Source: Ohtaekwangia koreensis
GTDB lineage: Bacteria > Bacteroidota > Bacteroidia > Cytophagales > Cyclobacteriaceae
Reading direction: 5' to 3'
Assembly: GCF_900167975.1 (NCBI RefSeq)
Contig: NZ_FUZU01000002.1
Coordinates: 7,501-71,500, forward strand
DNA length: 64,000 nt
The notes under the pieces were generated by a model, which saw only the letters and a program-made list of their open reading frames with translations, ran no database searches and was not told where the DNA came from. The translations under genes were made by a program, and so were the position numbers. This document shows, one piece after another, positions 1-64,000 of the stretch (within the stretch, counting starts at the first letter, position 1; the number at the start of each line of letters is the position of its first letter).

Positions 1-1544
1 TTCTGCGAATAATGAAAAGCAATTTGCTCCTCAAGTATCTGCTTGATTTCACTTTTGAACCGTATCATATCTGTAGACTTGCCAGCATCGATTTTATTTT
101 TCAACAAATTCAACTGTCCCTCAAGTTCATTATAATATTTTTCTTTCCTCGCTGTCTCAATCAACAGTTTGGTATTTCGTTCGAGGGATGTAGAGTATGA
201 GAATTTATTTTCCTTAATGAGCTTCATAAATTTCTCATAATCATTATCGGTAAGGTGGAAAGATTTCAGGTCTGGTTGATTCGAATTCTCCGCGCAATAA
301 CGCGATGCAAATTCAAATACCCACCCGGAACTTATTAGCGCAGAGGTGACCGTGCCGACAGGTTCGTATTCAACCGTAACGTCAGGATCAAGACCTCCTC
401 CATCATAAACTTTTCTTCCTTGCTTGGTTTTAAATTCCGATTTTAACGAATCGGCTACACGCTCTACAGTCCCATCATCTTTTCGATGCGTATAATCAAG
501 CGCCTGGATACATCTCCCGCTAGGAACATAATATTTGGCTGTTGTTACTTTCAGCTGAGAATTATAGGCCAATGGACGTGTTGTTTGCACAAGTCCTTTT
601 CCAAAAGTTTTCTTTCCTACTAGCACAGCACGATCATAATCCTGAAGTGAGCCGGCTACAATCTCCGAAGCCGAAGCGCTTCCTTCGCTTACCAATACAA
701 TCATTGGAATTTGTGTATCAACCGGACTATTTAATGTAGTATATGTTTTATTCCACTCTTCAACTTTTCCTTTTGTCGACACCACTACTTCACCGCGAGG
801 AATAAATAAACTTACTACGTTCACCGCTTCATGCAGAAGCCCTCCTGGATTTTCCCGAAGATCTAAAATGATTTTTTTTGCGCCTTTTTGTTTTAATTCA
901 ATCAACGCACTGGAAACCTCGTTGGCTGCGCCAGAAGTAAAATCATCCAGACGGATATATCCTATTTCCGATTCCACCAAACCATAGTAGGCCAAGTTAT
1001 CAATGCTTATTTTTTCACGTTTGATTTTAAATGTGAGATCATCTTTTTGTCCGTAACGCCTTACTTTAATTTCGATCTCCGTTTTAGGTTGGCCTTTAAG
1101 TAATGCACTAACATCTGATGTTGATTTTCCCTGCACATCTTTTCCATCCACGGAAATGATTTCATCTCCAACTTTAATCCCCGAGCGATACGCTGGGAAA
1201 TCTTTATAGGGAAATGTTACGACTGTTTTTTTATTTATGATTCCGATCAATGCTCCTATACCACCATACTGACCAGTGGTTGAGATACGAAAAGATTCAA
1301 TTTCATCTTCCGGTATATAGTCTGTGTACGGATCAAGCGATTCCAGCATTCCATCAATCCCTTTTCGAATGAGCTTCTGTGGCTCGACCTCATCTACATA
1401 GTAAGCGTTGATCTCTTTAAAGAGCGTGGCGAAAATGTCGAGGCTCTTTGCAATGTCGAAATACTTCTCTGCAGGTCTTCTAAAAGCGAATGCAAGTACT
1501 ACACCGAGTACTAGAATCAATGGCCATTTAATTCTTCTCCACAT
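1..1544 (-). CDS. S41 family C-terminal processing peptidase (partial)
   Basis: A periplasmic or membrane-anchored tail-specific protease that cleaves proteins at hydrophobic C-termini. An N-terminal hydrophobic segment (about residues 6-20) follows a short basic start, then comes the S41 N-terminal region, a PDZ domain (GGIGALIG ... VGDEIISVDGKDV) and the protease core. The core shows the nucleophile motif SEGSASASE and, after it, the general-base lysine in GRKTFGKG. The start is the ATG at 1544. The 3' end lies beyond base 1, after 514 visible codons, so the C-terminal region is incomplete. The gene lies about 110 bases downstream of rnpA on the same strand. Family assignment is firm; the substrate is unknown. 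Confidence 0.93.
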   Translation of the reverse strand, partial: MWRRIKWPLILVLGVVLAFAFRRPAEKYFDIAKSLDIFATLFKEINAYYVDEVEPQKLIRKGIDGMLESLDPYTDYIPEDEIESFRISTTGQYGGIGALIGIINKKTVVTFPYKDFPAYRSGIKVGDEIISVDGKDVQGKSTSDVSALLKGQPKTEIEIKVRRYGQKDDLTFKIKREKISIDNLAYYGLVESEIGYIRLDDFTSGAANEVSSALIELKQKGAKKIILDLRENPGGLLHEAVNVVSLFIPRGEVVVSTKGKVEEWNKTYTTLNSPVDTQIPMIVLVSEGSASASEIVAGSLQDYDRAVLVGKKTFGKGLVQTTRPLAYNSQLKVTTAKYYVPSGRCIQALDYTHRKDDGTVERVADSLKSEFKTKQGRKVYDGGGLDPDVTVEYEPVGTVTSALISSGWVFEFASRYCAENSNQPDLKSFHLTDNDYEKFMKLIKENKFSYSTSLERNTKLLIETARKEKYYNELEGQLNLLKNKIDAGKSTDMIRFKSEIKQILEEQIAFHYSQ

Positions 1545-1652
1545 ATAATAGCTTTCTGGTTGCTGGCTCTTGTGCAAATGCGAACGGATGCTAAGTAAAT
1601 ATAAAGAGTATTCGATTTACTCCCTATATCTATATCATCAGAAGTTTTGAGG

Positions 1653-2033
1653 TTAAACGCTTCCGGAATTTTTAACCGGGGCTTTGGGGATTTTTTTGAA
1701 TGACTGAAGCATTCTGCGCTTAATCTCCTCGAATAGCAAAATTTCTTTGTGAGCGTAGATATACCCGATCATCAATGGTGCTTCCGGCAGGAATTGCTTT
1801 TGTAAGCGATAGGCCTCTCTCATTCGCCTTTTAATCAAATTTCGATCAACGGCGCGTTTAAAGTTTCTTTTAGAAACAGAGATCAGAACTTGGTGATGCT
1901 CTAACGGCTCAGGACCGGGCATAAAAAACACCTTGAACGGGAACAAATAAAAAGAGGAACCCTTGTCGAAGAGTTCCTGTATTTGTTTTTCCTTTATAAG
2001 TCGTTCTTCCTTACGGAACGTAAATTTCCCCAT
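1653..2033 (-). CDS. rnpA: Ribonuclease P protein component
   Basis: Protein subunit of RNase P, which helps the catalytic RNA remove 5' leaders from pre-tRNAs in the cytoplasm. The 126-residue protein is basic and carries the family signature FKRAVDRNLIKRRMREAYR, including the RNR core that binds RNA, preceded by an N-terminal FRKEERL block. I chose the ATG at 2033; the upstream in-frame codon at 2042 is TTG and adds nothing conserved. It lies 54 bases downstream of rpmH on the same strand, the usual rpmH-rnpA pairing. No yidD or yidC follows; an S41 protease gene comes next. Confidence 0.96.
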   Translation of the reverse strand: MGKFTFRKEERLIKEKQIQELFDKGSSFYLFPFKVFFMPGPEPLEHHQVLISVSKRNFKRAVDRNLIKRRMREAYRLQKQFLPEAPLMIGYIYAHKEILLFEEIKRRMLQSFKKIPKAPVKNSGSV

Positions 2034-2087
2034 GGAGATCAAAATTAATTCAATCTCTTTCAGGGAATTGAACTACCCGAAAGGGAT

Positions 2088-2249
2088 CTATTTATGCTTT
2101 AAGGTCTTCTCGTCAGAAACAGTAAGTTTCTTGCGCCCTTTTCTTCTACGGGAAGCTAACACTCTGCGTCCGTTTGCAGAAGCCATTCTCTCACGGAAAC
2201 CGTGTTTGTTCTTTCTCTTTCTGCGGGAAGGTTGATATGTACGTTTCAT
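2088..2249 (-). CDS. rpmH: Large ribosomal subunit protein bL34
   Basis: Ribosomal protein L34 of the 50S subunit. Translating the minus strand from the ATG at 2249 gives 53 residues beginning [20 protein letters not shown] and continuing with the invariant [20 protein letters not shown] block, ending in LKHK. The length matches Bacteroidota L34 proteins. It is the first gene of an rpmH-rnpA transcription unit, preceded by a plausible promoter at 2285-2316. The region just upstream of the start can also fold a short hairpin (CCCTT/AAGGG), which may be part of the leader; that is only suggestive. Confidence 0.97.
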
Positions 2250-2284
2250 AGTAATCCGTTTTTACCCTTACTTTTTAAGGGCTG

Positions 2285-2316
2285 CAAAGATGGCCAGGAT
2301 TTGCCGATTTTACAAA
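2285..2316 (-). promoter_or_regulatory. Putative rpmH promoter
   Basis: On the minus strand, CATCTTTG (rc of 2285-2292) matches the Bacteroidota -7 consensus TAnnTTTG except for the first base. A TTTG (rc of 2313-2316) lies 20 bases upstream, where the -33 element is expected. The position, about 40 bases before the rpmH start, suits a leader of ordinary length. Motif match only. Confidence 0.5.
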
Positions 2317-2403
2317 CCATCCTACAAGGATTTCTTCCAAGATGGTCATAATCTGTTAAAAACCGTAGTTATCTGCGATTTCAATTTTCTATTTGAACAA
2401 AAA

Positions 2404-3402
2404 TCAGGCAACTAAATCTGCCAATATTTTCTTCGCTTGTTCCGGATCGAGTCTTGGACCCCATTGTGTTACTACCCGTGATGATGCCAGAGACGCTAAC
2501 TTTCCAGCTTCTGCATAACTATGATTGTGGGTGATACCAAATAAAAAGGCACCCGCGAACATATCGCCTGCTCCATTGGTATCGATCGCCTGAACTTTGT
2601 AAGGTTCAATTTGAATAAAAGTGTCGCCATCAAAAATCAATGCTCCGTTGGCACCCAGTGTGATCACGAATCTCTTGGCAACCTGTCTTAATTTTTCGCG
2701 TGCCTCGAGGATGGTTGATGTTCCGGTAAAGATCATAGCCTCTTCATCATTACAAAAAAGAAGATCAACGCTGGCTCCTACTATCTCTTCCATTTGCTTC
2801 GGGAAATATTTCACCATGCTTGGATCAGAGAATGTGAGTGCTACTTGCACATTATTTTTTTCAGCAATACGCTTTGCTTCTTTTATCGCCTCAAGTCCTT
2901 TTGGACTAGCTACTAAATAACCTTCCAGGTATACATATGAAGAGTCTTTGATAGCGCTTTCATCTAACTGCTCAGGTGAAAGAAAAGAACTCACTCCTAA
3001 AAATGTATTCATGGTACGATGCGCATCCGGTGACGTCATCACCAGGCAGCGACCGGAATGTCCTTCAGGACAATTTTCGTATTTCAGATTTGTATCAACG
3101 CCATTTCTCTTCAGATCATCCAAAAAGAATTTACCAAGAGTGTCATGTGCTACGAGGCATGAATAAAAACTTTTCCCGCCAAACTGATTGATTGCAACCA
3201 CAGTATTCCCTGCGGAACCCCCACCGGTCATTTTGCTTTTCTGCATGTCGATTACTTTCATCAGCTCGAGCTGACGCTTTTCATCTACCAGCGTCATAAC
3301 GCCTTTCTCTATACCATTCTTTTCAAAGAAGTCATGATCAACTTCGGTTACAATATCAACGATCGCATTGCCAATGCCGTAGACGTTATACTTTTTGCTC
3401 AT
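2404..3402 (-). CDS. Adenosine kinase-like PfkB family kinase
   Basis: Cytoplasmic ribokinase-fold enzyme that transfers phosphate from ATP to a sugar or nucleoside, probably adenosine (salvage to AMP). The 332-residue protein opens with YNVYGIGNAIVDIV, has the glycine-rich substrate region TGGGSAGNT near residue 60, and ends with the PfkB signature DTNGAGDMFAGAFLFG, whose Asp is the catalytic base. The start at ATG 3402 is preferred because the upstream eight residues are not family-like. The N-terminal pattern resembles bacterial proteins annotated as adenosine kinase, but sugar specificity cannot be settled from sequence. It stands alone between rpmH and a glycerophosphodiesterase gene. 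Confidence 0.88.
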   Translation of the reverse strand: MSKKYNVYGIGNAIVDIVTEVDHDFFEKNGIEKGVMTLVDEKRQLELMKVIDMQKSKMTGGGSAGNTVVAINQFGGKSFYSCLVAHDTLGKFFLDDLKRNGVDTNLKYENCPEGHSGRCLVMTSPDAHRTMNTFLGVSSFLSPEQLDESAIKDSSYVYLEGYLVASPKGLEAIKEAKRIAEKNNVQVALTFSDPSMVKYFPKQMEEIVGASVDLLFCNDEEAMIFTGTSTILEAREKLRQVAKRFVITLGANGALIFDGDTFIQIEPYKVQAIDTNGAGDMFAGAFLFGITHNHSYAEAGKLASLASSRVVTQWGPRLDPEQAKKILADLVA

Positions 3403-3478
3403 TCCGGTTTCAGATTTTTCCCGCAAGAATACAGAATAAATAGAAGAATACAGTATCTGTGTCTGTTGTACGACTGTG

Positions 3479-4393
3479 TTATTTCTTTTGAACGTTCATA
3501 TTCAATGTCATTTTATACTTACGGGCACGATCAGGATAGTCTGTAATAAACCCATCAACTCCCATACCTTTCAATGAAATCATTTCCTTCTCATCATTCA
3601 CAGTCCAGGGAATAACACGGATTTTCTTTTTGTGAAGTGTATTTACTTTATCCTTTGACAACAACTTATAGTATGGACTATATATAGAAGGATTAAAACC
3701 AAGGTCCCTCAGGTTGGCGTCTATGGATTTGATGTTTTCTACCAACGCTGCTAACCGTACTCCGGGATATTTTTTATGCCAGTACTTCAGCACTCTGAAA
3801 TCAAACGATTGGATAACAACACGTTCGAGCGGCAAATATTCATTGATGATTTTATAAACGAGATCCGAGTATTCTTCTACACCGGGATGATATTTTTTAT
3901 CACCGTCTGGTGTACTCTTGATCTCAATGTTATAGTCTACTTCGTATTGCGTAGTTGTTTTAATATGACTCTCTGCGGCAATGATTACATCGCGTAAAAG
4001 AGGCTTGCTTACCGCGATCTTCTCCTGTTGTGGAAATTTTTCATTCCCTTTTGAACCGCAATCATATTTACTCACATCGGAATATAGCATCTCGTAGATG
4101 TTATACTTTTTTTCATCTTTCTCCGCTATAGGATGACCTGCTGTATCCAGACAAATGGAAGCTGACATGAATGGTTCGTGAGAAAGTACTACTTGTTTGT
4201 CCTTCGTGATAACGACATCCATTTCTAAGGTCATCACTCCGGAATCCAATGCTATGATAAAAGCAGGAATGGTATTCTCAGGCTTAAGACCGCGTGCACC
4301 GCGATGACCTTGTACTTCAAATTTTGGCATATAGACCTGGGCGAAAGATGTTATGGATGTTGCTACCAATAGCAGTACAATGTATTTTATCAT
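3479..4393 (-). CDS. Glycerophosphodiester phosphodiesterase, secreted
   Basis: Hydrolyses glycerophosphodiesters to glycerol-3-phosphate and an alcohol; likely periplasmic. The start at ATG 4393 gives a clean signal peptide (MIKYIVLLLVATSITSFAQ), unlike the longer reading from 4438. Motifs: QGHRGARG with catalytic His30, Glu57 and Asp59 in LEMDV, and His72 in LSHEP, then the C-terminal GVDGFITDYPDRA typical of GDPD proteins. About 304 residues, normal for the family with a signal peptide. It lies downstream of the efflux operon on the same strand but is separated from it by a strong terminator hairpin, so it is probably transcribed on its own. Confidence 0.93.
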   Translation of the reverse strand: MIKYIVLLLVATSITSFAQVYMPKFEVQGHRGARGLKPENTIPAFIIALDSGVMTLEMDVVITKDKQVVLSHEPFMSASICLDTAGHPIAEKDEKKYNIYEMLYSDVSKYDCGSKGNEKFPQQEKIAVSKPLLRDVIIAAESHIKTTTQYEVDYNIEIKSTPDGDKKYHPGVEEYSDLVYKIINEYLPLERVVIQSFDFRVLKYWHKKYPGVRLAALVENIKSIDANLRDLGFNPSIYSPYYKLLSKDKVNTLHKKKIRVIPWTVNDEKEMISLKGMGVDGFITDYPDRARKYKMTLNMNVQKK

Positions 4394-4463
4394 GCCCCAA
4401 GATAAAACTGCTGTAGACAACCTCCAAGCTCCACGCATGAAGTACGCATTAGCATTCGGTTAT

Positions 4464-4545
4464 AAAAAAACATCCACATACAGCGCGGGAGTCAGGCCAA
4501 ACCCCTAATCCTATACCCCTCCTGACTCTGCACTGCATGTGGATG
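4464..4545 (-). terminator. Rho-independent terminator of the efflux operon
   Basis: Bases 4471-4496 (beginning CATCCACATACAG) pair imperfectly with 4521-4545 (ending GCATGTGGATG), giving a long stem with a roughly 24-base C-rich loop. On the minus strand the stem runs straight into seven Ts (rc of 4464-4470). It lies 23 bases past the stop of the MFS gene and before the glycerophosphodiesterase gene, so it would end the tetR-tolC-emrA-emrB transcript. Confidence 0.8.
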
Positions 4546-4567
4546 CCTATCGACTCCACTATATATA

Positions 4568-6145
4568 CTAGTGTCCTACATTACTCATGTCGACTTTATT
4601 TTTTGCCGGTTTTAATATCAATACAAATGGAACACATACGAGAAAAAATATTCCTATACCCAAAAAGACATCCATATAGGTAAGTAACATGGACTGCTTC
4701 GTTACCATCAGGTCCATGAGTTTATTTGCCTGCATGGAGGCTTGATCTGCACCAGCGCCATTTGTAAGGAAATTTGCTTTCATACCTGCAAGACGTTCTT
4801 GCACATCCAGATCATACGGTGAGATGTGATTTGCAAGGTCTGCGCGATGCTGTACACTTCTGCGACTTATATAGGTACTAATCAACGCTATTCCAAATGA
4901 TCCACCTAACTGACGAACCATACCGGTAAATGCAGCACCCTGACCAATCTCTTTTCCTTTTAGAGATGAGAGTGCAAGTGTGGTAGTAGGTACAAACAAA
5001 AATCCAAGTCCTACACCGCGCAACATCAACATCCAAAAGAAATCACCTTCACCTGTAAACGGAGTAATGATGGTATAGGCCCACAAACTAAATCCGAAGA
5101 ATATAGAGAAGCCTAAGGCTATCAAGTATTTTTGAGATATACCATTCTGAATTGCTTTCCCTACAATAGGCATCATCAACCCGGTGGCTACTGAACTGGG
5201 AACCAACATCAATCCCGATTGTAGTGCAGTCCATCCCAAAGCATTTTGCGTGAACAGCGGTATAACAAAGGTTGATCCGTATAAACCAAAGCCAAGGATA
5301 AAGGAGAGAACTGTTCCTATAGCAAGATTCCGGTCTTTTAATACCCGCAATTCAACAGCCGGATCTTTCGCAACAAGTTCCCTCCAAATGAACAAGTATA
5401 CTCCTAAGACGGCAACCACGGCAAAAGTGATGATCCATATATCTTCAAACCAATCATGCTCCTGTCCTTTCTCCAATACAAACTGAAGAGATCCGACAGC
5501 CAAAATCAGGAATAGGATTCCCAACCAGTCAACGTCTGATAATGATTTTTTACCGCCATAGTTCGGACTCTTTACGTACGACAATGTCAAGAGTGTTGCA
5601 ATAACTCCGATCGGTATATTTATATAGAAGATGTAGGGCCATGAAAAATTGTCTACTATATATCCACCCAACGGAGGGCCTAGTGTAGGACCAACAATCA
5701 CACCCATGCCGTACAACGCCTGGGCCATACCACGTTTCTCAGGCGGATATACTTCCGTAATAATTGTCTGAGATGTTACGAGTAAAGCACCTCCTCCAAG
5801 TCCTTGTATAAAGCGGAAGAACACAAGCTCCCATATATTTGTGGCGTTACCACACAAAAAGGAAGACACTGTAAAGATGATAATGGAAACAGCAAAGTAA
5901 TTTTTTCTACCGAACTGCTGTGACAACCAACTCGTAAGTGGTACGATGATCACATTGGCAATAGCGTATGCAGTAATTACCCAGCTTACATCATTCAAGG
6001 TAGCGCCCAGGTTTCCCTTCATCTCATTGAGCGCCACATTTACGATAGTCGTATCAATGATTTCAAGCAAGGCGCACATCACCGCAGTAATGGTGATGAT
6101 TACCCGGTTAAAACCATACTCGACCAATGATTCCTGCTGAAGCAT
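4568..6145 (-). CDS. DHA2-family MFS drug exporter (EmrB/QacA type)
   Basis: Inner-membrane proton-driven multidrug exporter of 525 residues, consistent with 14 transmembrane segments. Motif A-like LTSWLSQQFGRKNYF lies between early membrane segments, and the antiporter motif C region GVIVGPTLGPPLGGYIVDNFSW is clear. The opening segment with LEIIDTTIVNVALNEM carries the DTTIVNVALP-like signature of the DHA2 group. It is last in an operon with a membrane fusion protein (10-base gap) and a TolC-like channel, so the three together should form a tripartite pump across both membranes. Substrate unknown; expression is presumably under the TetR repressor at the head of the operon. Confidence 0.95.
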   Translation of the reverse strand: MLQQESLVEYGFNRVIITITAVMCALLEIIDTTIVNVALNEMKGNLGATLNDVSWVITAYAIANVIIVPLTSWLSQQFGRKNYFAVSIIIFTVSSFLCGNATNIWELVFFRFIQGLGGGALLVTSQTIITEVYPPEKRGMAQALYGMGVIVGPTLGPPLGGYIVDNFSWPYIFYINIPIGVIATLLTLSYVKSPNYGGKKSLSDVDWLGILFLILAVGSLQFVLEKGQEHDWFEDIWIITFAVVAVLGVYLFIWRELVAKDPAVELRVLKDRNLAIGTVLSFILGFGLYGSTFVIPLFTQNALGWTALQSGLMLVPSSVATGLMMPIVGKAIQNGISQKYLIALGFSIFFGFSLWAYTIITPFTGEGDFFWMLMLRGVGLGFLFVPTTTLALSSLKGKEIGQGAAFTGMVRQLGGSFGIALISTYISRRSVQHRADLANHISPYDLDVQERLAGMKANFLTNGAGADQASMQANKLMDLMVTKQSMLLTYMDVFLGIGIFFLVCVPFVLILKPAKNKVDMSNVGH

Positions 6146-6155
6146 CTGATCTCGG

Positions 6156-7232
6156 TTAATCTATATGTACATCAACAATCACATTCATACCGGCACGCAA
6201 CAGACTTGCTTTCTCCTGCGATTCAGTCAGTACTATTTTTACCGGTATACGTTGTACTACTTTTACAAAGTTACCAGATGCATTATCGGCTGGTAAGAGC
6301 GCAAATTTTGCGCCCGTTGCCGGAGATATAGATTCAACTTTTCCCTTAAAAGATTCATGCGGAAAAGCATCAACTTCAATTTCGACTTCCTGTCCGGGTT
6401 TCATTTTTTCAAGCTGTGTCTCCTTAAAGTTTGCAACAACCCATTTCTGTCGCTCTGTTACCAATGCAAAAAGTGATTGTCCGGCTTGTACCAATTGACC
6501 TACCTGTGCATTCTTGCGCGAGATAACACCGGCGGCAGGAGCCGTGATATAAGCATACGACAATTGAAGCTTAGCAAACGCTACATCGGCTTCACGCTCT
6601 TTTACGACAGTCTCAGCCAATGCTATATTTCGATCACTCACGGTACTCTGTGCTTTACGAGCTGACGTTTCGCGGAAACTTGCTTCGCGTTGACGCTTGG
6701 CTACTTCAAGTTGTTTAAGGGCAGCATCACGTTCAGCTTCTGCCTGCTCATATTGTTGCTTCGTTATCGAATTTGTTTTGATCAATTCCTCATAACGTTT
6801 AAAGTCCTGCTCCGCTCTTCGTGCTCTTACTTCTGCGATCTCTATATTTCCTTCCGATGCCTGCAGCGTTGATTTGGAACTCAATACATTTTCCTGAGAT
6901 GTAGTATATCCGGCTCTTACAGCAGCGAGGCTTGCTTTTGCATTTTCTAATGCCGCTTCTGCCTGCAGAACACGCAACGCAAGGTCACGATCATCCAACA
7001 CAACCAGTGTATCTCCCTTTTTTACTACGGAGTTATCATCAACCAGCAGGCGCGCTATAAAGCCGGGTACTTTTGGAATGATCGGACTGATATCGCTTTC
7101 AACCTGCGCATCATCAGTTTCTTCATGATGCCGGCTATGGATATATTTTGTTATACCAAATGCTGCTCCTGCCAAAACCAATACGCCCAGCACCAGAGCA
7201 AATCTTTTATTCTTGTTAGTTTTAGTTTCCAT
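6156..7232 (-). CDS. HlyD/EmrA-family membrane fusion protein
   Basis: Periplasmic adaptor that links the inner-membrane MFS pump to the outer-membrane channel. 358 residues: a short basic N-terminus, one transmembrane helix (about residues 11-29), a lipoyl/barrel-sandwich half (DISPIIPKVPGFIARLLVDD), a long alpha-helical hairpin rich in Ala, Glu and Arg (about 80-205), the second lipoyl half (ITAPAAGVISRKNAQVGQLV) and a beta-barrel domain. The HEETDDAQVESD stretch before the lipoyl domain is typical of EmrA proteins. It sits 19 bases after the TolC-like gene and 10 bases before the MFS gene. Confidence 0.94.
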   Translation of the reverse strand: METKTNKNKRFALVLGVLVLAGAAFGITKYIHSRHHEETDDAQVESDISPIIPKVPGFIARLLVDDNSVVKKGDTLVVLDDRDLALRVLQAEAALENAKASLAAVRAGYTTSQENVLSSKSTLQASEGNIEIAEVRARRAEQDFKRYEELIKTNSITKQQYEQAEAERDAALKQLEVAKRQREASFRETSARKAQSTVSDRNIALAETVVKEREADVAFAKLQLSYAYITAPAAGVISRKNAQVGQLVQAGQSLFALVTERQKWVVANFKETQLEKMKPGQEVEIEVDAFPHESFKGKVESISPATGAKFALLPADNASGNFVKVVQRIPVKIVLTESQEKASLLRAGMNVIVDVHID

Positions 7233-7251
7233 ACTATATTTTACAATGCTT

Positions 7252-8574
7252 TTATTGAAGAGTTCCGACTGATTCCTGAAGTTCGTAGTAAGCGATCATA
7301 CTTTCTGCTCGCGTGGTAGCATAGTTGATCCGTGCCTGAAGTAATGCGACATCAGCTTCCAGGTAATCGGAAAGAATGAGTAAACCTTGTTTGTATTTAT
7401 TCTGAGAGATCTGAAAATTCTCTTCCGCTTGTTCGATTGCTTTTTCAGTGATCGCGAGTTGCTCCAGTGACTTCTGACAATTCAGATATTTTTCACGGAT
7501 ATTAACCTTCACCTGGTCTGTCATAATCTGCCTGGAAGCTTCTGCCTGTTCAACGCGTGCCCGCGCTTCCTGCATACCATGTGAAGCATGTATAGCACCG
7601 GTTATACTATATTTCAGGGATACGCCTCCATTTAAAGCATTGGTGATATTGACTACATTCGGTATAAAGGCGTTTACATATCCGGCCGTTAGGGCTACGG
7701 TTGGAAGGCGATTAGCCTTTGCAATTTTATACCCGGATTCTCCGGCCTTTACCTGTACCGTTGCAGATTTCAATTCAGTACGATTTGCAAGTCCTGTCTG
7801 AAGGTATTCATCCCAGGTAGTAAGCTTTGCCAATTCAAACATCCCAACAGTATCAATCTCTACGATAGTCTCGTCTGGCAAGCCTAAGAGTATAGCAAGA
7901 TTATAGTCGGCAAGCTTTACATTGTTATTTACTTCAGTAAGAGCAAGCTCTACATTATTCATCTGCAATTCAGCCTTCAACCGATCATTACGCGCTAAAA
8001 GATTTTGCGCCTCTTGATTTTTAAATTCAGTTACACGTTGCTGCTCCTGTTTCAGATTCTCCTCTATCGTTTTACGGGTTTCCAGTAACTCATAATATTG
8101 ATATATAGCTTTCGCTATTGTGAGTGCAACGTTGCTTTTCGTAGTTTGTGCATCATACTGAGCAGCCTGTTCCAGGTACTCGTTCATAATTTTAGTGTTC
8201 CTGGTTCTGAAACCGTTGAACACAGGCCACGATGCAGAGACTTGCAGCAATGCTATATCGTGTAAATTAGCCAACGATGCGAGTGGTGAATCAGAACTTC
8301 CACCGTTCGAAGATGATTCTTGTGAAAAACTAACGTTGGGAGTATTCAGATGTAAATAGGTTCCGCTAACACCAACTTCTGGTATTACTTTGTCTTGCGC
8401 CTGTTGAAGCTTCGCCTGTGCTTCTTTTACTTTAGCATTGGACACGATCAGTTGCTTACTGTTGACAACACCAAGATCGATGGCCTCTTTCAGCGTAAGC
8501 CGTTTAACCGATTGTGCCTGCAACTGCAGTGCGGTAAGCAGGCCGATTATTAGAATACTGATTTTTCTGTACAT
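7252..8574 (-). CDS. TolC-family outer-membrane efflux channel
   Basis: Outer-membrane channel of a tripartite efflux system. 440 residues, with a signal peptide (ISILIIGLLTALQLQAQ) and two repeated helical/barrel halves as in OEP-family proteins: LTLKEAIDLGVVNSKQL begins the first repeat and AKANRLPTVALTAGY lies in the second. The C-terminal half has long helices (QITEKAIEQAEENFQISQ region) and the family's KYKQGLLILSDYLEA motif. It is 11 bases downstream of tetR and 19 upstream of the adaptor gene, so all three pump parts are co-transcribed. Confidence 0.94.
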   Translation of the reverse strand: MYRKISILIIGLLTALQLQAQSVKRLTLKEAIDLGVVNSKQLIVSNAKVKEAQAKLQQAQDKVIPEVGVSGTYLHLNTPNVSFSQESSSNGGSSDSPLASLANLHDIALLQVSASWPVFNGFRTRNTKIMNEYLEQAAQYDAQTTKSNVALTIAKAIYQYYELLETRKTIEENLKQEQQRVTEFKNQEAQNLLARNDRLKAELQMNNVELALTEVNNNVKLADYNLAILLGLPDETIVEIDTVGMFELAKLTTWDEYLQTGLANRTELKSATVQVKAGESGYKIAKANRLPTVALTAGYVNAFIPNVVNITNALNGGVSLKYSITGAIHASHGMQEARARVEQAEASRQIMTDQVKVNIREKYLNCQKSLEQLAITEKAIEQAEENFQISQNKYKQGLLILSDYLEADVALLQARINYATTRAESMIAYYELQESVGTLQ

Positions 8575-8585
8575 GGTATATATTC

Positions 8586-9176
8586 TTATTTCACTAAATA
8601 ACCTGTGAGTAGATCGTTGAGATATTTTTTCACGCGTAGTCTGTAGCTCTCGTCATCCTCGTTAGCACGCAACCACCGTTTTCTGAAAATCGAATGTGTA
8701 GTCTGATACATTACACCAAACAAAGTCGCCATGGCCATATCTATATCTACATCTTTTTTGAAGGCCTTCTTTTTCTGACCTTCTTCCAGAAGCTTGCGTA
8801 ACTCCGAACTGTTTCTGTTTAGAATTTTGCTGATACCTTCCACTAATTCTGGACGCTGCGTTGTTGACAGTTCACGATGGATAAGCTGATGATACTTGCA
8901 GTTAGAAAAGATTTTCTCAACATATAGATCGATCACTTGCAATAACTTCTCTTCCGAAGAGGAAGCAGACTGATTAATATTGTGAAGCTTCAGTCGGGTG
9001 CTATCCACTGATTGCTCCATAACCGCCAACAGCAGGTTTTCTTTGGAACCAAAGTGATAGTTAATCAACGCGACATTTACATCAGCCTTCGTTGCGATTT
9101 CCCGAACACTGGTCAGGTCAAAGCCTTTTTCTTCAAAAAGCTCACGTGCCGCAGAAAGTATCTTTTCACTTGTCAT
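8586..9176 (-). CDS. TetR-family repressor of the efflux operon
   Basis: DNA-binding repressor, 196 residues. The N-terminal helix-turn-helix is clear: EKILSAARELFEEKGFDLTSVREIATKADVNVALINYHFG with the family's YHFGSKENLL end. The rest is a ligand-binding helical domain with no recognisable specificity, including a C-terminal region like that of CecR/YbiH-type regulators. I use the ATG at 9176. A longer reading from a TTG at 9197 would begin inside the -7 promoter element, so it is unlikely. It is the first gene of the operon; palindromic sites at 9200-9240 overlap its own promoter, so autoregulation with derepression by a pump substrate is the likely scheme. Confidence 0.94.
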   Translation of the reverse strand: MTSEKILSAARELFEEKGFDLTSVREIATKADVNVALINYHFGSKENLLLAVMEQSVDSTRLKLHNINQSASSSEEKLLQVIDLYVEKIFSNCKYHQLIHRELSTTQRPELVEGISKILNRNSSELRKLLEEGQKKKAFKKDVDIDMAMATLFGVMYQTTHSIFRKRWLRANEDDESYRLRVKKYLNDLLTGYLVK

Positions 9177-9194
9177 AATCGTCTTAACGAGGCG

Positions 9195-9202
9195 CAAAGT
9201 TA
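9195..9202 (-). promoter_or_regulatory. Promoter -7 element of the tetR-efflux operon
   Basis: The minus-strand reading of these bases is TAACTTTG, a full match to the Bacteroidota -7 consensus TAnnTTTG. A TTG lies about 21 bases further upstream, inside the large palindrome. The tetR ATG at 9176 is 18 bases downstream, giving a short leader. Confidence 0.65.
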
Positions 9203-9240
9203 AACGGTTGTTTAATTTTTAAACAATTGTTTAAAAATTA
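9200..9240. promoter_or_regulatory. Tandem TetR operator palindromes
   Basis: Bases 9213-9240 form a perfect 28-bp palindrome centred between 9226 and 9227, with core TTTAAACAATTGTTTAAA. Directly beside it, 9201-9214 reads TAAACGGTTGTTTA, the same motif with only the two central base pairs breaking symmetry. The two sites share two bases and cover the space from the -33 to the -7 region of the tetR promoter, which is where a repressor would block RNA polymerase. A further partial copy (CAAACGGTTGT) occurs near 9270. Assignment to this TetR is inferred from position. Confidence 0.78.
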
Positions 9241-9444
9241 TTTTCTTAAGCCGTATTAACAGAGTTTCAAACGGTTGTAGCAAATGAATGATTTTCAAAT
9301 TTGATTCATTTTTTAACTTAACGATGATAAAATTAGATGCAGCCAAGGAGCGTGCGTCACTGATTATACCGACATATTTCTGTCAGGCGTGAAATCACTT
9401 ATCACCAGGGCTGGTGATATTAATTCTGGATTCACAAGGTGCAA
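9241..9444. other. Intergenic region between the efflux operon and the barrel gene
   Basis: The full non-coding stretch runs from 9177 to 9533. Its left part holds the tetR promoter and operators, and its right part a terminator. The middle shows no convincing open reading frame. It has a partial repeat of the operator motif near 9270 and an AT-rich segment around 9290-9340. I see nothing else that I can support. Confidence 0.5.
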
Positions 9445-9512
9445 AACAAAAATCACTGCTCAATCTCACTGCTCCATACATATTGTAATGAAACAATAAA
9501 ACTGAACAGTGA
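9445..9512 (-). terminator. Terminator after the outer-membrane beta-barrel gene
   Basis: TCACTGCTCA (9453-9462) pairs with TGAACAGTGA (9503-9512), allowing one G-U pair, and a smaller inner stem (TTGT/ACAA near 9483-9496) sits in the loop. On the minus strand the structure is followed by TTTTTGTTTTG. It lies about 20 bases beyond the stop of the 928-residue gene. Confidence 0.65.
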
Positions 9513-9533
9513 CTTATGTAAGAATCTGAAGTC

Positions 9534-12320
9534 TTATCGGATAATGCGCATCATGCCTCCCCGGGGAGGACGCATGCCCATTGGGTTTAGCTGTTTGTTG
9601 ATCGCATAAATAAAACTGACCATATAATAACGACCTAAAGAATTTGTAGTCTGGCGTTGAAAGTAATTAACGTCAGCTGTTTGTGATACACCTATATTCT
9701 TATCCAGAAGATTGTTTACTGAAAATTTAAGTTCGCCACTTTTAGCTTTTAGTAAGAATCGAGAGATGGAAAGGTTCACCAACGGAATAGACTGCTTGTA
9801 ATCTGTCGTTTTGCTTTCATATACCAGGTACTCAAGTGATGAACTCAGTTGGTAATTTTTCAGAATAGTAAGATTTGCTTCTGCTGTATATGTCTTATTA
9901 AAATATAATTGATTGGATGATTTGTTGAACTCATAGTCTGTGGACTGGCGACTGATGTTAGCGCTTAAACTTGCGTCAAAGACTTCTTTATAGCGGTAGT
10001 CATAACGCAACCTTCCACCATAAGTCTTTTGAAGGATTCCGCTTTCAACTTCCTCAACAACATTTACACCACTTTGCCTTGTAACATTCGCAGATAAACT
10101 AAAGCGGCTGCCAAACTTCTGTATCGGAAAACTAAATGTAGCATCGGTATTGATACGCGTGTTGCTTGATACGTTTACCGGTGTCGATATACGAACTTGT
10201 TCTTCCGTATAGCTCTGTGCAGTGGTAATCGAATTTTTCGTATAGGTAGCATCTACAAAAGCGAAGAAACTTACAAACTTGCCCGGCTCAAACGTCATAA
10301 AGTTCAACCGTGCATTGTGTGCATAGGCAGGCCGTAAATTCGGATTCCCTATATACCAGTTAAGCTGATCACTATTATCAACCACAGGTTGCAGTTGCTG
10401 AATCGTTGGTTCTTGTACTGACGTCTCATAATCAAAGCGAAGATGCTTCGTTGTAGAAAAATCATAATTGAAATGCGCGACCGGCAAAATATTCTGGTAT
10501 GACTTTGAAATCTTCTGATCCAGTAAAATCAAATCTCCATCGAGGTAAGTTTGTTGAAGGCTACTTCCAAAAGTCAGATTATAGTTTGACCGAACCATTC
10601 TGAGATTAAGTCCCGCACGGTGATACTGATAATCGCTCTTATACTGATTGCTGAGTGAAGAATTAAATACATAGTCCTCATTCTCCACATCATAAACCCG
10701 TTTGTCAACATCATTCAAATTCTGTCTGAAGGTATAATTCGCTTCAAGGTACCTGCGCTTGCCGAGTGGTTCTGTATAGGAAAGTGTGCCGCTATAGCTT
10801 ACCGTGTTGGTCTCCTGTATATTGGTTTGTAACACGTTGTTTACCATCTCCCCTTCGGTATAGTATATATTTGTAGCATTCTGATCACCATCACGATCAC
10901 TATCCGTAACGCTCAACTGTCCATTGACGGAAAGCGTACGCCCCTTCCGGGAAAAGCGATGACGCCATAGCAGATTTGTATTCAGATTTACTGAACTGCC
11001 AGCGGAAGACGTACTTCCGATACTTTCATTTTGAAGTATACCGCCAGCATCCAGATTTTGGCTTTCACTTTTTGTATTGGATTCTGTTTCATTATACGTA
11101 ACACTCGTAACCATTTTCAATGAATTCATAGAATCCAGCTTATGTTCCAGCGTAGCATTAACACGATGATTGGCATTCGTATTCAACTGCCTGCTATGTT
11201 GATTAAATTGAAGATTGCCGTTTGATAAATAATTGGTACGCTCGGTTGTAGCATCTATATCGTGATCGAGGTAGTTGTAGAAGTAACTTGTATTAAGCTC
11301 CGTTTTTTTATTGAATTCATTATTGAAATTTACACCGCCAGCATAGTTCGTCATGATTCCGCTGTTGCGTCCGCCTATATTTAACGGTATACCAGATTGA
11401 TTATTCGAATTAAGCTGAACACTTACCTGACCGCGTCCACTCATTAATTGTTGCGCACCACCTGTAAAGCTCATATATTCTTCCATAGAGAAACCTTGTT
11501 CATTGGTATTGTTAGCCATACCGAGAACGGAAAGTTGCTGACCTTTTCTGAATCGATTAAGATTCGCTTTGGCCGCAAAGCGATCGTCTGTACCTACTCC
11601 ACCTTGTACGTTGCCAAATATACCATTACGCTTTTCCTCCTTCAGCTCAAGGTTTATAGTCTTTTCACGCTGACCATCATCTATACCCGAGAATGTTGCC
11701 TGATCGGATTTTTTATCAAACACTTGCACTTTATCTATGGCATCAGCAGGAAGATTCCGCGTAGCCAATTTAGGATCGGTTCCAAAAAAAGTTTTGCCAT
11801 CCACCGTTATTCGCTTTACCTGCTCGCCTTGGGAGCGAATGGTTCCATCATTATCTACTTCAACTCCGGGAAGTTTTTTCAATAATTCTTCTACATTGGA
11901 ATTCTGGTTAGTCTTAAACGCCAACGCATTATACTCGATCGTGTCGCGCTTTATCACTACGGGTATTTTTTCTGACTGGATCACTACTTCATCGAGCTTT
12001 GTCTGCGCAGGGTACATCTTTATTAATCCCAGATCCATAACTTCACTTTCTGTAACATGTAGCAACGAAGAATATGTTTTATACCCTACATACGTGATCT
12101 TTAATATATACTCTATCTTCTCCAGATTCTTAATTTCAAATTGCCCGGAATTATTGGAGGCCCCGAAATTCACCAGCGATGAATCCTTTGGATTTAACAA
12201 AATAACCGTAGCGCCTTGCAAAGCATGAGAAACGGAATCAACCACTTGCCCTGTAATCGTGATCTTTTGCGCCAGTGAAAGCTGCGTTATGAATAGGAGA
12301 AATATTAAAAGTCGCTTCAT
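9534..12320 (-). CDS. Outer-membrane beta-barrel protein with carboxypeptidase-like domain
   Basis: TonB-receptor-like outer-membrane protein of 928 residues. Order: signal peptide (LLIFLLFITQLSLA), a CarboxypepD_reg-like domain (ITITGQVVDSVSHALQGATV to about residue 95), a plug-like domain (VEELLKKLPGVEVDNDGTI, residues about 140-235), then a long barrel matching the OMP_b-brl_3 type. The C-terminus is rich in Gly, Met and Arg (MGMRPPRGGMMRIIR) and lacks the usual terminal aromatic residue. No substrate can be named. It follows a GLPGLI gene by 76 bases; the two are usually found together in Bacteroidota. The neighbouring histidine kinase pair may regulate it, though no site proves this. Confidence 0.9.
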   Translation of the reverse strand: MKRLLIFLLFITQLSLAQKITITGQVVDSVSHALQGATVILLNPKDSSLVNFGASNNSGQFEIKNLEKIEYILKITYVGYKTYSSLLHVTESEVMDLGLIKMYPAQTKLDEVVIQSEKIPVVIKRDTIEYNALAFKTNQNSNVEELLKKLPGVEVDNDGTIRSQGEQVKRITVDGKTFFGTDPKLATRNLPADAIDKVQVFDKKSDQATFSGIDDGQREKTINLELKEEKRNGIFGNVQGGVGTDDRFAAKANLNRFRKGQQLSVLGMANNTNEQGFSMEEYMSFTGGAQQLMSGRGQVSVQLNSNNQSGIPLNIGGRNSGIMTNYAGGVNFNNEFNKKTELNTSYFYNYLDHDIDATTERTNYLSNGNLQFNQHSRQLNTNANHRVNATLEHKLDSMNSLKMVTSVTYNETESNTKSESQNLDAGGILQNESIGSTSSAGSSVNLNTNLLWRHRFSRKGRTLSVNGQLSVTDSDRDGDQNATNIYYTEGEMVNNVLQTNIQETNTVSYSGTLSYTEPLGKRRYLEANYTFRQNLNDVDKRVYDVENEDYVFNSSLSNQYKSDYQYHRAGLNLRMVRSNYNLTFGSSLQQTYLDGDLILLDQKISKSYQNILPVAHFNYDFSTTKHLRFDYETSVQEPTIQQLQPVVDNSDQLNWYIGNPNLRPAYAHNARLNFMTFEPGKFVSFFAFVDATYTKNSITTAQSYTEEQVRISTPVNVSSNTRINTDATFSFPIQKFGSRFSLSANVTRQSGVNVVEEVESGILQKTYGGRLRYDYRYKEVFDASLSANISRQSTDYEFNKSSNQLYFNKTYTAEANLTILKNYQLSSSLEYLVYESKTTDYKQSIPLVNLSISRFLLKAKSGELKFSVNNLLDKNIGVSQTADVNYFQRQTTNSLGRYYMVSFIYAINKQLNPMGMRPPRGGMMRIIR

Positions 12321-12396
12321 AGTATGAGTTTATGAAATCCAGGAATGGAAATTATTTTGAACTATATATAGTATAGATTGACCAGGTCTTAACAGG

Positions 12397-13134
12397 TTAA
12401 TTCCTGATCATGACATTTCCACCTTCCCGGCCCATGCGTTGCATTTGCGCTTCTACCATCTTGCGAAATTCCTTCTCCGTAATTTTAGTGCCTCCCGAAG
12501 AGATTTTGAGCTCGCCTTTTTTCAAGGTTCTTTTCTCTATCTTTTGTACCGTGATCACTCTTTCACCATTGTTCATATCGATTTGGATCACCGTTCCGGG
12601 CAGCGTATTAAAATTTTCCGGACCCATATAGGGGCGCAACTTGTCGGTATACCAGGCTACTATATTTTGCTTGCGATCTTCAATATATAGTGTGGCCTGA
12701 CGGCATTCATATCCATTGATTGTCTTTACTTTCGCTCCAAATTTCCAGGGCGTTATCTTTAAGGAGTCCTCGATCAGATATTTCTTACCCATAAATTCCT
12801 GTAGTGTGACACGCTTTGAAGCACTATGATTAAAATAATACTCTGCCTCAGGTCTTCTGAATCGCATGCGCACATTGCCACCTTCATCTGCAAAATCATC
12901 TTCTTCCTCTATCACAGGTTTATACAATGATTCCGTCTCATTAAAGAAAAGCTGGTCGCTGCTGATATTGAATTCCGGCATCATCTCTTTCATCCCTTCA
13001 CGATCAGGAGGAAGCCTGCGATGCATATTTACTTTCACCTCATAGGTGATAACACCTTCCGTAGTTTGACCAAACACAAAATGAGCAGCCATCATGGACA
13101 CAACAGTGCCCAGAATTATCAGGATTCGTTTCAT
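12397..13134 (-). CDS. GLPGLI family secreted protein
   Basis: A secreted or periplasmic protein of unknown biochemical role that commonly accompanies OMP_b-brl_3 receptors. The start at ATG 13134 gives a signal peptide (MKRILIILGTVVSMMAAHFV, ending FGQ) followed by EGVITYEVKV, the usual opening of the family. The naming motif appears as NTLPGTVIQIDM near residue 185, preceded by the typical IVAWYTDKL strand. 245 residues. The C-terminal quarter is charged and Met-rich (MVEAQMQRMGREGG), an echo of the Met/Arg/Gly tail of the barrel protein downstream. Likely co-transcribed with that gene. Confidence 0.88.
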   Translation of the reverse strand: MKRILIILGTVVSMMAAHFVFGQTTEGVITYEVKVNMHRRLPPDREGMKEMMPEFNISSDQLFFNETESLYKPVIEEEDDFADEGGNVRMRFRRPEAEYYFNHSASKRVTLQEFMGKKYLIEDSLKITPWKFGAKVKTINGYECRQATLYIEDRKQNIVAWYTDKLRPYMGPENFNTLPGTVIQIDMNNGERVITVQKIEKRTLKKGELKISSGGTKITEKEFRKMVEAQMQRMGREGGNVMIRN

Positions 13135-13227
13135 AGTAATAGAAATTTGCATATTGATTTTACAATCGTAAATGTACTGGCAGGGATAACTGCCAACGGT
13201 TAATGGTTCTGAAAGGAATGTTAATTA

Positions 13228-13270
13228 ACGTTAAAGAAGTACATCCTACGTTACAACTACGTTAACTTTG
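13228..13270 (+). promoter_or_regulatory. Promoter and direct repeats before the first histidine kinase gene
   Basis: TAACTTTG at 13263-13270 matches the -7 consensus TAnnTTTG. Three copies of ACGTTA lie on top of or just upstream of it, at 13228, 13248 and 13259, with spacings of 20 and 11 bases. OmpR-family regulators often bind direct repeats about one helical turn apart, so autoregulation by one of the two neighbouring response regulators is plausible. The spacing is seen; the binding is inferred. Confidence 0.45.
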
Positions 13271-13378
13271 TGAACCGTTATCTACTCCTATGAATGAGTA
13301 ATGGTTACTCTTGTTGTGATTGGGGATTAAGAAATAACAGTTTAACCATTGAGCGGATAAGGCCAGGCAAGACTAAAA

Positions 13379-14884
13379 ATGATGAAGCGAAAAGATATAG
13401 TGATTCTTATACTTATGGTCAGCAGCATTGTGTTGTTGATCACACTCCAGGTATTCTGGTTGCAAAACTCCTATGAAAAAGCATTTTATGACTTGAGGCG
13501 TCAAACGAATACTATATTTCGCAACACGGTGTTAACGCTCCGCGATTCTGCTTTCTCAAAAAACATCCAGGCTGTTTCAGTAGATTCTTTAGGCCCGAAG
13601 CTGACACTTGCAATGCCTGGAGAGTCCGCTGCATTTGGACTGCGTGATTCTGTAAAGAGTATTGCAGCCCAAAATCAAAATGTTCAGGTATATATATCCA
13701 CTCAGTATGGAGATTCTGTGTCGAAAGATGAATTAAAGCCTGTTGTTGCCGGCATCCAGAATATCCGGTTCCGAAGCGCAAAAGGATATGCTAAAAATTT
13801 CATTGTGCGGCTTGGTGCCGATACTTTAAACAGCGATAGCCTGCAGCACCAATTTAAGCGCGCACTCGCCAGTGAATCGCTTGCTATACCTTTTACAATA
13901 AAACACATACAACACATACCGCTGGAACGTTCGGAATTTTTTCCGGATTTCGGTCATAAGGAATTTATTCGTGAGCGAGGCCGGAGCGATACGCAGGAAA
14001 CTATATTTAGCGATACCCTACATTCAGAGCCTGTCCGATTAAATCCTGCCCATCATTATACAGCCTCGATGACTGGTATACGGAGCACAGTATTGGCTGA
14101 AATCACGCCACAGATTTTATTTTCTGCATTTCTTACCATCACTATTTTGATTGCTTTCATCGTGATGTATTTGAATATACGTTCGCAGCAACGGCTCATG
14201 GCACTTAAAAATGATTTTATAAGCAACGTTACGCATGAGTTGAAGACCCCTGTCGCCACGGTGAGTGTTGCCATAGAAGCGCTGAGGAGTTTTCAGGCGA
14301 AGAGCAATCCGAAACTTGCAGCCGAATATTTAGATATAGCGCAAAGCGAATTGAATCGACTCACGTTAATGACAGACAAAATCCTCAAGACTTCGATCTT
14401 TGAGAATCATGGTATAGATTTTAAACCTGAGCCCATAAATCTTGACGAAACGCTGCAACAAGTGCTTGCGTCTATGAAACTGATTTTCGAAAAGCGAGGT
14501 GCTGCTGTTAACTATATCAAGGAAGGAAATGATTTCGAGATGCAGGGCAGTTCGCTACATGTCACGAATGTGATTCATAATCTTATTGACAATGCATTGA
14601 AGTATAGTCTTAAAAATCCATTTATACTCATTACATTAAAAAATTCATCGGATAAGCTAACATTACTGGTAGAAGACCGCGGAATAGGTATACCGAAAGA
14701 ATATCACAAAAAAATATTTGAGAAGTTCTTTCGCGTTCCTACAGGAGATGTACACAACGCCAAAGGCTATGGCCTCGGACTAAATTACGTGGCCAGTGTA
14801 ATAAAAAGTCATGGCGGAAAAATTGAAGTGGAAAGTGAAGTTGGCGTTGGAAGTCTGTTTAGAATTGCATTGCCGAAATACTGA
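13379..14884 (+). CDS. Sensor histidine kinase (HK1)
   Basis: Membrane sensor kinase of 501 residues. A transmembrane helix at about 8-28, a periplasmic sensor region without a recognised fold (about 30-243), a second helix (about 245-267), then HisKA with HELKTP (phospho-acceptor His286) and HATPase_c with the N-box HNLIDNALKYS, G1 box EDRGIGIP and G2 box GYGLGLNYV. Its regulator gene follows on the same strand after 141 bases. A second kinase/regulator pair of the same architecture points towards it from the other side. The signal is unknown; the flanking GLPGLI/barrel and YceI genes are possible targets. Confidence 0.94.
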   Translation: MMKRKDIVILILMVSSIVLLITLQVFWLQNSYEKAFYDLRRQTNTIFRNTVLTLRDSAFSKNIQAVSVDSLGPKLTLAMPGESAAFGLRDSVKSIAAQNQNVQVYISTQYGDSVSKDELKPVVAGIQNIRFRSAKGYAKNFIVRLGADTLNSDSLQHQFKRALASESLAIPFTIKHIQHIPLERSEFFPDFGHKEFIRERGRSDTQETIFSDTLHSEPVRLNPAHHYTASMTGIRSTVLAEITPQILFSAFLTITILIAFIVMYLNIRSQQRLMALKNDFISNVTHELKTPVATVSVAIEALRSFQAKSNPKLAAEYLDIAQSELNRLTLMTDKILKTSIFENHGIDFKPEPINLDETLQQVLASMKLIFEKRGAAVNYIKEGNDFEMQGSSLHVTNVIHNLIDNALKYSLKNPFILITLKNSSDKLTLLVEDRGIGIPKEYHKKIFEKFFRVPTGDVHNAKGYGLGLNYVASVIKSHGGKIEVESEVGVGSLFRIALPKY

Positions 14885-15025
14885 AAGACGGCAGAGATTA
14901 CAAATCGGAGATAATAAGATGAAAGATATACTTTACAAAGCGAGCGAATCGTGCATAAACGTTATGCGCTTAACCACTCGTTCACAACAACACACACTAA
15001 AATCTTCGTGACTTTTAAATCACCT

Positions 15026-15715
15026 ATGGCAAAAATAAAAATACTTTACGTTGAAGATGAGCCTTTCCTGGGAAGAATTGTGAAGGAGAGCCTGGAGAGT
15101 CGTGATTTTGAAGTGATCATGGTAACGGATGGCAACGATGCTGTTACCGAATTCAAAAAATCGCTGCCTGATATATGTATACTTGACGTCATGCTTCCGT
15201 CTAAAGATGGTTATGCCATTGCACAGGAAATTCACCAGGTTGCGCCTGCGATACCGATCATTTTTGTTACTGCTAAAACACAGACGGAAGATCTGTTGAA
15301 AGGATTCGAGTCCGGAGGGAACGACTATATACGCAAGCCTTTTAGCATGGAGGAGTTGATCGTGAGAATCAATAACTTATTGCACATTACACAGCATCAA
15401 AAAAATAGCAATGGACATGATGGCATAATGATTGGTGCGTATCAATTTGTGCCGTTGCGGTATGAGCTCCGCTATAAAGATTTCGTGAAAAAGCTTTCGC
15501 ATCGTGAGTCTACGCTTTTACAAGCGCTGGTGGAAAACAAGAATGCTACCGTTCTTCGTAAAGATATACTTATGAAGTTATGGGGCGATGACTCGTTTTT
15601 CAATTCACGAAACCTGGATGTATACATTACCAAGCTTCGCGATTACCTGAAGGAAGATTCTTCTATTGAGATTATCACCATCAAAGGCATCGGCTATCAT
15701 TTTGCAGTGGGCTGA
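15026..15715 (+). CDS. OmpR-family response regulator (RR1)
   Basis: Cytoplasmic transcription regulator, 229 residues: receiver domain with acidic pocket EDE and phospho-acceptor Asp54 (CILDVMLPSKDG), Thr/Lys switch residues in FVTAKT and the RKPF end, then a winged-helix DNA-binding domain (LSHRESTLLQALVENK ... FNSRNLDVYITKLRDYL). The ATG at 15026 is chosen because the receiver begins at once with KIKILYVED; the in-frame extension to 14951 is not conserved. The last 19 bases overlap, tail to tail, the end of the opposing regulator gene. Partner of HK1 by position. Confidence 0.94.
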   Translation: MAKIKILYVEDEPFLGRIVKESLESRDFEVIMVTDGNDAVTEFKKSLPDICILDVMLPSKDGYAIAQEIHQVAPAIPIIFVTAKTQTEDLLKGFESGGNDYIRKPFSMEELIVRINNLLHITQHQKNSNGHDGIMIGAYQFVPLRYELRYKDFVKKLSHRESTLLQALVENKNATVLRKDILMKLWGDDSFFNSRNLDVYITKLRDYLKEDSSIEIITIKGIGYHFAVG

Positions 15716-16425
15716 TTCAATGAATGTTCCCTTACTTCAAGTTTATACCCAACGCCGTGAACATTAAGAATGGAAACATCCGGATCATCTTTCAGGAGCT
15801 TTCGGAGTCGTGATATAAATACATCCATACTTCTGCCTACAAAATATCCTTCATCCTCCCAGATGGCCTTCTGAATAATATCACGGTCGATCACCTTATT
15901 CCGATTAATACAAAATAATTTCAATAGCTTCGCTTCTTTATTGGTAAGTTCCTGTACGCGTGTGCCTGAAGTGATCAACTGATTGGCGAAGTCACACATC
16001 AATGTTCCCAATGGATATATAAATTGTTCATCAGCCTTAGTCGGCTGATCATATACCCTTTTCAGAATCGTTTCTATACGGAGCAAAAACTCTTCTATAC
16101 TAAAGGGTTTCGTGATATAATCGTCTGCCCCGAGTTTAAATCCCTGGATACGATCCTCTTTCATGGATTTGGCCGTAAGGAATATAATCGGGACTTGCAG
16201 ACTTAATTTCCGAATGTCATACGCCAGTGCAAAACCATCTTTTTGCGGAAGCATTACATCCAGGATACATAAATCATACTTTACCTTTACAAAAGCACTC
16301 AAAGCCGACTGTCCGTCTGTATATATATCTACAGTATAGCCAGCCATCTCGAGATTATCCTGTAACATAAAGCCCATGTTACGATCATCTTCCGCCAACA
16401 ATATCTTTCTCGGGGTTATGCGCAT
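15697..16425 (-). CDS. OmpR-family response regulator (RR2)
   Basis: Cytoplasmic regulator, 242 residues: receiver with AEDD, phospho-acceptor Asp56 (CILDVMLPQKDG), FLTAKS and ITKPF switch motifs, then a winged-helix domain with MDVFISRLRKLLKDD. Close in layout to RR1, sharing the ILDVMLP block. The ATG at 16425 lies two bases after the HK2 stop codon (TGAGAATG), so translation is probably coupled. A TTG six bases earlier is possible but unlikely. Its 3' end overlaps the RR1 gene by 19 bases on the opposite strand. Confidence 0.94.
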   Translation of the reverse strand: MRITPRKILLAEDDRNMGFMLQDNLEMAGYTVDIYTDGQSALSAFVKVKYDLCILDVMLPQKDGFALAYDIRKLSLQVPIIFLTAKSMKEDRIQGFKLGADDYITKPFSIEEFLLRIETILKRVYDQPTKADEQFIYPLGTLMCDFANQLITSGTRVQELTNKEAKLLKLFCINRNKVIDRDIIQKAIWEDEGYFVGRSMDVFISRLRKLLKDDPDVSILNVHGVGYKLEVREHSLNQPTAK

Positions 16426-16427
16426 TC

Positions 16428-17690
16428 TCAATAACTCTGAAAATATAAATCGAACCGGCTTCCTTGATTTTCTTCACTGCTCACCGTAACGATTCCATTA
16501 TGTGCCTTTACAATTTGCTGCACGTAGGTGAGCCCAAGCCCAAATCCTTTTATATCGTGTTGATTGCCGGTAGCTGCACGATAGAATTTATCAAAGATAA
16601 ATTTCTGGACATCGTGTTTGATTCCTATACCCTTATCCGCGATGCTGATCTGAATTCCGGCTTCATGATTTCGTGTTGTGATGGTAATCTCCGGATTTAA
16701 AGGAGAATACTTATCCGCATTGTCCAATAGGTTATAGAAAAGATTTGTGAGATGAAAAGGATCGCCTGTCAGCTGTGCCGGAGATGCCAGCAGGTGTTTT
16801 ATGATTTTTCCTTGTCTGGATTGGAGGCGAAGTTCAAAATTAGAGATCACTGAATTGATCAACTGATTTATATCAATCTCCTTTTTATTCAGATTTACTT
16901 CACCGCGTTCCATTTGGGCGGTCTGCAATACCTGCTCTACATGAAATTTAAGCCTCTGATTTTCCTCATGTATAATATTCGCATACCGCATGGCCTTCTT
17001 ACTATCGACCGGTGTAACGGCTCGCAACACTTCACTGGCCATACCTATATTTGCGATGGGCGTTTGCAACTCGTGCGTCATATTGTTAAGGAAGTCCGTT
17101 TTTATTTCAGCGAGTTTTTTCTGCTTTGATAAATCCATCACCATATAGGAGAATACAACCAGGACGAGCAGAAATATAGCAGCAGTTATGATCCATATAT
17201 TCAAAGATCCTAAAATGTCAGTACGCTTATCCGGAAAGGTAATGGAGAAATCCATTTTTGCTACGACAGGCTCACGGTTGCGACATGTTGCATCACCTTC
17301 TGTGAGTGCCCCCTGTTGATAAAAATTTCCATACAACAACACATTGCTCTGATGTTCATATACCCCCAGCTCGAATGAAGTATATATACCATGCTTCTTA
17401 AATTCCGATCGAATCAAAGAGTCTAGTAATGCATACTCAATCTTTCTGTTCAGCGTAACAAAAAAAGCGTTGGATGCTGTGTGTTGAACCGGATCGATGC
17501 GTCCTGAGAAATCCTTTTGAGATTTCAATAAATTATCGGCGACATTCCGTAATGCCAGGTTAACACTCTTATCAAATTGAGCCTCCTCTAGTTTATACGC
17601 GTGTACAAACCAATAGATCTGCATCACCAGCAAGCCCACAAGCGCGGTGAGTGTCGTAACGATCAGTATTCTATATACCCTGGCTTTCAT
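16428..17690 (-). CDS. Sensor histidine kinase (HK2)
   Basis: Membrane sensor kinase, 420 residues. Transmembrane helix at about 8-28, periplasmic sensor (about 30-160), second helix (about 164-185), then HisKA with HELQTP (His206; Gln replaces the usual Lys) and HATPase_c with NLFYNLLDNADKYS, IADKGIGI and GFGLGLTYV. It is shorter than HK1, mainly in the periplasmic part, but has the same two-helix layout and similar C-terminal boxes, which suggests an old duplication of the pair. It forms an operon with RR2, separated by only two bases. Confidence 0.94.
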   Translation of the reverse strand: MKARVYRILIVTTLTALVGLLVMQIYWFVHAYKLEEAQFDKSVNLALRNVADNLLKSQKDFSGRIDPVQHTASNAFFVTLNRKIEYALLDSLIRSEFKKHGIYTSFELGVYEHQSNVLLYGNFYQQGALTEGDATCRNREPVVAKMDFSITFPDKRTDILGSLNIWIITAAIFLLVLVVFSYMVMDLSKQKKLAEIKTDFLNNMTHELQTPIANIGMASEVLRAVTPVDSKKAMRYANIIHEENQRLKFHVEQVLQTAQMERGEVNLNKKEIDINQLINSVISNFELRLQSRQGKIIKHLLASPAQLTGDPFHLTNLFYNLLDNADKYSPLNPEITITTRNHEAGIQISIADKGIGIKHDVQKFIFDKFYRAATGNQHDIKGFGLGLTYVQQIVKAHNGIVTVSSEENQGSRFDLYFQSY

Positions 17691-17829
17691 TCTAAATTCT
17701 GTAAGTAAATGTAGCGCTTAATTCTATGGCTATCGCAGAATTTACATTTCGTTAACATCTTTTTACAACGGCTTTACAAAAAGAAAAGTGAATGCCGGTA
17801 GGTTTGAAAAACAAATCAACAACAAGCTC

Positions 17830-18432
17830 ATGAAAATAATTACCCTTCTATTCATTACCCTAAGCGCCTTTACTTTTCGAGAACCCGCGGTTTCTTACAA
17901 GGTGGATCTAAAGCAAAGTTCTGTGCGCTGGACTGGTTACTATTCGTTTAGTTTCGGTGAGCACACCGGCACCATCAATCTTACAAAGGGAGAATTATCC
18001 ATGACAAGTGATCAATTGACTGGTGGAAACTTCGAGATCGACATGAATAGTTTGCAAGACACTGACATGCCCGCGAACGATGGTGGCAATGACCTGACCG
18101 AACACTTAAAAGGTGACGACTTCTTTTCAACAACGAAGTTTCCTTCCGCACTATTTGAAATCACCAAGGTAGAAAAGGTTAAAGATGCAACTGCCAATCA
18201 ACCTAACTATGATATAACAGGAACCTTAACATTAAAAGGAATTAAGAATCAACTCAAGTTTCCGGCAAGCATTACGTCTAACGGGAGTACTGTTAAAGTT
18301 CAGGCGAAATTTAAATTTGATCGCACGAAATGGAACGTCCGTTATAATTCCGGGAGATTCTTCAGTGATATAGGCGATGGCGCGATCTCCGATGCTATAG
18401 GAATTGAATTGAGTTTGCTGGCCACTAAATAA
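17830..18432 (+). CDS. YceI family protein, secreted
   Basis: Lipocalin-like periplasmic protein of 200 residues; members bind isoprenoid or other long-chain lipids, and some are induced by alkaline or osmotic stress. The start at ATG 17830 gives the signal peptide MKIITLLFITLSAFTF. Family motifs: SSVRWTGYYSFSFGEHTGTI near the start, HLKGDDFFSTTKFPSALFEI in the middle, and KFDRTKWNVRYNSGRFF near the end. It lies eight bases upstream of the Asp-box propeller gene and is probably co-transcribed with it. The ligand is unknown. Confidence 0.93.
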   Translation: MKIITLLFITLSAFTFREPAVSYKVDLKQSSVRWTGYYSFSFGEHTGTINLTKGELSMTSDQLTGGNFEIDMNSLQDTDMPANDGGNDLTEHLKGDDFFSTTKFPSALFEITKVEKVKDATANQPNYDITGTLTLKGIKNQLKFPASITSNGSTVKVQAKFKFDRTKWNVRYNSGRFFSDIGDGAISDAIGIELSLLATK

Positions 18433-18439
18433 TTATACT

Positions 18440-19354
18440 ATGAAACTATATTTCTTAATATTCATTTACAGCCTTTGTGCTATACAGGCACAGGCCCAAG
18501 GGGACGCTGAAAAAATCTACGTCAGTCATGACCAGGGCGACTCCTGGAAACCAATCCACACCGGGCTTCCGGAAGATGTAGTGATCAATAACTGGACAAT
18601 GCATCGCGATGCTGTTGTAATTGCCACCGATGCGCACGGCATATTTATATCTGATGATAAATTTAAAACCTGGCATGCTGCCAACTTTGGATTACCACAA
18701 CACGTAAAGATCGATGCCCTTATTTCATTTGATAATATAATCCTGGCAGGAACTTCTCAAAACGGTATATATATGTCTTACAATGACGGTGACTCCTGGC
18801 AGACATGCAATATTGGGTTAAAGAACATGACGGTGCGATGCTTCTATATCTATAACAACACACTTTTTGCAGGAACAAATGATGGGATATATTACTCATA
18901 CGACAAAGGTCGTTCGTGGACAGCATCTATGCGTAGCGTTCAAATAAATGCTTTTACGGCTTTGAATAAAACGCTGTTTGCAGCCACCCGACTTGGTGCT
19001 TACCGATCGGATGACAATGGAAGAAGCTGGAATGCCAGCGGGAGCAACGGAGCCATGGCATCCATTGGGGTAGATGGCGACAATCTGGTTGCTATACTAT
19101 ATCAAGGACAATCCTTTGTGTCCACTGATCGTGGCGCTGTTTGGCTTGATACAAAGTCATTTTTTTACCAGTATACTTTTCGCCTTACACCTACCAGCAC
19201 AAAACAGCTAATATCCAATTGGAGAAGAACCCTGAGACTCCCATACTATCAACAACTCACCGGCCCGCAAGGCTTACCGAATGTTCCTTTTAATTTGCTA
19301 CTGGATACACCGTATGGTATACTAACTGCTTCCAGCAAACGAGATGGTTGTTGA
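18440..19354 (+). CDS. Secreted Asp-box (BNR) beta-propeller protein
   Basis: 304 residues with a signal peptide (FLIFIYSLCAIQAQAQ) and at least six Asp-box repeats of the form SxDxGxxW: SHDQGDSW, SDDKFKTW, SYNDGDSW, SYDKGRSW, SDDNGRSW and STDRGAVW. This predicts a beta-propeller like those in sialidases and YCF48/photosystem-stability proteins. No sialidase arginine triad or FRIP motif is visible, so catalysis is not supported; a binding or scaffold role is as likely. It starts eight bases after the YceI stop. The final 40 residues do not fit the repeat. Confidence 0.82.
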   Translation: MKLYFLIFIYSLCAIQAQAQGDAEKIYVSHDQGDSWKPIHTGLPEDVVINNWTMHRDAVVIATDAHGIFISDDKFKTWHAANFGLPQHVKIDALISFDNIILAGTSQNGIYMSYNDGDSWQTCNIGLKNMTVRCFYIYNNTLFAGTNDGIYYSYDKGRSWTASMRSVQINAFTALNKTLFAATRLGAYRSDDNGRSWNASGSNGAMASIGVDGDNLVAILYQGQSFVSTDRGAVWLDTKSFFYQYTFRLTPTSTKQLISNWRRTLRLPYYQQLTGPQGLPNVPFNLLLDTPYGILTASSKRDGC

Positions 19355-19381
19355 CGATATATGTATTATTAGCCACTAAAT

Positions 19382-19413
19382 AAAAAAAACCGGAGCACTT
19401 TCGCGCCCCGGTT
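19382..19413 (-). terminator. Terminator after the 253-residue lipoprotein gene
   Basis: AACCGG (19387-19392) pairs with CCGGTT (19407-19412), with more G-C pairing possible inside. The minus-strand transcript then runs into eight Ts (rc of 19382-19389). On the plus strand the tract after the stem is weak (TTTCTC), so it mainly serves the lipoprotein gene but may also stop the YceI/propeller transcript. Confidence 0.75.
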
Positions 19414-19443
19414 TCTCTACCTAACCTACCTGTGACCAGAGAT

Positions 19444-20205
19444 TTACTCTATTTTTTTTACTATATCACCGCTCCTGAGGTTGAGTGAGAAATTATCATC
19501 ACCAACTTTCAAATCAGCAGTGTCTTCACCCTGAAACGTAACTGTACCTTCGTAGGTATAATCACCTTTTGCAGGAACGGTTCCTGTCAGTGTATACGTA
19601 GCTGTGCCACTTATTATTTTATGTGTCTGCTTGTCTATTACAACGTCAGCCAAGTCAATTTCTATACTGCTGCTCCCGGATTTTTTATCACCTTCTTTTT
19701 GCTCGAAAGAACCACTGCGTTTGTAGAAACCTTCCAGTAGAAAATTCTCAACAGATTCTTCAAGACCAATAAGATCGAGTTCGGATGTACCAGAATGTTC
19801 AGTGGACAATTTTGGCCCGCTAAAATCACCGCTATAGCTTAAGTCAACCGAAACGCTAGACGGCTTTTCTTCATCATTACAATTGAGTTGAAATTTATAG
19901 CTGAAGTCATAACTCCAGGTAATACTTCCTCCATCAGGGCTCTCACCAGACAGATCTATATTTTTAGAAGCACCACATGCGGCCACACGGCCGTTGGCGT
20001 TGTCTTCCAAAAGATCTTCCGATGTACCTGCTGATTCCGTAGAAACAAAGTTTACACCGGATGTATTCGATGAAAATGAAGAAGAAACAATTACTGCTGC
20101 TTCATCGGAAGTAATGGAGTTATTCGGTTTATCATCATCATCGTTGTTACAGGCTGTAAACCCAATGATCAATGATAGAAATAACCATGCATTCGTTTTT
20201 CTCAT
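19444..20205 (-). CDS. Putative lipoprotein of unknown function
   Basis: I do not recognise this protein. From the ATG at 20205 it has a lipoprotein signal (AWLFLSLIIGFTAC, Cys19) followed by NNDDDDKPNN, an Asp-rich tail like those that often follow the lipidated Cys in Bacteroidota surface or outer-membrane lipoproteins. The remaining 230 residues are Ser/Gly/Thr-rich and alternate in a beta-strand pattern (SGTATYTLTGTVPAKGDYTYEGTVTF region), with a lone Cys near residue 79. No enzyme motif is visible. Single-gene unit with its own terminator. Confidence 0.75.
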   Translation of the reverse strand: MRKTNAWLFLSLIIGFTACNNDDDDKPNNSITSDEAAVIVSSSFSSNTSGVNFVSTESAGTSEDLLEDNANGRVAACGASKNIDLSGESPDGGSITWSYDFSYKFQLNCNDEEKPSSVSVDLSYSGDFSGPKLSTEHSGTSELDLIGLEESVENFLLEGFYKRSGSFEQKEGDKKSGSSSIEIDLADVVIDKQTHKIISGTATYTLTGTVPAKGDYTYEGTVTFQGEDTADLKVGDDNFSLNLRSGDIVKKIE

Positions 20206-20388
20206 AAGCGAAAGTTTAGTTTTGCTATTTGACGGATACAACGGTGCAAGGTTCGCGTTTCTGCAGGAAGCGACTATGAAGAGCCTATATCTTCAATAAA
20301 ACTATGATTTAAAGGGATGACTGGAACAATAAAATTATGCACAATTTTTATTCACAAATCCACAATGTGGATTTAAGACATCAATTCG

Positions 20389-21105
20389 CTAAGGCATGTT
20401 TTTTGGATCTATAAATCTGTTGAGATTATCCTTATAGTGTTCACTGATCGGGATCTGTACTTTCAAAAGACTTATTCTTCCTTTGCGTATAGATGCTATT
20501 TTATTAAGCGATACTATAAATGATTTATGAACGCGCACAAATTGATCGACTGGTAATTTTTCCTCCAGTGATTTCATACTCATGCGTGTGATCACCGGGC
20601 GTTGTGCTGAAAGAAGAAAGATCTTCACATAATCTTTTAGACCTTCTATATAGGCTATATCACTAAAATCAATCCGCACTAAATTATACTCTGAATTCAC
20701 AAACAGATATGTAGCCTGGCTGGGCTGAACTGCTACGGGAACTTTCAGTGCATTGAATTTATCATGGGCCTTGTTCACTGCTTTTAAAAAGCGCTCGAAT
20801 GAGACAGGCTTCAAAAGATAGTCTACAACATCCAGGTTATAGCCTTCCATGGCATACTTCTCGTATGCTGTTATAAAAATTACAAGCGGTGGATTTTTAG
20901 AAAGACCTTGTAAGAATTGTATACCGGTTATCCCGGGCATCTGTATATCGAGGAAGATAAGGTCTACATTTTGAGTCTGCAGAAAATTATTTGCCTCCAA
21001 CGCATTGGAGCATTTCTTCACCAACTTCAAAAAAGAAATCTTCTTGATGTTATCCTCCAGTAAGTCGAGCGCGAGCGGCTCATCATCAACAGCAACACAT
21101 GTCAT
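20389..21105 (-). CDS. LytTR-family response regulator
   Basis: Cytoplasmic regulator, 238 residues: receiver domain (AVDDEPLALDLLEDN, phospho-acceptor Asp53 in LIFLDIQMPGITG, Thr/Lys switch FITAYEKYA and YLLKPVSFERF) and a C-terminal LytTR DNA-binding domain (LVRIDFSDIAYIEGLKDYVK, FVRVHKSFIVSLNKI). This is the standard partner for a LytS-type kinase, encoded two bases upstream. Such pairs in Bacteroidota control varied processes; no target is indicated here. Confidence 0.94.
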   Translation of the reverse strand: MTCVAVDDEPLALDLLEDNIKKISFLKLVKKCSNALEANNFLQTQNVDLIFLDIQMPGITGIQFLQGLSKNPPLVIFITAYEKYAMEGYNLDVVDYLLKPVSFERFLKAVNKAHDKFNALKVPVAVQPSQATYLFVNSEYNLVRIDFSDIAYIEGLKDYVKIFLLSAQRPVITRMSMKSLEEKLPVDQFVRVHKSFIVSLNKIASIRKGRISLLKVQIPISEHYKDNLNRFIDPKNMP

Positions 21106-21107
21106 AA

Positions 21108-22226
21108 TTATTCAGGGATAATTTTCAGTTCAGTGATAAACCAGTTATCATCAGTCTTATATATCTCCAGTGTATATAAATCCTTGTATAACAAATCGAG
21201 CCTTCTTCGAACATTCTGCAATCCGATGCCGGAGCTTTCATCCTTTACCTCATTGCTGGAAGGATTAAAGCGATTACGCACCGTAAAACTGATGCGATAA
21301 GCTGTTGCTTCCAGTAATATAATAATAACGGGCTCATGGATCAATCCTACTCCATGCTTGAATGCATTTTCAACAAACGGAACGAGGAGCATAGGCTCTA
21401 TAACGGTTTCCTTTCGCTCTATATCTACATGAAAGTGCATGTTGATGGTTGAACCAAACCGAAGTTTCTGCAACTCTATATAATTACTTAAATATTCTGC
21501 TTCCTGTTCTAATGTAACCTTCTTCTCGGTGTGATATAAAGAATATCGCATCAATTGAGACAGTTGTATAATAGCAGATTCCACCTGGTCAGATTTCTTG
21601 CGTGCAAGTGAAGCGAGGCTGTTCAACACGTTAAACATGAAGTGTGGACTTACCTGTGATCGCAGAAATGAAAGTTCGGACTTCAGTTTTTCATTCTCTT
21701 GTTCTTTCAGGGCGGCTTCAAAAGAGGAACGATCTTGCATAATACGCAGCGCAAGACTCAATCCAAATACCATTAAGAAATTAGGGACACCCACAAAAAG
21801 CGGTGGTCCAAACGGTCGGCCCATATCGCCTGCTGGTATAAAGTATAAACGAATAGCATACCCTGCGAACAAGTATATACTAAATGCAAGCACTACTATA
21901 AATGTATACGGCCACCAACTTTTTTTCGAAAGAATCCGTGGCACGAATATGAACATGTTGAGGTAAAAGAAAATTGCCAGTAACACATTGGTGGCAAAGG
22001 CTTCGATGCGAAACCACATGGGGTCAAACGGAATGGTTTGGATCATGTGTTCCGGCGGTGCCGGGCCGGCTCCACCTCCAGATGGAGGCATTCGTTCTGC
22101 AAAGCGTGCATTGCCTCTTGAAATAAATCTGAAAGGCATCATGAACAACAACGCCCAGCCAAACACGTGTAGTGCTATAATAAGTATTTTATTGACAACT
22201 CTTTTTTTCACGTGCTCCTGAGCCAA
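21108..22226 (-). CDS. LytS-type sensor histidine kinase
   Basis: Inner-membrane kinase of 372 residues. About four hydrophobic segments (11-32, 73-96, 104-130, 148-163) are separated by a Gly/Pro-rich loop (MPPSGGGAGPAPPE). They are followed by a coiled linker and the His_kinase domain with FLRSQVSPHFMFNVLNSLA (His195 presumed phospho-acceptor) and an ATPase end with PMLLVPFVENAFKHG and GIGLQNVRRRL. The regulator gene is two bases downstream. Its start overlaps the end of a small upstream reading frame by 19 bases, suggesting coupled translation. Confidence 0.93.
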   Translation of the reverse strand: MAQEHVKKRVVNKILIIALHVFGWALLFMMPFRFISRGNARFAERMPPSGGGAGPAPPEHMIQTIPFDPMWFRIEAFATNVLLAIFFYLNMFIFVPRILSKKSWWPYTFIVVLAFSIYLFAGYAIRLYFIPAGDMGRPFGPPLFVGVPNFLMVFGLSLALRIMQDRSSFEAALKEQENEKLKSELSFLRSQVSPHFMFNVLNSLASLARKKSDQVESAIIQLSQLMRYSLYHTEKKVTLEQEAEYLSNYIELQKLRFGSTINMHFHVDIERKETVIEPMLLVPFVENAFKHGVGLIHEPVIIILLEATAYRISFTVRNRFNPSSNEVKDESSGIGLQNVRRRLDLLYKDLYTLEIYKTDDNWFITELKIIPE

Positions 22227-22432
22227 ACGACATCCTGTTCAGATGAAAGCTCACTCCATTTTTTAAATATCTTTCTTTTTAATGTTTTGTCAAACACAAA
22301 GGCTTCTGCAAAATGCAGAAAGCCTTCGGTACTTGCTATGGTTTGGGCTCCATCGAATTTACTATATATCATCCGCACGTGTACAGGTAGATATTGCCGT
22401 TCAGTTAAGTCTATCGTTTTCATCTTCACCAT
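22208..22432 (-). CDS. Small hypothetical protein upstream of the LytS-type kinase
   Basis: I do not recognise this 74-residue frame, but its content looks like a gene: even amino-acid composition, few rare codons, and a plausible globular pattern (YLPVHVRMIYSKFDGAQ, EAFVFDKTLKRKIFKKW). It is soluble, with no membrane segment. It starts at ATG 22432 or 22423 and overlaps the kinase start by 19 bases in another frame, the arrangement expected for the first gene of a three-gene operon. It could still be a chance frame; a conserved homologue upstream of the same kinase in relatives would settle it. Confidence 0.5.
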   Translation of the reverse strand: MVKMKTIDLTERQYLPVHVRMIYSKFDGAQTIASTEGFLHFAEAFVFDKTLKRKIFKKWSELSSEQDVVWLRST

Positions 22433-22490
22433 TCAACTTCTAACTCCAGCACTTAACTGAACGACCTTATCCCTACAGCCTGCAGGTTAA

Positions 22491-23525
22491 TTAATACGTC
22501 TCATCGTATTCTTCCAATGGCTTGAACTCCCAGATATCGTCATAACGACTTGTTCCGTTTTGTCCGGTGCCTACAAAAATTCTATCACTCAATACATATC
22601 CAACGGCAAGGCTTCGTGCGGATCCCTCATATCCTGTGCGATCATCCCAATCAAATGTCGTGGCATCAAATACGTATACCGTTTTAACTGCTGCACCTGT
22701 TGATGCTACTCCTCCGATAATATAGACTTTCGTTCCTACAGTCACTGCCGTTGCATCGTATCGATACATAGCCAATTTGAATTCATCATAATCAGATTCA
22801 TCATCATCCGGTGTACGCTTTGTCCAGGTTGGATTACTACCATCGGTACCGGGTACAAACTCCCAGAAGTCAAGATTGAATAAACCGTTATCACGACCTG
22901 TACCTATATATGCTTTTCCATCTACTACAAATGCTAATCCTGATTCTATTTTGTCACCGGGGTAACTTACTATCTCCGACCAGGTGTTGGTTGAAGGATC
23001 GTATTGCCAGAAGTCACTGTTTGTGTTATCACCATCATAACCGGTACCTACATATCCTTTTGAACCGATAGCAAAAGCTATAGCGTTATAGCGTGCAGAA
23101 CCACCGAAGAGGCCGAGGGAATCCCAGGCGTTAGTAGCCGGATCGTATTCCCAAAAGTCTCTGAGTTCTTCTGTGTCTTCATCACGATTATACCCGAGCC
23201 CTACATATCCTTTACCATTTACACTAAAGGCAACAGCACGCTCACGCGCTTTGCCCGGGAATGGCGCCATCGACTCCCAGTAACCGTTGTTGATATCGAA
23301 ACCATATACATCAGACCAATAATCATCGCCATCATAACCAAGTCCGACAAATACTTTTGTGCCGATGGTGAAAGAAAATGCACCGGAACGTTTCACACCT
23401 TTAAAAGGCGTAACCTTTGTCCAGTTACCAAGTGTATCATCATCGTCATCATCAGACGAGCAGGCATTAAGCATCACTAATCCTGATAGCACAAAAAGCA
23501 TTGCTGCTAATTTTATCTGTTTCAT
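22491..23525 (-). CDS. Kelch-repeat lipoprotein
   Basis: Exported lipoprotein of 344 residues. Signal and lipobox LSGLVMLNAC (Cys22), then SSDDDDDDT, an acidic export tail. The mature part is at least six kelch-type repeats with motifs such as KGYVGLGY, DFWEYDPATNAWDSLG, KAYIGTGRDNG and KVYIIGG, forming a beta-propeller of the galactose-oxidase/kelch class. No copper ligands or thioether Cys are visible, so it is more likely a binding protein than an oxidase. It follows the DUF4270 gene by two bases, a pairing I know from other Bacteroidota. Role unknown. Confidence 0.88.
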   Translation of the reverse strand: MKQIKLAAMLFVLSGLVMLNACSSDDDDDDTLGNWTKVTPFKGVKRSGAFSFTIGTKVFVGLGYDGDDYWSDVYGFDINNGYWESMAPFPGKARERAVAFSVNGKGYVGLGYNRDEDTEELRDFWEYDPATNAWDSLGLFGGSARYNAIAFAIGSKGYVGTGYDGDNTNSDFWQYDPSTNTWSEIVSYPGDKIESGLAFVVDGKAYIGTGRDNGLFNLDFWEFVPGTDGSNPTWTKRTPDDDESDYDEFKLAMYRYDATAVTVGTKVYIIGGVASTGAAVKTVYVFDATTFDWDDRTGYEGSARSLAVGYVLSDRIFVGTGQNGTSRYDDIWEFKPLEEYDETY

Positions 23526-23527
23526 TC

Positions 23528-24811
23528 TTAATTATTATTTACAGTGACAAAATAAATTCTCAAGCGTGTTTTATAGTCGACACCATTATTGCCGGCATAG
23601 ATACGATCTACCGATACCGGAAAATTTTCAGAGAGCGAGAAGACCAATCCATTCTCGTTGAATTCAGCCAGTTCCATTTGCTCTTTTACAAAAGATGTTA
23701 CATCAAGAGTATAGCGTGTATAGCGATCGAGGTCTGTGTCGTTGAGCAGCGTGGCACTGGTGCCGTACTGGGCATAGAAGTTATTTTTCTCATCCGCTTT
23801 ATATACCACAAACGAAGAGGGTATAGGCTCGACATTACTATATGAATTACGGATCGGGTAAATATCGAGTATAGCTTGAGTGGGATAGAAATTTTCGATC
23901 TGCTTCAACTCACGCAGGTACGGCATATCTATACGCAATAACAATCCGGCACCGGCCTGCAGATACGCTTGCTCGTCTGTTTCATCAGAACTCAAGCGTT
24001 CATCGGTATCTTTAAGTGTTGTTAATTTTGTATTCTGGACATTGGTGTGAATATTCGTCTGCACTATATTTGAAGACGAAGCTGCGAATGATATATACTT
24101 ATCGGTAATAGGAGTCGTGCTCTTATCTTTATAGTAAACGCGAAGTTCGGGTGTTATCGCAAAACCGAGCAAGCAAGTAGAGCTGCTGGTATCCGGCAAT
24201 ATAGCAAGGCCTTTAAAGTAGCGCAGAAATTCTGTTGAACTGCTCAACTGGTCGCTGCCACTGGTAAGTTTTTCGAAGAGTTCTTTTCCAAGATCATCTG
24301 AAAGAATAATTTCCAGAGAATCTGAGCGATTCGGTTTCGGAAGAAATGTAAGAGAGCCTAAAGGGTTTTCATCAATGGCGAATGTTCGGTCGCTATATAA
24401 TGTGCCATCATCATCCAATTCCATATCTTCCTTTACATAGTGTGCGCGCAGCGTTACATTGGCAGTAGTATCATAATAGAAGTAATGATCATACTTTAAT
24501 ACGATCGCTATATAGTCGTAGGATACATCTTCATATTGCAGGTCTGCACCAGACGGAGGAACCACCTGAAAGTACGATGATGCGGTAATGCGACCGAGTT
24601 TTTCATCTACATGCGAGCCCAATAACATGCGGGCACCAACATTTGTAGTCAGGTCCTCGATCCGGATTGTTGAAAGCTTAACAGAAGAAGAATCAATGTA
24701 TGAAAAATCCAGTGCGCCTTCGTTGAAGAAATCTGTACCAATCTCCGAAGAATCAACACCACACGATGTCATCATTAAAATTACTACGACTACAAACCAA
24801 AATTGCTTCAT
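23528..24811 (-). CDS. DUF4270 family lipoprotein
   Basis: 427-residue exported lipoprotein. The start at ATG 24811 gives the signal FWFVVVVILMMTSC (Cys17 as lipid anchor). The mature protein opens with the family's SSEIGTDFF and continues with long beta-rich stretches (YDYIAIVLKYDHYFYYD, RLRIYFVTVN at the end). DUF4270 proteins are widespread in Bacteroidota and have no established function. It is the first gene of a two-gene unit with the kelch lipoprotein. Confidence 0.88.
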   Translation of the reverse strand: MKQFWFVVVVILMMTSCGVDSSEIGTDFFNEGALDFSYIDSSSVKLSTIRIEDLTTNVGARMLLGSHVDEKLGRITASSYFQVVPPSGADLQYEDVSYDYIAIVLKYDHYFYYDTTANVTLRAHYVKEDMELDDDGTLYSDRTFAIDENPLGSLTFLPKPNRSDSLEIILSDDLGKELFEKLTSGSDQLSSSTEFLRYFKGLAILPDTSSSTCLLGFAITPELRVYYKDKSTTPITDKYISFAASSSNIVQTNIHTNVQNTKLTTLKDTDERLSSDETDEQAYLQAGAGLLLRIDMPYLRELKQIENFYPTQAILDIYPIRNSYSNVEPIPSSFVVYKADEKNNFYAQYGTSATLLNDTDLDRYTRYTLDVTSFVKEQMELAEFNENGLVFSLSENFPVSVDRIYAGNNGVDYKTRLRIYFVTVNNN

Positions 24812-25122
24812 GGAAAAACATCTCCGTGACAAAAGAACCTGGTTCGTATTGCTTCATGAAATGAATGAGACAACCTCGCTCAATTCAGCTACCAAAACCA
24901 ATACGGGCACCACCGAACGTATAGGCTATGGGTTGGCGACATTCTAAAAACCATCGCCAAATGCTTTTTTACGCTGATAATGACGATTACAAGTTATTTC
25001 TCAAATGAACGCGTAAATAGATCGGCACAAAATCAAAGATTGCAGTTGTATTCTGTGGGTTGGTCGCTAATTATTGTCGGACCAAAAAGTGGTGGCGAAG
25101 TTGCAAGACTAAAAAATCTGCA

Positions 25123-26361
25123 ATGCCGAGATTTACACATGTTCTGATCGCAGGGACACTTATACTACTACACTATAGCGCGCAGGCGCAAAATATATTT
25201 AGCTCGCCTTATTCTGTATATGGAATAGGCATGATAAACAACAGAACCTCTTCCATGAACAGAAGTATGGGTGGAGTAGGCATAGGTGTACAGGATGACT
25301 TCAATCTCAACCCACTCAACCCGGCTTCATACGGGGCGATCTCATCACCAATAACACACATCTATGAAGTTGGACTATATGTAGAGTCTAATAAATACCA
25401 GATGAGTACACGGTCGGATTCAAAATCTACCGGAGGATTATCCAATATAAATTACTGGTTTAAATTTTCTCCTTGGTGGTCGGCTTCCGCGGGCCTTGCT
25501 CCGTTTAGTAGTGTCGGTTATAAGATTAACACAACACGGGAATTGGGTGCTGCTTCAAATGTAGACTATACTTATGATGGGAGCGGTAATATCAACCAGC
25601 TTTACCTGGGCAACTCCTTTAACATCGTAAAAAATTTGTCGCTCGGTGTTAACATTTCATATCTATTCGGGAGCATTACAAAAAATGAAACTATAGATTT
25701 ATCGAACCTGTCAAGTGTACTTACCTACGAGAATAAAATTGTAGCACGTAAAATGGACATCGATTTTGGGTTACAGTATAGAATCAAAATAAAAAATCGC
25801 GCGTTGGTATTGGGAGTCGTTGCTGACGATGGCCTTACATTGAGAGGAACTCAGAAGAGCGCATTATATGATCAGAATGCCGATACGCTCACCAATGATA
25901 CCGGTGATAAACTAAAGTATAAACTTCCGGCTTCAGCAGGTTTCGGAATTGGACTCCATTCTAAACGTTCCATCCTTGCTGCCGATTTAAAATTTGAAAA
26001 TTGGAGCAGCGCAAATTTCTCCGACCAGGAGTTAACATTTCAGGATACTTGGAAAGTTGCTGTTGGCTATCTATATAAAGGGAACCCAAACGCAGAAAGT
26101 TATTGGGGCCTTGCCTCACTTCGCACCGGATTTTATGTACAGAACTATCAGCTAAAAATTGATGGAACAAATCTGCCACTGTGGGGAATGTCTGCCGGAG
26201 TTTCATTGCCGGTGTTTGATGGCAAGTCTGCTATCAACTTAACATATTCTTATGATAGACTTGGAACCACTACCAATAATCTGATCAGACAAAATTCTCA
26301 AAAGATTATGATCGATGTGGTGATTCGTGACCTCTGGGGGATCAAACGTAAATTTGATTGA
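25123..26361 (+). CDS. Outer-membrane beta-barrel protein, unknown function
   Basis: 412-residue outer-membrane protein. The ATG at 25123 gives a signal peptide (FTHVLIAGTLILLHYSAQAQ), followed by NIFSSPYSVYGIGMINNRTSSMNRSMGGVGIGV and NPLNPASYGAI, an opening reminiscent of FadL/PorV-like barrels of Bacteroidota. Many amphipathic strands alternate through the body and the C-terminus is strand-like (LIRQNSQKIMIDVVIRDLWGIKRKF). I cannot name a substrate. It is a single gene pointing away from the DUF4270 unit. Confidence 0.75.
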   Translation: MPRFTHVLIAGTLILLHYSAQAQNIFSSPYSVYGIGMINNRTSSMNRSMGGVGIGVQDDFNLNPLNPASYGAISSPITHIYEVGLYVESNKYQMSTRSDSKSTGGLSNINYWFKFSPWWSASAGLAPFSSVGYKINTTRELGAASNVDYTYDGSGNINQLYLGNSFNIVKNLSLGVNISYLFGSITKNETIDLSNLSSVLTYENKIVARKMDIDFGLQYRIKIKNRALVLGVVADDGLTLRGTQKSALYDQNADTLTNDTGDKLKYKLPASAGFGIGLHSKRSILAADLKFENWSSANFSDQELTFQDTWKVAVGYLYKGNPNAESYWGLASLRTGFYVQNYQLKIDGTNLPLWGMSAGVSLPVFDGKSAINLTYSYDRLGTTTNNLIRQNSQKIMIDVVIRDLWGIKRKFD

Positions 26362-26419
26362 TGCATCGATCGCATGCAGCAACTTTGCTTCTGCGAAATA
26401 TACTTTAAACTATACGAAG

Positions 26420-26494
26420 TGGGTAATACAGGGTTCGAACCTGTGACCCCTACCTTGTCGAGGTAGTGCTCTAAACCAGCTGAGCTAATTACCC
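26420..26494 (-). tRNA. tRNA-Val (anticodon GAC), with C33
   Basis: A full cloverleaf reads on the minus strand from 26494: acceptor GGGTAAT/ATTACCC, D-stem GCTC/GAGC, anticodon stem CTACC/GGTAG, five-base variable loop, T-stem ACAGG/CCTGT with loop TTCGAAC, discriminator A. CCA is not encoded. The anticodon loop is TCGACAA, which puts GAC at positions 34-36 (valine) but C, not the nearly invariant U, at position 33. All stems pair perfectly, so the gene looks functional. The assignment to valine rests on this loop register. Confidence 0.9.
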
Positions 26495-26638
26495 GTAAGC
26501 CGGGCGTGAAATTAACAATTCTTTTAATGGATACCAGCATTCCCAAATTACCGGTTACCGGTTTTGTGGGTGATGAATTGGGCAGAAGCATTTATATTAG
26601 AAACTTTATAAACTGTTCTCCTCTTTTGACAAGAGCCT

Positions 26639-27148
26639 ATGAAGTCGCCTGAATATTGGATTACTCAACTTGCACTTCTTCCACATCCGGAAGGTGGGTT
26701 TTATAGAGAAACTTATCGCACAGCAGAATTAATTCCTTCACCCGGATTACCATCGAGGTTTCCTGCTGCGCGAAATTTTTCAACGGCTATTTATTTTTTA
26801 CTTCGATCACACGATCGCTCCCTGTTTCATCGTATTAAATCTGACGAGCTCTGGCATTTTTATGCGGGCGGGCCACTCAACATTTATATATTAACAGACC
26901 TGGGACTCACAACCTATACTTTGGGATCGGACCTGGAGAAAGGTGAATCGCTGCAAGTAGTAGTTCCTGCTAATTGCTGGTTCGGTGCGAAAGTGGTTGA
27001 TGAAAACAGTTATACTCTTTCAGGATGTACCGTTGCTCCTGGCTTCGACTTTGCAGATTTCGAAATGGCAAATCGAAACACTTTACTTAAAACTTTTCCT
27101 GCCTGTAAAAGCATCATAGAATTATTGACAAACGATACTGCGTGCTGA
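26639..27148 (+). CDS. Cupin superfamily protein (DUF985-like)
   Basis: 169-residue cytoplasmic protein of the cupin_5/DUF985 type. Motifs: an opening LALLPHPEGGFYRETYRT, a central FHRIKSDELWHFYAGGPL and VVVPANCWFGAKV, which form the beta-helix barrel with the usual His/Glu cluster. The biochemical role of the family is not established; it is often annotated as a sugar-epimerase-like or metal-binding cupin. The last seven bases overlap the next gene, whose GTG start lies inside the overlap. Confidence 0.9.
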   Translation: MKSPEYWITQLALLPHPEGGFYRETYRTAELIPSPGLPSRFPAARNFSTAIYFLLRSHDRSLFHRIKSDELWHFYAGGPLNIYILTDLGLTTYTLGSDLEKGESLQVVVPANCWFGAKVVDENSYTLSGCTVAPGFDFADFEMANRNTLLKTFPACKSIIELLTNDTAC

Positions 27149-27807
27149 ACCGAATTATTTTTTGTGTGCTGTTTTTAACACTTCTATGCTCTGCAACATT
27201 TGCTCAGCGTCAGCAGGTGTTTACAGGTATATTGGTTGATTCTGCAACCTTCAGTCCACTACCTTTTGTAAGTATCCGCATAAAAAATTCGATGCATGGA
27301 ACTGCTACTGATGTGCAAGGTAAATTTAGCATTACAGCTACTGATCGTGACACACTGATCTTTTCACTAGTGGGATATGAAACGATTATACAACCCCTAT
27401 GGAATTATGAATCGAGCATGATTCGTATGACAGAAAAAGGAATTATGCTGGAAGCCGTCACGATCGAATCAACGCCTTTCAATTATGATGGTATGTTTGA
27501 TGATGAGAATGCCAAACTCGCCCGAAGGAAATTGCCATTTTATTTATCAAAAGGTAAAAAACAAAAAAGAAAACTCACCTGGCTACGTGAAGACAACAAT
27601 CGCGCAAAGACGTATGTAGATATAGTAATCAACAACCCCGATACAAAGTCAGGGCTGATGAAAAAATATTCTCTTTCGGAAGATGAGTACTATAAACTAC
27701 TGGGAGACTTCAATGCCAAAAACTACACGGTGATGTACTATCTTACCGCAGGTGAGCTTATAACGCTCCTCAATAGTTTTTACGAGCAGCATGCGCCAAA
27801 GAAATAA
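27142..27807 (+). CDS. Secreted carboxypeptidase-like regulatory domain protein
   Basis: 221-residue exported protein: signal peptide (IIFCVLFLTLLCSATFAQ), then a CarboxypepD_reg-like domain (QVFTGILVDSATFSPLPFVSIRI to about residue 95, with GTATDVQGKFSI), then a basic C-terminal part of unknown fold. The start is GTG at 27142, overlapping the cupin stop in the string GTGCTGA, so translation is likely coupled. Proteins of this type in Bacteroidota often work at the outer membrane or with gliding/secretion systems, but no specific role can be assigned. Confidence 0.82.
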   Translation: MLNRIIFCVLFLTLLCSATFAQRQQVFTGILVDSATFSPLPFVSIRIKNSMHGTATDVQGKFSITATDRDTLIFSLVGYETIIQPLWNYESSMIRMTEKGIMLEAVTIESTPFNYDGMFDDENAKLARRKLPFYLSKGKKQKRKLTWLREDNNRAKTYVDIVINNPDTKSGLMKKYSLSEDEYYKLLGDFNAKNYTVMYYLTAGELITLLNSFYEQHAPKK

Positions 27808-27815
27808 TTGCTATA

Positions 27816-28370
27816 CTATATCTCACGGGAATCCAATCGCTTTAAAAGCGCAAGACCTTCGTCCCACTTTCCAAATCCCGCTGCTACATTAATGTGTCCT
27901 GCCGGACCAATTTGAATTAGCTCACTACCCCATGCATCAGCAAAAGAAGCTGCACGCTCTTTGGTTACGTAGTAGTCATCTGTACTTGCCACCGCAATGG
28001 AAGGGAATGGTAGCTTGTTGGAAGGCATGGGGGTAAAGCCCGATGTACCACTGGGATAAGTCTCTGCTTCCGTATCACTCGGAGCCACCAGCAACGCTCC
28101 ATTTATTTTACGATTATACCGTTGTGCCCAAAAAGCAATTGTACAACACGCGAGGCTATGCCCGACTAGTATAACGTCTGTTGTATTTAGTTCTTCGATC
28201 TTTTTATCGATCGTTTCAATCCACCTGTTGCAAACCGGAGTGTCCCAATCGTGTTGTTGTACGCGGATAAAATTATACTCTTTCTCCCACAGCGTCTGCC
28301 AATGTCCTTCACCGGAATTTCCAAGTCCAGGCAGTATTAATACGGTTGATTTAAATATATAGTCTGCCAC
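27816..28370 (-). CDS. RBBP9/YdeN-type alpha/beta hydrolase
   Basis: Serine hydrolase of 184 residues, cytoplasmic. Opens with VLILPGLGNSGEGHWQTLWE, has the nucleophile elbow VGHSLACCTIAFWA (Ser), a strand-associated Asp in ASTDDYY, and a C-terminal His in GPAGHINVAAGFG, making a complete Ser-Asp-His triad. This matches the RBBP9/YdeN family (DUF1234-like). The substrate is unknown. It overlaps nothing and lies three bases downstream of the NTF2-like gene, so the two form an operon. Confidence 0.9.
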   Translation of the reverse strand: MADYIFKSTVLILPGLGNSGEGHWQTLWEKEYNFIRVQQHDWDTPVCNRWIETIDKKIEELNTTDVILVGHSLACCTIAFWAQRYNRKINGALLVAPSDTEAETYPSGTSGFTPMPSNKLPFPSIAVASTDDYYVTKERAASFADAWGSELIQIGPAGHINVAAGFGKWDEGLALLKRLDSREI

Positions 28371-28373
28371 AGC

Positions 28374-28817
28374 TTATTTGAAATCAACGTTACCATTCGA
28401 ATATTTTATATTATAGGTAAAACTATCGATGCGCCAACCTTTGTCGGTAAGAACGCAATGTAAATCATAACTGCCAACAAACTCGCGCGTGTTGCCTTGC
28501 GTAGCAGCCTTTTTATAATGTAGCGCTATTGCATAACAAAGCACTTTCGCTTCTATAGCTTCCGACTTAAAGTCTACCAAAAAATTCCCGGCTTGGTGAT
28601 GTACAGCATCTATTCCGGCAAAACCTGCTTTCCACATGTCGCAGATTTCTTTTGCTGAAAGGTTCTTGCCTGCGCCTGCTCCAAGTGAAGACATATCAAA
28701 CCAGACATTCTCTGTGAGAACTTCTTCCAGCAGCTTATCCCACCATTGATAATCTGTATAGATAAAGAGCTTGGTAGCGAGTTCAATTACTTCATCACGT
28801 TTACTTTTGTTCTCCAT
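28374..28817 (-). CDS. SnoaL/NTF2-like protein
   Basis: 147-residue cone-shaped alpha+beta barrel protein by sequence pattern: an N-terminal helix (RDEVIELATKLFIYTDYQWWDKLLEEVL), VWFDMSSLGAGAGKNLSAKEICDMW, then long strands (AKVLCYAIALHYKK, FVGSYDLHCVLTDKGWRIDSFTYNIKY). NTF2-like folds serve as enzymes or ligand binders; catalytic residues cannot be identified here. No signal peptide. It is co-transcribed with the downstream hydrolase gene. Confidence 0.85.
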   Translation of the reverse strand: MENKSKRDEVIELATKLFIYTDYQWWDKLLEEVLTENVWFDMSSLGAGAGKNLSAKEICDMWKAGFAGIDAVHHQAGNFLVDFKSEAIEAKVLCYAIALHYKKAATQGNTREFVGSYDLHCVLTDKGWRIDSFTYNIKYSNGNVDFK

Positions 28818-28961
28818 ATAAAGGGGGTTGATGTCACTTCGAAAATATACAACACCTTGAAAAATTGCTAATCAAAATAAAAAATAGCGAAGCAGATTAG
28901 CGCAGAGAATATCAAACACAAAAGTCTGCGTTAATATTCGAAAGTCCTACGAACAATATTT

Positions 28962-29834
28962 CTACTCTTCTAGAATAAAAGTGCGGATATCGGGTACATA
29001 TAGATTGAAAAATCCTTTTCCTCCTTGAACGTTGGAGGGATAATTGACCGGTTCACTGAGATACTCTATAAAGCTAAAGCGATTATCAAGTCGCAGCTTC
29101 ATGAAATTATAGTATTCTTCACTGATGTTTGATAAGAAAACAGCAACCGTATCACCCGCTTCAAAGTCACGTTGAAATGCCCTGAAAGTTTCGCTATAGT
29201 CGTTACTTTCAAATTCGGCATCATCTAACAAACGTGTAAACGCACGAGGATTCAATGCATCTTCAATCAACTCATCACTTTCAATTTGTTGTACATTCAA
29301 CATATACCAGTTCTTTTCTTCGGGGTCAATAAGCTGGTATGAGACTTGAACCAGTGTATCATCATAACCATTGAAATATAGCTCTGCCTCAATGTCCTCA
29401 AAAGAAATCATAGGCTTAACTGTAGTCGTTGCCGATATCTCGCCTAATGTTTCGCTTTCCACATGGAGAGTATATTCTGCATTTGGCTCAAAGGGTATAA
29501 ATGTACCGCCATATACTCCGCTTCCAAGCGCAACCAAAGTATAGACATCCCGGGGACCCGTAATCGTCACTTCCGCATCCTCTACTGCAATCTGGTCCAA
29601 TAATTCCTGAGCATCACTATCTTCATTTGCATCCAGCGCGCCAAACGATTTGGTTAATAAAACTACCAATGACTGATCTGGAATAATCTGTGTGGATACG
29701 ACGATCTGCGGCTGAACAACGGGAATACCTTCTACCTCCAATGGATCTGGTATACATGCTGCCAGTATAATAAACATAGATGAGATTAATCCTGCACTTG
29801 AAAACCTCACACCGTAATCTATAGTCTTTATCAT
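28962..29834 (-). CDS. DUF4249 family lipoprotein
   Basis: Exported lipoprotein of about 290 residues. The start at ATG 29834 gives the lipobox FIILAAC followed by IPDPLEVEG. The mature protein has a beta-sandwich opening with ITGPRDVYTLVALGSGVYGG and the family-like NYPSNVQGGKGFFNLY near the end. DUF4249 genes almost always sit beside a TonB-dependent receptor, as here, where the receptor gene ends 36 bases before this start. A role as an accessory binding lipoprotein on the receptor, SusD-like in logic, is an inference. Confidence 0.86.
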   Translation of the reverse strand: MIKTIDYGVRFSSAGLISSMFIILAACIPDPLEVEGIPVVQPQIVVSTQIIPDQSLVVLLTKSFGALDANEDSDAQELLDQIAVEDAEVTITGPRDVYTLVALGSGVYGGTFIPFEPNAEYTLHVESETLGEISATTTVKPMISFEDIEAELYFNGYDDTLVQVSYQLIDPEEKNWYMLNVQQIESDELIEDALNPRAFTRLLDDAEFESNDYSETFRAFQRDFEAGDTVAVFLSNISEEYYNFMKLRLDNRFSFIEYLSEPVNYPSNVQGGKGFFNLYVPDIRTFILEE

Positions 29835-29869
29835 TCTTTCTCTTTTCTGGTATATATAATCAGAATGCA

Positions 29870-32152
29870 CTAAAATTTAAATCCGTAACTGATAAAAGGT
29901 ATTAGTCCAAATAACCCGGGCTGTTCATAACGCAATGCATTCGTTGCCTCGTCCTGCTCTATCGTAATCCCGATAGGATTTGCCCGATTGTACGCATTGT
30001 ATACACCGGCAAACCACTGCCATTGAAATTTACGATCTGGTTTACTCCTGAACTTGATACCCATATCAAGTCTATGACTATCCGCCAGTTTTACCTCGTT
30101 GATACCAGAGTATATAGGCACAAGATCGACACCTGTTAATGTTGGCGCGAGAATTACATATTGTCCTATAACAGGAGTAAAGCGTGAGCCAGAAATAAAT
30201 TCCCACACAGCAGATACGGCCCATCGCTTGTTTATAGCATACTGCATAACGACAGCACCATTATGCCTTCGGTCATAGCGCGAGTAAAACCACTCACCGT
30301 TATTGATTTCGTTATACTGCCTCCACGACCACGACAAAGTATAACTAATCCATCCGGTAAATTTACCGGCATCTTTACGCAACAAAACTTCGAGGCCATA
30401 AGCGTTACCTTTGCCCTGTATAAGTTTCGATTCGAAATCGTTATTGAGAAAAAGATTAGTGCCTTCTTCGTATCCGATCAAATTGTCCATTGATTTATAG
30501 TATGCTTCCATTGAAAGAAAAAGATCTTTCGTGGGGAAGGATCGTTGCCACGCCAGGGCCACCTGGTGGGAAGTCTGCGGACGAATGCTGGATGTAACCG
30601 GATACCATATATCTGTAGGCGAAGTAACCGCAGAGTTTGAAATGCGATGCATATACTGCACCATCCGCGAATAGCTAAATTTCAATGCTTCGTCATTTGT
30701 AAGTGCATACCGTGCCGAGACTCTTGGCTCCGGGAAGAAATAAGTCTTATCTGCAACGATAGCCATAGACGCACGCGTGCCCACATTGAAACGCCAGCGG
30801 TCGGAAGCAGCCCATTCGTATTGGGCATGCACGGCTAACTCATTTGATACCTTACCGGAAGTTGCACTGCTCTCGAAGATCTCCGCTATAGTACCTTGTG
30901 AATTAATGATATTCGGACTAACGTTATGCCGTGCCCAATCTATGCCACCTTTAAATATACCATTGCCTAATACTGAATCTTTTTGCAGGAGCCAACGTGC
31001 TCCATAATCCTGAATATCAGACAACGCTCTCAATTCATTTTCTTCAAAGGCATTGCGAATATCATATTTATACTCTGATCGGATCACGGAAAGCGTGCTA
31101 TTCCAGTTGTTATGTAAACCACGATTCCATTGCAATGCCAAGCTTGTGTTTCCCGCGTTATAGTTTGTTAAAAAACCATCGCCATCATTATCACGATCAC
31201 GGTAAAGCTCAAGCTGATCAACGCCTCCATAATAACTTATCTCTACGCGATCATGGTTAGAAGGCCGAAGTACAATTTTACCATTCAGGTCATAGAAGTA
31301 ATATGGAAGTTCTTCGTTACCGATCGCTTTTACTACCTGATCGATATAGGTTCTTCTTCCTGCAATCCAGATGCTCGCTTTATTCTTTACGATTGGTTGT
31401 TCAATAAAAAGTCGCGAAGCAATTATACCTATATCTCCGGAAACGCGGGTCTTATCTGCGATACGATCTATAGTCTCAATATTTAGTATGGACGACAATC
31501 GGCCACCAAACTCTGCAGGAAATCCTCCATTTATAGCTTCAACCTTATTTAATATATCCGGGTTGAACACTGAAAGAAAACCCAGCATGTGGCTGGGGTT
31601 ATATATAGGTACATCATCCAGCAATACAAGGTTTTGGTCTGCAGCACCACCACGCACAAAAAGATCGGAGCTTCCTTCCACACCACGTACAGTGCCTGGC
31701 AGTAGTTGCAGTGCTTTAATAACATCTGCTTCGCCTCCCAGAACGGGTAACATCCGGATGTCTTCCGGTGTAAGCAGATATGTACTCGTGCGATTTGTTT
31801 GCAGGATTTCCTCTTGAGGACTTCGTTCCCCAATTATTTCTACTTCTTTCAATTGTCCAATCGTGGGGTTAAGCGATATAGAAATGGTTGTATCTTTTTG
31901 TAGAGAGAAAACTTGCTGATATACTTCGTATCCTATAAAAGAAACAATGATCGTTTTTCTTCCACGCGATAACGTTTTTGAGAACTTCCCATCATTAGTT
32001 GCTGCCAGATTAATTGAATCCGGGTAGATAAAAATGTGTGCTGCCGGAAGCCGCTCACCTCCCTGATCGCGCACAACGCCTTTCAGCGTAACGGTTTGAG
32101 CCATTACACTGTTGATACCTAAAATCAACAAAATCACCACCAGTATTTTCAT
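29870..32152 (-). CDS. TonB-dependent receptor
   Basis: Outer-membrane active transporter, 760 residues. The start at ATG 32152 gives a signal peptide (KILVVILLILGINSVMAQ). A CarboxypepD_reg-like domain (VTLKGVVRDQGGERLPAAH to about residue 95) is followed by a plug domain (LPGTVRGVEGSSDLFVRGGA, VLLDDVPIYNPSHMLG) and a 22-strand-type barrel ending in FISYGFKF, with the expected terminal Phe. The substrate is unknown; no iron- or vitamin-specific neighbour is present. It is the first gene of a pair with the DUF4249 lipoprotein. Confidence 0.94.
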   Translation of the reverse strand: MKILVVILLILGINSVMAQTVTLKGVVRDQGGERLPAAHIFIYPDSINLAATNDGKFSKTLSRGRKTIIVSFIGYEVYQQVFSLQKDTTISISLNPTIGQLKEVEIIGERSPQEEILQTNRTSTYLLTPEDIRMLPVLGGEADVIKALQLLPGTVRGVEGSSDLFVRGGAADQNLVLLDDVPIYNPSHMLGFLSVFNPDILNKVEAINGGFPAEFGGRLSSILNIETIDRIADKTRVSGDIGIIASRLFIEQPIVKNKASIWIAGRRTYIDQVVKAIGNEELPYYFYDLNGKIVLRPSNHDRVEISYYGGVDQLELYRDRDNDGDGFLTNYNAGNTSLALQWNRGLHNNWNSTLSVIRSEYKYDIRNAFEENELRALSDIQDYGARWLLQKDSVLGNGIFKGGIDWARHNVSPNIINSQGTIAEIFESSATSGKVSNELAVHAQYEWAASDRWRFNVGTRASMAIVADKTYFFPEPRVSARYALTNDEALKFSYSRMVQYMHRISNSAVTSPTDIWYPVTSSIRPQTSHQVALAWQRSFPTKDLFLSMEAYYKSMDNLIGYEEGTNLFLNNDFESKLIQGKGNAYGLEVLLRKDAGKFTGWISYTLSWSWRQYNEINNGEWFYSRYDRRHNGAVVMQYAINKRWAVSAVWEFISGSRFTPVIGQYVILAPTLTGVDLVPIYSGINEVKLADSHRLDMGIKFRSKPDRKFQWQWFAGVYNAYNRANPIGITIEQDEATNALRYEQPGLFGLIPFISYGFKF

Positions 32153-32328
32153 TGCATAATCACTTCGGGTGTAGCATAACAAAGTAATGAAACATAACGA
32201 GTATTGGAGTGTTAAATTTTAAAAAGCAAAAAATGACTTTTTAAAGCAGTTTAAACCTACATGCTTTTTTGGCCTGAATTGTCTTTAAGCTTGTGCTGCA
32301 AAAAGCTTACTTTGAACTTTTAAGCACA

Positions 32329-34215
32329 ATGCAACCCTTCCTCCGAAATTTATTGGTGGCACTATGCACAGTATCGTCACCGGTATTGGCATTCGACCAA
32401 TCGGATAGTACAAGGTTATCGAACATTCTCAATCAGGCCGCAAATATTTATCTATCCTATCCTGATTCCGCTATTACACTCGCAAACTCTATTGCTACTG
32501 AAAGCATGAGTGGCAATCATAAATATCTTCTTGGACATAGTTACTTCGTTCTTTCAAAAGCGAACTGGGCGAAGGCGAATTACAGACTTAGTATAGAGTA
32601 CGGTTTTAAGGCCCTTAAAATATTTGAGAACTCTTCCTATACTCATTTATGGGGACAGAGTTTGTTATCGCTTGCACGTACATCATTAGAACTCCGTGAC
32701 TTCACGCAGGCAAATGATTTTTTAAAACGCAGTCGGCAACTCGCCATTACTCATGATGATAATAAGCTACTGGCCGATACGTATCGCGAGCGGTCTATGC
32801 TGCTTTCAGAAACTCAACTATACGACTCTTCGCTTTACTTTATAGACATCGGGTTACTGCTGTACAAGGGCATGCACGACACACTCAATACAAGTATACT
32901 ATATAGTCGCAAAGTGAAAATTTATCATTTACTGGGTAATTACAAAAAGAGCACAACCTATAATCGCCTGGCGCTGCATCTGGACAGTGTGGTCGGAAAT
33001 AAACGGGCGCTTGGTATATCATTTTTATATGCAGCACAAAATGCGAATGAACTTCATCAATCGGATAGCGCTATTTTTTTTGCAAAGAAATCGATCGAGT
33101 TGAGTGGCTCTCTTAAAAATCTGTCAGGGTTGATAAAAGCACACACCCTGCTGGCAGATATATATAGCAAAACGAATAAGCCAGATCTGGCCGTACATCA
33201 GCTAAAGCTGGCAAATCAATATAAAGACAGCTTGTATAATTCTGAAAAGAACGCACAGATACAGGAAATGAAATCGCTCTACGAACTGGGCACGAAAGAC
33301 AAAACCATTGAAGAGCTGGGACAAAAAAATACGTTGCAGCAACAGTTGATAAGTAATCAGCGATGGCTAACTGTACTTTTGGCGGCTGGTATAATTCTGC
33401 TTATGGGTTTTATCATGGTTCTTTCGAGGCTGCGTTCTATACAAACAAAAACTAATCAGACACTGGAAGAAAAAAACCAAGCGATCGAATTACAACGTGA
33501 AGAAATGCAGGCGCAGGCAGAATACCTTCATTATCTGAATCAGCTTAAATCAAAACTATTTTCTGTAATTAGTCATGACTTACGTGGTCCTATAGCAACG
33601 TTGCAATCGCTGCTCGACCTGGTCACTTCAAAAATTATGACGCAGGAGGAATTTTTATCCGTATCCGATAAAGTGAAAGGTAATTTAAATGTAACGCAGC
33701 GCACACTGGACAATCTTTTGAACTGGTCTTTGAGTCAGATGGAAGGTATACGAACAGAAAAGAAGGCGCTGAATATAAAGGTCTGTATTGACGAAGCGAG
33801 TAAACTGCTGACCGATATTGCCGAGCAAAAGAGGATATATATTGCAAATACGACAGAAGAAGCTATTAAAGTCTGGGCCGATCCGAATCAACTTCAATTG
33901 ATACTTCGAAACTTGATTCACAATGCCGTTAAATTTTCCAAAGCAGAAGGACATGTAGAAATCTTTGCATCCACTTCAAATAATTACTGCAGCGTTACCG
34001 TAAAAGATTCAGGCATTGGAATGACGGAAGAAGAAGTAAATATGATTTTAGGACAAGAGCACTTCACCAAACGCGGCACGCAGCAAGAGAAAGGCACTGG
34101 CCTCGGACTGCTTCTCTGCAAAGAGTTTATCAAACACAACGGTGGCGAACTAAGCATCAAGAGCAAACAGGGCCACGGCACTGAAATATCATTTACCCTC
34201 GCACTCGCGCTATAA
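32329..34215 (+). CDS. TPR-containing sensor histidine kinase
   Basis: 628 residues from ATG 32329, the first in-frame ATG. A signal-like hydrophobic start (FLRNLLVALCTVSSPVLAF), about six to seven TPR-like helical repeats in the periplasm (residues about 30-330), one transmembrane helix (WLTVLLAAGIILLMGFIMVL), a coiled coil, then HisKA with SHDLRGP (His416) and HATPase_c with NLIHNAVKFS, VKDSGIGM and GTGLGLLLC. This layout is common in Bacteroidota, with the TPR part thought to sense a periplasmic protein or peptide. No regulator gene is adjacent, so it is an orphan kinase. Confidence 0.93.
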   Translation: MQPFLRNLLVALCTVSSPVLAFDQSDSTRLSNILNQAANIYLSYPDSAITLANSIATESMSGNHKYLLGHSYFVLSKANWAKANYRLSIEYGFKALKIFENSSYTHLWGQSLLSLARTSLELRDFTQANDFLKRSRQLAITHDDNKLLADTYRERSMLLSETQLYDSSLYFIDIGLLLYKGMHDTLNTSILYSRKVKIYHLLGNYKKSTTYNRLALHLDSVVGNKRALGISFLYAAQNANELHQSDSAIFFAKKSIELSGSLKNLSGLIKAHTLLADIYSKTNKPDLAVHQLKLANQYKDSLYNSEKNAQIQEMKSLYELGTKDKTIEELGQKNTLQQQLISNQRWLTVLLAAGIILLMGFIMVLSRLRSIQTKTNQTLEEKNQAIELQREEMQAQAEYLHYLNQLKSKLFSVISHDLRGPIATLQSLLDLVTSKIMTQEEFLSVSDKVKGNLNVTQRTLDNLLNWSLSQMEGIRTEKKALNIKVCIDEASKLLTDIAEQKRIYIANTTEEAIKVWADPNQLQLILRNLIHNAVKFSKAEGHVEIFASTSNNYCSVTVKDSGIGMTEEEVNMILGQEHFTKRGTQQEKGTGLGLLLCKEFIKHNGGELSIKSKQGHGTEISFTLALAL

Positions 34216-34436
34216 ATTCACGAACAATATCCTTTTTAAATACGTTGTACAGACAACAGACTCTGACGGCCATCATTGGCATTATTATAAAGGGATTAGA
34301 CTTCGAAAGTACTGCAATTGAATTTCCTGATTTTTAAGAAATTGCTAGTGTCGATTTGGCAGTGTTTGGCATTTGGCGCAAAGCTTGCAACAAGAGATTC
34401 TGCAAACAACCTATAAAAATTAAAAACTAACGAGAA

Positions 34437-35138
34437 ATGGGAGCTTTAATAATTGGACTTTTTTTCATGGCGATTGGATGGATGGTGAGTTCGAGGCTGA
34501 AGAGTAAGTTCAGAGAATACTCGCAAACTCACCTGACGCGCGACTTGACAGGCGCAGAAGTAGCCCGCCTGATGCTGGCTGATAATGGTATACATGACGT
34601 TCAGGTTACACACGTAGAAGGTGAACTAACAGATCACTATAATCCTGCATCAAAAACGGTGAATCTAAGTGAAGGTGTATACCATGGAAGAAATGCAGCA
34701 GCAACGGCAATAGCCGCACACGAATGTGGTCATGCTGTGCAGCATGCGAAAGCGTATAGCATGCTGGAGTTACGTTCAGCGATGGTGCCTATACAGAACA
34801 TCAGCGCGAAAGTGATTAACTTCTTATTTATGATGATGATGTTCGGTGCATTCTTCGCATCGCAGCTTATACCGTGGCAAACAGCATTACTGGTAATTAT
34901 AGGATGTTATGGTGTATTCGCTTTGTTTGCACTGATAACATTGCCTGTAGAATTTGACGCCAGCAAAAGAGCGCTGGCCTGGGTGCAGTCGAGAGGCATT
35001 GTAAACACACAGGAATATGGAATGGCAAAGGACGCATTGAAATGGGCAGCAATGACCTACGTTGTGGCAGCCATCGGTGCGCTTACTACGTTGTTCTACT
35101 ACGTGATGTTATTCCTGGGTAGTAATAGTGAAGACTAA
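34437..35138 (+). CDS. Membrane zinc metallopeptidase (YugP type)
   Basis: 233-residue membrane peptidase of the neutral zinc metallopeptidase (PF04298-like) family. An N-terminal membrane helix (residues about 3-20), an ATAIAAHECGHAVQH block with the HExxH zinc site (His95, Glu96, His99), then two or three membrane helices (about 115-170, 205-225). The FDASKRALAW motif after the third hydrophobic segment supplies the likely third ligand, as in YugP. Substrate unknown; membrane protein quality control is a reasonable guess. The gene stands alone and ends at a strong palindromic terminator. Confidence 0.92.
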   Translation: MGALIIGLFFMAIGWMVSSRLKSKFREYSQTHLTRDLTGAEVARLMLADNGIHDVQVTHVEGELTDHYNPASKTVNLSEGVYHGRNAAATAIAAHECGHAVQHAKAYSMLELRSAMVPIQNISAKVINFLFMMMMFGAFFASQLIPWQTALLVIIGCYGVFALFALITLPVEFDASKRALAWVQSRGIVNTQEYGMAKDALKWAAMTYVVAAIGALTTLFYYVMLFLGSNSED

Positions 35139-35202
35139 CGTTTGTAAACGATTGAAAAAATCGCGTAAAAGGTTTTAACATTAAAATGAGAAATTTATTT
35201 TG

Positions 35203-35235
35203 CAAGCCCGGGCATATGCCCGGGCTTGTTTTTTT
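35203..35235 (+). terminator. Rho-independent terminator after the zinc metallopeptidase gene
   Basis: Bases 35203-35228 are a perfect 26-bp palindrome (outer CAAGCCCGGGCA, mirrored) followed by seven Ts. It is GC-rich against an AT-rich background and lies 65 bases beyond the stop codon. Confidence 0.92.
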
Positions 35236-35283
35236 ATACCTTACCTGCCGATACATACAGACTTATTAACCTGAACCTCATAT

Positions 35284-36423
35284 ATGAATTTTCAACTTAC
35301 TGAAGAGCAACTAGCCGTTCAACATGCAGCACGCGACTTTGCAAAGAATGATTTACTTCCCGGGGTAATTGAGCGTGACACCGAACAGAAATTTCCGAAA
35401 GAGCAAATAAAAAAAATGGGCGAACTCGGCTTCCTGGGTATGATGGTAGATCCTAAATACAACGGTGGGGGGATGGACACTATATCTTATGTATTGGCTA
35501 TGGAGGAGATCTCAAAAGTAGATGCCTCTGCATCGGTGTGTATGTCTGTAAATAACTCCCTTGTTTGCTGGGGGCTTGAGAAATTCGGAACAGAGGAACA
35601 GAAAGAAAAATATTTAAAGCGATTGGCAACTGGTGAAGCAATCGGTGCATTTTGCCTTTCTGAACCGGAAGCGGGATCAGATGCTACCAGCCAACGGACT
35701 ACAGCCGAGGACAAAGGCGATCACTATATATTGAATGGCACCAAGAACTGGATCACCAATGGAAACAGTGCCAGTATATATATAGTTATAGCACAAACTG
35801 ATATCGCTAAAAAACACAAAGGCATTAATGCGTTGATCGTTGAAAAGGGAATGCCCGGTTTTGTTGTTGGAAAGAAAGAAGATAAAATGGGGATCCGCGG
35901 GTCGGACACGCATTCGCTGATGTTCACAGACGTAAAAGTTCCGAAGGCAAATCGCATCGGTGATGATGGGTTTGGGTTTACATTCGCTATGACCACATTG
36001 AACGGTGGTCGCATTGGTATAGCATCACAGGCGCTGGGTATAGCTGCGGGTGCATACGAACTGGCACTTGCCTATTCGAAGGAACGCAAAGCCTTCGGCA
36101 AAACATTATCAGAACACCAGGCTATACAATTCAAACTTGCAGACATGGCAACAAAGATCGATGCAGCGCGCCTGTTGGTACACCAGGCTGCATGGCTAAA
36201 AGATCAGAAGAAAGATTTTGTAAAAGCAGCCGCGATGGCCAAGCTATACGCTTCGCAAATTGCACAAGACGTGACAACCGAAGCTGTACAAATTCACGGA
36301 GGTTATGGCTATGTAAAAGAGTTTCATGTAGAACGCCTCATGCGTGATGCCAAAATTACCCAGATCTACGAGGGCACTACTGAAATTCAGAAGATGGTAA
36401 TTTCAAGAGAGCTTCTTAAATAA
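35284..36423 (+). CDS. Acyl-CoA dehydrogenase (short-chain type)
   Basis: FAD flavoenzyme that makes the alpha-beta double bond in acyl-CoA during fatty-acid or amino-acid breakdown. 379 residues, the usual size. Signatures: FCLSEPEAGSDATSQRT, NWITNGNSASIYIV in the middle domain, and QIHGGYGYVKEFHVERLMRD with IYEGTTEIQ at the C-terminus, where Glu363 is the expected catalytic base for butyryl/short-chain enzymes. Cytoplasmic. The gene is monocistronic, between two terminators, and no ETF genes are near. Confidence 0.97.
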   Translation: MNFQLTEEQLAVQHAARDFAKNDLLPGVIERDTEQKFPKEQIKKMGELGFLGMMVDPKYNGGGMDTISYVLAMEEISKVDASASVCMSVNNSLVCWGLEKFGTEEQKEKYLKRLATGEAIGAFCLSEPEAGSDATSQRTTAEDKGDHYILNGTKNWITNGNSASIYIVIAQTDIAKKHKGINALIVEKGMPGFVVGKKEDKMGIRGSDTHSLMFTDVKVPKANRIGDDGFGFTFAMTTLNGGRIGIASQALGIAAGAYELALAYSKERKAFGKTLSEHQAIQFKLADMATKIDAARLLVHQAAWLKDQKKDFVKAAAMAKLYASQIAQDVTTEAVQIHGGYGYVKEFHVERLMRDAKITQIYEGTTEIQKMVISRELLK

Positions 36424-36445
36424 ATATAGTATTCATTGCAATGGA

Positions 36446-36487
36446 GCTATAGTGTCATGAAAAATTGACACTATAGCACCGTTTTTT
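36446..36487 (+). terminator. Rho-independent terminator after the acyl-CoA dehydrogenase gene
   Basis: A perfect 12-bp stem: GCTATAGTGTCA (36446-36457) with TGACACTATAGC (36466-36477), an eight-base loop, then CACCG and a run of six Ts. It lies 23 bases beyond the stop codon. Confidence 0.85.
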
Positions 36488-36588
36488 ATTCAAGGAATTA
36501 TCAGAATTAATGACCCAATCAATATCATCACGCTATATTTTAAATTCATCCGCATAGTATAGATGTCGTCATAGCGTTACCTTTGTGC

Positions 36589-37155
36589 ATGCTTTCCGAA
36601 AAAGACAATACGCATATCAGTAAATTTCTCAGCCTGGTGCTTCGGCACAAACCTGAAACAATAGACATTACACTGGATGAAAACGGATGGATAAGCGTAG
36701 ATGTACTCCTTCAGCAGATGACAATTCATGGGCATAGCATCTCGAAAGCTATACTGGATCATGTCGTTACTACGAATAGCAAGAAAAGATTTTCTTATAG
36801 TGAGGATGGAACAAAAATACGAGCAAGTCAGGGGCATTCCGTTGAAATTGACCTCGACTATAAATCTCGGCAGCCACCCGCTATACTTTATCACGGCACA
36901 GCAGAGAAGTCGTTAAACTCAATTTTAGCGACCGGTCTCAAAAAAAGAGAACGTCACCATGTACACCTTAGCACAGCTATAGAAACTGCATTGGCCGTTG
37001 GCAAACGATATGGCAAGCCTGTTCTTCTCTCCATCGATGCTCGAAAAATGCATGATGATGGCTATATATTTTTTCTTTCCGAGAACAACGTATGGTTAAC
37101 AGACCATGTGCCTGTGAAGTATATAAATAAAACAACAGGGCTATTGATAAATTGA
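36589..37155 (+). CDS. kptA: RNA 2'-phosphotransferase (Tpt1/KptA family)
   Basis: Transfers an internal RNA 2'-phosphate to NAD+, giving ADP-ribose 1'',2''-cyclic phosphate and nicotinamide. 188 residues from ATG 36589. Motifs: ISKFLSLVLRHKPETI with the Arg-His of the N-terminal winged lobe, LDENGWISVDVLLQQM, AILYHGTAEKSLNSILATGL in the NAD-binding lobe, and the C-terminal HVHLSTAIETALAVGKRYG. The role of Tpt1 in bacteria, which lack 2'-phosphate-making tRNA splicing, is unsettled. No RNA ligase or RtcB gene is near. Monocistronic on the plus strand, facing the end of the 631-residue gene. Confidence 0.95.
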   Translation: MLSEKDNTHISKFLSLVLRHKPETIDITLDENGWISVDVLLQQMTIHGHSISKAILDHVVTTNSKKRFSYSEDGTKIRASQGHSVEIDLDYKSRQPPAILYHGTAEKSLNSILATGLKKRERHHVHLSTAIETALAVGKRYGKPVLLSIDARKMHDDGYIFFLSENNVWLTDHVPVKYINKTTGLLIN

Positions 37156-37177
37156 TAGTGGCACTATAACGACAAGG

Positions 37178-39073
37178 CTATTTTTTGTCCTTCCTGTTAT
37201 ATAAATTAAAAAATGGAATATCCACAGCAACAAAGGCTCCATAGCGAACATAGTAATTCTCGCTAATAGAAGCTGTGCCACCAGAATCAACATCACGCAA
37301 CGCAGGTCCCATCTGTGCTCCTAAACCCAGCGATATAGGGCTCTTTCCTAATCCATAGATGAAGTACAATCCAGGGGCAACTATATCTTTCAATTTTACA
37401 TTGGACGCAACTGCTGTGTTGTCATCATTAAAACGAAACGAAGCCAGTGCACCGAGGTCAATAACCGAAACAAAAAGACTTACTGACTTACCTCCTTTTT
37501 TATCACTCGCTTTCAATCCTCCCCGGCTGAAAGAAAAACCTACCGGAGCAAAAACACCAGCAGAACCTCGATCAGGTGTTTTCGATGCAGGCATGTGTTC
37601 AACACCTCCATATAACCCCACATATCCGTTGAGTGAAACATTACCATACGATTCACGCTTCACGCGATAGCTTCCTGGTGGTAACGCTACAACTTCTATA
37701 GCCTGCTTCACTTCCTCAGATGTTTTTGCAGTAGCCACATTGGCCATGAATGATCCGTATTTAATAACGCCTTTCAAAAAATTCGAATCTGTAGTATCTA
37801 TTTTTTGAATGATCAATGAAAACTCAATCACCGCTGCGCTATAGGCCTTGGCGCGTACATCAGCAACGAGATTCGAAACATGGGTGAAAAGAAACTCAAT
37901 ATCAGATGTTTTAAACAACGGTGTTTTATCTGAGTTCATCACAATTTTATTAGCCAGTGCCAGAATCTTGGGTAGATCGTTTAATAAAGCAACATAGCCA
38001 CCGGTAGTGCCTGGGTCATCGCTTGCTTTTAATTGAAGCAACGTTTGATCAGCATGCGTAAGTATAGGTTTAAATTTAATAATGATGCTTTCAGCATTGT
38101 TGATTGTTTTTGAAAGCGTTGCTAAAAAAGCTGTGAATGTATCGACATCTATGGATAACGATTTTTGATAGATCAGGCCAAGATATATTCTTAAAAAAAC
38201 AGGGTCGCTAAATTTATTGAACTCTTCCTCCGAAATCCAATACCGCTCGCCCGTTGCAGAACGTAATGACTGCGAAAATATATTAGCTACTTTTAAGACC
38301 GGTCCGAAATCACCCCAGGTATCACGAATATATACCCTTGTTGCCAGTTCATTTAAAATATCACCGGGATGTTTGCCTTGCTGTATTTCTACGGCTATCT
38401 CAAAAATCAATTGAATATAGGGATAAGACGGAAGACCTTGGATACGCGTCACCAGCTTGGTGCGGGTTGCTGGATCAAGGTTGATCCATGTATTTGCATT
38501 CAACAGAATATTCGATAAATCATTTGCAAAGGCTTCCCGAAAAGCCTGCAGGTATTGCTGGTAATTATAGATCTCATGGCCAGCCACCAGCATAACAGAA
38601 TGTGTATTCGGGAAGAGTACTTGTACATCTTTCCCATAGTCCTTGTTATTTAAAAAATCATTGAACTGCTCAAAGAAGTATACATCAAGCTCGGCTTTGG
38701 TTCGCTCTACCAGAAACTTTGCAATTCCATCGGCAATCGTGGTGACATCAAGCCCGCCAACGGATGAAAGCATTTTGGAAGCGCCTGCAATCGGGCTGCT
38801 GCTCAAAGCATTTACAGCAGGCAATCGCAGATATGGATTTTTAGAAAACGCTTGTTGAATTTCACCATAGGTAGTTTTATCAACATACTTTTTTAAAATT
38901 TCTGCCGCTTTTAAATTGCTTTGATTAACAATCGGAAATAATACCCGACCGCTATCTATAACGGGATTTAAAGCTGCAAGCTGCAACGCGTCCTGATACG
39001 CCACCTGTGCGCGCAACGTGTTCGGCAATACGAACAAAAAGAACACGGCACCGAAGAGTATATTTCTTTTCAT
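37178..39073 (-). CDS. Exported beta-barrel-like protein paired with a subtilisin-like protease
   Basis: I do not recognise this 631-residue protein. It begins with a signal peptide (NILFGAVFFLFVLPNTLRAQ). Residues about 30-470 are mainly helical, without Cys or obvious repeats. The last 170 or so alternate in strands rich in Gly and aromatic residues (NVSLNGYVGLYGGVE, PGLYFIYGLGKSPISLGLG, YYVRYGAFVAVDIPFFNLY), which looks like an outer-membrane barrel end. The start lies one base after the stop of the protease gene, so the two are translated together. The helical part could be a periplasmic or surface effector. Function unknown; see the finding on this pair. Confidence 0.8.
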   Translation of the reverse strand: MKRNILFGAVFFLFVLPNTLRAQVAYQDALQLAALNPVIDSGRVLFPIVNQSNLKAAEILKKYVDKTTYGEIQQAFSKNPYLRLPAVNALSSSPIAGASKMLSSVGGLDVTTIADGIAKFLVERTKAELDVYFFEQFNDFLNNKDYGKDVQVLFPNTHSVMLVAGHEIYNYQQYLQAFREAFANDLSNILLNANTWINLDPATRTKLVTRIQGLPSYPYIQLIFEIAVEIQQGKHPGDILNELATRVYIRDTWGDFGPVLKVANIFSQSLRSATGERYWISEEEFNKFSDPVFLRIYLGLIYQKSLSIDVDTFTAFLATLSKTINNAESIIIKFKPILTHADQTLLQLKASDDPGTTGGYVALLNDLPKILALANKIVMNSDKTPLFKTSDIEFLFTHVSNLVADVRAKAYSAAVIEFSLIIQKIDTTDSNFLKGVIKYGSFMANVATAKTSEEVKQAIEVVALPPGSYRVKRESYGNVSLNGYVGLYGGVEHMPASKTPDRGSAGVFAPVGFSFSRGGLKASDKKGGKSVSLFVSVIDLGALASFRFNDDNTAVASNVKLKDIVAPGLYFIYGLGKSPISLGLGAQMGPALRDVDSGGTASISENYYVRYGAFVAVDIPFFNLYNRKDKK

Positions 39074-39074
39074 T

Positions 39075-40142
39075 TTACAATTTATTTAAAGTGTTAACGG
39101 GATTTATCAGTTTGCCATATTCCACGCTATCGGCATGGCTCATCAGCTCTTCTCTCAGATCATGCGCACGATATTTCTTATTCTTTTTCCTGACAGCCTC
39201 CAGCAGTAATGCAGCGATACCCGCTACATACGGTGCGGCCTGGCTTGAGCCGGAAAGATTTACATAGGCCTTATTAAGAAAGGTTGAAAAAATTTCTTCG
39301 CCTGGCGCAAAAATGTTTGTCTTATTCGCATGTATAGTATCTGCCAATGGAAATTTGCTTTTCGTAATACCTGCCACTGACAATACATTTTCATATCTGG
39401 CGGGATACAAAATATCATTTCCTGTAGTTGAATCTCTATTCCCAGCCGCTGCGATAATCAAAATTCCCTTCGCGATAGCTTTACCTACAGCGGTTTCAAG
39501 CGCACTATTATTTGCGCTTACTCCATTGCTGATAGAAATGATATCGACTGAATTTTTAATCGCCCACTCTACCCCCTTCACAAGAAACTGTACATCGTCA
39601 CCGTGAATATCATTTGTAATTTTACCCAAATAAAAATCAGTATTAAAAGCAAGTCCTTTCACACCGAAACCATTATTGGAAGCCTTAATTATACCCGTAA
39701 CATGAGTCCCGTGCCCGGTTTGATCTGTAATGCCTGTACCGCTCGCTGATAGATCCATAAAGTTAGCGGTATTGACTATCAGATCCGGATGAGGCAATGC
39801 TATACCTGAATCTAACACGGCAAGCTTTACCTTCTCGCCACTCAATCCTTTTCTCCACAGCTCCCCTATATTAAAATCCTTATGCCACCAAAAATCCGAT
39901 TCGCTAAATTCAGTCAGCGCAGCCCGGGCGATGATTTCATCTATATTCTCAATGCTCCCACTCCAGTAATAATTATTCGCAGCATCTTTCAACCAGGTAT
40001 TAACGCCTCTTAAAATATCACCATGGAATAATTTGCCTTCAACCTCCAGTTGACTGCCCGGGGCAATGTTCTGATAGCTGGGTGCATTTATACTCGGGCG
40101 TCCTACACGAACATCCAAATGTTCTTTTACAATAACTTTCAT
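39075..40142 (-). CDS. Subtilisin-like S8 serine protease with N-terminal SH3-like region
   Basis: 355 residues with the full S8 triad: Asp111 in LAVLDSGIALPHPDL, His144 in QTGHGTHVTGI, oxyanion Asn235 in AAAGNRD and Ser300 in LSGSSQAAPYVAGIAAL. Residues 1-70 (KEHLDVRVGRPSINAPSY, LEVEGKLFHGD, VNTWLKDAANNYYWSGSIE) resemble a bacterial SH3 fold. There is no signal peptide and no prodomain that I can see, so this looks like a cytoplasmic protease, or one exported by an unusual route. One base separates it from the barrel-like gene, the likely functional partner. Confidence 0.9.
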   Translation of the reverse strand: MKVIVKEHLDVRVGRPSINAPSYQNIAPGSQLEVEGKLFHGDILRGVNTWLKDAANNYYWSGSIENIDEIIARAALTEFSESDFWWHKDFNIGELWRKGLSGEKVKLAVLDSGIALPHPDLIVNTANFMDLSASGTGITDQTGHGTHVTGIIKASNNGFGVKGLAFNTDFYLGKITNDIHGDDVQFLVKGVEWAIKNSVDIISISNGVSANNSALETAVGKAIAKGILIIAAAGNRDSTTGNDILYPARYENVLSVAGITKSKFPLADTIHANKTNIFAPGEEIFSTFLNKAYVNLSGSSQAAPYVAGIAALLLEAVRKKNKKYRAHDLREELMSHADSVEYGKLINPVNTLNKL

Positions 40143-40591
40143 TTCTTGTTTATCTATAGCTATCGTTAGTCTTTCCTTTTATCCTGTCACTAAATCTTTA
40201 CGAGCTTGTACAGCAAGTCAAATGGAATGATACACTCAACGACAGGGCTATTTGTTCCTGTCTCATAATCTGTAAGGTGAACTTGCAGCAATATATACTA
40301 TTATATCCTGACCTGATATTCCGGCACTTCTTCTCTTTTATGCCATAGCCTGGCTTCAGGGGCTCTATTGAGATATAGCAGATTTCTTCCTACGTACTCA
40401 CAGATAAGGCGATCATTCACACAAACAATAGTGGCGCACAGAATGAAATCAGACAGATGAATATATAACTTCCTATAAACACAACAATACGTCAATGTTA
40501 AGAAAGATAGAGGAAGAGCAGAAAAGATTAAAAATCGCGAACTAAAGGTTTTCTACACAACGCAACAGGTATCGGTATACTTTACTTTATT

Positions 40592-40625
40592 AAAAAAACT
40601 AAGCACCCGGCTGCCGGGCACTTAG
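40592..40625 (-). terminator. Terminator-like hairpin in the gene-poor region (minus strand)
   Basis: CTAAG..CCCGG (40599-40610) pairs with CCGGG..CTTAG (40614-40625), with two mismatched pairs in the middle and a three-base loop. On the minus strand it runs into seven Ts (rc of 40592-40598). No gene ends just upstream, so it may end an unannotated RNA. Confidence 0.55.
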
Positions 40626-40691
40626 CTGAGTAGGTCTTTTGATATTCTTCTGCATGGCTAACTTTAACCCCAACGATTCATGCTGGAGTAT

Positions 40692-40726
40692 GCATGCCTC
40701 ATTTCACAAGCATGAGGGTGCTTTTT
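40692..40726 (+). terminator. Terminator-like hairpin in the gene-poor region (plus strand)
   Basis: GCA..CCTCAT pairs with ATGAGG..TGC around a nine-base loop, with two small mismatches, and the plus strand then reads CTTTTTG. Together with the minus-strand hairpin at 40592-40625 it would bracket a segment of about 100 bases. Confidence 0.45.
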
Positions 40727-40898
40727 GTTATTAGAGCCCATCTAATAAACATATGTCTGCTTGAAGATCACGTTCGGACATTCATTCACAACGCTAGGCC
40801 TGGTGTACACTTTTGTCGAAACATGGATTACAAAGAGGTTATCAATCAATCACAATTCAACAGAGGTGTTAACACTCCATGTGTATGCTATTTAAATA

Positions 40899-40939
40899 CA
40901 AAAAGCCCATCGCTCTGCCTTGCGGCAAAATGATGGGCT
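40899..40939 (-). terminator. Terminator-like hairpin upstream of the HTH gene (minus strand)
   Basis: AGCCCATC (40904-40911) pairs with GATGGGCT (40932-40939); the loop contains a smaller stem (TGCC/GGCA). On the minus strand it is followed by TTTTTG. It would stop transcription coming from the direction of the HTH gene. Confidence 0.6.
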
Positions 40940-41064
40940 CATAATCGAATGTAGCAAAACATCTACACATTTACAAGCAGGATGTTTTCAATGTTAGCTA
41001 TAAATGTTAAACAAAACCCCGTTTCCGGGATGGATACCTGAAAAAACGTTACTAAAATTACGAC

Positions 41065-41430
41065 ATGAATATTCATGTAGGACAAGAAATAGAAAAAGTG
41101 CTTCTTGATTCAGGCATTAAAAAGAAAGAATTTGCCAGGCGGATCCATACTAGCACGCGAAATGTTTATTCAATCCTAAAAAAGAAGGAGATCAAGACAG
41201 ACCAATTGATCGTGATCAGCAAAGTGCTGAACTACAATTTTTTCAGTTTATATGTGAAGCCAATCGAAGAGCAACGTTTACATATGCTTTCGGTAATGAA
41301 CGAAATGCAGCAATGCAACGCTCGTAAGAATAATAACAAAGTAATGATTACGCTGGAACTGGATGGCAAACCTGAAACGCTCGCGCAAAGTATAAAGCGA
41401 TTACAAATGATCAACCAGGCGCTGGATTAG
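41065..41430 (+). CDS. Small XRE-like helix-turn-helix regulator
   Basis: 121-residue cytoplasmic protein. Residues about 8-65 form a Cro/C1-type helix-turn-helix (VGQEIEKVLLDSGIKKKEFA, then RRIHTSTRNVYSILKKKEI and TDQLIVISKVLNYNFFSLY). The C-terminal half (VMITLELDGKPETLAQSIKRLQ) may mediate dimerisation. It shares no operon with the gene downstream, which runs the other way. A role in controlling the nearby protease/barrel unit or a mobile remnant is only a guess. Confidence 0.82.
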   Translation: MNIHVGQEIEKVLLDSGIKKKEFARRIHTSTRNVYSILKKKEIKTDQLIVISKVLNYNFFSLYVKPIEEQRLHMLSVMNEMQQCNARKNNNKVMITLELDGKPETLAQSIKRLQMINQALD

Positions 41431-41456
41431 GATGGGCATTTAATAGCGGTTTTAGA

Positions 41457-41489
41457 CCATGCAGAAAGTATAGTATATCATCTGCATGG
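41457..41489. terminator. Weak bidirectional hairpin between convergent genes
   Basis: CCATGCAGA (41457-41465) pairs perfectly with TCTGCATGG (41481-41489), with a 15-base loop, between the ends of the HTH gene and the M20 hydrolase gene. No T-run follows on either strand, so terminator activity is uncertain. Confidence 0.4.
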
Positions 41490-41505
41490 CCCACGAGTAA
41501 ACCTG

Positions 41506-42807
41506 CTATTTCATATACATATAGTCTACGGTAACATTGATCATAGCCTTAAGGCCGGTAAGCATACCGCGATCATCCATCATAAAATCAGGCGTGTGGT
41601 GCGATGCTGCTTTCTCTACCGGAATCTCCGGAGGACATGCACCTACAAAGAAAAAGAAACCAGGCACTTTCTTCTGATAATAAGCAAAATCCTCAGCACC
41701 TGTTACGGCTGGTATACGCGCTACATTTTGTTCACCGGCAGCTTTGTTCAGGCTGGCTACCATCTTCTCGGTAACAATGGGATCGTTGTAGGTTACCGGT
41801 GTCATACGTGTGATCTCGATCTCCGCGCGAGCACCTGCACTCTCTGCTATATTTACAACGGTGCGCTTTAATTTTTCATGAATATCATTTTGCATGGTCT
41901 CATCGAATGTACGGATCGTTCCCGTCATCTCTGCATATTCAGGAATGATATTCTGACGAATACCCGCATGTATAGTACCTACCGATATCACCGCTGGCTC
42001 CTTCGTTAGCTCCGTCTGACGACTGATAATAGTTTGTATACCATTAATGATCTGCGCGGATACAACCACCGGATCTATACCGAGCCAGGGTGCTGAACCA
42101 TGCGATTGTTTTCCATATACTTTAATCGTAAACCAATCAGAAGCTGCCATCATACCCGCAGGTTTATACGCGATCTGTCCGAGTTTACGAATGCTTTGAA
42201 TGTGCATTCCGAAAATAACATCTACTTTAGGATTCTCGAGTACACCTTCTTTTACCATCAGGTCAGCACCACCTTCTTCACCGGCAGGAGGTCCTTCTTC
42301 CGCAGGTTGAAATATAAATTTGATAGTGCCCTTCAGATCTTTTTTATTCTTTGAAAGTATTTCGGCAACACCCATTAAGATGGCTACGTGCGAGTCATGA
42401 CCACAAGCATGCATAACACCAGTCTCTTGTCCATTGAATGTTGTTTTTTCCTTGGAAGCAAAAGGTAAATTATTTCGTTCCGTTACCGGCAATGCATCCA
42501 TGTCGGCACGCAACGCTATAACAGGTCCGGGCTTTCCGGTTTTAAGTAAACCTACAACACCTGTATGAGCAACACCCGTTTGAATTTCTATACCGAGTGC
42601 TTTTAAATGTTCGGCTACATATGCGGCAGTCTTTACTTCGCGATTTGATAGTTCAGGATATTGATGGAGGTGTCTTCGCCATTCTATAACTTTATTCTCG
42701 ATTTCTTTTGCCTGCTGATCGAGCTTTGCCTGTACTTTGGAATTTACCTGCGCCTGAGCAACGATACAGGAGAGTATAAGGGCGAGGCTATAAAAAAATT
42801 TCATCAT
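41506..42807 (-). CDS. M20 family amidohydrolase
   Basis: Zinc aminoacylase-like amidohydrolase, probably periplasmic, that releases free amino acids from N-acyl or conjugated amino acids. 433 residues from ATG 42807, with a signal peptide (FFYSLALILSCIVAQAQ); the longer in-frame reading to 43002 is not conserved-looking and crosses the Rieske gene. Motifs: WRRHLHQYPELSNRE, VIALRADMDALPV, GVMHACGHDSHVAILMGVAE with the Cys/His metal site, and FQPAEEGPPAGEEGG with the catalytic Glu pair. Typical of bacterial IAA-amino-acid or hippurate-like hydrolases; specificity unknown. Divergent from the Rieske gene with 60 bases between. Confidence 0.94.
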   Translation of the reverse strand: MMKFFYSLALILSCIVAQAQVNSKVQAKLDQQAKEIENKVIEWRRHLHQYPELSNREVKTAAYVAEHLKALGIEIQTGVAHTGVVGLLKTGKPGPVIALRADMDALPVTERNNLPFASKEKTTFNGQETGVMHACGHDSHVAILMGVAEILSKNKKDLKGTIKFIFQPAEEGPPAGEEGGADLMVKEGVLENPKVDVIFGMHIQSIRKLGQIAYKPAGMMAASDWFTIKVYGKQSHGSAPWLGIDPVVVSAQIINGIQTIISRQTELTKEPAVISVGTIHAGIRQNIIPEYAEMTGTIRTFDETMQNDIHEKLKRTVVNIAESAGARAEIEITRMTPVTYNDPIVTEKMVASLNKAAGEQNVARIPAVTGAEDFAYYQKKVPGFFFFVGACPPEIPVEKAASHHTPDFMMDDRGMLTGLKAMINVTVDYMYMK

Positions 42808-42867
42808 AGGAATGGCTTTAGATTCGGACAATATATTGATTATCAATTTTGCAACCAACGACAATGC

Positions 42868-43188
42868 ATGGAGTGGATTAAAATCTTTTCGAACGACACA
42901 GAAGCGAGGAGTAAAATTACCCATGATAAACCACAACTCCTGGTTCTTCATGGCAAACGGATTTGCCTCGTACTTCACGAAGAAAATTTTATAGCTGTGC
43001 AAGATGCCTGCTCACACAATGGAGAGTCGCTGAGCAAAGGACACGTTAATTACCTGGGCGAGATCGTTTGTCCCTGGCATGGCTATCGCTTTCAACTTAA
43101 AAGCGGCCGTGCCTGTGATTCTTCTTCCGCAGATTTAAAAACCTATCCGGTTAAATCAGATGATTCCGGTTTTTTTATTGGCATTTAA
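42868..43188 (+). CDS. Rieske 2Fe-2S protein
   Basis: Small soluble ferredoxin of 106 residues from ATG 42868. The two ligand boxes are clear: CSHNGESLSKG (Cys-X-His) and CPWHGYRF (Cys-X2-His), 16-20 residues apart as in dioxygenase-type Rieske ferredoxins and NirD-like proteins. No membrane segment. A longer in-frame reading upstream runs through the M20 gene and is not supported. It could deliver electrons to an oxygenase, but none is adjacent; the next gene is a secreted protein of unknown function. Confidence 0.92.
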   Translation: MEWIKIFSNDTEARSKITHDKPQLLVLHGKRICLVLHEENFIAVQDACSHNGESLSKGHVNYLGEIVCPWHGYRFQLKSGRACDSSSADLKTYPVKSDDSGFFIGI

Positions 43189-43270
43189 AATAGATTAATA
43201 CCTATTTTCGTTTTTTACTCGCTCCCTAATAGTTGTGGAGCGCTGTGGTTAATCGACCGAATAAAAACTT

Positions 43271-44266
43271 ATGCAAGTTCGTTTTCTGATCATCATTCTC
43301 ATTATAAGTTTACAATCTGTTTTCGCACAAACATATTTCCGCGAAGAGAACTGGATCGATCAATTGAACCTGGCGGGTGGACTTCCTGAAAAATTACTCA
43401 GTACGCGCACAACCGTTTTCTACGATTATACACTTACCGAAAAAGAGCTCAAGGATACACAGGAGTATTTTCAGCGTTCAGGTATCGATGCTGTTGCGTA
43501 CTATGAGATGGATATACTCATGACCGGTAAAGATATAACCCGTGCATTCGGAGATTTTTTAACGAAGCGTGAGATCTCGAACATTGCCTTTCTAGAAAAA
43601 ACAGATAAAGGTTACAGGTTGATTATCACCACGTACAACGGCAAAGAAAACGTTGTTGACCCGAAGCAGAATGCATGGTCGTTATCCAATACTATACTTA
43701 CGGAATTATTGAAGACGGTATACCGCACTACAGCCAATCAGTTGAAGAAACAAAATTTACTGATCAACGATCTTCCTGAACCTGGCCCGGATATAAATCC
43801 GATTGCTGGAAAGCGAAATGAATTCTTTGCGATTGATTTGAAAGTAGATCCGCTGGCTGTACCCAAGTTTGGTGACGAAGCGCTTGATAAGCAGCTGGAA
43901 GAGATTTTCAAGAACAACTATCCGCTGAAGTATAAACTTACCGAACCTGGGCTCACCGATAAAGAATTGCGCAAGCAAGGATCGCTATATGTACTCTGCA
44001 TCGTGAAAGGAAGAGGATCTGCATTGAAAGAAATTTTGGGATACCCAGTAGCCAAATCTGAAAGCGCTTTGGTATCGGTTACTTATCCTGACATGCAGCA
44101 GCAACTAAAAAATATTCCATCCAACGCGCAGGTATATAAAATATACTTTAAACACATCGACTCTGGCAATGTATTTCTGGGCACCAAATGGGATGCTGAT
44201 GTTACCTGGGAACAAGCACTGTTAAACAACATCAAAGGATTAAAGGCAGAGCTTAAACTGAATTGA
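43271..44266 (+). CDS. Secreted hypothetical protein
   Basis: I do not recognise this 331-residue protein. It has a signal peptide (FLIIILIISLQSVFAQ). The mature protein mixes strands and helices (RTTVFYDYTLTEKELKDTQE, YRLIITTYNGKENVVD, a long charged region about 165-230 and LYVLCIVKGRGSALKEILG). It ends in KGLKAELKLN, with no barrel-like end and no lipobox. It follows the Rieske gene by 82 bases on the same strand; co-transcription is possible but not shown. Confidence 0.75.
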   Translation: MQVRFLIIILIISLQSVFAQTYFREENWIDQLNLAGGLPEKLLSTRTTVFYDYTLTEKELKDTQEYFQRSGIDAVAYYEMDILMTGKDITRAFGDFLTKREISNIAFLEKTDKGYRLIITTYNGKENVVDPKQNAWSLSNTILTELLKTVYRTTANQLKKQNLLINDLPEPGPDINPIAGKRNEFFAIDLKVDPLAVPKFGDEALDKQLEEIFKNNYPLKYKLTEPGLTDKELRKQGSLYVLCIVKGRGSALKEILGYPVAKSESALVSVTYPDMQQQLKNIPSNAQVYKIYFKHIDSGNVFLGTKWDADVTWEQALLNNIKGLKAELKLN

Positions 44267-44284
44267 TGAACGACATCGCAAAGT

Positions 44285-45862
44285 TTACTCCACTCCTGCC
44301 ATCTTTAATTTATAGATATACTCTGCTTCTTTGCGTTTCATTTCTTCGTTCGTAGCGGATAGCTCCTCCATATTCTGACGCATTTCCTCTTCCTGTGCGT
44401 GAAGCTGCTGTGTCTGCTCCTGCATTTGCGTAACCAGCGTACGCATCTTCTGAGTCGACTTCACGGTAGAGATCGCCGCTGCCATATACTCCGTTGCCTT
44501 CTCAACAAAACTCTGTTGATAATCCTGCCACGTTACAAATCCAGCCAGCTCAAATACACCTTCGATTTGTTCGCTATATTTCATCGGAACAATCAGGATA
44601 CAACTGGGTGTAGCATCTCCCAATCCGGAAGTAATCTGCGTATAGCCCTCGGGTACTGATCGCATTACCACCGTTGCTCCTTCAAGAAAAACCTGACCGA
44701 TAAGTCCTTCACCAATTTCGATGCGCTTTTCAACAAACTTCCGTTTATCGAAAGCATAGCAAGCTGCAAGCTCCAGGTATTTATTTTCCTCAAAGTCTTC
44801 CTGTAGTATAAATGTACCCCCTTGTTGTGCGGAGAGATAGCGAACAAGAAAACGCGTAGCCTGATCCGCTAAGGCTTTTGCATCATCCTGGTGCTGTCGG
44901 ATGATCTCTGTGAATTTTGTCAGCCCCTCTGTTGTCCAGATACGCTTGCGATCTTCGTCCTGTATGCGCTTCATTTGGTCGCGCATGTCCATCAAGGTAG
45001 AAGAAAGATTATCTGTATTCAGTTTTGCATTCGCCTCGCTCATGCCAGGCCAGCTCACAGCAAAGTCACCGGTGGTGATTTTTTTAATGAAGTTGGAAGC
45101 ATTCTTGATGTTGCCAATTGAAGAGTTCAATATCTCTTTCGCGTCATCGGCTATCGGTGTGCCGGGATCAAATATAAATTCACGATTATTCTTTTCAAGA
45201 TTCAGCAGCAGTGCTTGCCGGTGCGACTCTTGTCCGCGGATGCGATGAAAAATAAGGTATAAACTTGGTATACCGAGTAGTAGCATTAATGCCTGGATGA
45301 CGAGATTACTTTGCACTGCTGCCTCATAGCGCATTTCAGCATCATGCTTCAGCGCACGTTCATGCTGAACAAAATCCGTTGAGAACCCAAGGTATGTTTT
45401 CCATACTTGGTAGCCACGATCTTCAACCATCAGTTGTTTAAACTGCGTCATGCTGTCAACCTTGGCGATCTCAATCATCTGATGACAGAAAGCTATATAT
45501 CCATTAACGGACGCTACATATTCTTCAAAATTCTGCGTAGGATACTTCTGCTTCTTCATAATCATCCTAATGGTATCCATATCATTGGGAGCTCCCTGCA
45601 AGGATATATGAAACGGATCCAGTAACGTTTCTGTTTTTCCCAATGCATATCCGCGTACACCTAAGTCAAGCAGGTTAAGCCAGCGAATAAGTTCATTGGT
45701 TTTGCTCAGCGCTAATTCCGCTTCCCGCACATGCTCGGCAGTTTCAGTCATAATTCTTTGATTGCGGAAAGCAAGGACGGATGTGATCAGCGTCAATATC
45801 AGAATAACACCAACCGCGAGGTAGATTGTATTCTTTCTTAGTAAAGCAATAAGGCTATTCAT
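44285..45862 (-). CDS. CHASE3-GAF sensor protein without a kinase domain
   Basis: 525 residues. A transmembrane helix (about 12-29), a CHASE3-like periplasmic domain (RIMTETAEHVREAELALSKT ... LDPFHISL, to about 185), a second helix (VIQALMLLLGIPSLYLIF), a HAMP-like linker, a GAF domain (about 345-480: LVRYLSAQQGGTFILQEDFE, PSCILIVPMKYSEQIEGVFELAG) and a C-terminal coiled coil ending TNEEMKRKEAEYIYKLKMAGVE. That ending is the usual bridge to PAS and kinase domains, but the frame stops there. It is thus a sensor without output, or it works with a partner. No in-frame kinase follows on this strand. Confidence 0.85.
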   Translation of the reverse strand: MNSLIALLRKNTIYLAVGVILILTLITSVLAFRNQRIMTETAEHVREAELALSKTNELIRWLNLLDLGVRGYALGKTETLLDPFHISLQGAPNDMDTIRMIMKKQKYPTQNFEEYVASVNGYIAFCHQMIEIAKVDSMTQFKQLMVEDRGYQVWKTYLGFSTDFVQHERALKHDAEMRYEAAVQSNLVIQALMLLLGIPSLYLIFHRIRGQESHRQALLLNLEKNNREFIFDPGTPIADDAKEILNSSIGNIKNASNFIKKITTGDFAVSWPGMSEANAKLNTDNLSSTLMDMRDQMKRIQDEDRKRIWTTEGLTKFTEIIRQHQDDAKALADQATRFLVRYLSAQQGGTFILQEDFEENKYLELAACYAFDKRKFVEKRIEIGEGLIGQVFLEGATVVMRSVPEGYTQITSGLGDATPSCILIVPMKYSEQIEGVFELAGFVTWQDYQQSFVEKATEYMAAAISTVKSTQKMRTLVTQMQEQTQQLHAQEEEMRQNMEELSATNEEMKRKEAEYIYKLKMAGVE

Positions 45863-46052
45863 AGAATAGTTAGAAGGCTATATGGTTTGCAATATGATAT
45901 TAACGAAACGGTTTAACAATAGCAATAAAACACACAGACTATTCCGCAGGAATGCGTTTTGTCTGTGAATTGGAAAAAATATTATACAAAAAAGGAGATT
46001 ACGCTTCCTTAAAAATCAAGGATAACGAAGTAAAAAACAACCACTTCATTCA

Positions 46053-47096
46053 TCAGACTATATCTATTCCTTTTCCTTCTTGCAATGTAAGAAAAGGTTG
46101 ATGCGGCTTAGGAAGCTTTGCCAGCGCAGCGTTCAAGTCGCGTACAGGTTCTTCTGCTCCATCATCAGCAAGTGGAAATGTACCGAAGTGTGATGCAATG
46201 GTGAGCGATGATTTTACTTCCTGGTGAATCTGCACAGCTTGTTCTGGAGAACAGTGAATGGGCGACATAAACCACGCAGGCTTATAGGCGCCAATGGGTA
46301 TCAATGCCGCACGAATAGGTGCACAGCGCTCTCCTATTTCTTTAAAAGTATAGGCGTTGTAACCCGTGTCGCCTGCAAAGTATATATTTCCATCGGTGCG
46401 CTTCAGCAGATAACCACACCACAACGTTGCATCACGATCGAGCATTCCTCGTCCTGAAAAATGCTGTGCCGGTAAAGCCTGAACAGAGAGTCCATTCGGT
46501 ATAGCAATCTCCTGCCACCAGTCAAGTTCGTGATACGCATGTATACCGTGCTGCCTGAGAAAAGCACCAACGCCCAACGATACTATAAATTGAGGATTGA
46601 ACACTTTCACGAGCCGCTTCACGGTATCTATATCTAAGTGATCATAATGATTATGACTGAGTAATACGAGGTCAATCTTCGGCAGGTCTTCAAAACGTAT
46701 ACCGGGAGGACGCATTCTTTTCGGACCAATCCACGAAAAAGGACTCGTGCGTTTACTCCAAACAGGATCCGTAAGTATATTCATTCCGTCAACCTGAATT
46801 AGAAACGTGGTGTGATTTACAAACGTAATGCGTAAACCATTTTCGATTCGCTCCGCCGGTTTCTCACCAAAGGTATTTTCAAGTTGCTCCGTCCAAGCAC
46901 CGCGCTTACGTTCGCGCATCCATTTCAAAACTTCTATAAGGCCGTTCGCCTTCACACCACCTGGATTTATAAACTGTTTCCCATCAAAGTGATCACTAAC
47001 AGGACCTTTATACCGGGGCGCTGATATACTATAACCAATTAAAATAAACGTGAGAGCAACTGCTGCCACTGGCAAAAGAATATAGATTATAAGCAT
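46053..47096 (-). CDS. MBL-fold metallo-hydrolase (NAPE-PLD/YtnP-like)
   Basis: 347-residue enzyme with an N-terminal membrane helix (LIIYILLPVAAVALTFILIG), so probably membrane-anchored with the active domain outside or in the periplasm. Motifs of the lactamase_B_2 group: ILTDPVWSKRTSPFSWIGPKR, VLLSHNHYDHLDIDTV with the HxHxDH metal site, IYFAGDTGYN and ASHFGTFPLADD. This resembles N-acylphosphatidylethanolamine phospholipase D and related phosphodiesterases; a lipid substrate is plausible but not proven. It is divergent from the MATE gene. Confidence 0.92.
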   Translation of the reverse strand: MLIIYILLPVAAVALTFILIGYSISAPRYKGPVSDHFDGKQFINPGGVKANGLIEVLKWMRERKRGAWTEQLENTFGEKPAERIENGLRITFVNHTTFLIQVDGMNILTDPVWSKRTSPFSWIGPKRMRPPGIRFEDLPKIDLVLLSHNHYDHLDIDTVKRLVKVFNPQFIVSLGVGAFLRQHGIHAYHELDWWQEIAIPNGLSVQALPAQHFSGRGMLDRDATLWCGYLLKRTDGNIYFAGDTGYNAYTFKEIGERCAPIRAALIPIGAYKPAWFMSPIHCSPEQAVQIHQEVKSSLTIASHFGTFPLADDGAEEPVRDLNAALAKLPKPHQPFLTLQEGKGIDIV

Positions 47097-47215
47097 AGGT
47101 TGCTCTGATGTTACATAGATTATAAGCAGGAAGACGCAAAAGACGGATTCTTATTGCACACTCAAAAAATTATACCCAGACTTTACAAATAAAAAAAACG
47201 TAAAGAGCCTTGCTA

Positions 47216-47223
47216 CAAAGGTA
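47216..47223 (-). promoter_or_regulatory. Putative promoter of the MBL-fold gene
   Basis: The minus strand reads TACCTTTG, a full match to the TAnnTTTG -7 motif, about 120 bases before the MBL-fold start. No good -33 element is seen at the expected distance, so confidence is limited. Confidence 0.4.
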
Positions 47224-47514
47224 AATTTTTCATTCACGCTGTTCTTTGTTTCTGCATGTAATCTCTTTAAAACAATACATTAACAGAAATGTTTGGCAGA
47301 ATATAGACTTCTGTCACCCGGAAATTTCTTATCGTCAAACAGCTTGCATGCCAATGTTTATAATGTTTTACAGCAGTAAGATTGTATAAACTTATCTATG
47401 AATAAAAGATTTTACGGGCGGCAACGGTTGTCCTGTATTCTACGTTAGTCGGAAGTCCATACGTTTTTTCCTGCATGGCTTTTTATCGAATGCCCTTCGG
47501 GACAAAACATTTTA

Positions 47515-47522
47515 TATTTTTG
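47515..47522 (+). promoter_or_regulatory. Putative promoter of the MATE gene
   Basis: TATTTTTG matches TAnnTTTG and lies 14 bases before the MATE start codon. The leader would be very short, so a weak or leaderless transcript is implied if this is the true promoter. Confidence 0.4.
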
Positions 47523-47536
47523 AAGGCTCTCTCATC

Positions 47537-48874
47537 ATGGAATTAAAATTACAAACAGGCTACAAGCAAATTTTAGGAATGGCAATGCCAATCACGCTGG
47601 CGATGCTTGTGCCTCAGATCAATTTTATTACTAATAACATTTTCCTTGGTGGACTTGGTGAAAAGGAACTTGCCTGCGCTGGTATCACGGGTGTATTCTA
47701 TCTGATCTTTGCCGTGATTGGCAATGGCTTGAATAACGGATTACAGGCACTGATAGCACGAAGAGCAGGACAAGATTTACCACAGGAGATCGGCAGACTT
47801 TTCTATCATGGTGCGTGGGTTGCCCTGGCCGTTTCCTCCATCGGTATATTGATCACCTATACGCTTGCTCCTTCGATCTTGCGCATGGTTATTCATGATC
47901 CGGTGATTACCGAGATGGCAATCGACTTCCTGTCAATCAGAATCTGGGGGCTGCCGTTGCTATACCTATATGTAATGCGTAATGCTTTGCTAGTGGGTAC
48001 GAACCAAACTAAATTTCTGGTATGGGGCACATTAAGTGAAGCTTTAGCAAATATATTCTTCGATTACGCTTTTATCTATGGCAAATTCGGATTTCCGGAG
48101 ATCGGTTTTAACGGAGCGGCGTATGCTTCCATTATCGCGGAAGGCTTCGGGTTATTGGTGATCTATATTGTGATTCACATCAACGGAATGCACAAGCAAT
48201 TTGCATTCTTCAAGCAAGCAAGAATGGATGTGTCGGTTTTGAAGCTTATCATGATTCAATCATCACCGCTAGTGATACAATATGCGATCAGCATTGCCAG
48301 CTGGGAATACTTTTATATACTGATCGAACACCATGGCGCACGTGCGCTTGCTATATCCAACACCATGCGAAATATATTCGGCTTGTTCGGGATATTCTCA
48401 TGGGCATTTGCTTCTACCACCAATACGATGGTGAGTAATATTATAGGACAAGGACGGCAGAATGAAGTAATTCCAATGATCAAACGAATCTCCGGAATAA
48501 GCTTTCTGATCTCTCTCTTTATTTTTCTGTGGCTGAACATTGTGCCGGAATGGTTCCTGTCATTCTACGGACAAGGTGATGATTTTATCAATGAAGCTAT
48601 ACCCGTAGTGCGCGTTGTATCCTGTGCCTTGTTGCTGATGTCGTTTGCCACGGTATGGCTGAACGCTGTTACCGGCACCGGCAATACGGTAGTAAACCTC
48701 ACGATCGAGTTGATCACCATTATCATCTATAGCGTCTATTGCTATATCGTGCTGGAATATCTGAAGTTGCCCATCACCTGGGGATGGGGCTCAGAATGGG
48801 TTTACTGGATATCCATGCTCTCCATGGCATATCTATACCTTCGTTCCGGCAAATGGAAGAATAAGAAAATCTGA
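47537..48874 (+). CDS. MATE family efflux transporter
   Basis: Inner-membrane exporter of 445 residues, consistent with 12 transmembrane segments in two six-helix halves. Typical MATE features: MAMPITLAMLVPQINFITNNIFLGGLGEKELACAG at the start and repeated hydrophobic bundles with GFNGAAYASIIAEGFGLLV and NTMVSNIIGQGRQNEV. It could use Na+ or H+ to export cationic drugs or other compounds. Single-gene unit. Ends seven bases before the end of a convergent gene. Confidence 0.93.
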   Translation: MELKLQTGYKQILGMAMPITLAMLVPQINFITNNIFLGGLGEKELACAGITGVFYLIFAVIGNGLNNGLQALIARRAGQDLPQEIGRLFYHGAWVALAVSSIGILITYTLAPSILRMVIHDPVITEMAIDFLSIRIWGLPLLYLYVMRNALLVGTNQTKFLVWGTLSEALANIFFDYAFIYGKFGFPEIGFNGAAYASIIAEGFGLLVIYIVIHINGMHKQFAFFKQARMDVSVLKLIMIQSSPLVIQYAISIASWEYFYILIEHHGARALAISNTMRNIFGLFGIFSWAFASTTNTMVSNIIGQGRQNEVIPMIKRISGISFLISLFIFLWLNIVPEWFLSFYGQGDDFINEAIPVVRVVSCALLLMSFATVWLNAVTGTGNTVVNLTIELITIIIYSVYCYIVLEYLKLPITWGWGSEWVYWISMLSMAYLYLRSGKWKNKKI

Positions 48875-48881
48875 TGATCGA

Positions 48882-49763
48882 CTACTTACGTTTGTAAAAG
48901 TATAGATACGATTTTTTCTTACCGTTTTTCTCACTGAGTGTATAGAACCCTGATCCGTTACGATCCCATGCAATAGATTCGCCCTGAGGTTCTTCTTCAT
49001 AGGGGATTTCTTCGGGCGTTCCTTTTAGCAGCTTTGGTGCGGGGGTATAGGCTGCCGCAGACCAGCGGTATATATGCTCGTAATTCTTCAGCAGAATTTC
49101 TTTTCCATCATCAGAGAAATCACCGGCCACGATTTCTCTGAATGGCAAACTCATTACCTCCGTGGCCGTAAGTGTATCGGTTGTTGAATATGGATATCGC
49201 AGTGTATACAAGTATACCGGCTCCTCACGCTTCGACACTATAAAAAGATCTTTAGTCTTCGGATCGATAAAAAGCGTTTCAGTATCCTTCATGTCACCCG
49301 GCAAACGAAAGGTAATTTTATCGTATGCTGTAATCTCCATCTTATCTTCACCTTCATGCCAGACAGGTTCTTCAAACCTGTATATATATTTAAAAGTATG
49401 TGCTGCCGCATTGTCGCCTATATCACCTACATATATATAGTTTTTGGCAGGATCAGGTCCAGGTCCCACAGCCAGGTCTTCCCAATCACGGTTATCAACT
49501 CCTTTGAGTTTACATGTCAGTGCTAATTGCAAGGTTTTATCGATCAAGAAAACCTCGGCTTTGTTGCCGCTGTCATTATGTACCCACAGCTTGCCTGGGT
49601 TGTTTATACTGGCGGCCATATCTGAAACCTCTGGGAATGGAGATTTCTTTAACTCTGCTAACGGTTCCCCGCGTTCGAACGCTGTTGAAATAGTATAGGC
49701 TGCCTCCTTTTTTGAGCAACCAAGATTGGCTAATATAACTAGCGCGATCAGTACTTTCTTCAT
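48882..49763 (-). CDS. Lipoprotein with SdiA-regulated/NHL-like propeller
   Basis: Exported lipoprotein, about 293 residues. The start at ATG 49763 gives VLIALVILANLGC (Cys16 lipobox) followed by SKKEAAYT. The mature part is beta-propeller-like with SDMAASINNPGKLWVHNDSGN, NYIYVGDIGDNAAAHTF, DLFIVSKREEPVYLYTLRY and GESIAWDRNGSGFYTLSEKN, a pattern seen in SdiA-regulated and esterase-like phytase-type proteins. Catalytic residues cannot be named. It is a single gene between the MATE gene and an unrelated small exported protein. Confidence 0.8.
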   Translation of the reverse strand: MKKVLIALVILANLGCSKKEAAYTISTAFERGEPLAELKKSPFPEVSDMAASINNPGKLWVHNDSGNKAEVFLIDKTLQLALTCKLKGVDNRDWEDLAVGPGPDPAKNYIYVGDIGDNAAAHTFKYIYRFEEPVWHEGEDKMEITAYDKITFRLPGDMKDTETLFIDPKTKDLFIVSKREEPVYLYTLRYPYSTTDTLTATEVMSLPFREIVAGDFSDDGKEILLKNYEHIYRWSAAAYTPAPKLLKGTPEEIPYEEEPQGESIAWDRNGSGFYTLSEKNGKKKSYLYFYKRK

Positions 49764-49849
49764 GTATATATGCAATTAAAGTCCGAAGAAAAGGTATCCC
49801 GGTTTAAATAAGAAGTATTTCTTCCCGAAACTGATCTTATAATTTTATA

Positions 49850-50266
49850 CTACGATTTTGATGTTGAGAGATAGGGTTTTATATCAAGGCGTATTCGTTT
49901 GTAATCACGCCTGGCATCTTCAATCGAAGATTTTATCCGCATCATTGTATTTGTATCCCAACCTTTTTTCGAGATTTGCACGACCTCATCCATATTTCGT
50001 TCCATCTTGTCGCGATGCTGTAAGAGCTCGCGAGTAGCTTTGTCCATGGGATGTTTTGCTTTAGGGGATGCAATCATTCTCTTTTCATCGAGTGCACGTA
50101 TAGTCTGATTCAATGAATCCCGCAGCTGCATTAGCGCTTTTGAAATCACCTCGCGTTCCATCGCAATTTCAACAGAATCCTTATTCTGGAACATATCCAC
50201 CTGGCTATAGGCAAAACTATGTATACATATAGCCGTGGCAACGAGTATGGTACGTAACGCTTTCAC
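49850..50266 (-). CDS. Small exported helical protein, unknown function
   Basis: 138 residues with a signal peptide (RTILVATAICIHSFAYSQ) followed by a mostly helical, charged region (EIAMEREVISKALMQLRDSL, TRELLQHRDKMERNMDEVVQ). I do not recognise it. The helix-rich, Met/Arg/Glu-rich mature part could form a coiled coil or small bundle. It follows the FAD oxidoreductase gene by about 100 bases on the same strand and may belong to that operon's tail. Confidence 0.65.
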   Translation of the reverse strand: MKALRTILVATAICIHSFAYSQVDMFQNKDSVEIAMEREVISKALMQLRDSLNQTIRALDEKRMIASPKAKHPMDKATRELLQHRDKMERNMDEVVQISKKGWDTNTMMRIKSSIEDARRDYKRIRLDIKPYLSTSKS

Positions 50267-50363
50267 ACCATGTTATTTACAAGTATAAAATAAATTACAG
50301 TGCCTGAGTCCTATATGCTTTTCCGTCAGATACAGAAAGGTAGTGCGCAAAGATCTCTACGTT

Positions 50364-51566
50364 TTACCGCGCGAAAGTAAAAATGGCAGCATCCTCGTTC
50401 TTCTTTCCCTGTAAAAGATCTGTGATAATTTCAGCAGCAATATGGCTAAAGGTGATCCCGTTACCACCAAATCCCAGCGCAAAGTATGTATTCGGCCGTT
50501 GTGATATGGAGCCTATATAAGGAAGCCCGTCTTTTGTATTGCAAAATGTACCAGCCCATTCGAAGTCTGGTCTAAACTCTATTGCGGGAAAAAGTTTATG
50601 AAATGTTTTTACAAGCTGTGCGGATTTAAGTGGCAGGTTTGCATCGCGCTTGTCCGGATTATAAAACTTATCGTCCTTCCCTCCAATCAGAATCCGGTTA
50701 TCAGATGTAGTGCGCAAGTAAAGATAAGGCCGGGCAGTTTCCCATATTAAACTATTCTTATACCAGAATCTATCTTGCTGGAAAGGCTCGCTTATAACGG
50801 CATAGGTTGAGTATAATTCTTCGACTTGTTTAGGAATATAGCGTTGCGATTCATATCCACAGCAAATAACAAGTTTACGAGCGGTGATCGTATTACCTGT
50901 ATCCGTTAACAGTTCAACGGAACGCTTGTGATGTTTTATTTTTACAACCTCCGTTCCATCGAATATTTGTAAACCTCTTCTCACCGAAGTATGTATCAAT
51001 GAGTGCGTCATGCGATATGCATCCAGTTGTGCGGCATCCTCTGAAAGTATACCGGCTGGTGCCTTGAATGAAAATTTATTAAAGATGTCTTTCTCCTCGA
51101 GCCATTGTACGGATGATATATGATGTTTCTTCCGCAAACTATATTCTGTCTCAAGCTTTTTTACGTCCTTCTTGAAAGAAGCAAACTGAAAACTTGGCTT
51201 CGGTGTAAACTCTACATATTTAAAATTAGCAGCCATCGCCTGCAACTTATGAACAGCCTCCAGGCAAAGCTTATAACTTCTTACAGCACTCTTTTCCCCT
51301 ACAATGGAAATGAGTTTATGCAAAGGCGTATCGATCTCATACTGTAGCAAACACGTACTCGCTGCGGTGCTGCCCTGTCCTACATGCCTTCTGTCTACCA
51401 TCACAACATCAAAGCCTGCTTTACACAAATGATAACTGACAAGCGCACCGGTTATACCTGCCCCCATAACAACAACATCTGTTTTGATAGACTCCTGAAC
51501 AGAAGCATAGGTCTTTACAATGCCATGTTTTAACAGCCAAAAAGGATAATGCGAGCGGAGGTCCAT
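50364..51566 (-). CDS. FAD-dependent oxidoreductase (DAO family)
   Basis: 400-residue flavoprotein of the D-amino-acid oxidase/glycine oxidase fold. The start at ATG 51566 is preferred because the Rossmann motif VVVMGAGITGALVSYHLCKAGFDVVMVDRRHVGQGST then lies near residue 30. The C-terminal GLPYIGSISQRPNTYFALGFGGNGITFS is the second FAD-binding block of the family. Substrate unknown: amino acids, sarcosine or a cofactor amine are possible. It is last in a five-gene unit with BrkB/YihY and ferritin-like/DUF proteins; it lies 19 bases after the BrkB gene. Confidence 0.9.
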   Translation of the reverse strand: MDLRSHYPFWLLKHGIVKTYASVQESIKTDVVVMGAGITGALVSYHLCKAGFDVVMVDRRHVGQGSTAASTCLLQYEIDTPLHKLISIVGEKSAVRSYKLCLEAVHKLQAMAANFKYVEFTPKPSFQFASFKKDVKKLETEYSLRKKHHISSVQWLEEKDIFNKFSFKAPAGILSEDAAQLDAYRMTHSLIHTSVRRGLQIFDGTEVVKIKHHKRSVELLTDTGNTITARKLVICCGYESQRYIPKQVEELYSTYAVISEPFQQDRFWYKNSLIWETARPYLYLRTTSDNRILIGGKDDKFYNPDKRDANLPLKSAQLVKTFHKLFPAIEFRPDFEWAGTFCNTKDGLPYIGSISQRPNTYFALGFGGNGITFSHIAAEIITDLLQGKKNEDAAIFTFAR

Positions 51567-51585
51567 AAAGTATACCTGCAGATTT

Positions 51586-52551
51586 CTACGAATGTGAGAG
51601 TGGTGAGAAAATTCGTTGATTCTCCGGCAGTTCCTTTGTTTCACGTTTTACAATAAAGACAGCAGTCTTATCGGGTACAATACCGGCTCCGTAGTTCACG
51701 GTGTATACTTTCGTAAACTCTGCGCCAAAGAAAAGTATAATGGAAGTATAGTATACCCAAAGCAACAGGATCACAATAGAAGCGGCAGCGCCATAGGTTA
51801 CACCTATACTTGAATTTGCAACATATAGACTGATCAGGGATTTGCCAATGATAAACAGCAACGAAGTAAACGATGCACCTATAAATGCATCACGCCACTG
51901 GATTGTTGCATCCGGAAGTACTTTGAAAATAATAGCAAATAAACAGGTTATCACGGCAAGGATCGATAAGAAATTCAGTCCTTGAAAAAGATATACTGAA
52001 ATATCGTTGAAGTAATATTGAAGCTTATCGTGCATGAGGTCCAACAGCGCATTAATGATCAGTGACACCATCAATAAAAAACCGAGACTGACCAACAATG
52101 AGAATGATATGAGCCGATTGACGAGAAGCTTTACAATACCACGCTTTGGTTTGGCCTTGATTGACCATATATAGTTTATAGAATCCTGCATCTCGGTAAA
52201 TACGCCGGTTGCGCCAATCAACAGAATTCCAAGACCAATCAAAGCACCCGATGCACCGAGTTGTGACTTCTCTATATTCTGGATGATCTCCTGAATTTGA
52301 AGGGCCACTGAATTTCCAACGAGGCCATTGATTTCACCATAGATCTTTCCCTGTACCGCTTCCCTGCCCCAGAAAATTCCTGCCAGTGAAATAATAATGA
52401 TCAGAATCGGTCCTAATGAAAATATCGTATAATAAGAAAGTGAAGCACTCAATTTCAATCCATTGTCCTGCACAAATTCTTGACCTGCCTTCTTTAGGAC
52501 ATTCCATATTTTAGAGAAGAGCTTCACGGTATGTTTCAAAATTGGAATCAA
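51586..52551 (-). CDS. YihY/BrkB family inner-membrane protein
   Basis: 321 residues with about six transmembrane segments (LSYYTIFSLGPILIIIISLAGIFWG, LIGLGILLIGATGVFTEMQ, SFSLLVSLGFLLMVSLIINAL, FLSILAVITCLFAIIFKVLPD and others). The signatures ASLSYYTIFSLGP and GAAASIVILLLWVYYTSIILFFGAEFTKVY identify the family once thought to be RNase BN and now of uncertain role, perhaps linked to osmotic or envelope stress. The start codon overlaps the upstream stop in ATGA, so translation is coupled. Member of the stress-like operon. Confidence 0.93.
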   Translation of the reverse strand: MIPILKHTVKLFSKIWNVLKKAGQEFVQDNGLKLSASLSYYTIFSLGPILIIIISLAGIFWGREAVQGKIYGEINGLVGNSVALQIQEIIQNIEKSQLGASGALIGLGILLIGATGVFTEMQDSINYIWSIKAKPKRGIVKLLVNRLISFSLLVSLGFLLMVSLIINALLDLMHDKLQYYFNDISVYLFQGLNFLSILAVITCLFAIIFKVLPDATIQWRDAFIGASFTSLLFIIGKSLISLYVANSSIGVTYGAAASIVILLLWVYYTSIILFFGAEFTKVYTVNYGAGIVPDKTAVFIVKRETKELPENQRIFSPLSHS

Positions 52552-52895
52552 TGCTTTTCGGAGAAATGCTCCTGCTTCTGTATCTCATCGATATCAACAA
52601 TGAGTTTTGCAACCGCAGGGTCTGCGTAGGCACCATACGCATCTATCAACGTTCCTTTTTTTCCATCGGAAGTTTCAATTACATATAGTATAGAATTATC
52701 ATCCGGGTTGCTGATCCCTTCGAAACGATAAAAGTTAACTACCTTTATATCACGTGGAGAATATACTTTATTGGAATCCAGTGATTGCAAACCACCGTTC
52801 TCAGCTTTGAAATTTTCTGTATATCCTTGCTCTATCATCTTATCGAGACAAGCATTTAACGTCTTCATTTGGGGTATAGGAGTTGTCTGTGCCAT
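52548..52895 (-). CDS. Small conserved protein, often annotated as PRPP synthetase-like
   Basis: 115 residues from ATG 52895. Motifs: MIEQGYTENFKAENGGL, VVNFYRFEGISNPDDNSILYVIETSDGKKGTLIDAYGAYAD. Similar Bacteroidota proteins are commonly named phosphoribosylpyrophosphate synthetase, but this protein lacks the PRPP-binding and catalytic regions of true PRPP synthetase and is far too short, so that name should not be taken as a function. It is the third gene of the operon, with a four-base overlap into BrkB. Confidence 0.8.
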   Translation of the reverse strand: MAQTTPIPQMKTLNACLDKMIEQGYTENFKAENGGLQSLDSNKVYSPRDIKVVNFYRFEGISNPDDNSILYVIETSDGKKGTLIDAYGAYADPAVAKLIVDIDEIQKQEHFSEKH

Positions 52896-52905
52896 AATAG
52901 TTTTT

Positions 52906-53454
52906 TTAATTTTGTGATAACTGGTTCTCGAAATCAACGAGGTTGTCTTGTATTGTACGGGCATGAGGAAGCGCACTATTCAACCATGTTTTAATGTTTA
53001 AATCGCTTGTCTTCGCGCCATACGATTCAAGTTCACCTATAAAGTCTTTGTTTGTATTTCGTAATTTTCTACACCACTTTTCATCAAACTCGCTAGGCTT
53101 TTCGTCCAGCAATCTGCGAGCCTCCCGTGTAGAATTTTCAGTGGCCTCTGTCGGTATACTAATAACATGTGCAGAAGCATAGGCTTCAACTTCGTCCAAC
53201 AGATTTTGTAATTCAGGCTTAACTTTATTAGCAGTAGCTACTGCATGCGCAGAATTTTTCTCAAGCGCCACATCGGTTAAAGCGATGAGAGTATGAAGCG
53301 AACTTGTTGTTTCCACTACAAATTGCGCATCTTTTTCATCGGGCTTATTTTCGAACTTCGCGCGGTTCTTTTCCTCCGCTATCTCTTTACTCTCCTTAGA
53401 CTGGTTACAGCTAACCATTCCAATCAAAATACATATTACTATTATATATTTCAT
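52906..53454 (-). CDS. DUF4142-like lipoprotein
   Basis: 182 residues with a lipoprotein signal (IIVICILIGMVSC, Cys16) followed by NQSKESKEIAEEKN. The mature part is a helical bundle (AQFVVETTSSLHTLIALTDVALEKNSAHAVATANKV) like DUF4142 proteins, a ferritin-like group often found in envelope-stress settings. Metal ligands are not obvious. Start and stop overlap neighbours by a few bases, consistent with a single transcript. Function unknown. Confidence 0.72.
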   Translation of the reverse strand: MKYIIVICILIGMVSCNQSKESKEIAEEKNRAKFENKPDEKDAQFVVETTSSLHTLIALTDVALEKNSAHAVATANKVKPELQNLLDEVEAYASAHVISIPTEATENSTREARRLLDEKPSEFDEKWCRKLRNTNKDFIGELESYGAKTSDLNIKTWLNSALPHARTIQDNLVDFENQLSQN

Positions 53455-53942
53455 GACTCATAATTTTGACTAAGAACATAATTATTCTGAAGGGCTTCGT
53501 ATGTGTTTCTCAACGTCTCCGATGACTCCAGTGTTATTCTATGATCAAGCAGGCATTGACGAAGGTCATCTGATATTTTCGCTGCACTACTAATCACATG
53601 ATCATATCCCTTTGTAACCATCTTATCCATCGCTTCACAACAGCTTAGTATAGCGTGCACAGGTTTAGCCGCAAGCATCGAACGGAAGTCCATCCATAAG
53701 AGACATGCCTTTCCTGCAATGGATGTATGCTGTGTATAGTATCCGCCTAGTGCTTTTACTGCTTTAACAAGCTCTTGAATATTACGGGCACTTTCTTGTG
53801 TTACCATGCTAAAGAACGGCGCTGCATTTAAACCTACATTCAACTGATTCAACAAACTGGTCGCCTGATCATAACAAGCAATGCGATCGTAGTTCAACTG
53901 AATGAGCGTAGTAAGATGATGTATAGGTTCAGCGTTTTTCAT
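53451..53942 (-). CDS. Four-helix-bundle (DUF2383/PA2169-like) protein
   Basis: 163-residue soluble helical protein, similar in pattern to DUF2383/PA2169 ferritin-like proteins: LIQLNYDRIACYDQATSLLN, ESARNIQELVKAVKALGGYY, AILSCCEAMDKMVTKGYDHV and a final helix. The pairs of helices with spaced acidic and aromatic residues suggest a bundle. It is the first gene of the operon, and its stop overlaps the DUF4142-like start by four bases. Iron binding is possible but the metal residues are not proven. Confidence 0.75.
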   Translation of the reverse strand: MKNAEPIHHLTTLIQLNYDRIACYDQATSLLNQLNVGLNAAPFFSMVTQESARNIQELVKAVKALGGYYTQHTSIAGKACLLWMDFRSMLAAKPVHAILSCCEAMDKMVTKGYDHVISSAAKISDDLRQCLLDHRITLESSETLRNTYEALQNNYVLSQNYES

Positions 53943-54011
53943 AGTTCAAACCTCACATTGAGTTTAAAAGAACTATGCCCGAATAGGCAAGTCTACAGGC
54001 TTGGGTGCTGT

Positions 54012-54036
54012 GGAACCGGTTCCTCACTATGAGGTC
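54012..54036 (+). promoter_or_regulatory. Candidate ECF-type promoter with a GGAACC palindrome
   Basis: GGAACCGGTTCC (54012-54023) is a perfect 12-bp palindrome between the divergent DUF2383-like operon and the AI-2E permease gene. GGAACC is followed 16 bases later by GTC (54034-54036), the spacing used by many ECF sigma factor promoters. On the minus strand the second box is not convincing. A repressor site is an alternative reading. Confidence 0.35.
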
Positions 54037-54126
54037 ACAAATAGATTAACAGGCAGAAATAGTTGCGAAGTGCAGCGTCATAACGGGGCATAAATTTTAC
54101 AAGTACTCAGAAATATAAAACTATAT

Positions 54127-55230
54127 ATGTCACTTTCTAAAGATCAACATCCCTTCTATCAGCGATTAAGTTTAAACCTGATAAGTATCACTATCCTCGG
54201 AACACTTTTATTTATAGGGCAAAACATATTACTGCCCTTATTCTTCTCGATGCTTCTGGCAGGGTTGCTTATTCCCGTTGTTAACTTCCTTAACAAAAGA
54301 AAAATACCCCATGTACTTTCTATAACACTCTCTTTGATCGTTTCGCTTATCCTTCTGTTCGGTATATTTTATTTCCTTACCACACAAGTGCTGAACTTCC
54401 TGGATGATTCTGAAATGATTAAGGACAAAATCACACACCTTGTTTTGGACATAAAACAATGGGTATCGAAGAATTTCCATGTCGGCATTCGCAAACAAAA
54501 TCAGTATCTACAGGACACTGCAAAGGAGATCAGCACCTCGGGACCTAAGCTCGTGAGTCAAACATTTCTCTCCATCACCGAGATTGGCTCATATCTGCTT
54601 TTCATTCCGATCTATACCTTTCTGCTGCTATACTATAAAGATCTTATCAAGAAGTTTTTGATTGAACTATTTAGAGATGGCAGCGAAGAAAAAGTAATTT
54701 CAGTCATGCACGGTTGCCGGTCAGTTGCTCAATATTATGTAACCGGCCTCCTTATAGAAATGACGATCGTATTCGCATTGAATTCGCTGGGATTTCTTAT
54801 TCTTGGAATTAAGTATGCAATCTTCCTGGCATTGATCTCTGCGTTGCTGAATCTTATACCGTATGTTGGCATGTTGGTAGCGAATTTATTTTGCATGCTC
54901 ATTACACTGATCACCTCTCAAGACACGGGGGATGTCATCTGGGTGGCTGCTATATTAAGTGGTGTGCAGCTGGTGGATAACAATGTGTTGATGCCGCTGA
55001 TTGTTGGTTCTAAAGTAAAGATCAATGCACTGGCTACGATCATTGGTATCTTAGTGGGTGGTGCACTGTGTGGTGTTCAAGGGATGTTCCTTGCTATACC
55101 AGGAGTAGCTGTACTAAAGGTTATTTCTGATCACGTTGATTCCTTAAAAGCCTGGGGAATTATGATGGGAGACAAAAACGGCCACGACGAACCTCGGATA
55201 CTTAAACGAGCAAGACGCAAATTAAAATAA
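54127..55230 (+). CDS. AI-2E family transporter (PerM type)
   Basis: Inner-membrane protein of 367 residues with about eight helices. Family features: LLPLFFSMLLAGLLIPVVNFLNKRKIPHVLSI, a soluble central part with IPIYTFLLLYYKDLIKKFLI, YAIFLALISALLNLIPYVGMLVA and the C-terminal LVGGALCGVQGMFLAIPGVAVLKV. The group was first linked to autoinducer-2 export but most members have other or unknown roles, including sodium/proton exchange. Divergent from the DUF2383-like operon; it could share its stress promoter region. Confidence 0.92.
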   Translation: MSLSKDQHPFYQRLSLNLISITILGTLLFIGQNILLPLFFSMLLAGLLIPVVNFLNKRKIPHVLSITLSLIVSLILLFGIFYFLTTQVLNFLDDSEMIKDKITHLVLDIKQWVSKNFHVGIRKQNQYLQDTAKEISTSGPKLVSQTFLSITEIGSYLLFIPIYTFLLLYYKDLIKKFLIELFRDGSEEKVISVMHGCRSVAQYYVTGLLIEMTIVFALNSLGFLILGIKYAIFLALISALLNLIPYVGMLVANLFCMLITLITSQDTGDVIWVAAILSGVQLVDNNVLMPLIVGSKVKINALATIIGILVGGALCGVQGMFLAIPGVAVLKVISDHVDSLKAWGIMMGDKNGHDEPRILKRARRKLK

Positions 55231-55464
55231 TATTTGAGTATAACTTACTTTCGGATTATATACTTTATTCTGCACGTAACTCTTACCCATATACTCTAGA
55301 CTCTGCCTAAATATTCCATTTCATACAAATTTAGCTGAGCAACACGGTCTTGTGATATACAGGTCTCGTAATATGTAGTGTATATATGTGTTCATCTGCC
55401 GGAATATTCACATATAGCGCGCTTATCTATACAACTCCATCCACCTCAATTGCGGGCTTGTCTT

Positions 55465-55498
55465 AAAAAGAAAAAGCCTGGGCTATCAACCCAGGCTT
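55465..55498 (-). terminator. Terminator after the porin-like gene
   Basis: AAGCCTGGG (55474-55482) pairs perfectly with CCCAGGCTT (55490-55498) around a seven-base loop. The minus strand continues with a T-rich tract (rc of 55465-55473). On the plus strand the tract is short, so it mainly serves the barrel gene. Confidence 0.8.
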
Positions 55499-55519
55499 TA
55501 ACCGCTTTAAATTAATCAT

Positions 55520-56152
55520 CTACGGATGATGATTTAGATTAAATGCCAGGTATAACTGGGCAAATGAGTTTTTAGAGTCGCCAATGATATCTCTTGCTGT
55601 TTCACTGTCAGCAATTTTAGCGAGACCGTAGTTATAGCGTGCACCTACTTGCGCAGGTCCAAAATTAAAACCGATACCTCCTACTAATCCGTAGTCAAAT
55701 GATTTGAAATTATCTTTATCAAGATCATCACTGCCGCTACCAAAATCACCATCGGTAGAAATGTTTGCTCCTAGAAGATAAGAGCCATAGGCACCGAGTT
55801 GTAAATCAACTGACTCACCTAACTTAAACACAGCAAGTACTGGAACATCGATATAGTTTAAATTGAATTTAGTTTCCTGATCGATAATTCCATCGGTTAC
55901 AAATTTCGAACCCTTGGTTGAATACAACAATTCAGCCTGCAGTCCGAATGCTTCTGTGGAGATAATCTCTCCAAACAAACCAACGTTAAAACCGTATCTT
56001 GCATTTTCATCGTCTACGTCATCAACATACAGGTTACTAACATTCAATCCGCCTTTGATACCAGCTCTTCTCTCCTGAGCGAAGGAGGTAACGGTAGATG
56101 CTATTGTAAATATCCCCGCAACCAACAAGATGTGTTTCAATTTTGTTTTCAT
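55520..56152 (-). CDS. Small outer-membrane beta-barrel (porin family) protein
   Basis: 210 residues: signal peptide (HILLVAGIFTIASTVTSFAQ), then repeated amphipathic strands (AGIKGGLNVSNLYVDD, YGFNVGLFGEIISTEAFGLQAELLYSTKG, VQLGAYGSYLLGANI-like, FDYGLVGGIGFNFGPAQVGARYNYGL) ending in FAQLYLAFNLNHHP. This matches the eight-stranded PorT/outer-membrane-protein beta-barrel group. The acidic loop DSGFGSGSDDLDKDN-like segment is presumably exposed. No ligand known; possibly a general structural or adhesion protein. Confidence 0.85.
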   Translation of the reverse strand: MKTKLKHILLVAGIFTIASTVTSFAQERRAGIKGGLNVSNLYVDDVDDENARYGFNVGLFGEIISTEAFGLQAELLYSTKGSKFVTDGIIDQETKFNLNYIDVPVLAVFKLGESVDLQLGAYGSYLLGANISTDGDFGSGSDDLDKDNFKSFDYGLVGGIGFNFGPAQVGARYNYGLAKIADSETARDIIGDSKNSFAQLYLAFNLNHHP

Positions 56153-56329
56153 AGTGTTTTTTAATTTGCGGGATAAGAAAAATAACTATGCCATCGAGTG
56201 TTGATGAACCAAATTGACTATTTAATATAATACTCTATATAGAATAAAAGAGTCGACTAAATATTTACCCAATTTATATAGATGTAGAACACGTTAACCT
56301 ATACATACATCTTAAAGCTATAGATTGAA

Positions 56330-56361
56330 TAAAAAAGCCACTGGATATCGATCCAGTGGCT
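56330..56361 (-). terminator. Terminator after the DUF1328 gene
   Basis: AGCCACTGGAT (56336-56346) pairs perfectly with ATCCAGTGGCT (56351-56361), loop of four bases. The minus strand then runs into about six Ts. It lies 30 bases beyond the DUF1328 stop. Confidence 0.88.
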
Positions 56362-56390
56362 CATCTATTATACATACATGGAATACCCTG

Positions 56391-56555
56391 CTAGTTTCTT
56401 CTGAAAGATCCGGCAATCAGAGAAACCAGAAAGATCACAATAGCGATAAAGAAAATTATTTTAGCCGCGTAAGCTGCACTGGCAGCAACGCCACCAAATC
56501 CAAAAATAGCTGCAACAATAGCTATTATTAGAAATATTATAGTCCATCGTAACAT
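56391..56555 (-). CDS. DUF1328 (YtjA-like) membrane protein
   Basis: A 54-residue protein read on the minus strand from ATG 56555: [20 protein letters not shown], then [20 protein letters not shown] and [14 protein letters not shown]. Two transmembrane helices with the small-residue stretch GFGGVAA between them are the hallmark of DUF1328/YtjA, small inner-membrane proteins often induced under stress. It is monocistronic, with its own terminator 30 bases downstream. Function unknown. Confidence 0.93.
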
Positions 56556-56764
56556 AAATAATTGTGTTTAGTCTACACATTATAGTACTAGAAATTCATG
56601 CCTGGCCGGATACTATGTATATAAATTCGACATGTGCATGTAGATGATTATCCCCAAAGATTACCCCATTGTTGATACTTAGCTTTAATAATTATTAAGA
56701 TTAGTACATGGCACATCCTTTTCTTATGTCATGACGCATAAGTATACATTTAAACAATACAATT

Positions 56765-56950
56765 ATGACAAGCCTGGAATTAAAAGGAAAATGGAATGAA
56801 GCTAAGGGTAAGCTTAAACAAAAATATGGTGAACTTACTGATGATGACTTAGCTTTCACATCTGGTAAAGAAGATGAACTATATGGTCGTCTTCAGCAGA
56901 AACTTGGAAAGTCAAAAGAAGAAGTAAGAAAAATGATTGAAGAAATTTAA
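56765..56950 (+). CDS. CsbD family stress protein
   Basis: 61-residue soluble protein: MTSLELKGKWNEAKGKLKQK, then YGELTDDDLAFTSGKEDELYGRLQQKLGKSKEEVRKMIEE. The KGKWNEAKGKLKQ and LTDDDL pattern is diagnostic of CsbD, a small helical protein of unknown biochemistry often made in general or sigma-B-like stress. Near DUF1328, ferritin-like and envelope genes, it fits a stress cluster. Start at the only plausible ATG. Confidence 0.95.
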   Translation: MTSLELKGKWNEAKGKLKQKYGELTDDDLAFTSGKEDELYGRLQQKLGKSKEEVRKMIEEI

Positions 56951-56976
56951 TCTGATATCATTACTGATGCTTAACA

Positions 56977-57080
56977 GTTTGTAAGGTCATTTTTGGGGTA
57001 TTGCTTCTCTTCATGTACACCACACCATGATCAGTGCAATACTTCCAAAATGAACCTTTGCCTAAAGTGATTTACAAACC
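56977..57080. ncRNA. Structured non-coding element (imperfect inverted repeat)
   Basis: Two arms of about 28 and 45 bases, separated by about 31 bases, can pair in blocks: GTTTGTAA with TTACAAAC at the outside, then GGT-CATTTTTGG with CCAAAATG-A-ACC, and GTATTGC with GCAATAC next to the loop. Small bulges separate the blocks. The element lies between the CsbD gene and the 26-residue peptide gene. It could be a small RNA, a 5' leader for the peptide transcript, or a remnant of a small repeat element. Pairing is seen; transcription and function are inferred. Confidence 0.45.
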
Positions 57081-57139
57081 GTATATCTATATATACGATT
57101 CATATAATTTAGTTGGTCTATAGTTCAGGTAGAAGGTCT

Positions 57140-57163
57140 GGGCCGCTGCGAAGGCAGCGGCCC
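57140..57163 (+). ncRNA. GC-rich leader hairpin upstream of the 26-residue peptide gene
   Basis: A perfect ten-base-pair stem, GGGCCGCTGC (57140-57149) with GCAGCGGCCC (57154-57163), closed by a four-base loop GAAG. It is far more GC-rich than its surroundings and stands 17 bases before the peptide ATG at 57181, with an AAAGG tract between. It is well placed to shield or tune ribosome access. No T-run follows, so it is not a normal terminator. Confidence 0.6.
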
Positions 57164-57180
57164 TTGTAAAGGAAAAGCAT

Positions 57181-57261
57181 ATGAAAGGACGAATCATCAC
57201 CATGCTAATTGCACTATCCATGTTAGTTTTAATTATTGGCATGCAGTTTATACACCTCTAG
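57181..57261 (+). CDS. 26-residue hydrophobic peptide
   Basis: Reads MKGRIITMLIALSMLVLIIG then MQFIHL: a short basic start, one membrane-spanning segment and a polar end, as expected for a small inner-membrane peptide. It has an AAAGGAAAAG tract before the ATG, which is unusual in this window where starts lack Shine-Dalgarno signals. It is preceded by a strong hairpin and followed 27 bases later by a terminator. The shape recalls type I toxin peptides and other small stress membrane proteins, but no homologue can be checked here, so the gene call is tentative. Confidence 0.5.
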   Translation: MKGRIITMLIALSMLVLIIGMQFIHL

Positions 57262-57282
57262 AAACTTTTCACAATCGCTATA

Positions 57283-57320
57283 TATATAAAAAGGTTGCCG
57301 CAACGCGCGTGCAACCTTTT
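57283..57320. terminator. Bidirectional terminator between the peptide gene and gapN
   Basis: AAAAGGTTGC (57289-57298) pairs with GCAACCTTTT (57311-57320) around a GC-rich loop. The plus strand ends in a T-containing tract (CCTTTTACTTT) and the minus strand continues TTTTTATATATA, so it can serve both the peptide transcript and the gapN operon that ends from the other side. Confidence 0.75.
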
Positions 57321-57342
57321 ACTTTATTAAAGCTTACGTAAA

Positions 57343-58962
57343 TCAGAAAATATAGTCGGTGCTTAAGAAAGCAGATTCGCGATTGCGTATAATATTACTG
57401 ATGATGTGTTTATTTTCATCCGTGCTCTTGGTCGAGACCAGCGTACGAATTGAAAACACACGAAGTGCATCTGCGATGGAAAGTGTTCCTTCCGCAGAAT
57501 CCTTTCTACCATTGAAAGGAAATGTATCTGGCCCACGTTGACTTTGAGCATTTATATTGATTCGCCCCATTTGGTTTACGAAAGCATCGATCAACCTGGC
57601 TATCCGTCTTGAATCTGTACCAAATATACTCACCTGTTGTCCGAAGTTAGAGTTCAGTACATATTCAATAGCTTCTTCATCTTCATCGAAAGGTACAATC
57701 GGAACTACCGGCCCAAACTGTTCTTCATAGTAAAGACGCATTTCCTTATTCACCGGATATACAACTGCCGGATAGAAAAATGAATTTAATGATTCACCAC
57801 CATTTTCATTTACAACATTCGCACCGTGTTTCTTTGCGTCTGCTACAAGCTCTTGTAAATATTCAACTTTTCCAGGCTCTGGCACAGGCGTTAATCCAAC
57901 ACCACTGTCCCATGGCATCCCAGGTTTTAACTTCTTTACTTGTGTATTGAATTTCTCAATGAATGAATCGACAACAGCTTTGTGTACAAAAATAATTTTC
58001 AATGCAGTACAACGCTGACCATTGAAAGAAAGACTTCCTGTTATACATTCGGTAACAGCATTATCAATATCTGCATCCGGCAATACTATAGCAGGATTCT
58101 TTGCATCCAGTCCCAATATAGCTTTAAGACGATGAGGTTTAGGATGAAGCCTTTTCAAATCATTCGCTCCTTTATTTGTTCCTATAAAAGCGAAGACATC
58201 GATCTTTCCAGTTTCCATCAACGCACCAACTGTCTCCCTACCTTTTCCATAAATAATATTAATTACACCCGGAGGGAAGCTATCACGAAAGGCTTCTATC
58301 AATGGGCGAATGAGCAGTACACCAAATTTCGCAGGCTTAAAAACTACCGTGTTACCCATGATCAAAGCCGGAATTAATGTGGTAAACGTTTCATTCAACG
58401 GATAATTATAGGGGCCCATACAAAGCGACACACCCAATGGCACACGTCTGATCTGTGCCATGAAACCTTGCTCCTCAATCAGCTTTGCCGAATTACGATC
58501 AAGATCTTTATATGCCTTTATAGTATCCACTATATAGTCGCATGTACGGTCGAATTCTTTTTCAGAATCTTTGAGACTCTTACCGATTTCCCACATCAAT
58601 AACTTAACTACCGTAGCGCGCTGTGCACGCATAGCCACGAGAAATTTTTCAACGTGCTCGATACGTTCCGTTACACTTAAGGTTGGCCACAATCCTTGTC
58701 CAAGATCGTAAGCCTTCACAGCAGCGTCAAGAGCTTCCAGTGCTTCCTTCGAGGTGAGCAATGGAGTGCTTCCAATTACTTTTTGTTTATAGGTGCCGCC
58801 TTCTTTGGTAAAGACAGGGCTGAGTACTGGATTAAGATTACCAGTCCATGTTTTCATTTCACCATTGACCAGGTACTCACGTTGTTCAATTGCTTCTGTG
58901 ATTCTAAAAGCATCTGGAATGGCGCTTTCCTCTGGGAAAACATTCGCTAAAAGTTGACTCAT
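57343..58962 (-). CDS. gapN: NADP-dependent glyceraldehyde-3-phosphate dehydrogenase (GapN-like)
   Basis: Aldehyde dehydrogenase superfamily enzyme, 539 residues, likely oxidising glyceraldehyde-3-phosphate to 3-phosphoglycerate with NADP. Features: MGPYNYPLNETFTTLIPALI and VVFKPAKFG in the cofactor domain, FIGTNKGANDLKRLHP, and catalytic Cys318 in SFNGQRCTALKI. The motif LELGGK, whose Glu is usually the general base, reads LGLDAK here (residues 284-289), as noted in findings. Closest in pattern to non-phosphorylating GapN-type enzymes; other ALDH substrates remain possible. Five bases after deoC, so probably co-transcribed. Confidence 0.85.
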   Translation of the reverse strand: MSQLLANVFPEESAIPDAFRITEAIEQREYLVNGEMKTWTGNLNPVLSPVFTKEGGTYKQKVIGSTPLLTSKEALEALDAAVKAYDLGQGLWPTLSVTERIEHVEKFLVAMRAQRATVVKLLMWEIGKSLKDSEKEFDRTCDYIVDTIKAYKDLDRNSAKLIEEQGFMAQIRRVPLGVSLCMGPYNYPLNETFTTLIPALIMGNTVVFKPAKFGVLLIRPLIEAFRDSFPPGVINIIYGKGRETVGALMETGKIDVFAFIGTNKGANDLKRLHPKPHRLKAILGLDAKNPAIVLPDADIDNAVTECITGSLSFNGQRCTALKIIFVHKAVVDSFIEKFNTQVKKLKPGMPWDSGVGLTPVPEPGKVEYLQELVADAKKHGANVVNENGGESLNSFFYPAVVYPVNKEMRLYYEEQFGPVVPIVPFDEDEEAIEYVLNSNFGQQVSIFGTDSRRIARLIDAFVNQMGRININAQSQRGPDTFPFNGRKDSAEGTLSIADALRVFSIRTLVSTKSTDENKHIISNIIRNRESAFLSTDYIF

Positions 58963-58967
58963 TATAC

Positions 58968-59618
58968 TTAAGGGTTGGTTTGTATTATACTTACTGCTGA
59001 TGAAGTGCCGATACGACTTGCTCCTGCTTCAATCATGCTCATGGCATCGTTAAAAGTTTTTATACCACCCGATGCTTTAATGCCTACAGCGGGCGGCAGA
59101 TTCTCTTTCATTAACGCTATATGTTTGGCATTGGCACCCGTAGGTGCAAAACCTGTTGATGTTTTAACAAAATCGGCACCTGCATCTGCACAGATCTTAG
59201 AAGCTTTTTTTATCTCTTCATCAGAAAGATACGCAGTCTCAATGATTACTTTCAAAAGTTTCTGATGATCATGTGAAAGCTTGCTACACTTGGCTACTTC
59301 GATCTTGGTCCACGGAAGATTCGTTTTAAAAGAAGTTACATTCCATACTACATCGATTTCATCTGCACCATTATCGATTGCACGTTTGATCTCGTCAAGC
59401 TTGGTCTCTGTCATATTATACCCTAACGGGAAACCAGCTACTGTTACCAATATAATTTTAGCGGTACCTATCTCACGCTTCGCGCGCTTTACCCAGAAGG
59501 GAGGAACACAAATGCCGAGGAAATTGAACTTCTTTGCTTCTTCAACGAGTTTGTCAATATCTCCAATTGTAAGAGTAGGACTCAGGTTTGTATGCTCGAT
59601 ATAGTTCGCAAGATTCAT
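58968..59618 (-). CDS. deoC: Deoxyribose-phosphate aldolase
   Basis: Class I aldolase that cleaves 2-deoxyribose-5-phosphate to glyceraldehyde-3-phosphate and acetaldehyde in nucleoside catabolism. 216 residues from ATG 59618. Motifs: YIEHTNLSPTLT, VAGFPLGYNMTETK, EIDVVWNV, LKVIIETAYLSDEEI, and the Schiff-base Lys in ADFVKTSTGFAPTGA, then VGIKASGGIK. It produces glyceraldehyde-3-phosphate, the likely substrate of the downstream gapN product, so the two genes make a short pathway from deoxyribose phosphate to 3-phosphoglycerate. A TTG at 59627 is a less likely start. Confidence 0.96.
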   Translation of the reverse strand: MNLANYIEHTNLSPTLTIGDIDKLVEEAKKFNFLGICVPPFWVKRAKREIGTAKIILVTVAGFPLGYNMTETKLDEIKRAIDNGADEIDVVWNVTSFKTNLPWTKIEVAKCSKLSHDHQKLLKVIIETAYLSDEEIKKASKICADAGADFVKTSTGFAPTGANAKHIALMKENLPPAVGIKASGGIKTFNDAMSMIEAGASRIGTSSAVSIIQTNP

Positions 59619-59782
59619 TACACGCAAGTACTTGTTTAAAAATATAAATCACAAGCTCAGTTCACTATACATTTATATACAGAGCAGGGTACTGTGCATG
59701 TATAGTACTTGATCTATATAAATATTGTCTCGTGTTTCACCAGATAGTTATTCACAATACGATCTTACCTATAGATCCAAAA

Positions 59783-59812
59783 ATAAAACAGCCCGCGAAA
59801 ATCGCAGGCTGT
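59783..59812 (-). terminator. Terminator after the 128-residue basic protein gene
   Basis: ACAGCC-GCGA pairs with TCGC-GGCTGT (59788-59812) with one bulged pair and a short A-rich loop; the minus strand continues TTTTATTTTT. It lies about 34 bases beyond the stop of the gene at 59846. Confidence 0.75.
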
Positions 59813-59845
59813 TCGTTGCTATAACTAGGAAGGTATAGCAAAAGT

Positions 59846-60232
59846 TCAATGGCGCATACCGCATACCTTACAATATTTCATTTTTCCGGGTGGGCGTTTC
59901 TTGGGCGGACGCTTATGACCAAAGTACATCGGATTGGTATACTGTGGCTTCATCAACATTCGCTCATTCCTTCGGATGGTCTTAACTCCTTCACGCATTC
60001 TTGCTTCGTACTCATCTTGTGATTCATACGTAGGTCCAGAAGACTTCTTTCTATTCTTACGCGATTTCTTCGGACCATAATCTTTCTTGGGATAATAAGG
60101 CTCGCCTGGCTCCAGGGTTGTTGGCGAATTTGACTGAGCTTCGGAAGCTGCTTTTTTCTTCTTCCTGGATGATTGCGCACATGTTGTTGCACACATGATC
60201 GCGATCAAGAATAGAGTAATTAGTATACGCAT
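59846..60232 (-). CDS. Small basic secreted protein with CxxC tail
   Basis: I do not recognise this 128-residue protein. It has a signal peptide (ILITLFLIAIMCATTCAQ) followed by a Lys/Ser/Pro-rich, strongly basic mature part (SRKKKKAASEAQSNSPT, YGPKKSRKNRKKSSGPTYE) and a short C-terminal tail KYCKVCGMRH with a CxxC pair and a His. A metal site or surface-exposed electrostatic role is possible. Low complexity makes the prediction uncertain, but the intact signal peptide and terminator support a real gene. Single transcription unit. Confidence 0.65.
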   Translation of the reverse strand: MRILITLFLIAIMCATTCAQSSRKKKKAASEAQSNSPTTLEPGEPYYPKKDYGPKKSRKNRKKSSGPTYESQDEYEARMREGVKTIRRNERMLMKPQYTNPMYFGHKRPPKKRPPGKMKYCKVCGMRH

Positions 60233-60415
60233 AAAGGATCTTTACAAAGATATAAACTGTAATCATTACCCAATCGTATTCCGCATCCGACTGAAGGTCT
60301 TTAAAGGCGATCAAACGAAATGCCTAACCGGTAAATTTTTAAGAGACAGTCTTCTACTCGACAAAAACAACTTTTAATTAACTTTAATTTACATAAATCA
60401 AATAACCCTATCTAT

Positions 60416-61513
60416 ATGAAGTCCTTCTTTTTACTCATTATGGGTCTTTTTTCCCTCGTAGCCAGGGCGTCTGATCCAACACCTCTTGAAATCGGAGCAA
60501 CCGCCCCACCCTTTTCATTGCCGGCAACGGATGGCAAAACATACTCTTTAGAAAGTTTTGCGCAGTATAAAATTTTGGCAATCATATTCACCTGTAACCA
60601 TTGTCCTACAGCGCAGGCGTATGAAGACCGCATCAAACAACTTGTGCAAGACTATACCAGTAAGGGCGTTGGTATAATTGCTATCTCACCAAACGATCCT
60701 CAAGCTGTACGACTGGATGAGCTGGGCTATACTGATCTAAGTGACACATTTGAAGAAATGAAGATCCGCGCAAAAGATAAGCAGTATAACTTCCCTTACT
60801 TATATGATGGCGAGACTTCTTCTGTCTCAATGAAATATGGACCGCAGGCTACACCTCATGTTTTTATTTTCGATACGAAGCGTACACTTCGCTATACCGG
60901 CCGTATTGATGATGGAGAAAAACCAGGCACTGCAAAAACACATGATACACGCAATGCACTGGACGCACTGCTTGCAGGTAAACCTGTAACGACAGAAAAA
61001 ACAAAAACTTTTGGTTGCTCAATCAAGTGGCCATGCAAACGTGATTATGCGAACAAAGCATTTGAAGAATGGGCTAAAGAAAAAGTATCGATCGATGATC
61101 TTGAGATGGCTTCATTAAAACAGTTGCTGAAGAATGAAGGCGTAAACTATAAATTAATAAATGTATGGGCTACGTGGTGTGGTCCTTGTGTTACCGAGTT
61201 TCCAGAGTTTGTGAACATGAACAGGATGTATAGAAACAGGGAGTTTGAATTGGTAACGATCAGTCTCGATGATGTAAACAGGAAACCGAATGCCCTTAAC
61301 TTCCTTACCAAGAAACAAGCTTCTACCAAGAACTATATATTCAAGGGAGATAAATATGCTTTCATGGAAGCGCTTGATAAAAAGTGGGAAGGTTCTTTAC
61401 CCTATACATTGTTCATTGCACCAGGCGGTAAAATTATTTATGGCAAACAAGGATTGATTGACCCGCATGAACTAAAGAAAATTATTGTGGAGAATATCGG
61501 GAGGATATATTAA
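60416..61513 (+). CDS. Exported protein with two thioredoxin-like domains
   Basis: 365 residues with a signal peptide (SFFLLIMGLFSLVARAS). The N-terminal domain is AhpC/TSA-like (GATAPPFSLPATDGKTYSLE, redox pair CNHC in FTCNHCPTAQAYEDRI, FDTKRTLRYTGRIDDGEKPG). After a linker comes a second, TlpA-like thioredoxin domain with WATWCGPC. So a peroxiredoxin-type module and a thiol-disulphide oxidoreductase module are joined in one secreted protein. Likely work: thiol redox or cytochrome c maturation-type chemistry in the periplasm. No partner genes are adjacent. Confidence 0.88.
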   Translation: MKSFFLLIMGLFSLVARASDPTPLEIGATAPPFSLPATDGKTYSLESFAQYKILAIIFTCNHCPTAQAYEDRIKQLVQDYTSKGVGIIAISPNDPQAVRLDELGYTDLSDTFEEMKIRAKDKQYNFPYLYDGETSSVSMKYGPQATPHVFIFDTKRTLRYTGRIDDGEKPGTAKTHDTRNALDALLAGKPVTTEKTKTFGCSIKWPCKRDYANKAFEEWAKEKVSIDDLEMASLKQLLKNEGVNYKLINVWATWCGPCVTEFPEFVNMNRMYRNREFELVTISLDDVNRKPNALNFLTKKQASTKNYIFKGDKYAFMEALDKKWEGSLPYTLFIAPGGKIIYGKQGLIDPHELKKIIVENIGRIY

Positions 61514-61621
61514 TACCTATGCCATCAACACTGGCTTAGTATATATGATGACCAAGAAAATGATTCACCGATACCGATAAGTATAAATTAATACGCAGCG
61601 AGTATACTGTACAAGTGTTTA

Positions 61622-61647
61622 AGTATACATCTGAAAGATTGTATACT
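61622..61647. repeat. Short inverted repeat
   Basis: AGTATACA (61622-61629) and TGTATACT (61640-61647) form a perfect eight-base-pair stem with a ten-base loop, just before the much larger inverted repeat at 61650-61707. There is no T-run. The surrounding sequence is rich in GTATAC. Confidence 0.6.
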
Positions 61648-61649
61648 CA

Positions 61650-61707
61650 TTAAGAACATCAGGCTTTTGCAGATCGCTGGCGATCTGCAAAAGCCTGATG
61701 TTCTTAA
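61650..61707. repeat. Perfect inverted repeat with 28-bp arms
   Basis: Bases 61650-61677 and 61680-61707 are exact reverse complements separated by only two bases (arm begins TTAAGAACATCAGGC, ends GCAGATCGC). The stem is longer than any other in the window and is not followed by a T-run on either strand. It lies between the convergent ends of the thioredoxin-like gene and rmuC, so termination or RNA stabilisation is one reading; a protein-binding or replication/repair structure is another. Confidence 0.85.
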
Positions 61708-61801
61708 GCGCGGCCTGCTCAAATGTAAACCGACTCTCTCTTTAAACCCGCGCTATGCACCTCTCCACTTAACACCAATGAATTTCAGCAGACTAAAAAA
61801 A

Positions 61802-63121
61802 TTATTTCTCAAATAAATCCGCCTGATCCTCCGAACGCTTCAGAAGGTTCGCATCGATTGTCTTGCTCGCTTTAGCTCCAAGCTTCTTTAGGTCTTCAAC
61901 CCTTCGTACCAAGTTTCCACTTCCTACCGATAACTTCTTCATGGATTCTTCATAGAACTTTTTAGAAGAATCAAGATGACGGCCCAAGGTGATCAGGTCT
62001 TCAGAGAATCCTACAAACTTATCATACAGATCGCCAGCCTTGTTCGCTATATCCATTACGTGACGTGTCTGATATTCCTGCTTCCACGTATTTTTAATAA
62101 GCTGAAGCGATGGAATCAACAACGTAGGACTCACAAATACAATCCTTCTTTCGAGCGCTTCTTCATATAGCGTCTTCTCACTCTGGAGCGCCAATATATA
62201 GGCAGGCTCAATCGGTATAAACATAATTACAAAGTCGAGACTGCTATCGGTAATATTCTTCTGGTAATTTTTATCTCCCAGCAATTTCATATGCTGGCGA
62301 ATAGAAGTGAGGTGACTCTTGAGGTGAATTACTTTCTCTTCTTCTGATTCTGAATTTACAAAGTTGTTATAAGCTGTAAGACTCACCTTCGAATCGATAA
62401 TCACATGTTTACTTTCTGGCAAACGGATAATTACATCCGGACGAAGTCTGCCTTCCACAGTGGTGAACGATTCCTGAATGAAATATTCGCGATCTCTTTC
62501 GAGTCCCGATTTCTCAAGTATACTTTCCAGAATAAATTCACCCCACGCACCTTGCGTCTTCGTATCACCACGCAATGCACGCGTCAGGTTTTCTGCTTCA
62601 CGCGTCATTTGTACGTTAAGCTTCTGAAGATTTTCAAGCTGCTCGCGTAAAGCGGAGTTGCGCGATATATTGTCCTTGTGCGTTTCTTCAACCTTCTTTT
62701 CAAACTCTATAATTCGTTCTCCCAAAGGTTTTAACAGATCATACAGATTGGATTTATTCTGATCTGTAAACTTTTTACTTTTCTCTTCGAAGATATCGTT
62801 CGCCAGATTTTTGAATTGCAACGTGAGCTTTTCATTCATAGCTTCAAGTTCCTTCCGCTGGTCCTGAAGTTTCTCTTGTAAATTCCTGTAGTCTGCTTCG
62901 GAAGCAGCCAGACTGTTATTCACCTCCAGTACTTTTTTTCGTTCTATCTCAAGATCATGTTTCAGTTCGCTTATCAAACCTTGCTGCACTTTATTTTTTT
63001 CCTGTTCCAGTACTATAGATGAAGTTGCAGATTGATTTTCAGCCGTAGATTTAAATTTCAAAACGAGCCATGCCGCTACTGCACCGACACCAACCCCTAC
63101 CAATAAAAAAACAATTTCCAT
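61802..63121 (-). CDS. rmuC: DNA recombination protein RmuC
   Basis: 439 residues from ATG 63121. N-terminal membrane helix (FLLVGVGVGAVAAWLVLKF), a long coiled coil (about 30-170), then the RmuC core: GAWGEFILESILEKSGLERD, YFIQESFTTVEGRLRPDVII, HVIIDSKVSLTAYNNF, MFIPIEPAYILAL and VSPTLLIPSLQLIKNTWKQE. RmuC has a restriction-endonuclease-like core and limits inversions and other rearrangements at short inverted repeats. Its gene lies immediately beside the long perfect inverted repeat at 61650-61707. A membrane-anchored nuclease is expected. Confidence 0.94.
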   Translation of the reverse strand: MEIVFLLVGVGVGAVAAWLVLKFKSTAENQSATSSIVLEQEKNKVQQGLISELKHDLEIERKKVLEVNNSLAASEADYRNLQEKLQDQRKELEAMNEKLTLQFKNLANDIFEEKSKKFTDQNKSNLYDLLKPLGERIIEFEKKVEETHKDNISRNSALREQLENLQKLNVQMTREAENLTRALRGDTKTQGAWGEFILESILEKSGLERDREYFIQESFTTVEGRLRPDVIIRLPESKHVIIDSKVSLTAYNNFVNSESEEEKVIHLKSHLTSIRQHMKLLGDKNYQKNITDSSLDFVIMFIPIEPAYILALQSEKTLYEEALERRIVFVSPTLLIPSLQLIKNTWKQEYQTRHVMDIANKAGDLYDKFVGFSEDLITLGRHLDSSKKFYEESMKKLSVGSGNLVRRVEDLKKLGAKASKTIDANLLKRSEDQADLFEK

Positions 63122-63452
63122 ACGCTGTAAATATATTTTAACAATTAACGGTGGACAAATAGATTTCAAGCTTTAATAACAAATCATTTAAAAGTCCGCT
63201 CACCTTGATTTCTACGCATTAAAAATTGCTGGTTAATATGCTGTTTTAAATTCTTAAAAATCTTTGCAGGAGCTTTTAAGCATTATCGGGCGGACTAATT
63301 CTGATTGCGAACAACAAATTTTGAGGAAGATCTGTTCTTCACCCCTATAAAAACGAATTACACGTAACGAAATACCCCATGCTATACTCTAAATCCTGTA
63401 GGCTTTACGACCGCTATTTGATAGATTTGCAATAATACAAATTCTACATTTT
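63122..63452. other. Intergenic region between rmuC and rocD
   Basis: About 330 bases between divergent genes. It is AT-rich, with a -7-like motif on the plus strand at 63422-63429 for the aminotransferase gene. I could not pick a promoter for rmuC with confidence. I see no reading frame, repeat or RNA structure that can be supported. Confidence 0.45.
63422..63429 (+). promoter_or_regulatory. Putative promoter of the ornithine aminotransferase gene
   Basis: TAGATTTG matches the Bacteroidota -7 consensus TAnnTTTG and lies 23 bases before the start codon. No strong -33 element is evident. Confidence 0.5.
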
Positions 63453-64000
63453 ATGATCGAAACAATTAACTCCAGCCAGCAGGCAATTCTATTGGAAGAC
63501 AAGTATGGTGCACATAACTACCATCCGCTTCCCGTAGTGTTATGCAAAGGCGAAGGAGTGTTTGTTTGGGATGTAGAAGGGAAACGCTACTATGATTTTC
63601 TTTCGGCATATAGTGCCGTGAACCAGGGCCACTGCCATCCCCGTATTGTCAATGCACTAATCAATCAGGCAAAAGAACTCACGCTTACATCACGTGCTTT
63701 TTATAATGATAAGCTCGGCATTGCCGAGAAGTATATCTGCGAAACATTTGGCTATCAAAAAGCACTGTTCATGAACAGTGGCGCTGAAGCGAATGAGTCG
63801 GCTATTAAGCTTGCACGTAAGTGGGGATATACCTATAAAGGCATTCCGGATAACGAAGCTGTAATTATAGCCGTGAAGAAAAATTTTCATGGCCGCACTA
63901 CTACCATTATTTCTGCGTCTACGGATGAAGATTCTCGCAAGGGCTTCGGCCCTTTTATGCCAGGATTTGAAATTATAGACTACGATAACATTGATGCGTT
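63453..64000 (+). CDS. rocD: Ornithine--oxo-acid aminotransferase (partial)
   Basis: PLP enzyme that converts L-ornithine and a 2-oxo acid to glutamate-5-semialdehyde and an amino acid, linking arginine, proline and glutamate metabolism. About 182 codons are present, ending at the window edge. The visible part matches the family: [71 protein letters not shown] and NFHGRT. The active-site Lys lies beyond the window. Start at ATG 63453, just after a -7-like promoter. Confidence 0.94.

What the first reader, a model, noticed from the sequence alone, without database searches (positions are those of the whole stretch)
56977..57320. Small membrane peptide gene with strong leader structures, possibly a regulated stress or toxin-like unit
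A 26-residue hydrophobic peptide frame (57181-57261) has an AAAGG tract before its ATG, unusual here, a perfect GC-rich ten-base-pair hairpin 17 bases upstream, a larger imperfect inverted repeat further upstream and a terminator just after it. The whole 340 bases look like a compact transcript unit rather than spacer. Small hydrophobic peptides with structured leaders are known as type I toxins and as small stress proteins; neither identity is shown, and no antisense RNA is demonstrated. The neighbours CsbD and DUF1328 favour a stress role.
Basis: partly seen in the sequence, partly recalled or inferred. Interest (0 to 1): 0.56.

Follow-up and report, generated by a model that had tools for sequence, protein, structure and literature searches.

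The report
Conserved tiny membrane-protein gene
A 26-residue membrane peptide, carried on a short message with its own conserved hairpin, is a real but unannotated gene found in a few close relatives beside stress-type genes; it is most likely a small stress-associated membrane protein, and nothing found here shows it to be a toxin.

Summary
At 57181-57261 (+) lies a 26-codon frame (MKGRIITMLIALSMLVLIIGMQFIHL). It is conserved in 4 of 7 held genomes of the genus and changes like a protein gene: G001 vs G004 dS 0.60, dN 0.035. Its GC-rich 10-bp hairpin (57140-57163) is kept in all four, with pairing intact through sequence change. The larger inverted repeat (56973-57058) is a second conserved island just after csbD, separated from the leader by a fast-changing spacer; it folds far better than shuffles in each of three genomes. 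Both occur in the same four genomes and convincingly in no other of 295 family genomes. No Rfam, Pfam or NCBIfam family above cut-off covers them.

Best reading: a clade-restricted single-helix small membrane protein made from a short mRNA with a protective or tuning 5' hairpin, in a stress-type neighbourhood (CsbD, DUF1328), preceded by an independent structured RNA element downstream of csbD. A type I toxin is not excluded, but no antisense promoter is conserved and the upstream element pairs with the peptide mRNA no better than chance. New member of a known kind; modest interest. No expression data.

The parts
57181..57261 (+). 26-aa single-helix membrane peptide gene MKGRIITMLIALSMLVLIIGMQFIHL (stop TAG included)
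   Evidence: 4 of 7 genus genomes; 19 of 26 columns invariant; mostly synonymous change; GRAVY 1.73, best 19-residue window 2.46
57140..57163 (+). leader hairpin, perfect 10-bp GC-rich stem, loop of 4, 17 nt before the ATG
   Evidence: 40 of 40 cells paired in 4 genomes; 3 of 10 pairs vary on one side, 1 on both; longer stems in G001 and G004
57118..57125 (+). CTATAGTT, invariant in all 4 genomes, candidate core promoter element (inferred)
   Evidence: once on + and once on - in the window; it does not fit TTG-N18-22-TAnnTTTG within one mismatch
57168..57172 (+). AAAGG, SD-like, 8 nt before the ATG; kept in G005 and G001, not in G004
57289..57320 (.). terminator-type hairpin shared with the convergent aldehyde dehydrogenase gene; pairing kept in relatives with a different loop
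   Evidence: listed on the minus strand by the scan
56973..57058 (+). separate structured element downstream of csbD: 10-nt flank AACAGTTTGT plus a long imperfect hairpin
   Evidence: single copy in the genome
56765..56950 (+). CsbD-family gene (context)
   Evidence: PF05532 E 2.1e-17
56391..56555 (-). DUF1328-family gene (context)
   Evidence: PF07043 E 4.1e-12
57343..58962 (-). aldehyde dehydrogenase gene, convergent neighbour (context)
   Evidence: PF00171 E 9.4e-99

Best explanation
57117-57320 is a genuine gene for a 26-residue, single-helix inner-membrane protein. It is probably transcribed on its own from a promoter around the invariant CTATAGTT, giving an mRNA of about 190 nt whose 5' end carries the GC-rich hairpin. 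The hairpin stops 17 nt short of the start codon, so it leaves the start region open; the likeliest role is to protect the 5' end and keep the start region unstructured. The peptide would insert with its Lys/Arg N-terminus inside and act by binding or tuning a larger membrane protein under stress, as many small stress-linked membrane proteins are thought to do. The larger inverted repeat upstream is an independent RNA element, most likely the 3' end of the csbD transcript or a small RNA made there. Shown: conservation, coding-type change, conserved pairing, two-island anatomy, synteny. Inferred: promoter, mRNA ends, topology, stress induction, partner.
For: Present in 4 of 7 genus genomes at E 1e-7 to 5e-10, always between csbD and the aldehyde dehydrogenase gene in the three orthologous loci read. 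G001 vs G004: 8 synonymous and 2 nonsynonymous changes, dS 0.60, dN 0.035; G000 vs G001: 15 synonymous over 18.3 sites (saturated) against 7 nonsynonymous over 59.7 sites. Hairpin 100% paired in all 4 against 31.6-75% when slid by 1 to 3 columns. Conserved islands against a divergent spacer. CsbD and DUF1328 next door, both families named among sigma-S-controlled small proteins of Salmonella (PMC5437024 passages). The four carriers form one clade in an aldehyde dehydrogenase tree of 7 sequences, support 0.942.
Against: No transcript, peptide or phenotype data. With 4 sequences the hairpin's covariation does not exceed column shuffles (244 of 500 reach it). No Bacteroidetes-consensus promoter was found on the + strand in any of the 4, so the separate promoter is inferred and a csbD-peptide readthrough transcript is possible. 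The aldehyde dehydrogenase neighbour is metabolic, so the stress link rests on csbD and DUF1328. Narrow distribution: 4 of 295 family genomes.
Confidence: 0.6

Rival explanations
1. Type I toxin: the peptide is a membrane-depolarising toxin held down by an antisense RNA and by leader structure, like TisB or DinQ.
For: Size and hydrophobicity fit TisB (29 aa) and DinQ (27 aa), and an inhibitory 5'-UTR structure is known for tisB (PMC8309996 and PMC3567139, passages). Structured leader here.
Against: The structured element upstream pairs with the peptide mRNA no better than shuffles (76-98% of 300 shuffles reach or beat it in each of 4 genomes). No antisense promoter match is shared by all 4: minus-strand matches occur only in G001 and G004, upstream of the ORF. 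Single copy, fixed synteny, no plasmid or phage match. No Pfam family over its cut-off. The hairpin does not cover the start region.
Confidence: 0.15
2. One dicistronic csbD-peptide message: the big inverted repeat is an intercistronic stabiliser or processing site and the leader hairpin sets the peptide's dose.
For: Same strand, 230 nt apart, found together in 4 of 4 carriers and in 0 of the other 3 genus genomes. No consensus promoter found before the peptide.
Against: The spacer between the two islands differs in length and sequence (24-29% identity), while CTATAGTT is invariant, which suits a separate start.
Confidence: 0.2
3. The stretch is a structured non-coding RNA and the frame is incidental.
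For: Strong folding over the whole stretch.
Against: Codon-type substitution and 77% peptide identity with saturated synonymous sites; antisense frames are not conserved.
Confidence: 0.03
4. Remnant of the signal peptide of a lipoprotein: in G002 and G003 csbD is followed directly by a 138-aa sll1863-family-like stress lipoprotein (in G002 in the same slot before the aldehyde dehydrogenase gene).
For: csbD-adjacent position and a similar hydrophobic N-terminus.
Against: The peptide has its own conserved leader, stop and C-terminal QF-H in two sub-clades. All 7 genus genomes hold a lipoprotein homologue, in the four carriers at a locus away from this slot. No similarity beyond hydrophobicity is evident by eye, not tested statistically.
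Confidence: 0.04

Closest known systems
Small single-helix stress-linked membrane proteins such as YohP (27 aa) of E. coli
   Same: Length, one hydrophobic helix, stress-type context; PMC7549839 (start of abstract in a search listing) describes such proteins as single transmembrane domains associated with stress
   Different: No sequence relation tested or implied; no expression data here; restricted to one clade of Bacteroidota
Type I toxins TisB and DinQ
   Same: Short hydrophobic single-helix peptide, structured mRNA leader
   Different: No antisense RNA, no toxicity shown, no SOS link, fixed chromosomal place, leader hairpin outside the start region
Sigma-S-dependent small-protein genes of enterobacteria (yjbJ/CsbD, ytjA/DUF1328)
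   Same: The neighbours belong to these families
   Different: The peptide itself is not one of them; the regulator in this organism is unknown

Membership tests
Type I toxin-antitoxin system | Small hydrophobic membrane peptide | tested here: met
   26 aa, GRAVY 1.73
Type I toxin-antitoxin system | Cis- or trans-encoded antisense RNA that pairs with the toxin mRNA | tested here: inconclusive
   No excess pairing with the upstream element in 4 of 4 genomes and no antisense promoter match shared by the 4; trans RNAs elsewhere in the genome were not searched
Type I toxin-antitoxin system | Overexpression arrests or kills the cell | not testable with these tools
   needs expression in a laboratory strain
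Type I toxin-antitoxin system | Sequence match to a described type I toxin family | tested here: not met
   Pfam: only DUF5337 at 13.6 bits, cut-off 27; NCBIfam: none
Small (under 50 aa) membrane protein | Frame under protein-coding selection | tested here: met
Small (under 50 aa) membrane protein | One membrane-spanning hydrophobic segment | tested here: met
   best 19-residue Kyte-Doolittle mean 2.46; localisation not tested
Small (under 50 aa) membrane protein | Protein is made | not testable with these tools
   needs Ribo-seq or mass spectrometry
Described structured RNA family (upstream element) | Match to an Rfam model | tested here: not met
   nothing over a gathering score; no match with E up to 1 on the element in the window; in L004 only a chance-level mir-153 hit, E 2.8

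The most novel reading that the evidence does not exclude
A two-part regulatory unit new to this clade: a previously undescribed structured small RNA from the csbD 3' end, inherited together with a hairpin-led 26-aa membrane peptide, the RNA and the peptide acting in one envelope-stress response.
Probability: 0.2. Interest if true: 0.55.

Novelty: new member of a known kind. Interest (0 to 1): 0.33.

Why it matters
Genes this short are routinely missed. Here four genomes give coding-selection and RNA-structure evidence for one, plus a separate structured RNA element after csbD, in a little-studied part of the Bacteroidota where SD motifs are reported as absent and small-protein genes are hard to call. 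It gives a concrete, testable small membrane protein and RNA element beside the widespread but poorly understood CsbD and DUF1328 genes.

Tried and rejected
Mobile or repeated element: the inverted repeat and the leader each have one copy in the genome, apart from one chance-level 16-base match, and there is no plasmid or phage match. Wider homologues: peptide profile in 295 family genomes (only the 4 known carriers below E 1e-3; the next, G178, E 0.0012 inside a 671-aa frame) and in 341 order genomes drawn evenly (only G000 convincing; two partial hits inside 389- and 771-aa frames; the other three carriers are not among its matches and were evidently not in that draw). RNA model R1 in 295 family genomes: the same 4 at E 1e-20 or better, next E 0.001 for a 46-base hit at G209, which I did not read and treat as chance. 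RNAalifold on the MAFFT alignment missed the middle stem (1 two-sided pair); individual folds show it in each genome with different sequences, and my count of about 5 two-sided changes is by helical order, by hand, without a null. A first DNA alignment mixed strands and was discarded; one search was a wasted alignment. Antisense ORF over the peptide: not conserved. sigma-70-type promoter scan: 1 found, 2.0 expected.

Full report
What is there. The window lies in a 7.2-Mb genome (G000), and the stretch was read directly. From left to right it holds DUF1328 (-), csbD (+), a long imperfect inverted repeat (56973-57058), an AT-rich spacer, the invariant octamer CTATAGTT (57118-57125), a perfect GC-rich hairpin (57140-57163), AAAGG (57168-57172), a 26-codon frame (57181-57261), a terminator-type hairpin (57289-57320) and a convergent aldehyde dehydrogenase gene.

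Is it more than chance? Ten Markov-1 random windows gave 0 to 2 perfect hairpins (arm at least 10, loop 3-8) each, none with arms at least 70% G+C. The window has 7, of which 2 are that G+C-rich, this one at 90%. The whole stretch folds at z -4.66 and the inverted repeat alone at z -4.7 in G000, -5.1 in G001 and -6.0 in G004. The opposite strand folds less well: -3.2 in G000 and -3.3 in G001.

Conservation. The peptide is found in 4 of 7 genus genomes held and at no convincing score in the rest of 295 family genomes. Nineteen of 26 columns are invariant. Change is concentrated at third codon positions and is mostly synonymous: G001 vs G004 dS 0.60 and dN 0.035; G000 vs G001 15 synonymous changes over 18.3 sites and 7 nonsynonymous over 59.7. 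The third-position binomial P values (0.003 to 0.02, and 0.56 for the near-identical G000/G005 pair) are rough and not independent. Antisense frames over it are open in G000 and G005, but their sequences are not conserved in G001 and G004.

Leader hairpin. In G000 and G005 it is GGGCCGCTGC/GCAGCGGCCC. In G001 and G004 the stem is longer, with other letters, and all 40 cells over the common 10 pairs are standard pairs. Three pairs vary on one side and one on both; sliding the partner by 1 to 3 columns drops pairing to 31.6-75%. With four sequences, column shuffles reach the same covariation in 244 of 500 trials, so covariation alone is not significant. The leader stretch (hairpin with its flanks) is only moderately better than shuffles in G001 and G004 (z -1.9 and -1.8), against -3.8 in G000.

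Two islands, not one unit. Against G001/G004 the identity over all columns is 19/23% just after csbD, 71/70% over the inverted repeat, 29/24% over the spacer, 62/56% over the CTATAGTT stretch, 61/63% over the hairpin, 71/59% from hairpin to ATG, 70/70% over the frame, 55/58% after it and 54/55% over the terminator. The inverted repeat is thus an element of its own. Its middle stem uses different letters in the two sub-clades but pairs in both. It has one copy in the genome, no Rfam match, and occurs in the same four genomes as the peptide.

Neighbourhood and history. The four carriers group together in an aldehyde dehydrogenase tree of 7 sequences (support 0.942; G001 contributed only 220 positions and no G003 copy was in the loci used). 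In G002 and G003 csbD is followed directly by a 138-aa lipoprotein; the G002 protein matches NCBIfam sll1863 stress response over its cut-off, and the G003 protein is 93% identical to it. In G006 csbD lies in other surroundings. So the stretch was gained once before the four split, or lost from the others. CsbD and DUF1328 family genes are in the sigma-S small-protein table of Salmonella (PMC5437024, passages); that this organism regulates them likewise is inference.

Toxin or not. The peptide resembles type I toxins in size and hydrophobicity (TisB 29 aa, DinQ 27 aa: passages of PMC8309996 and PMC3567139). The defining partner, an antisense RNA, is not indicated. Pairing of the upstream element with the peptide mRNA is matched or beaten by 76-98% of shuffles in all four genomes, and the only minus-strand promoter-like matches are in G001 and G004, upstream of the frame. 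An RNA encoded elsewhere was not searched for. Pfam and NCBIfam give no family over cut-off. Plasmid and phage collections give no match.

How it probably works. The hairpin ends 17 nt before the start codon and leaves it accessible. Bacteroidetes translation is reported to depend on low structure around the start and to lack SD motifs (PMC6847099, abstract and passages). A 5'-end stabiliser or insulator is therefore the likeliest role; this is inference. The peptide would be a single helix with its positive N-terminus inside, acting on a larger membrane protein under stress; also inference.

Literature. Searches for Bacteroidetes small proteins or type I toxins, for CsbD with DUF1328, for B. 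thetaiotaomicron small ORFs, and for small membrane proteins with Cytophagales showed, in the titles and abstract starts listed, nothing that describes this peptide or element. The held library is open-access only and the lists were cut (15 of 31, 8 of 804), so this is no proof of absence from print.

Noticed in passing
61650-61707: Perfect 27-bp inverted repeat with a 4-base loop (58 bases) between two convergent genes, single copy in the genome; the mir-5014 Rfam hit there is far below its gathering score.
   Followed up: partly
49850-50266 (-): A 138-aa frame here is a distant match (22% identity, E 5.4e-5) to the csbD-linked sll1863-family lipoprotein of G002.
   Followed up: no
L079 1053-1469 and L080 1057-1473 (-): In two genus members csbD is followed within 6-8 bases by a 138-aa lipoprotein where the window has the inverted repeat and peptide; L079's protein matches NCBIfam sll1863 stress response.
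   Followed up: partly
upstream of csbD, about 56708-56727: A TGGCAyAwCCTTTTyT-like block is kept upstream of csbD in G000, G001 and G004, perhaps a promoter element; resemblance to a sigma-54 -24 box is recalled and the -12 part does not fit.
   Followed up: no
35203-35228: Another GC-rich perfect hairpin, 11 bp.
   Followed up: no
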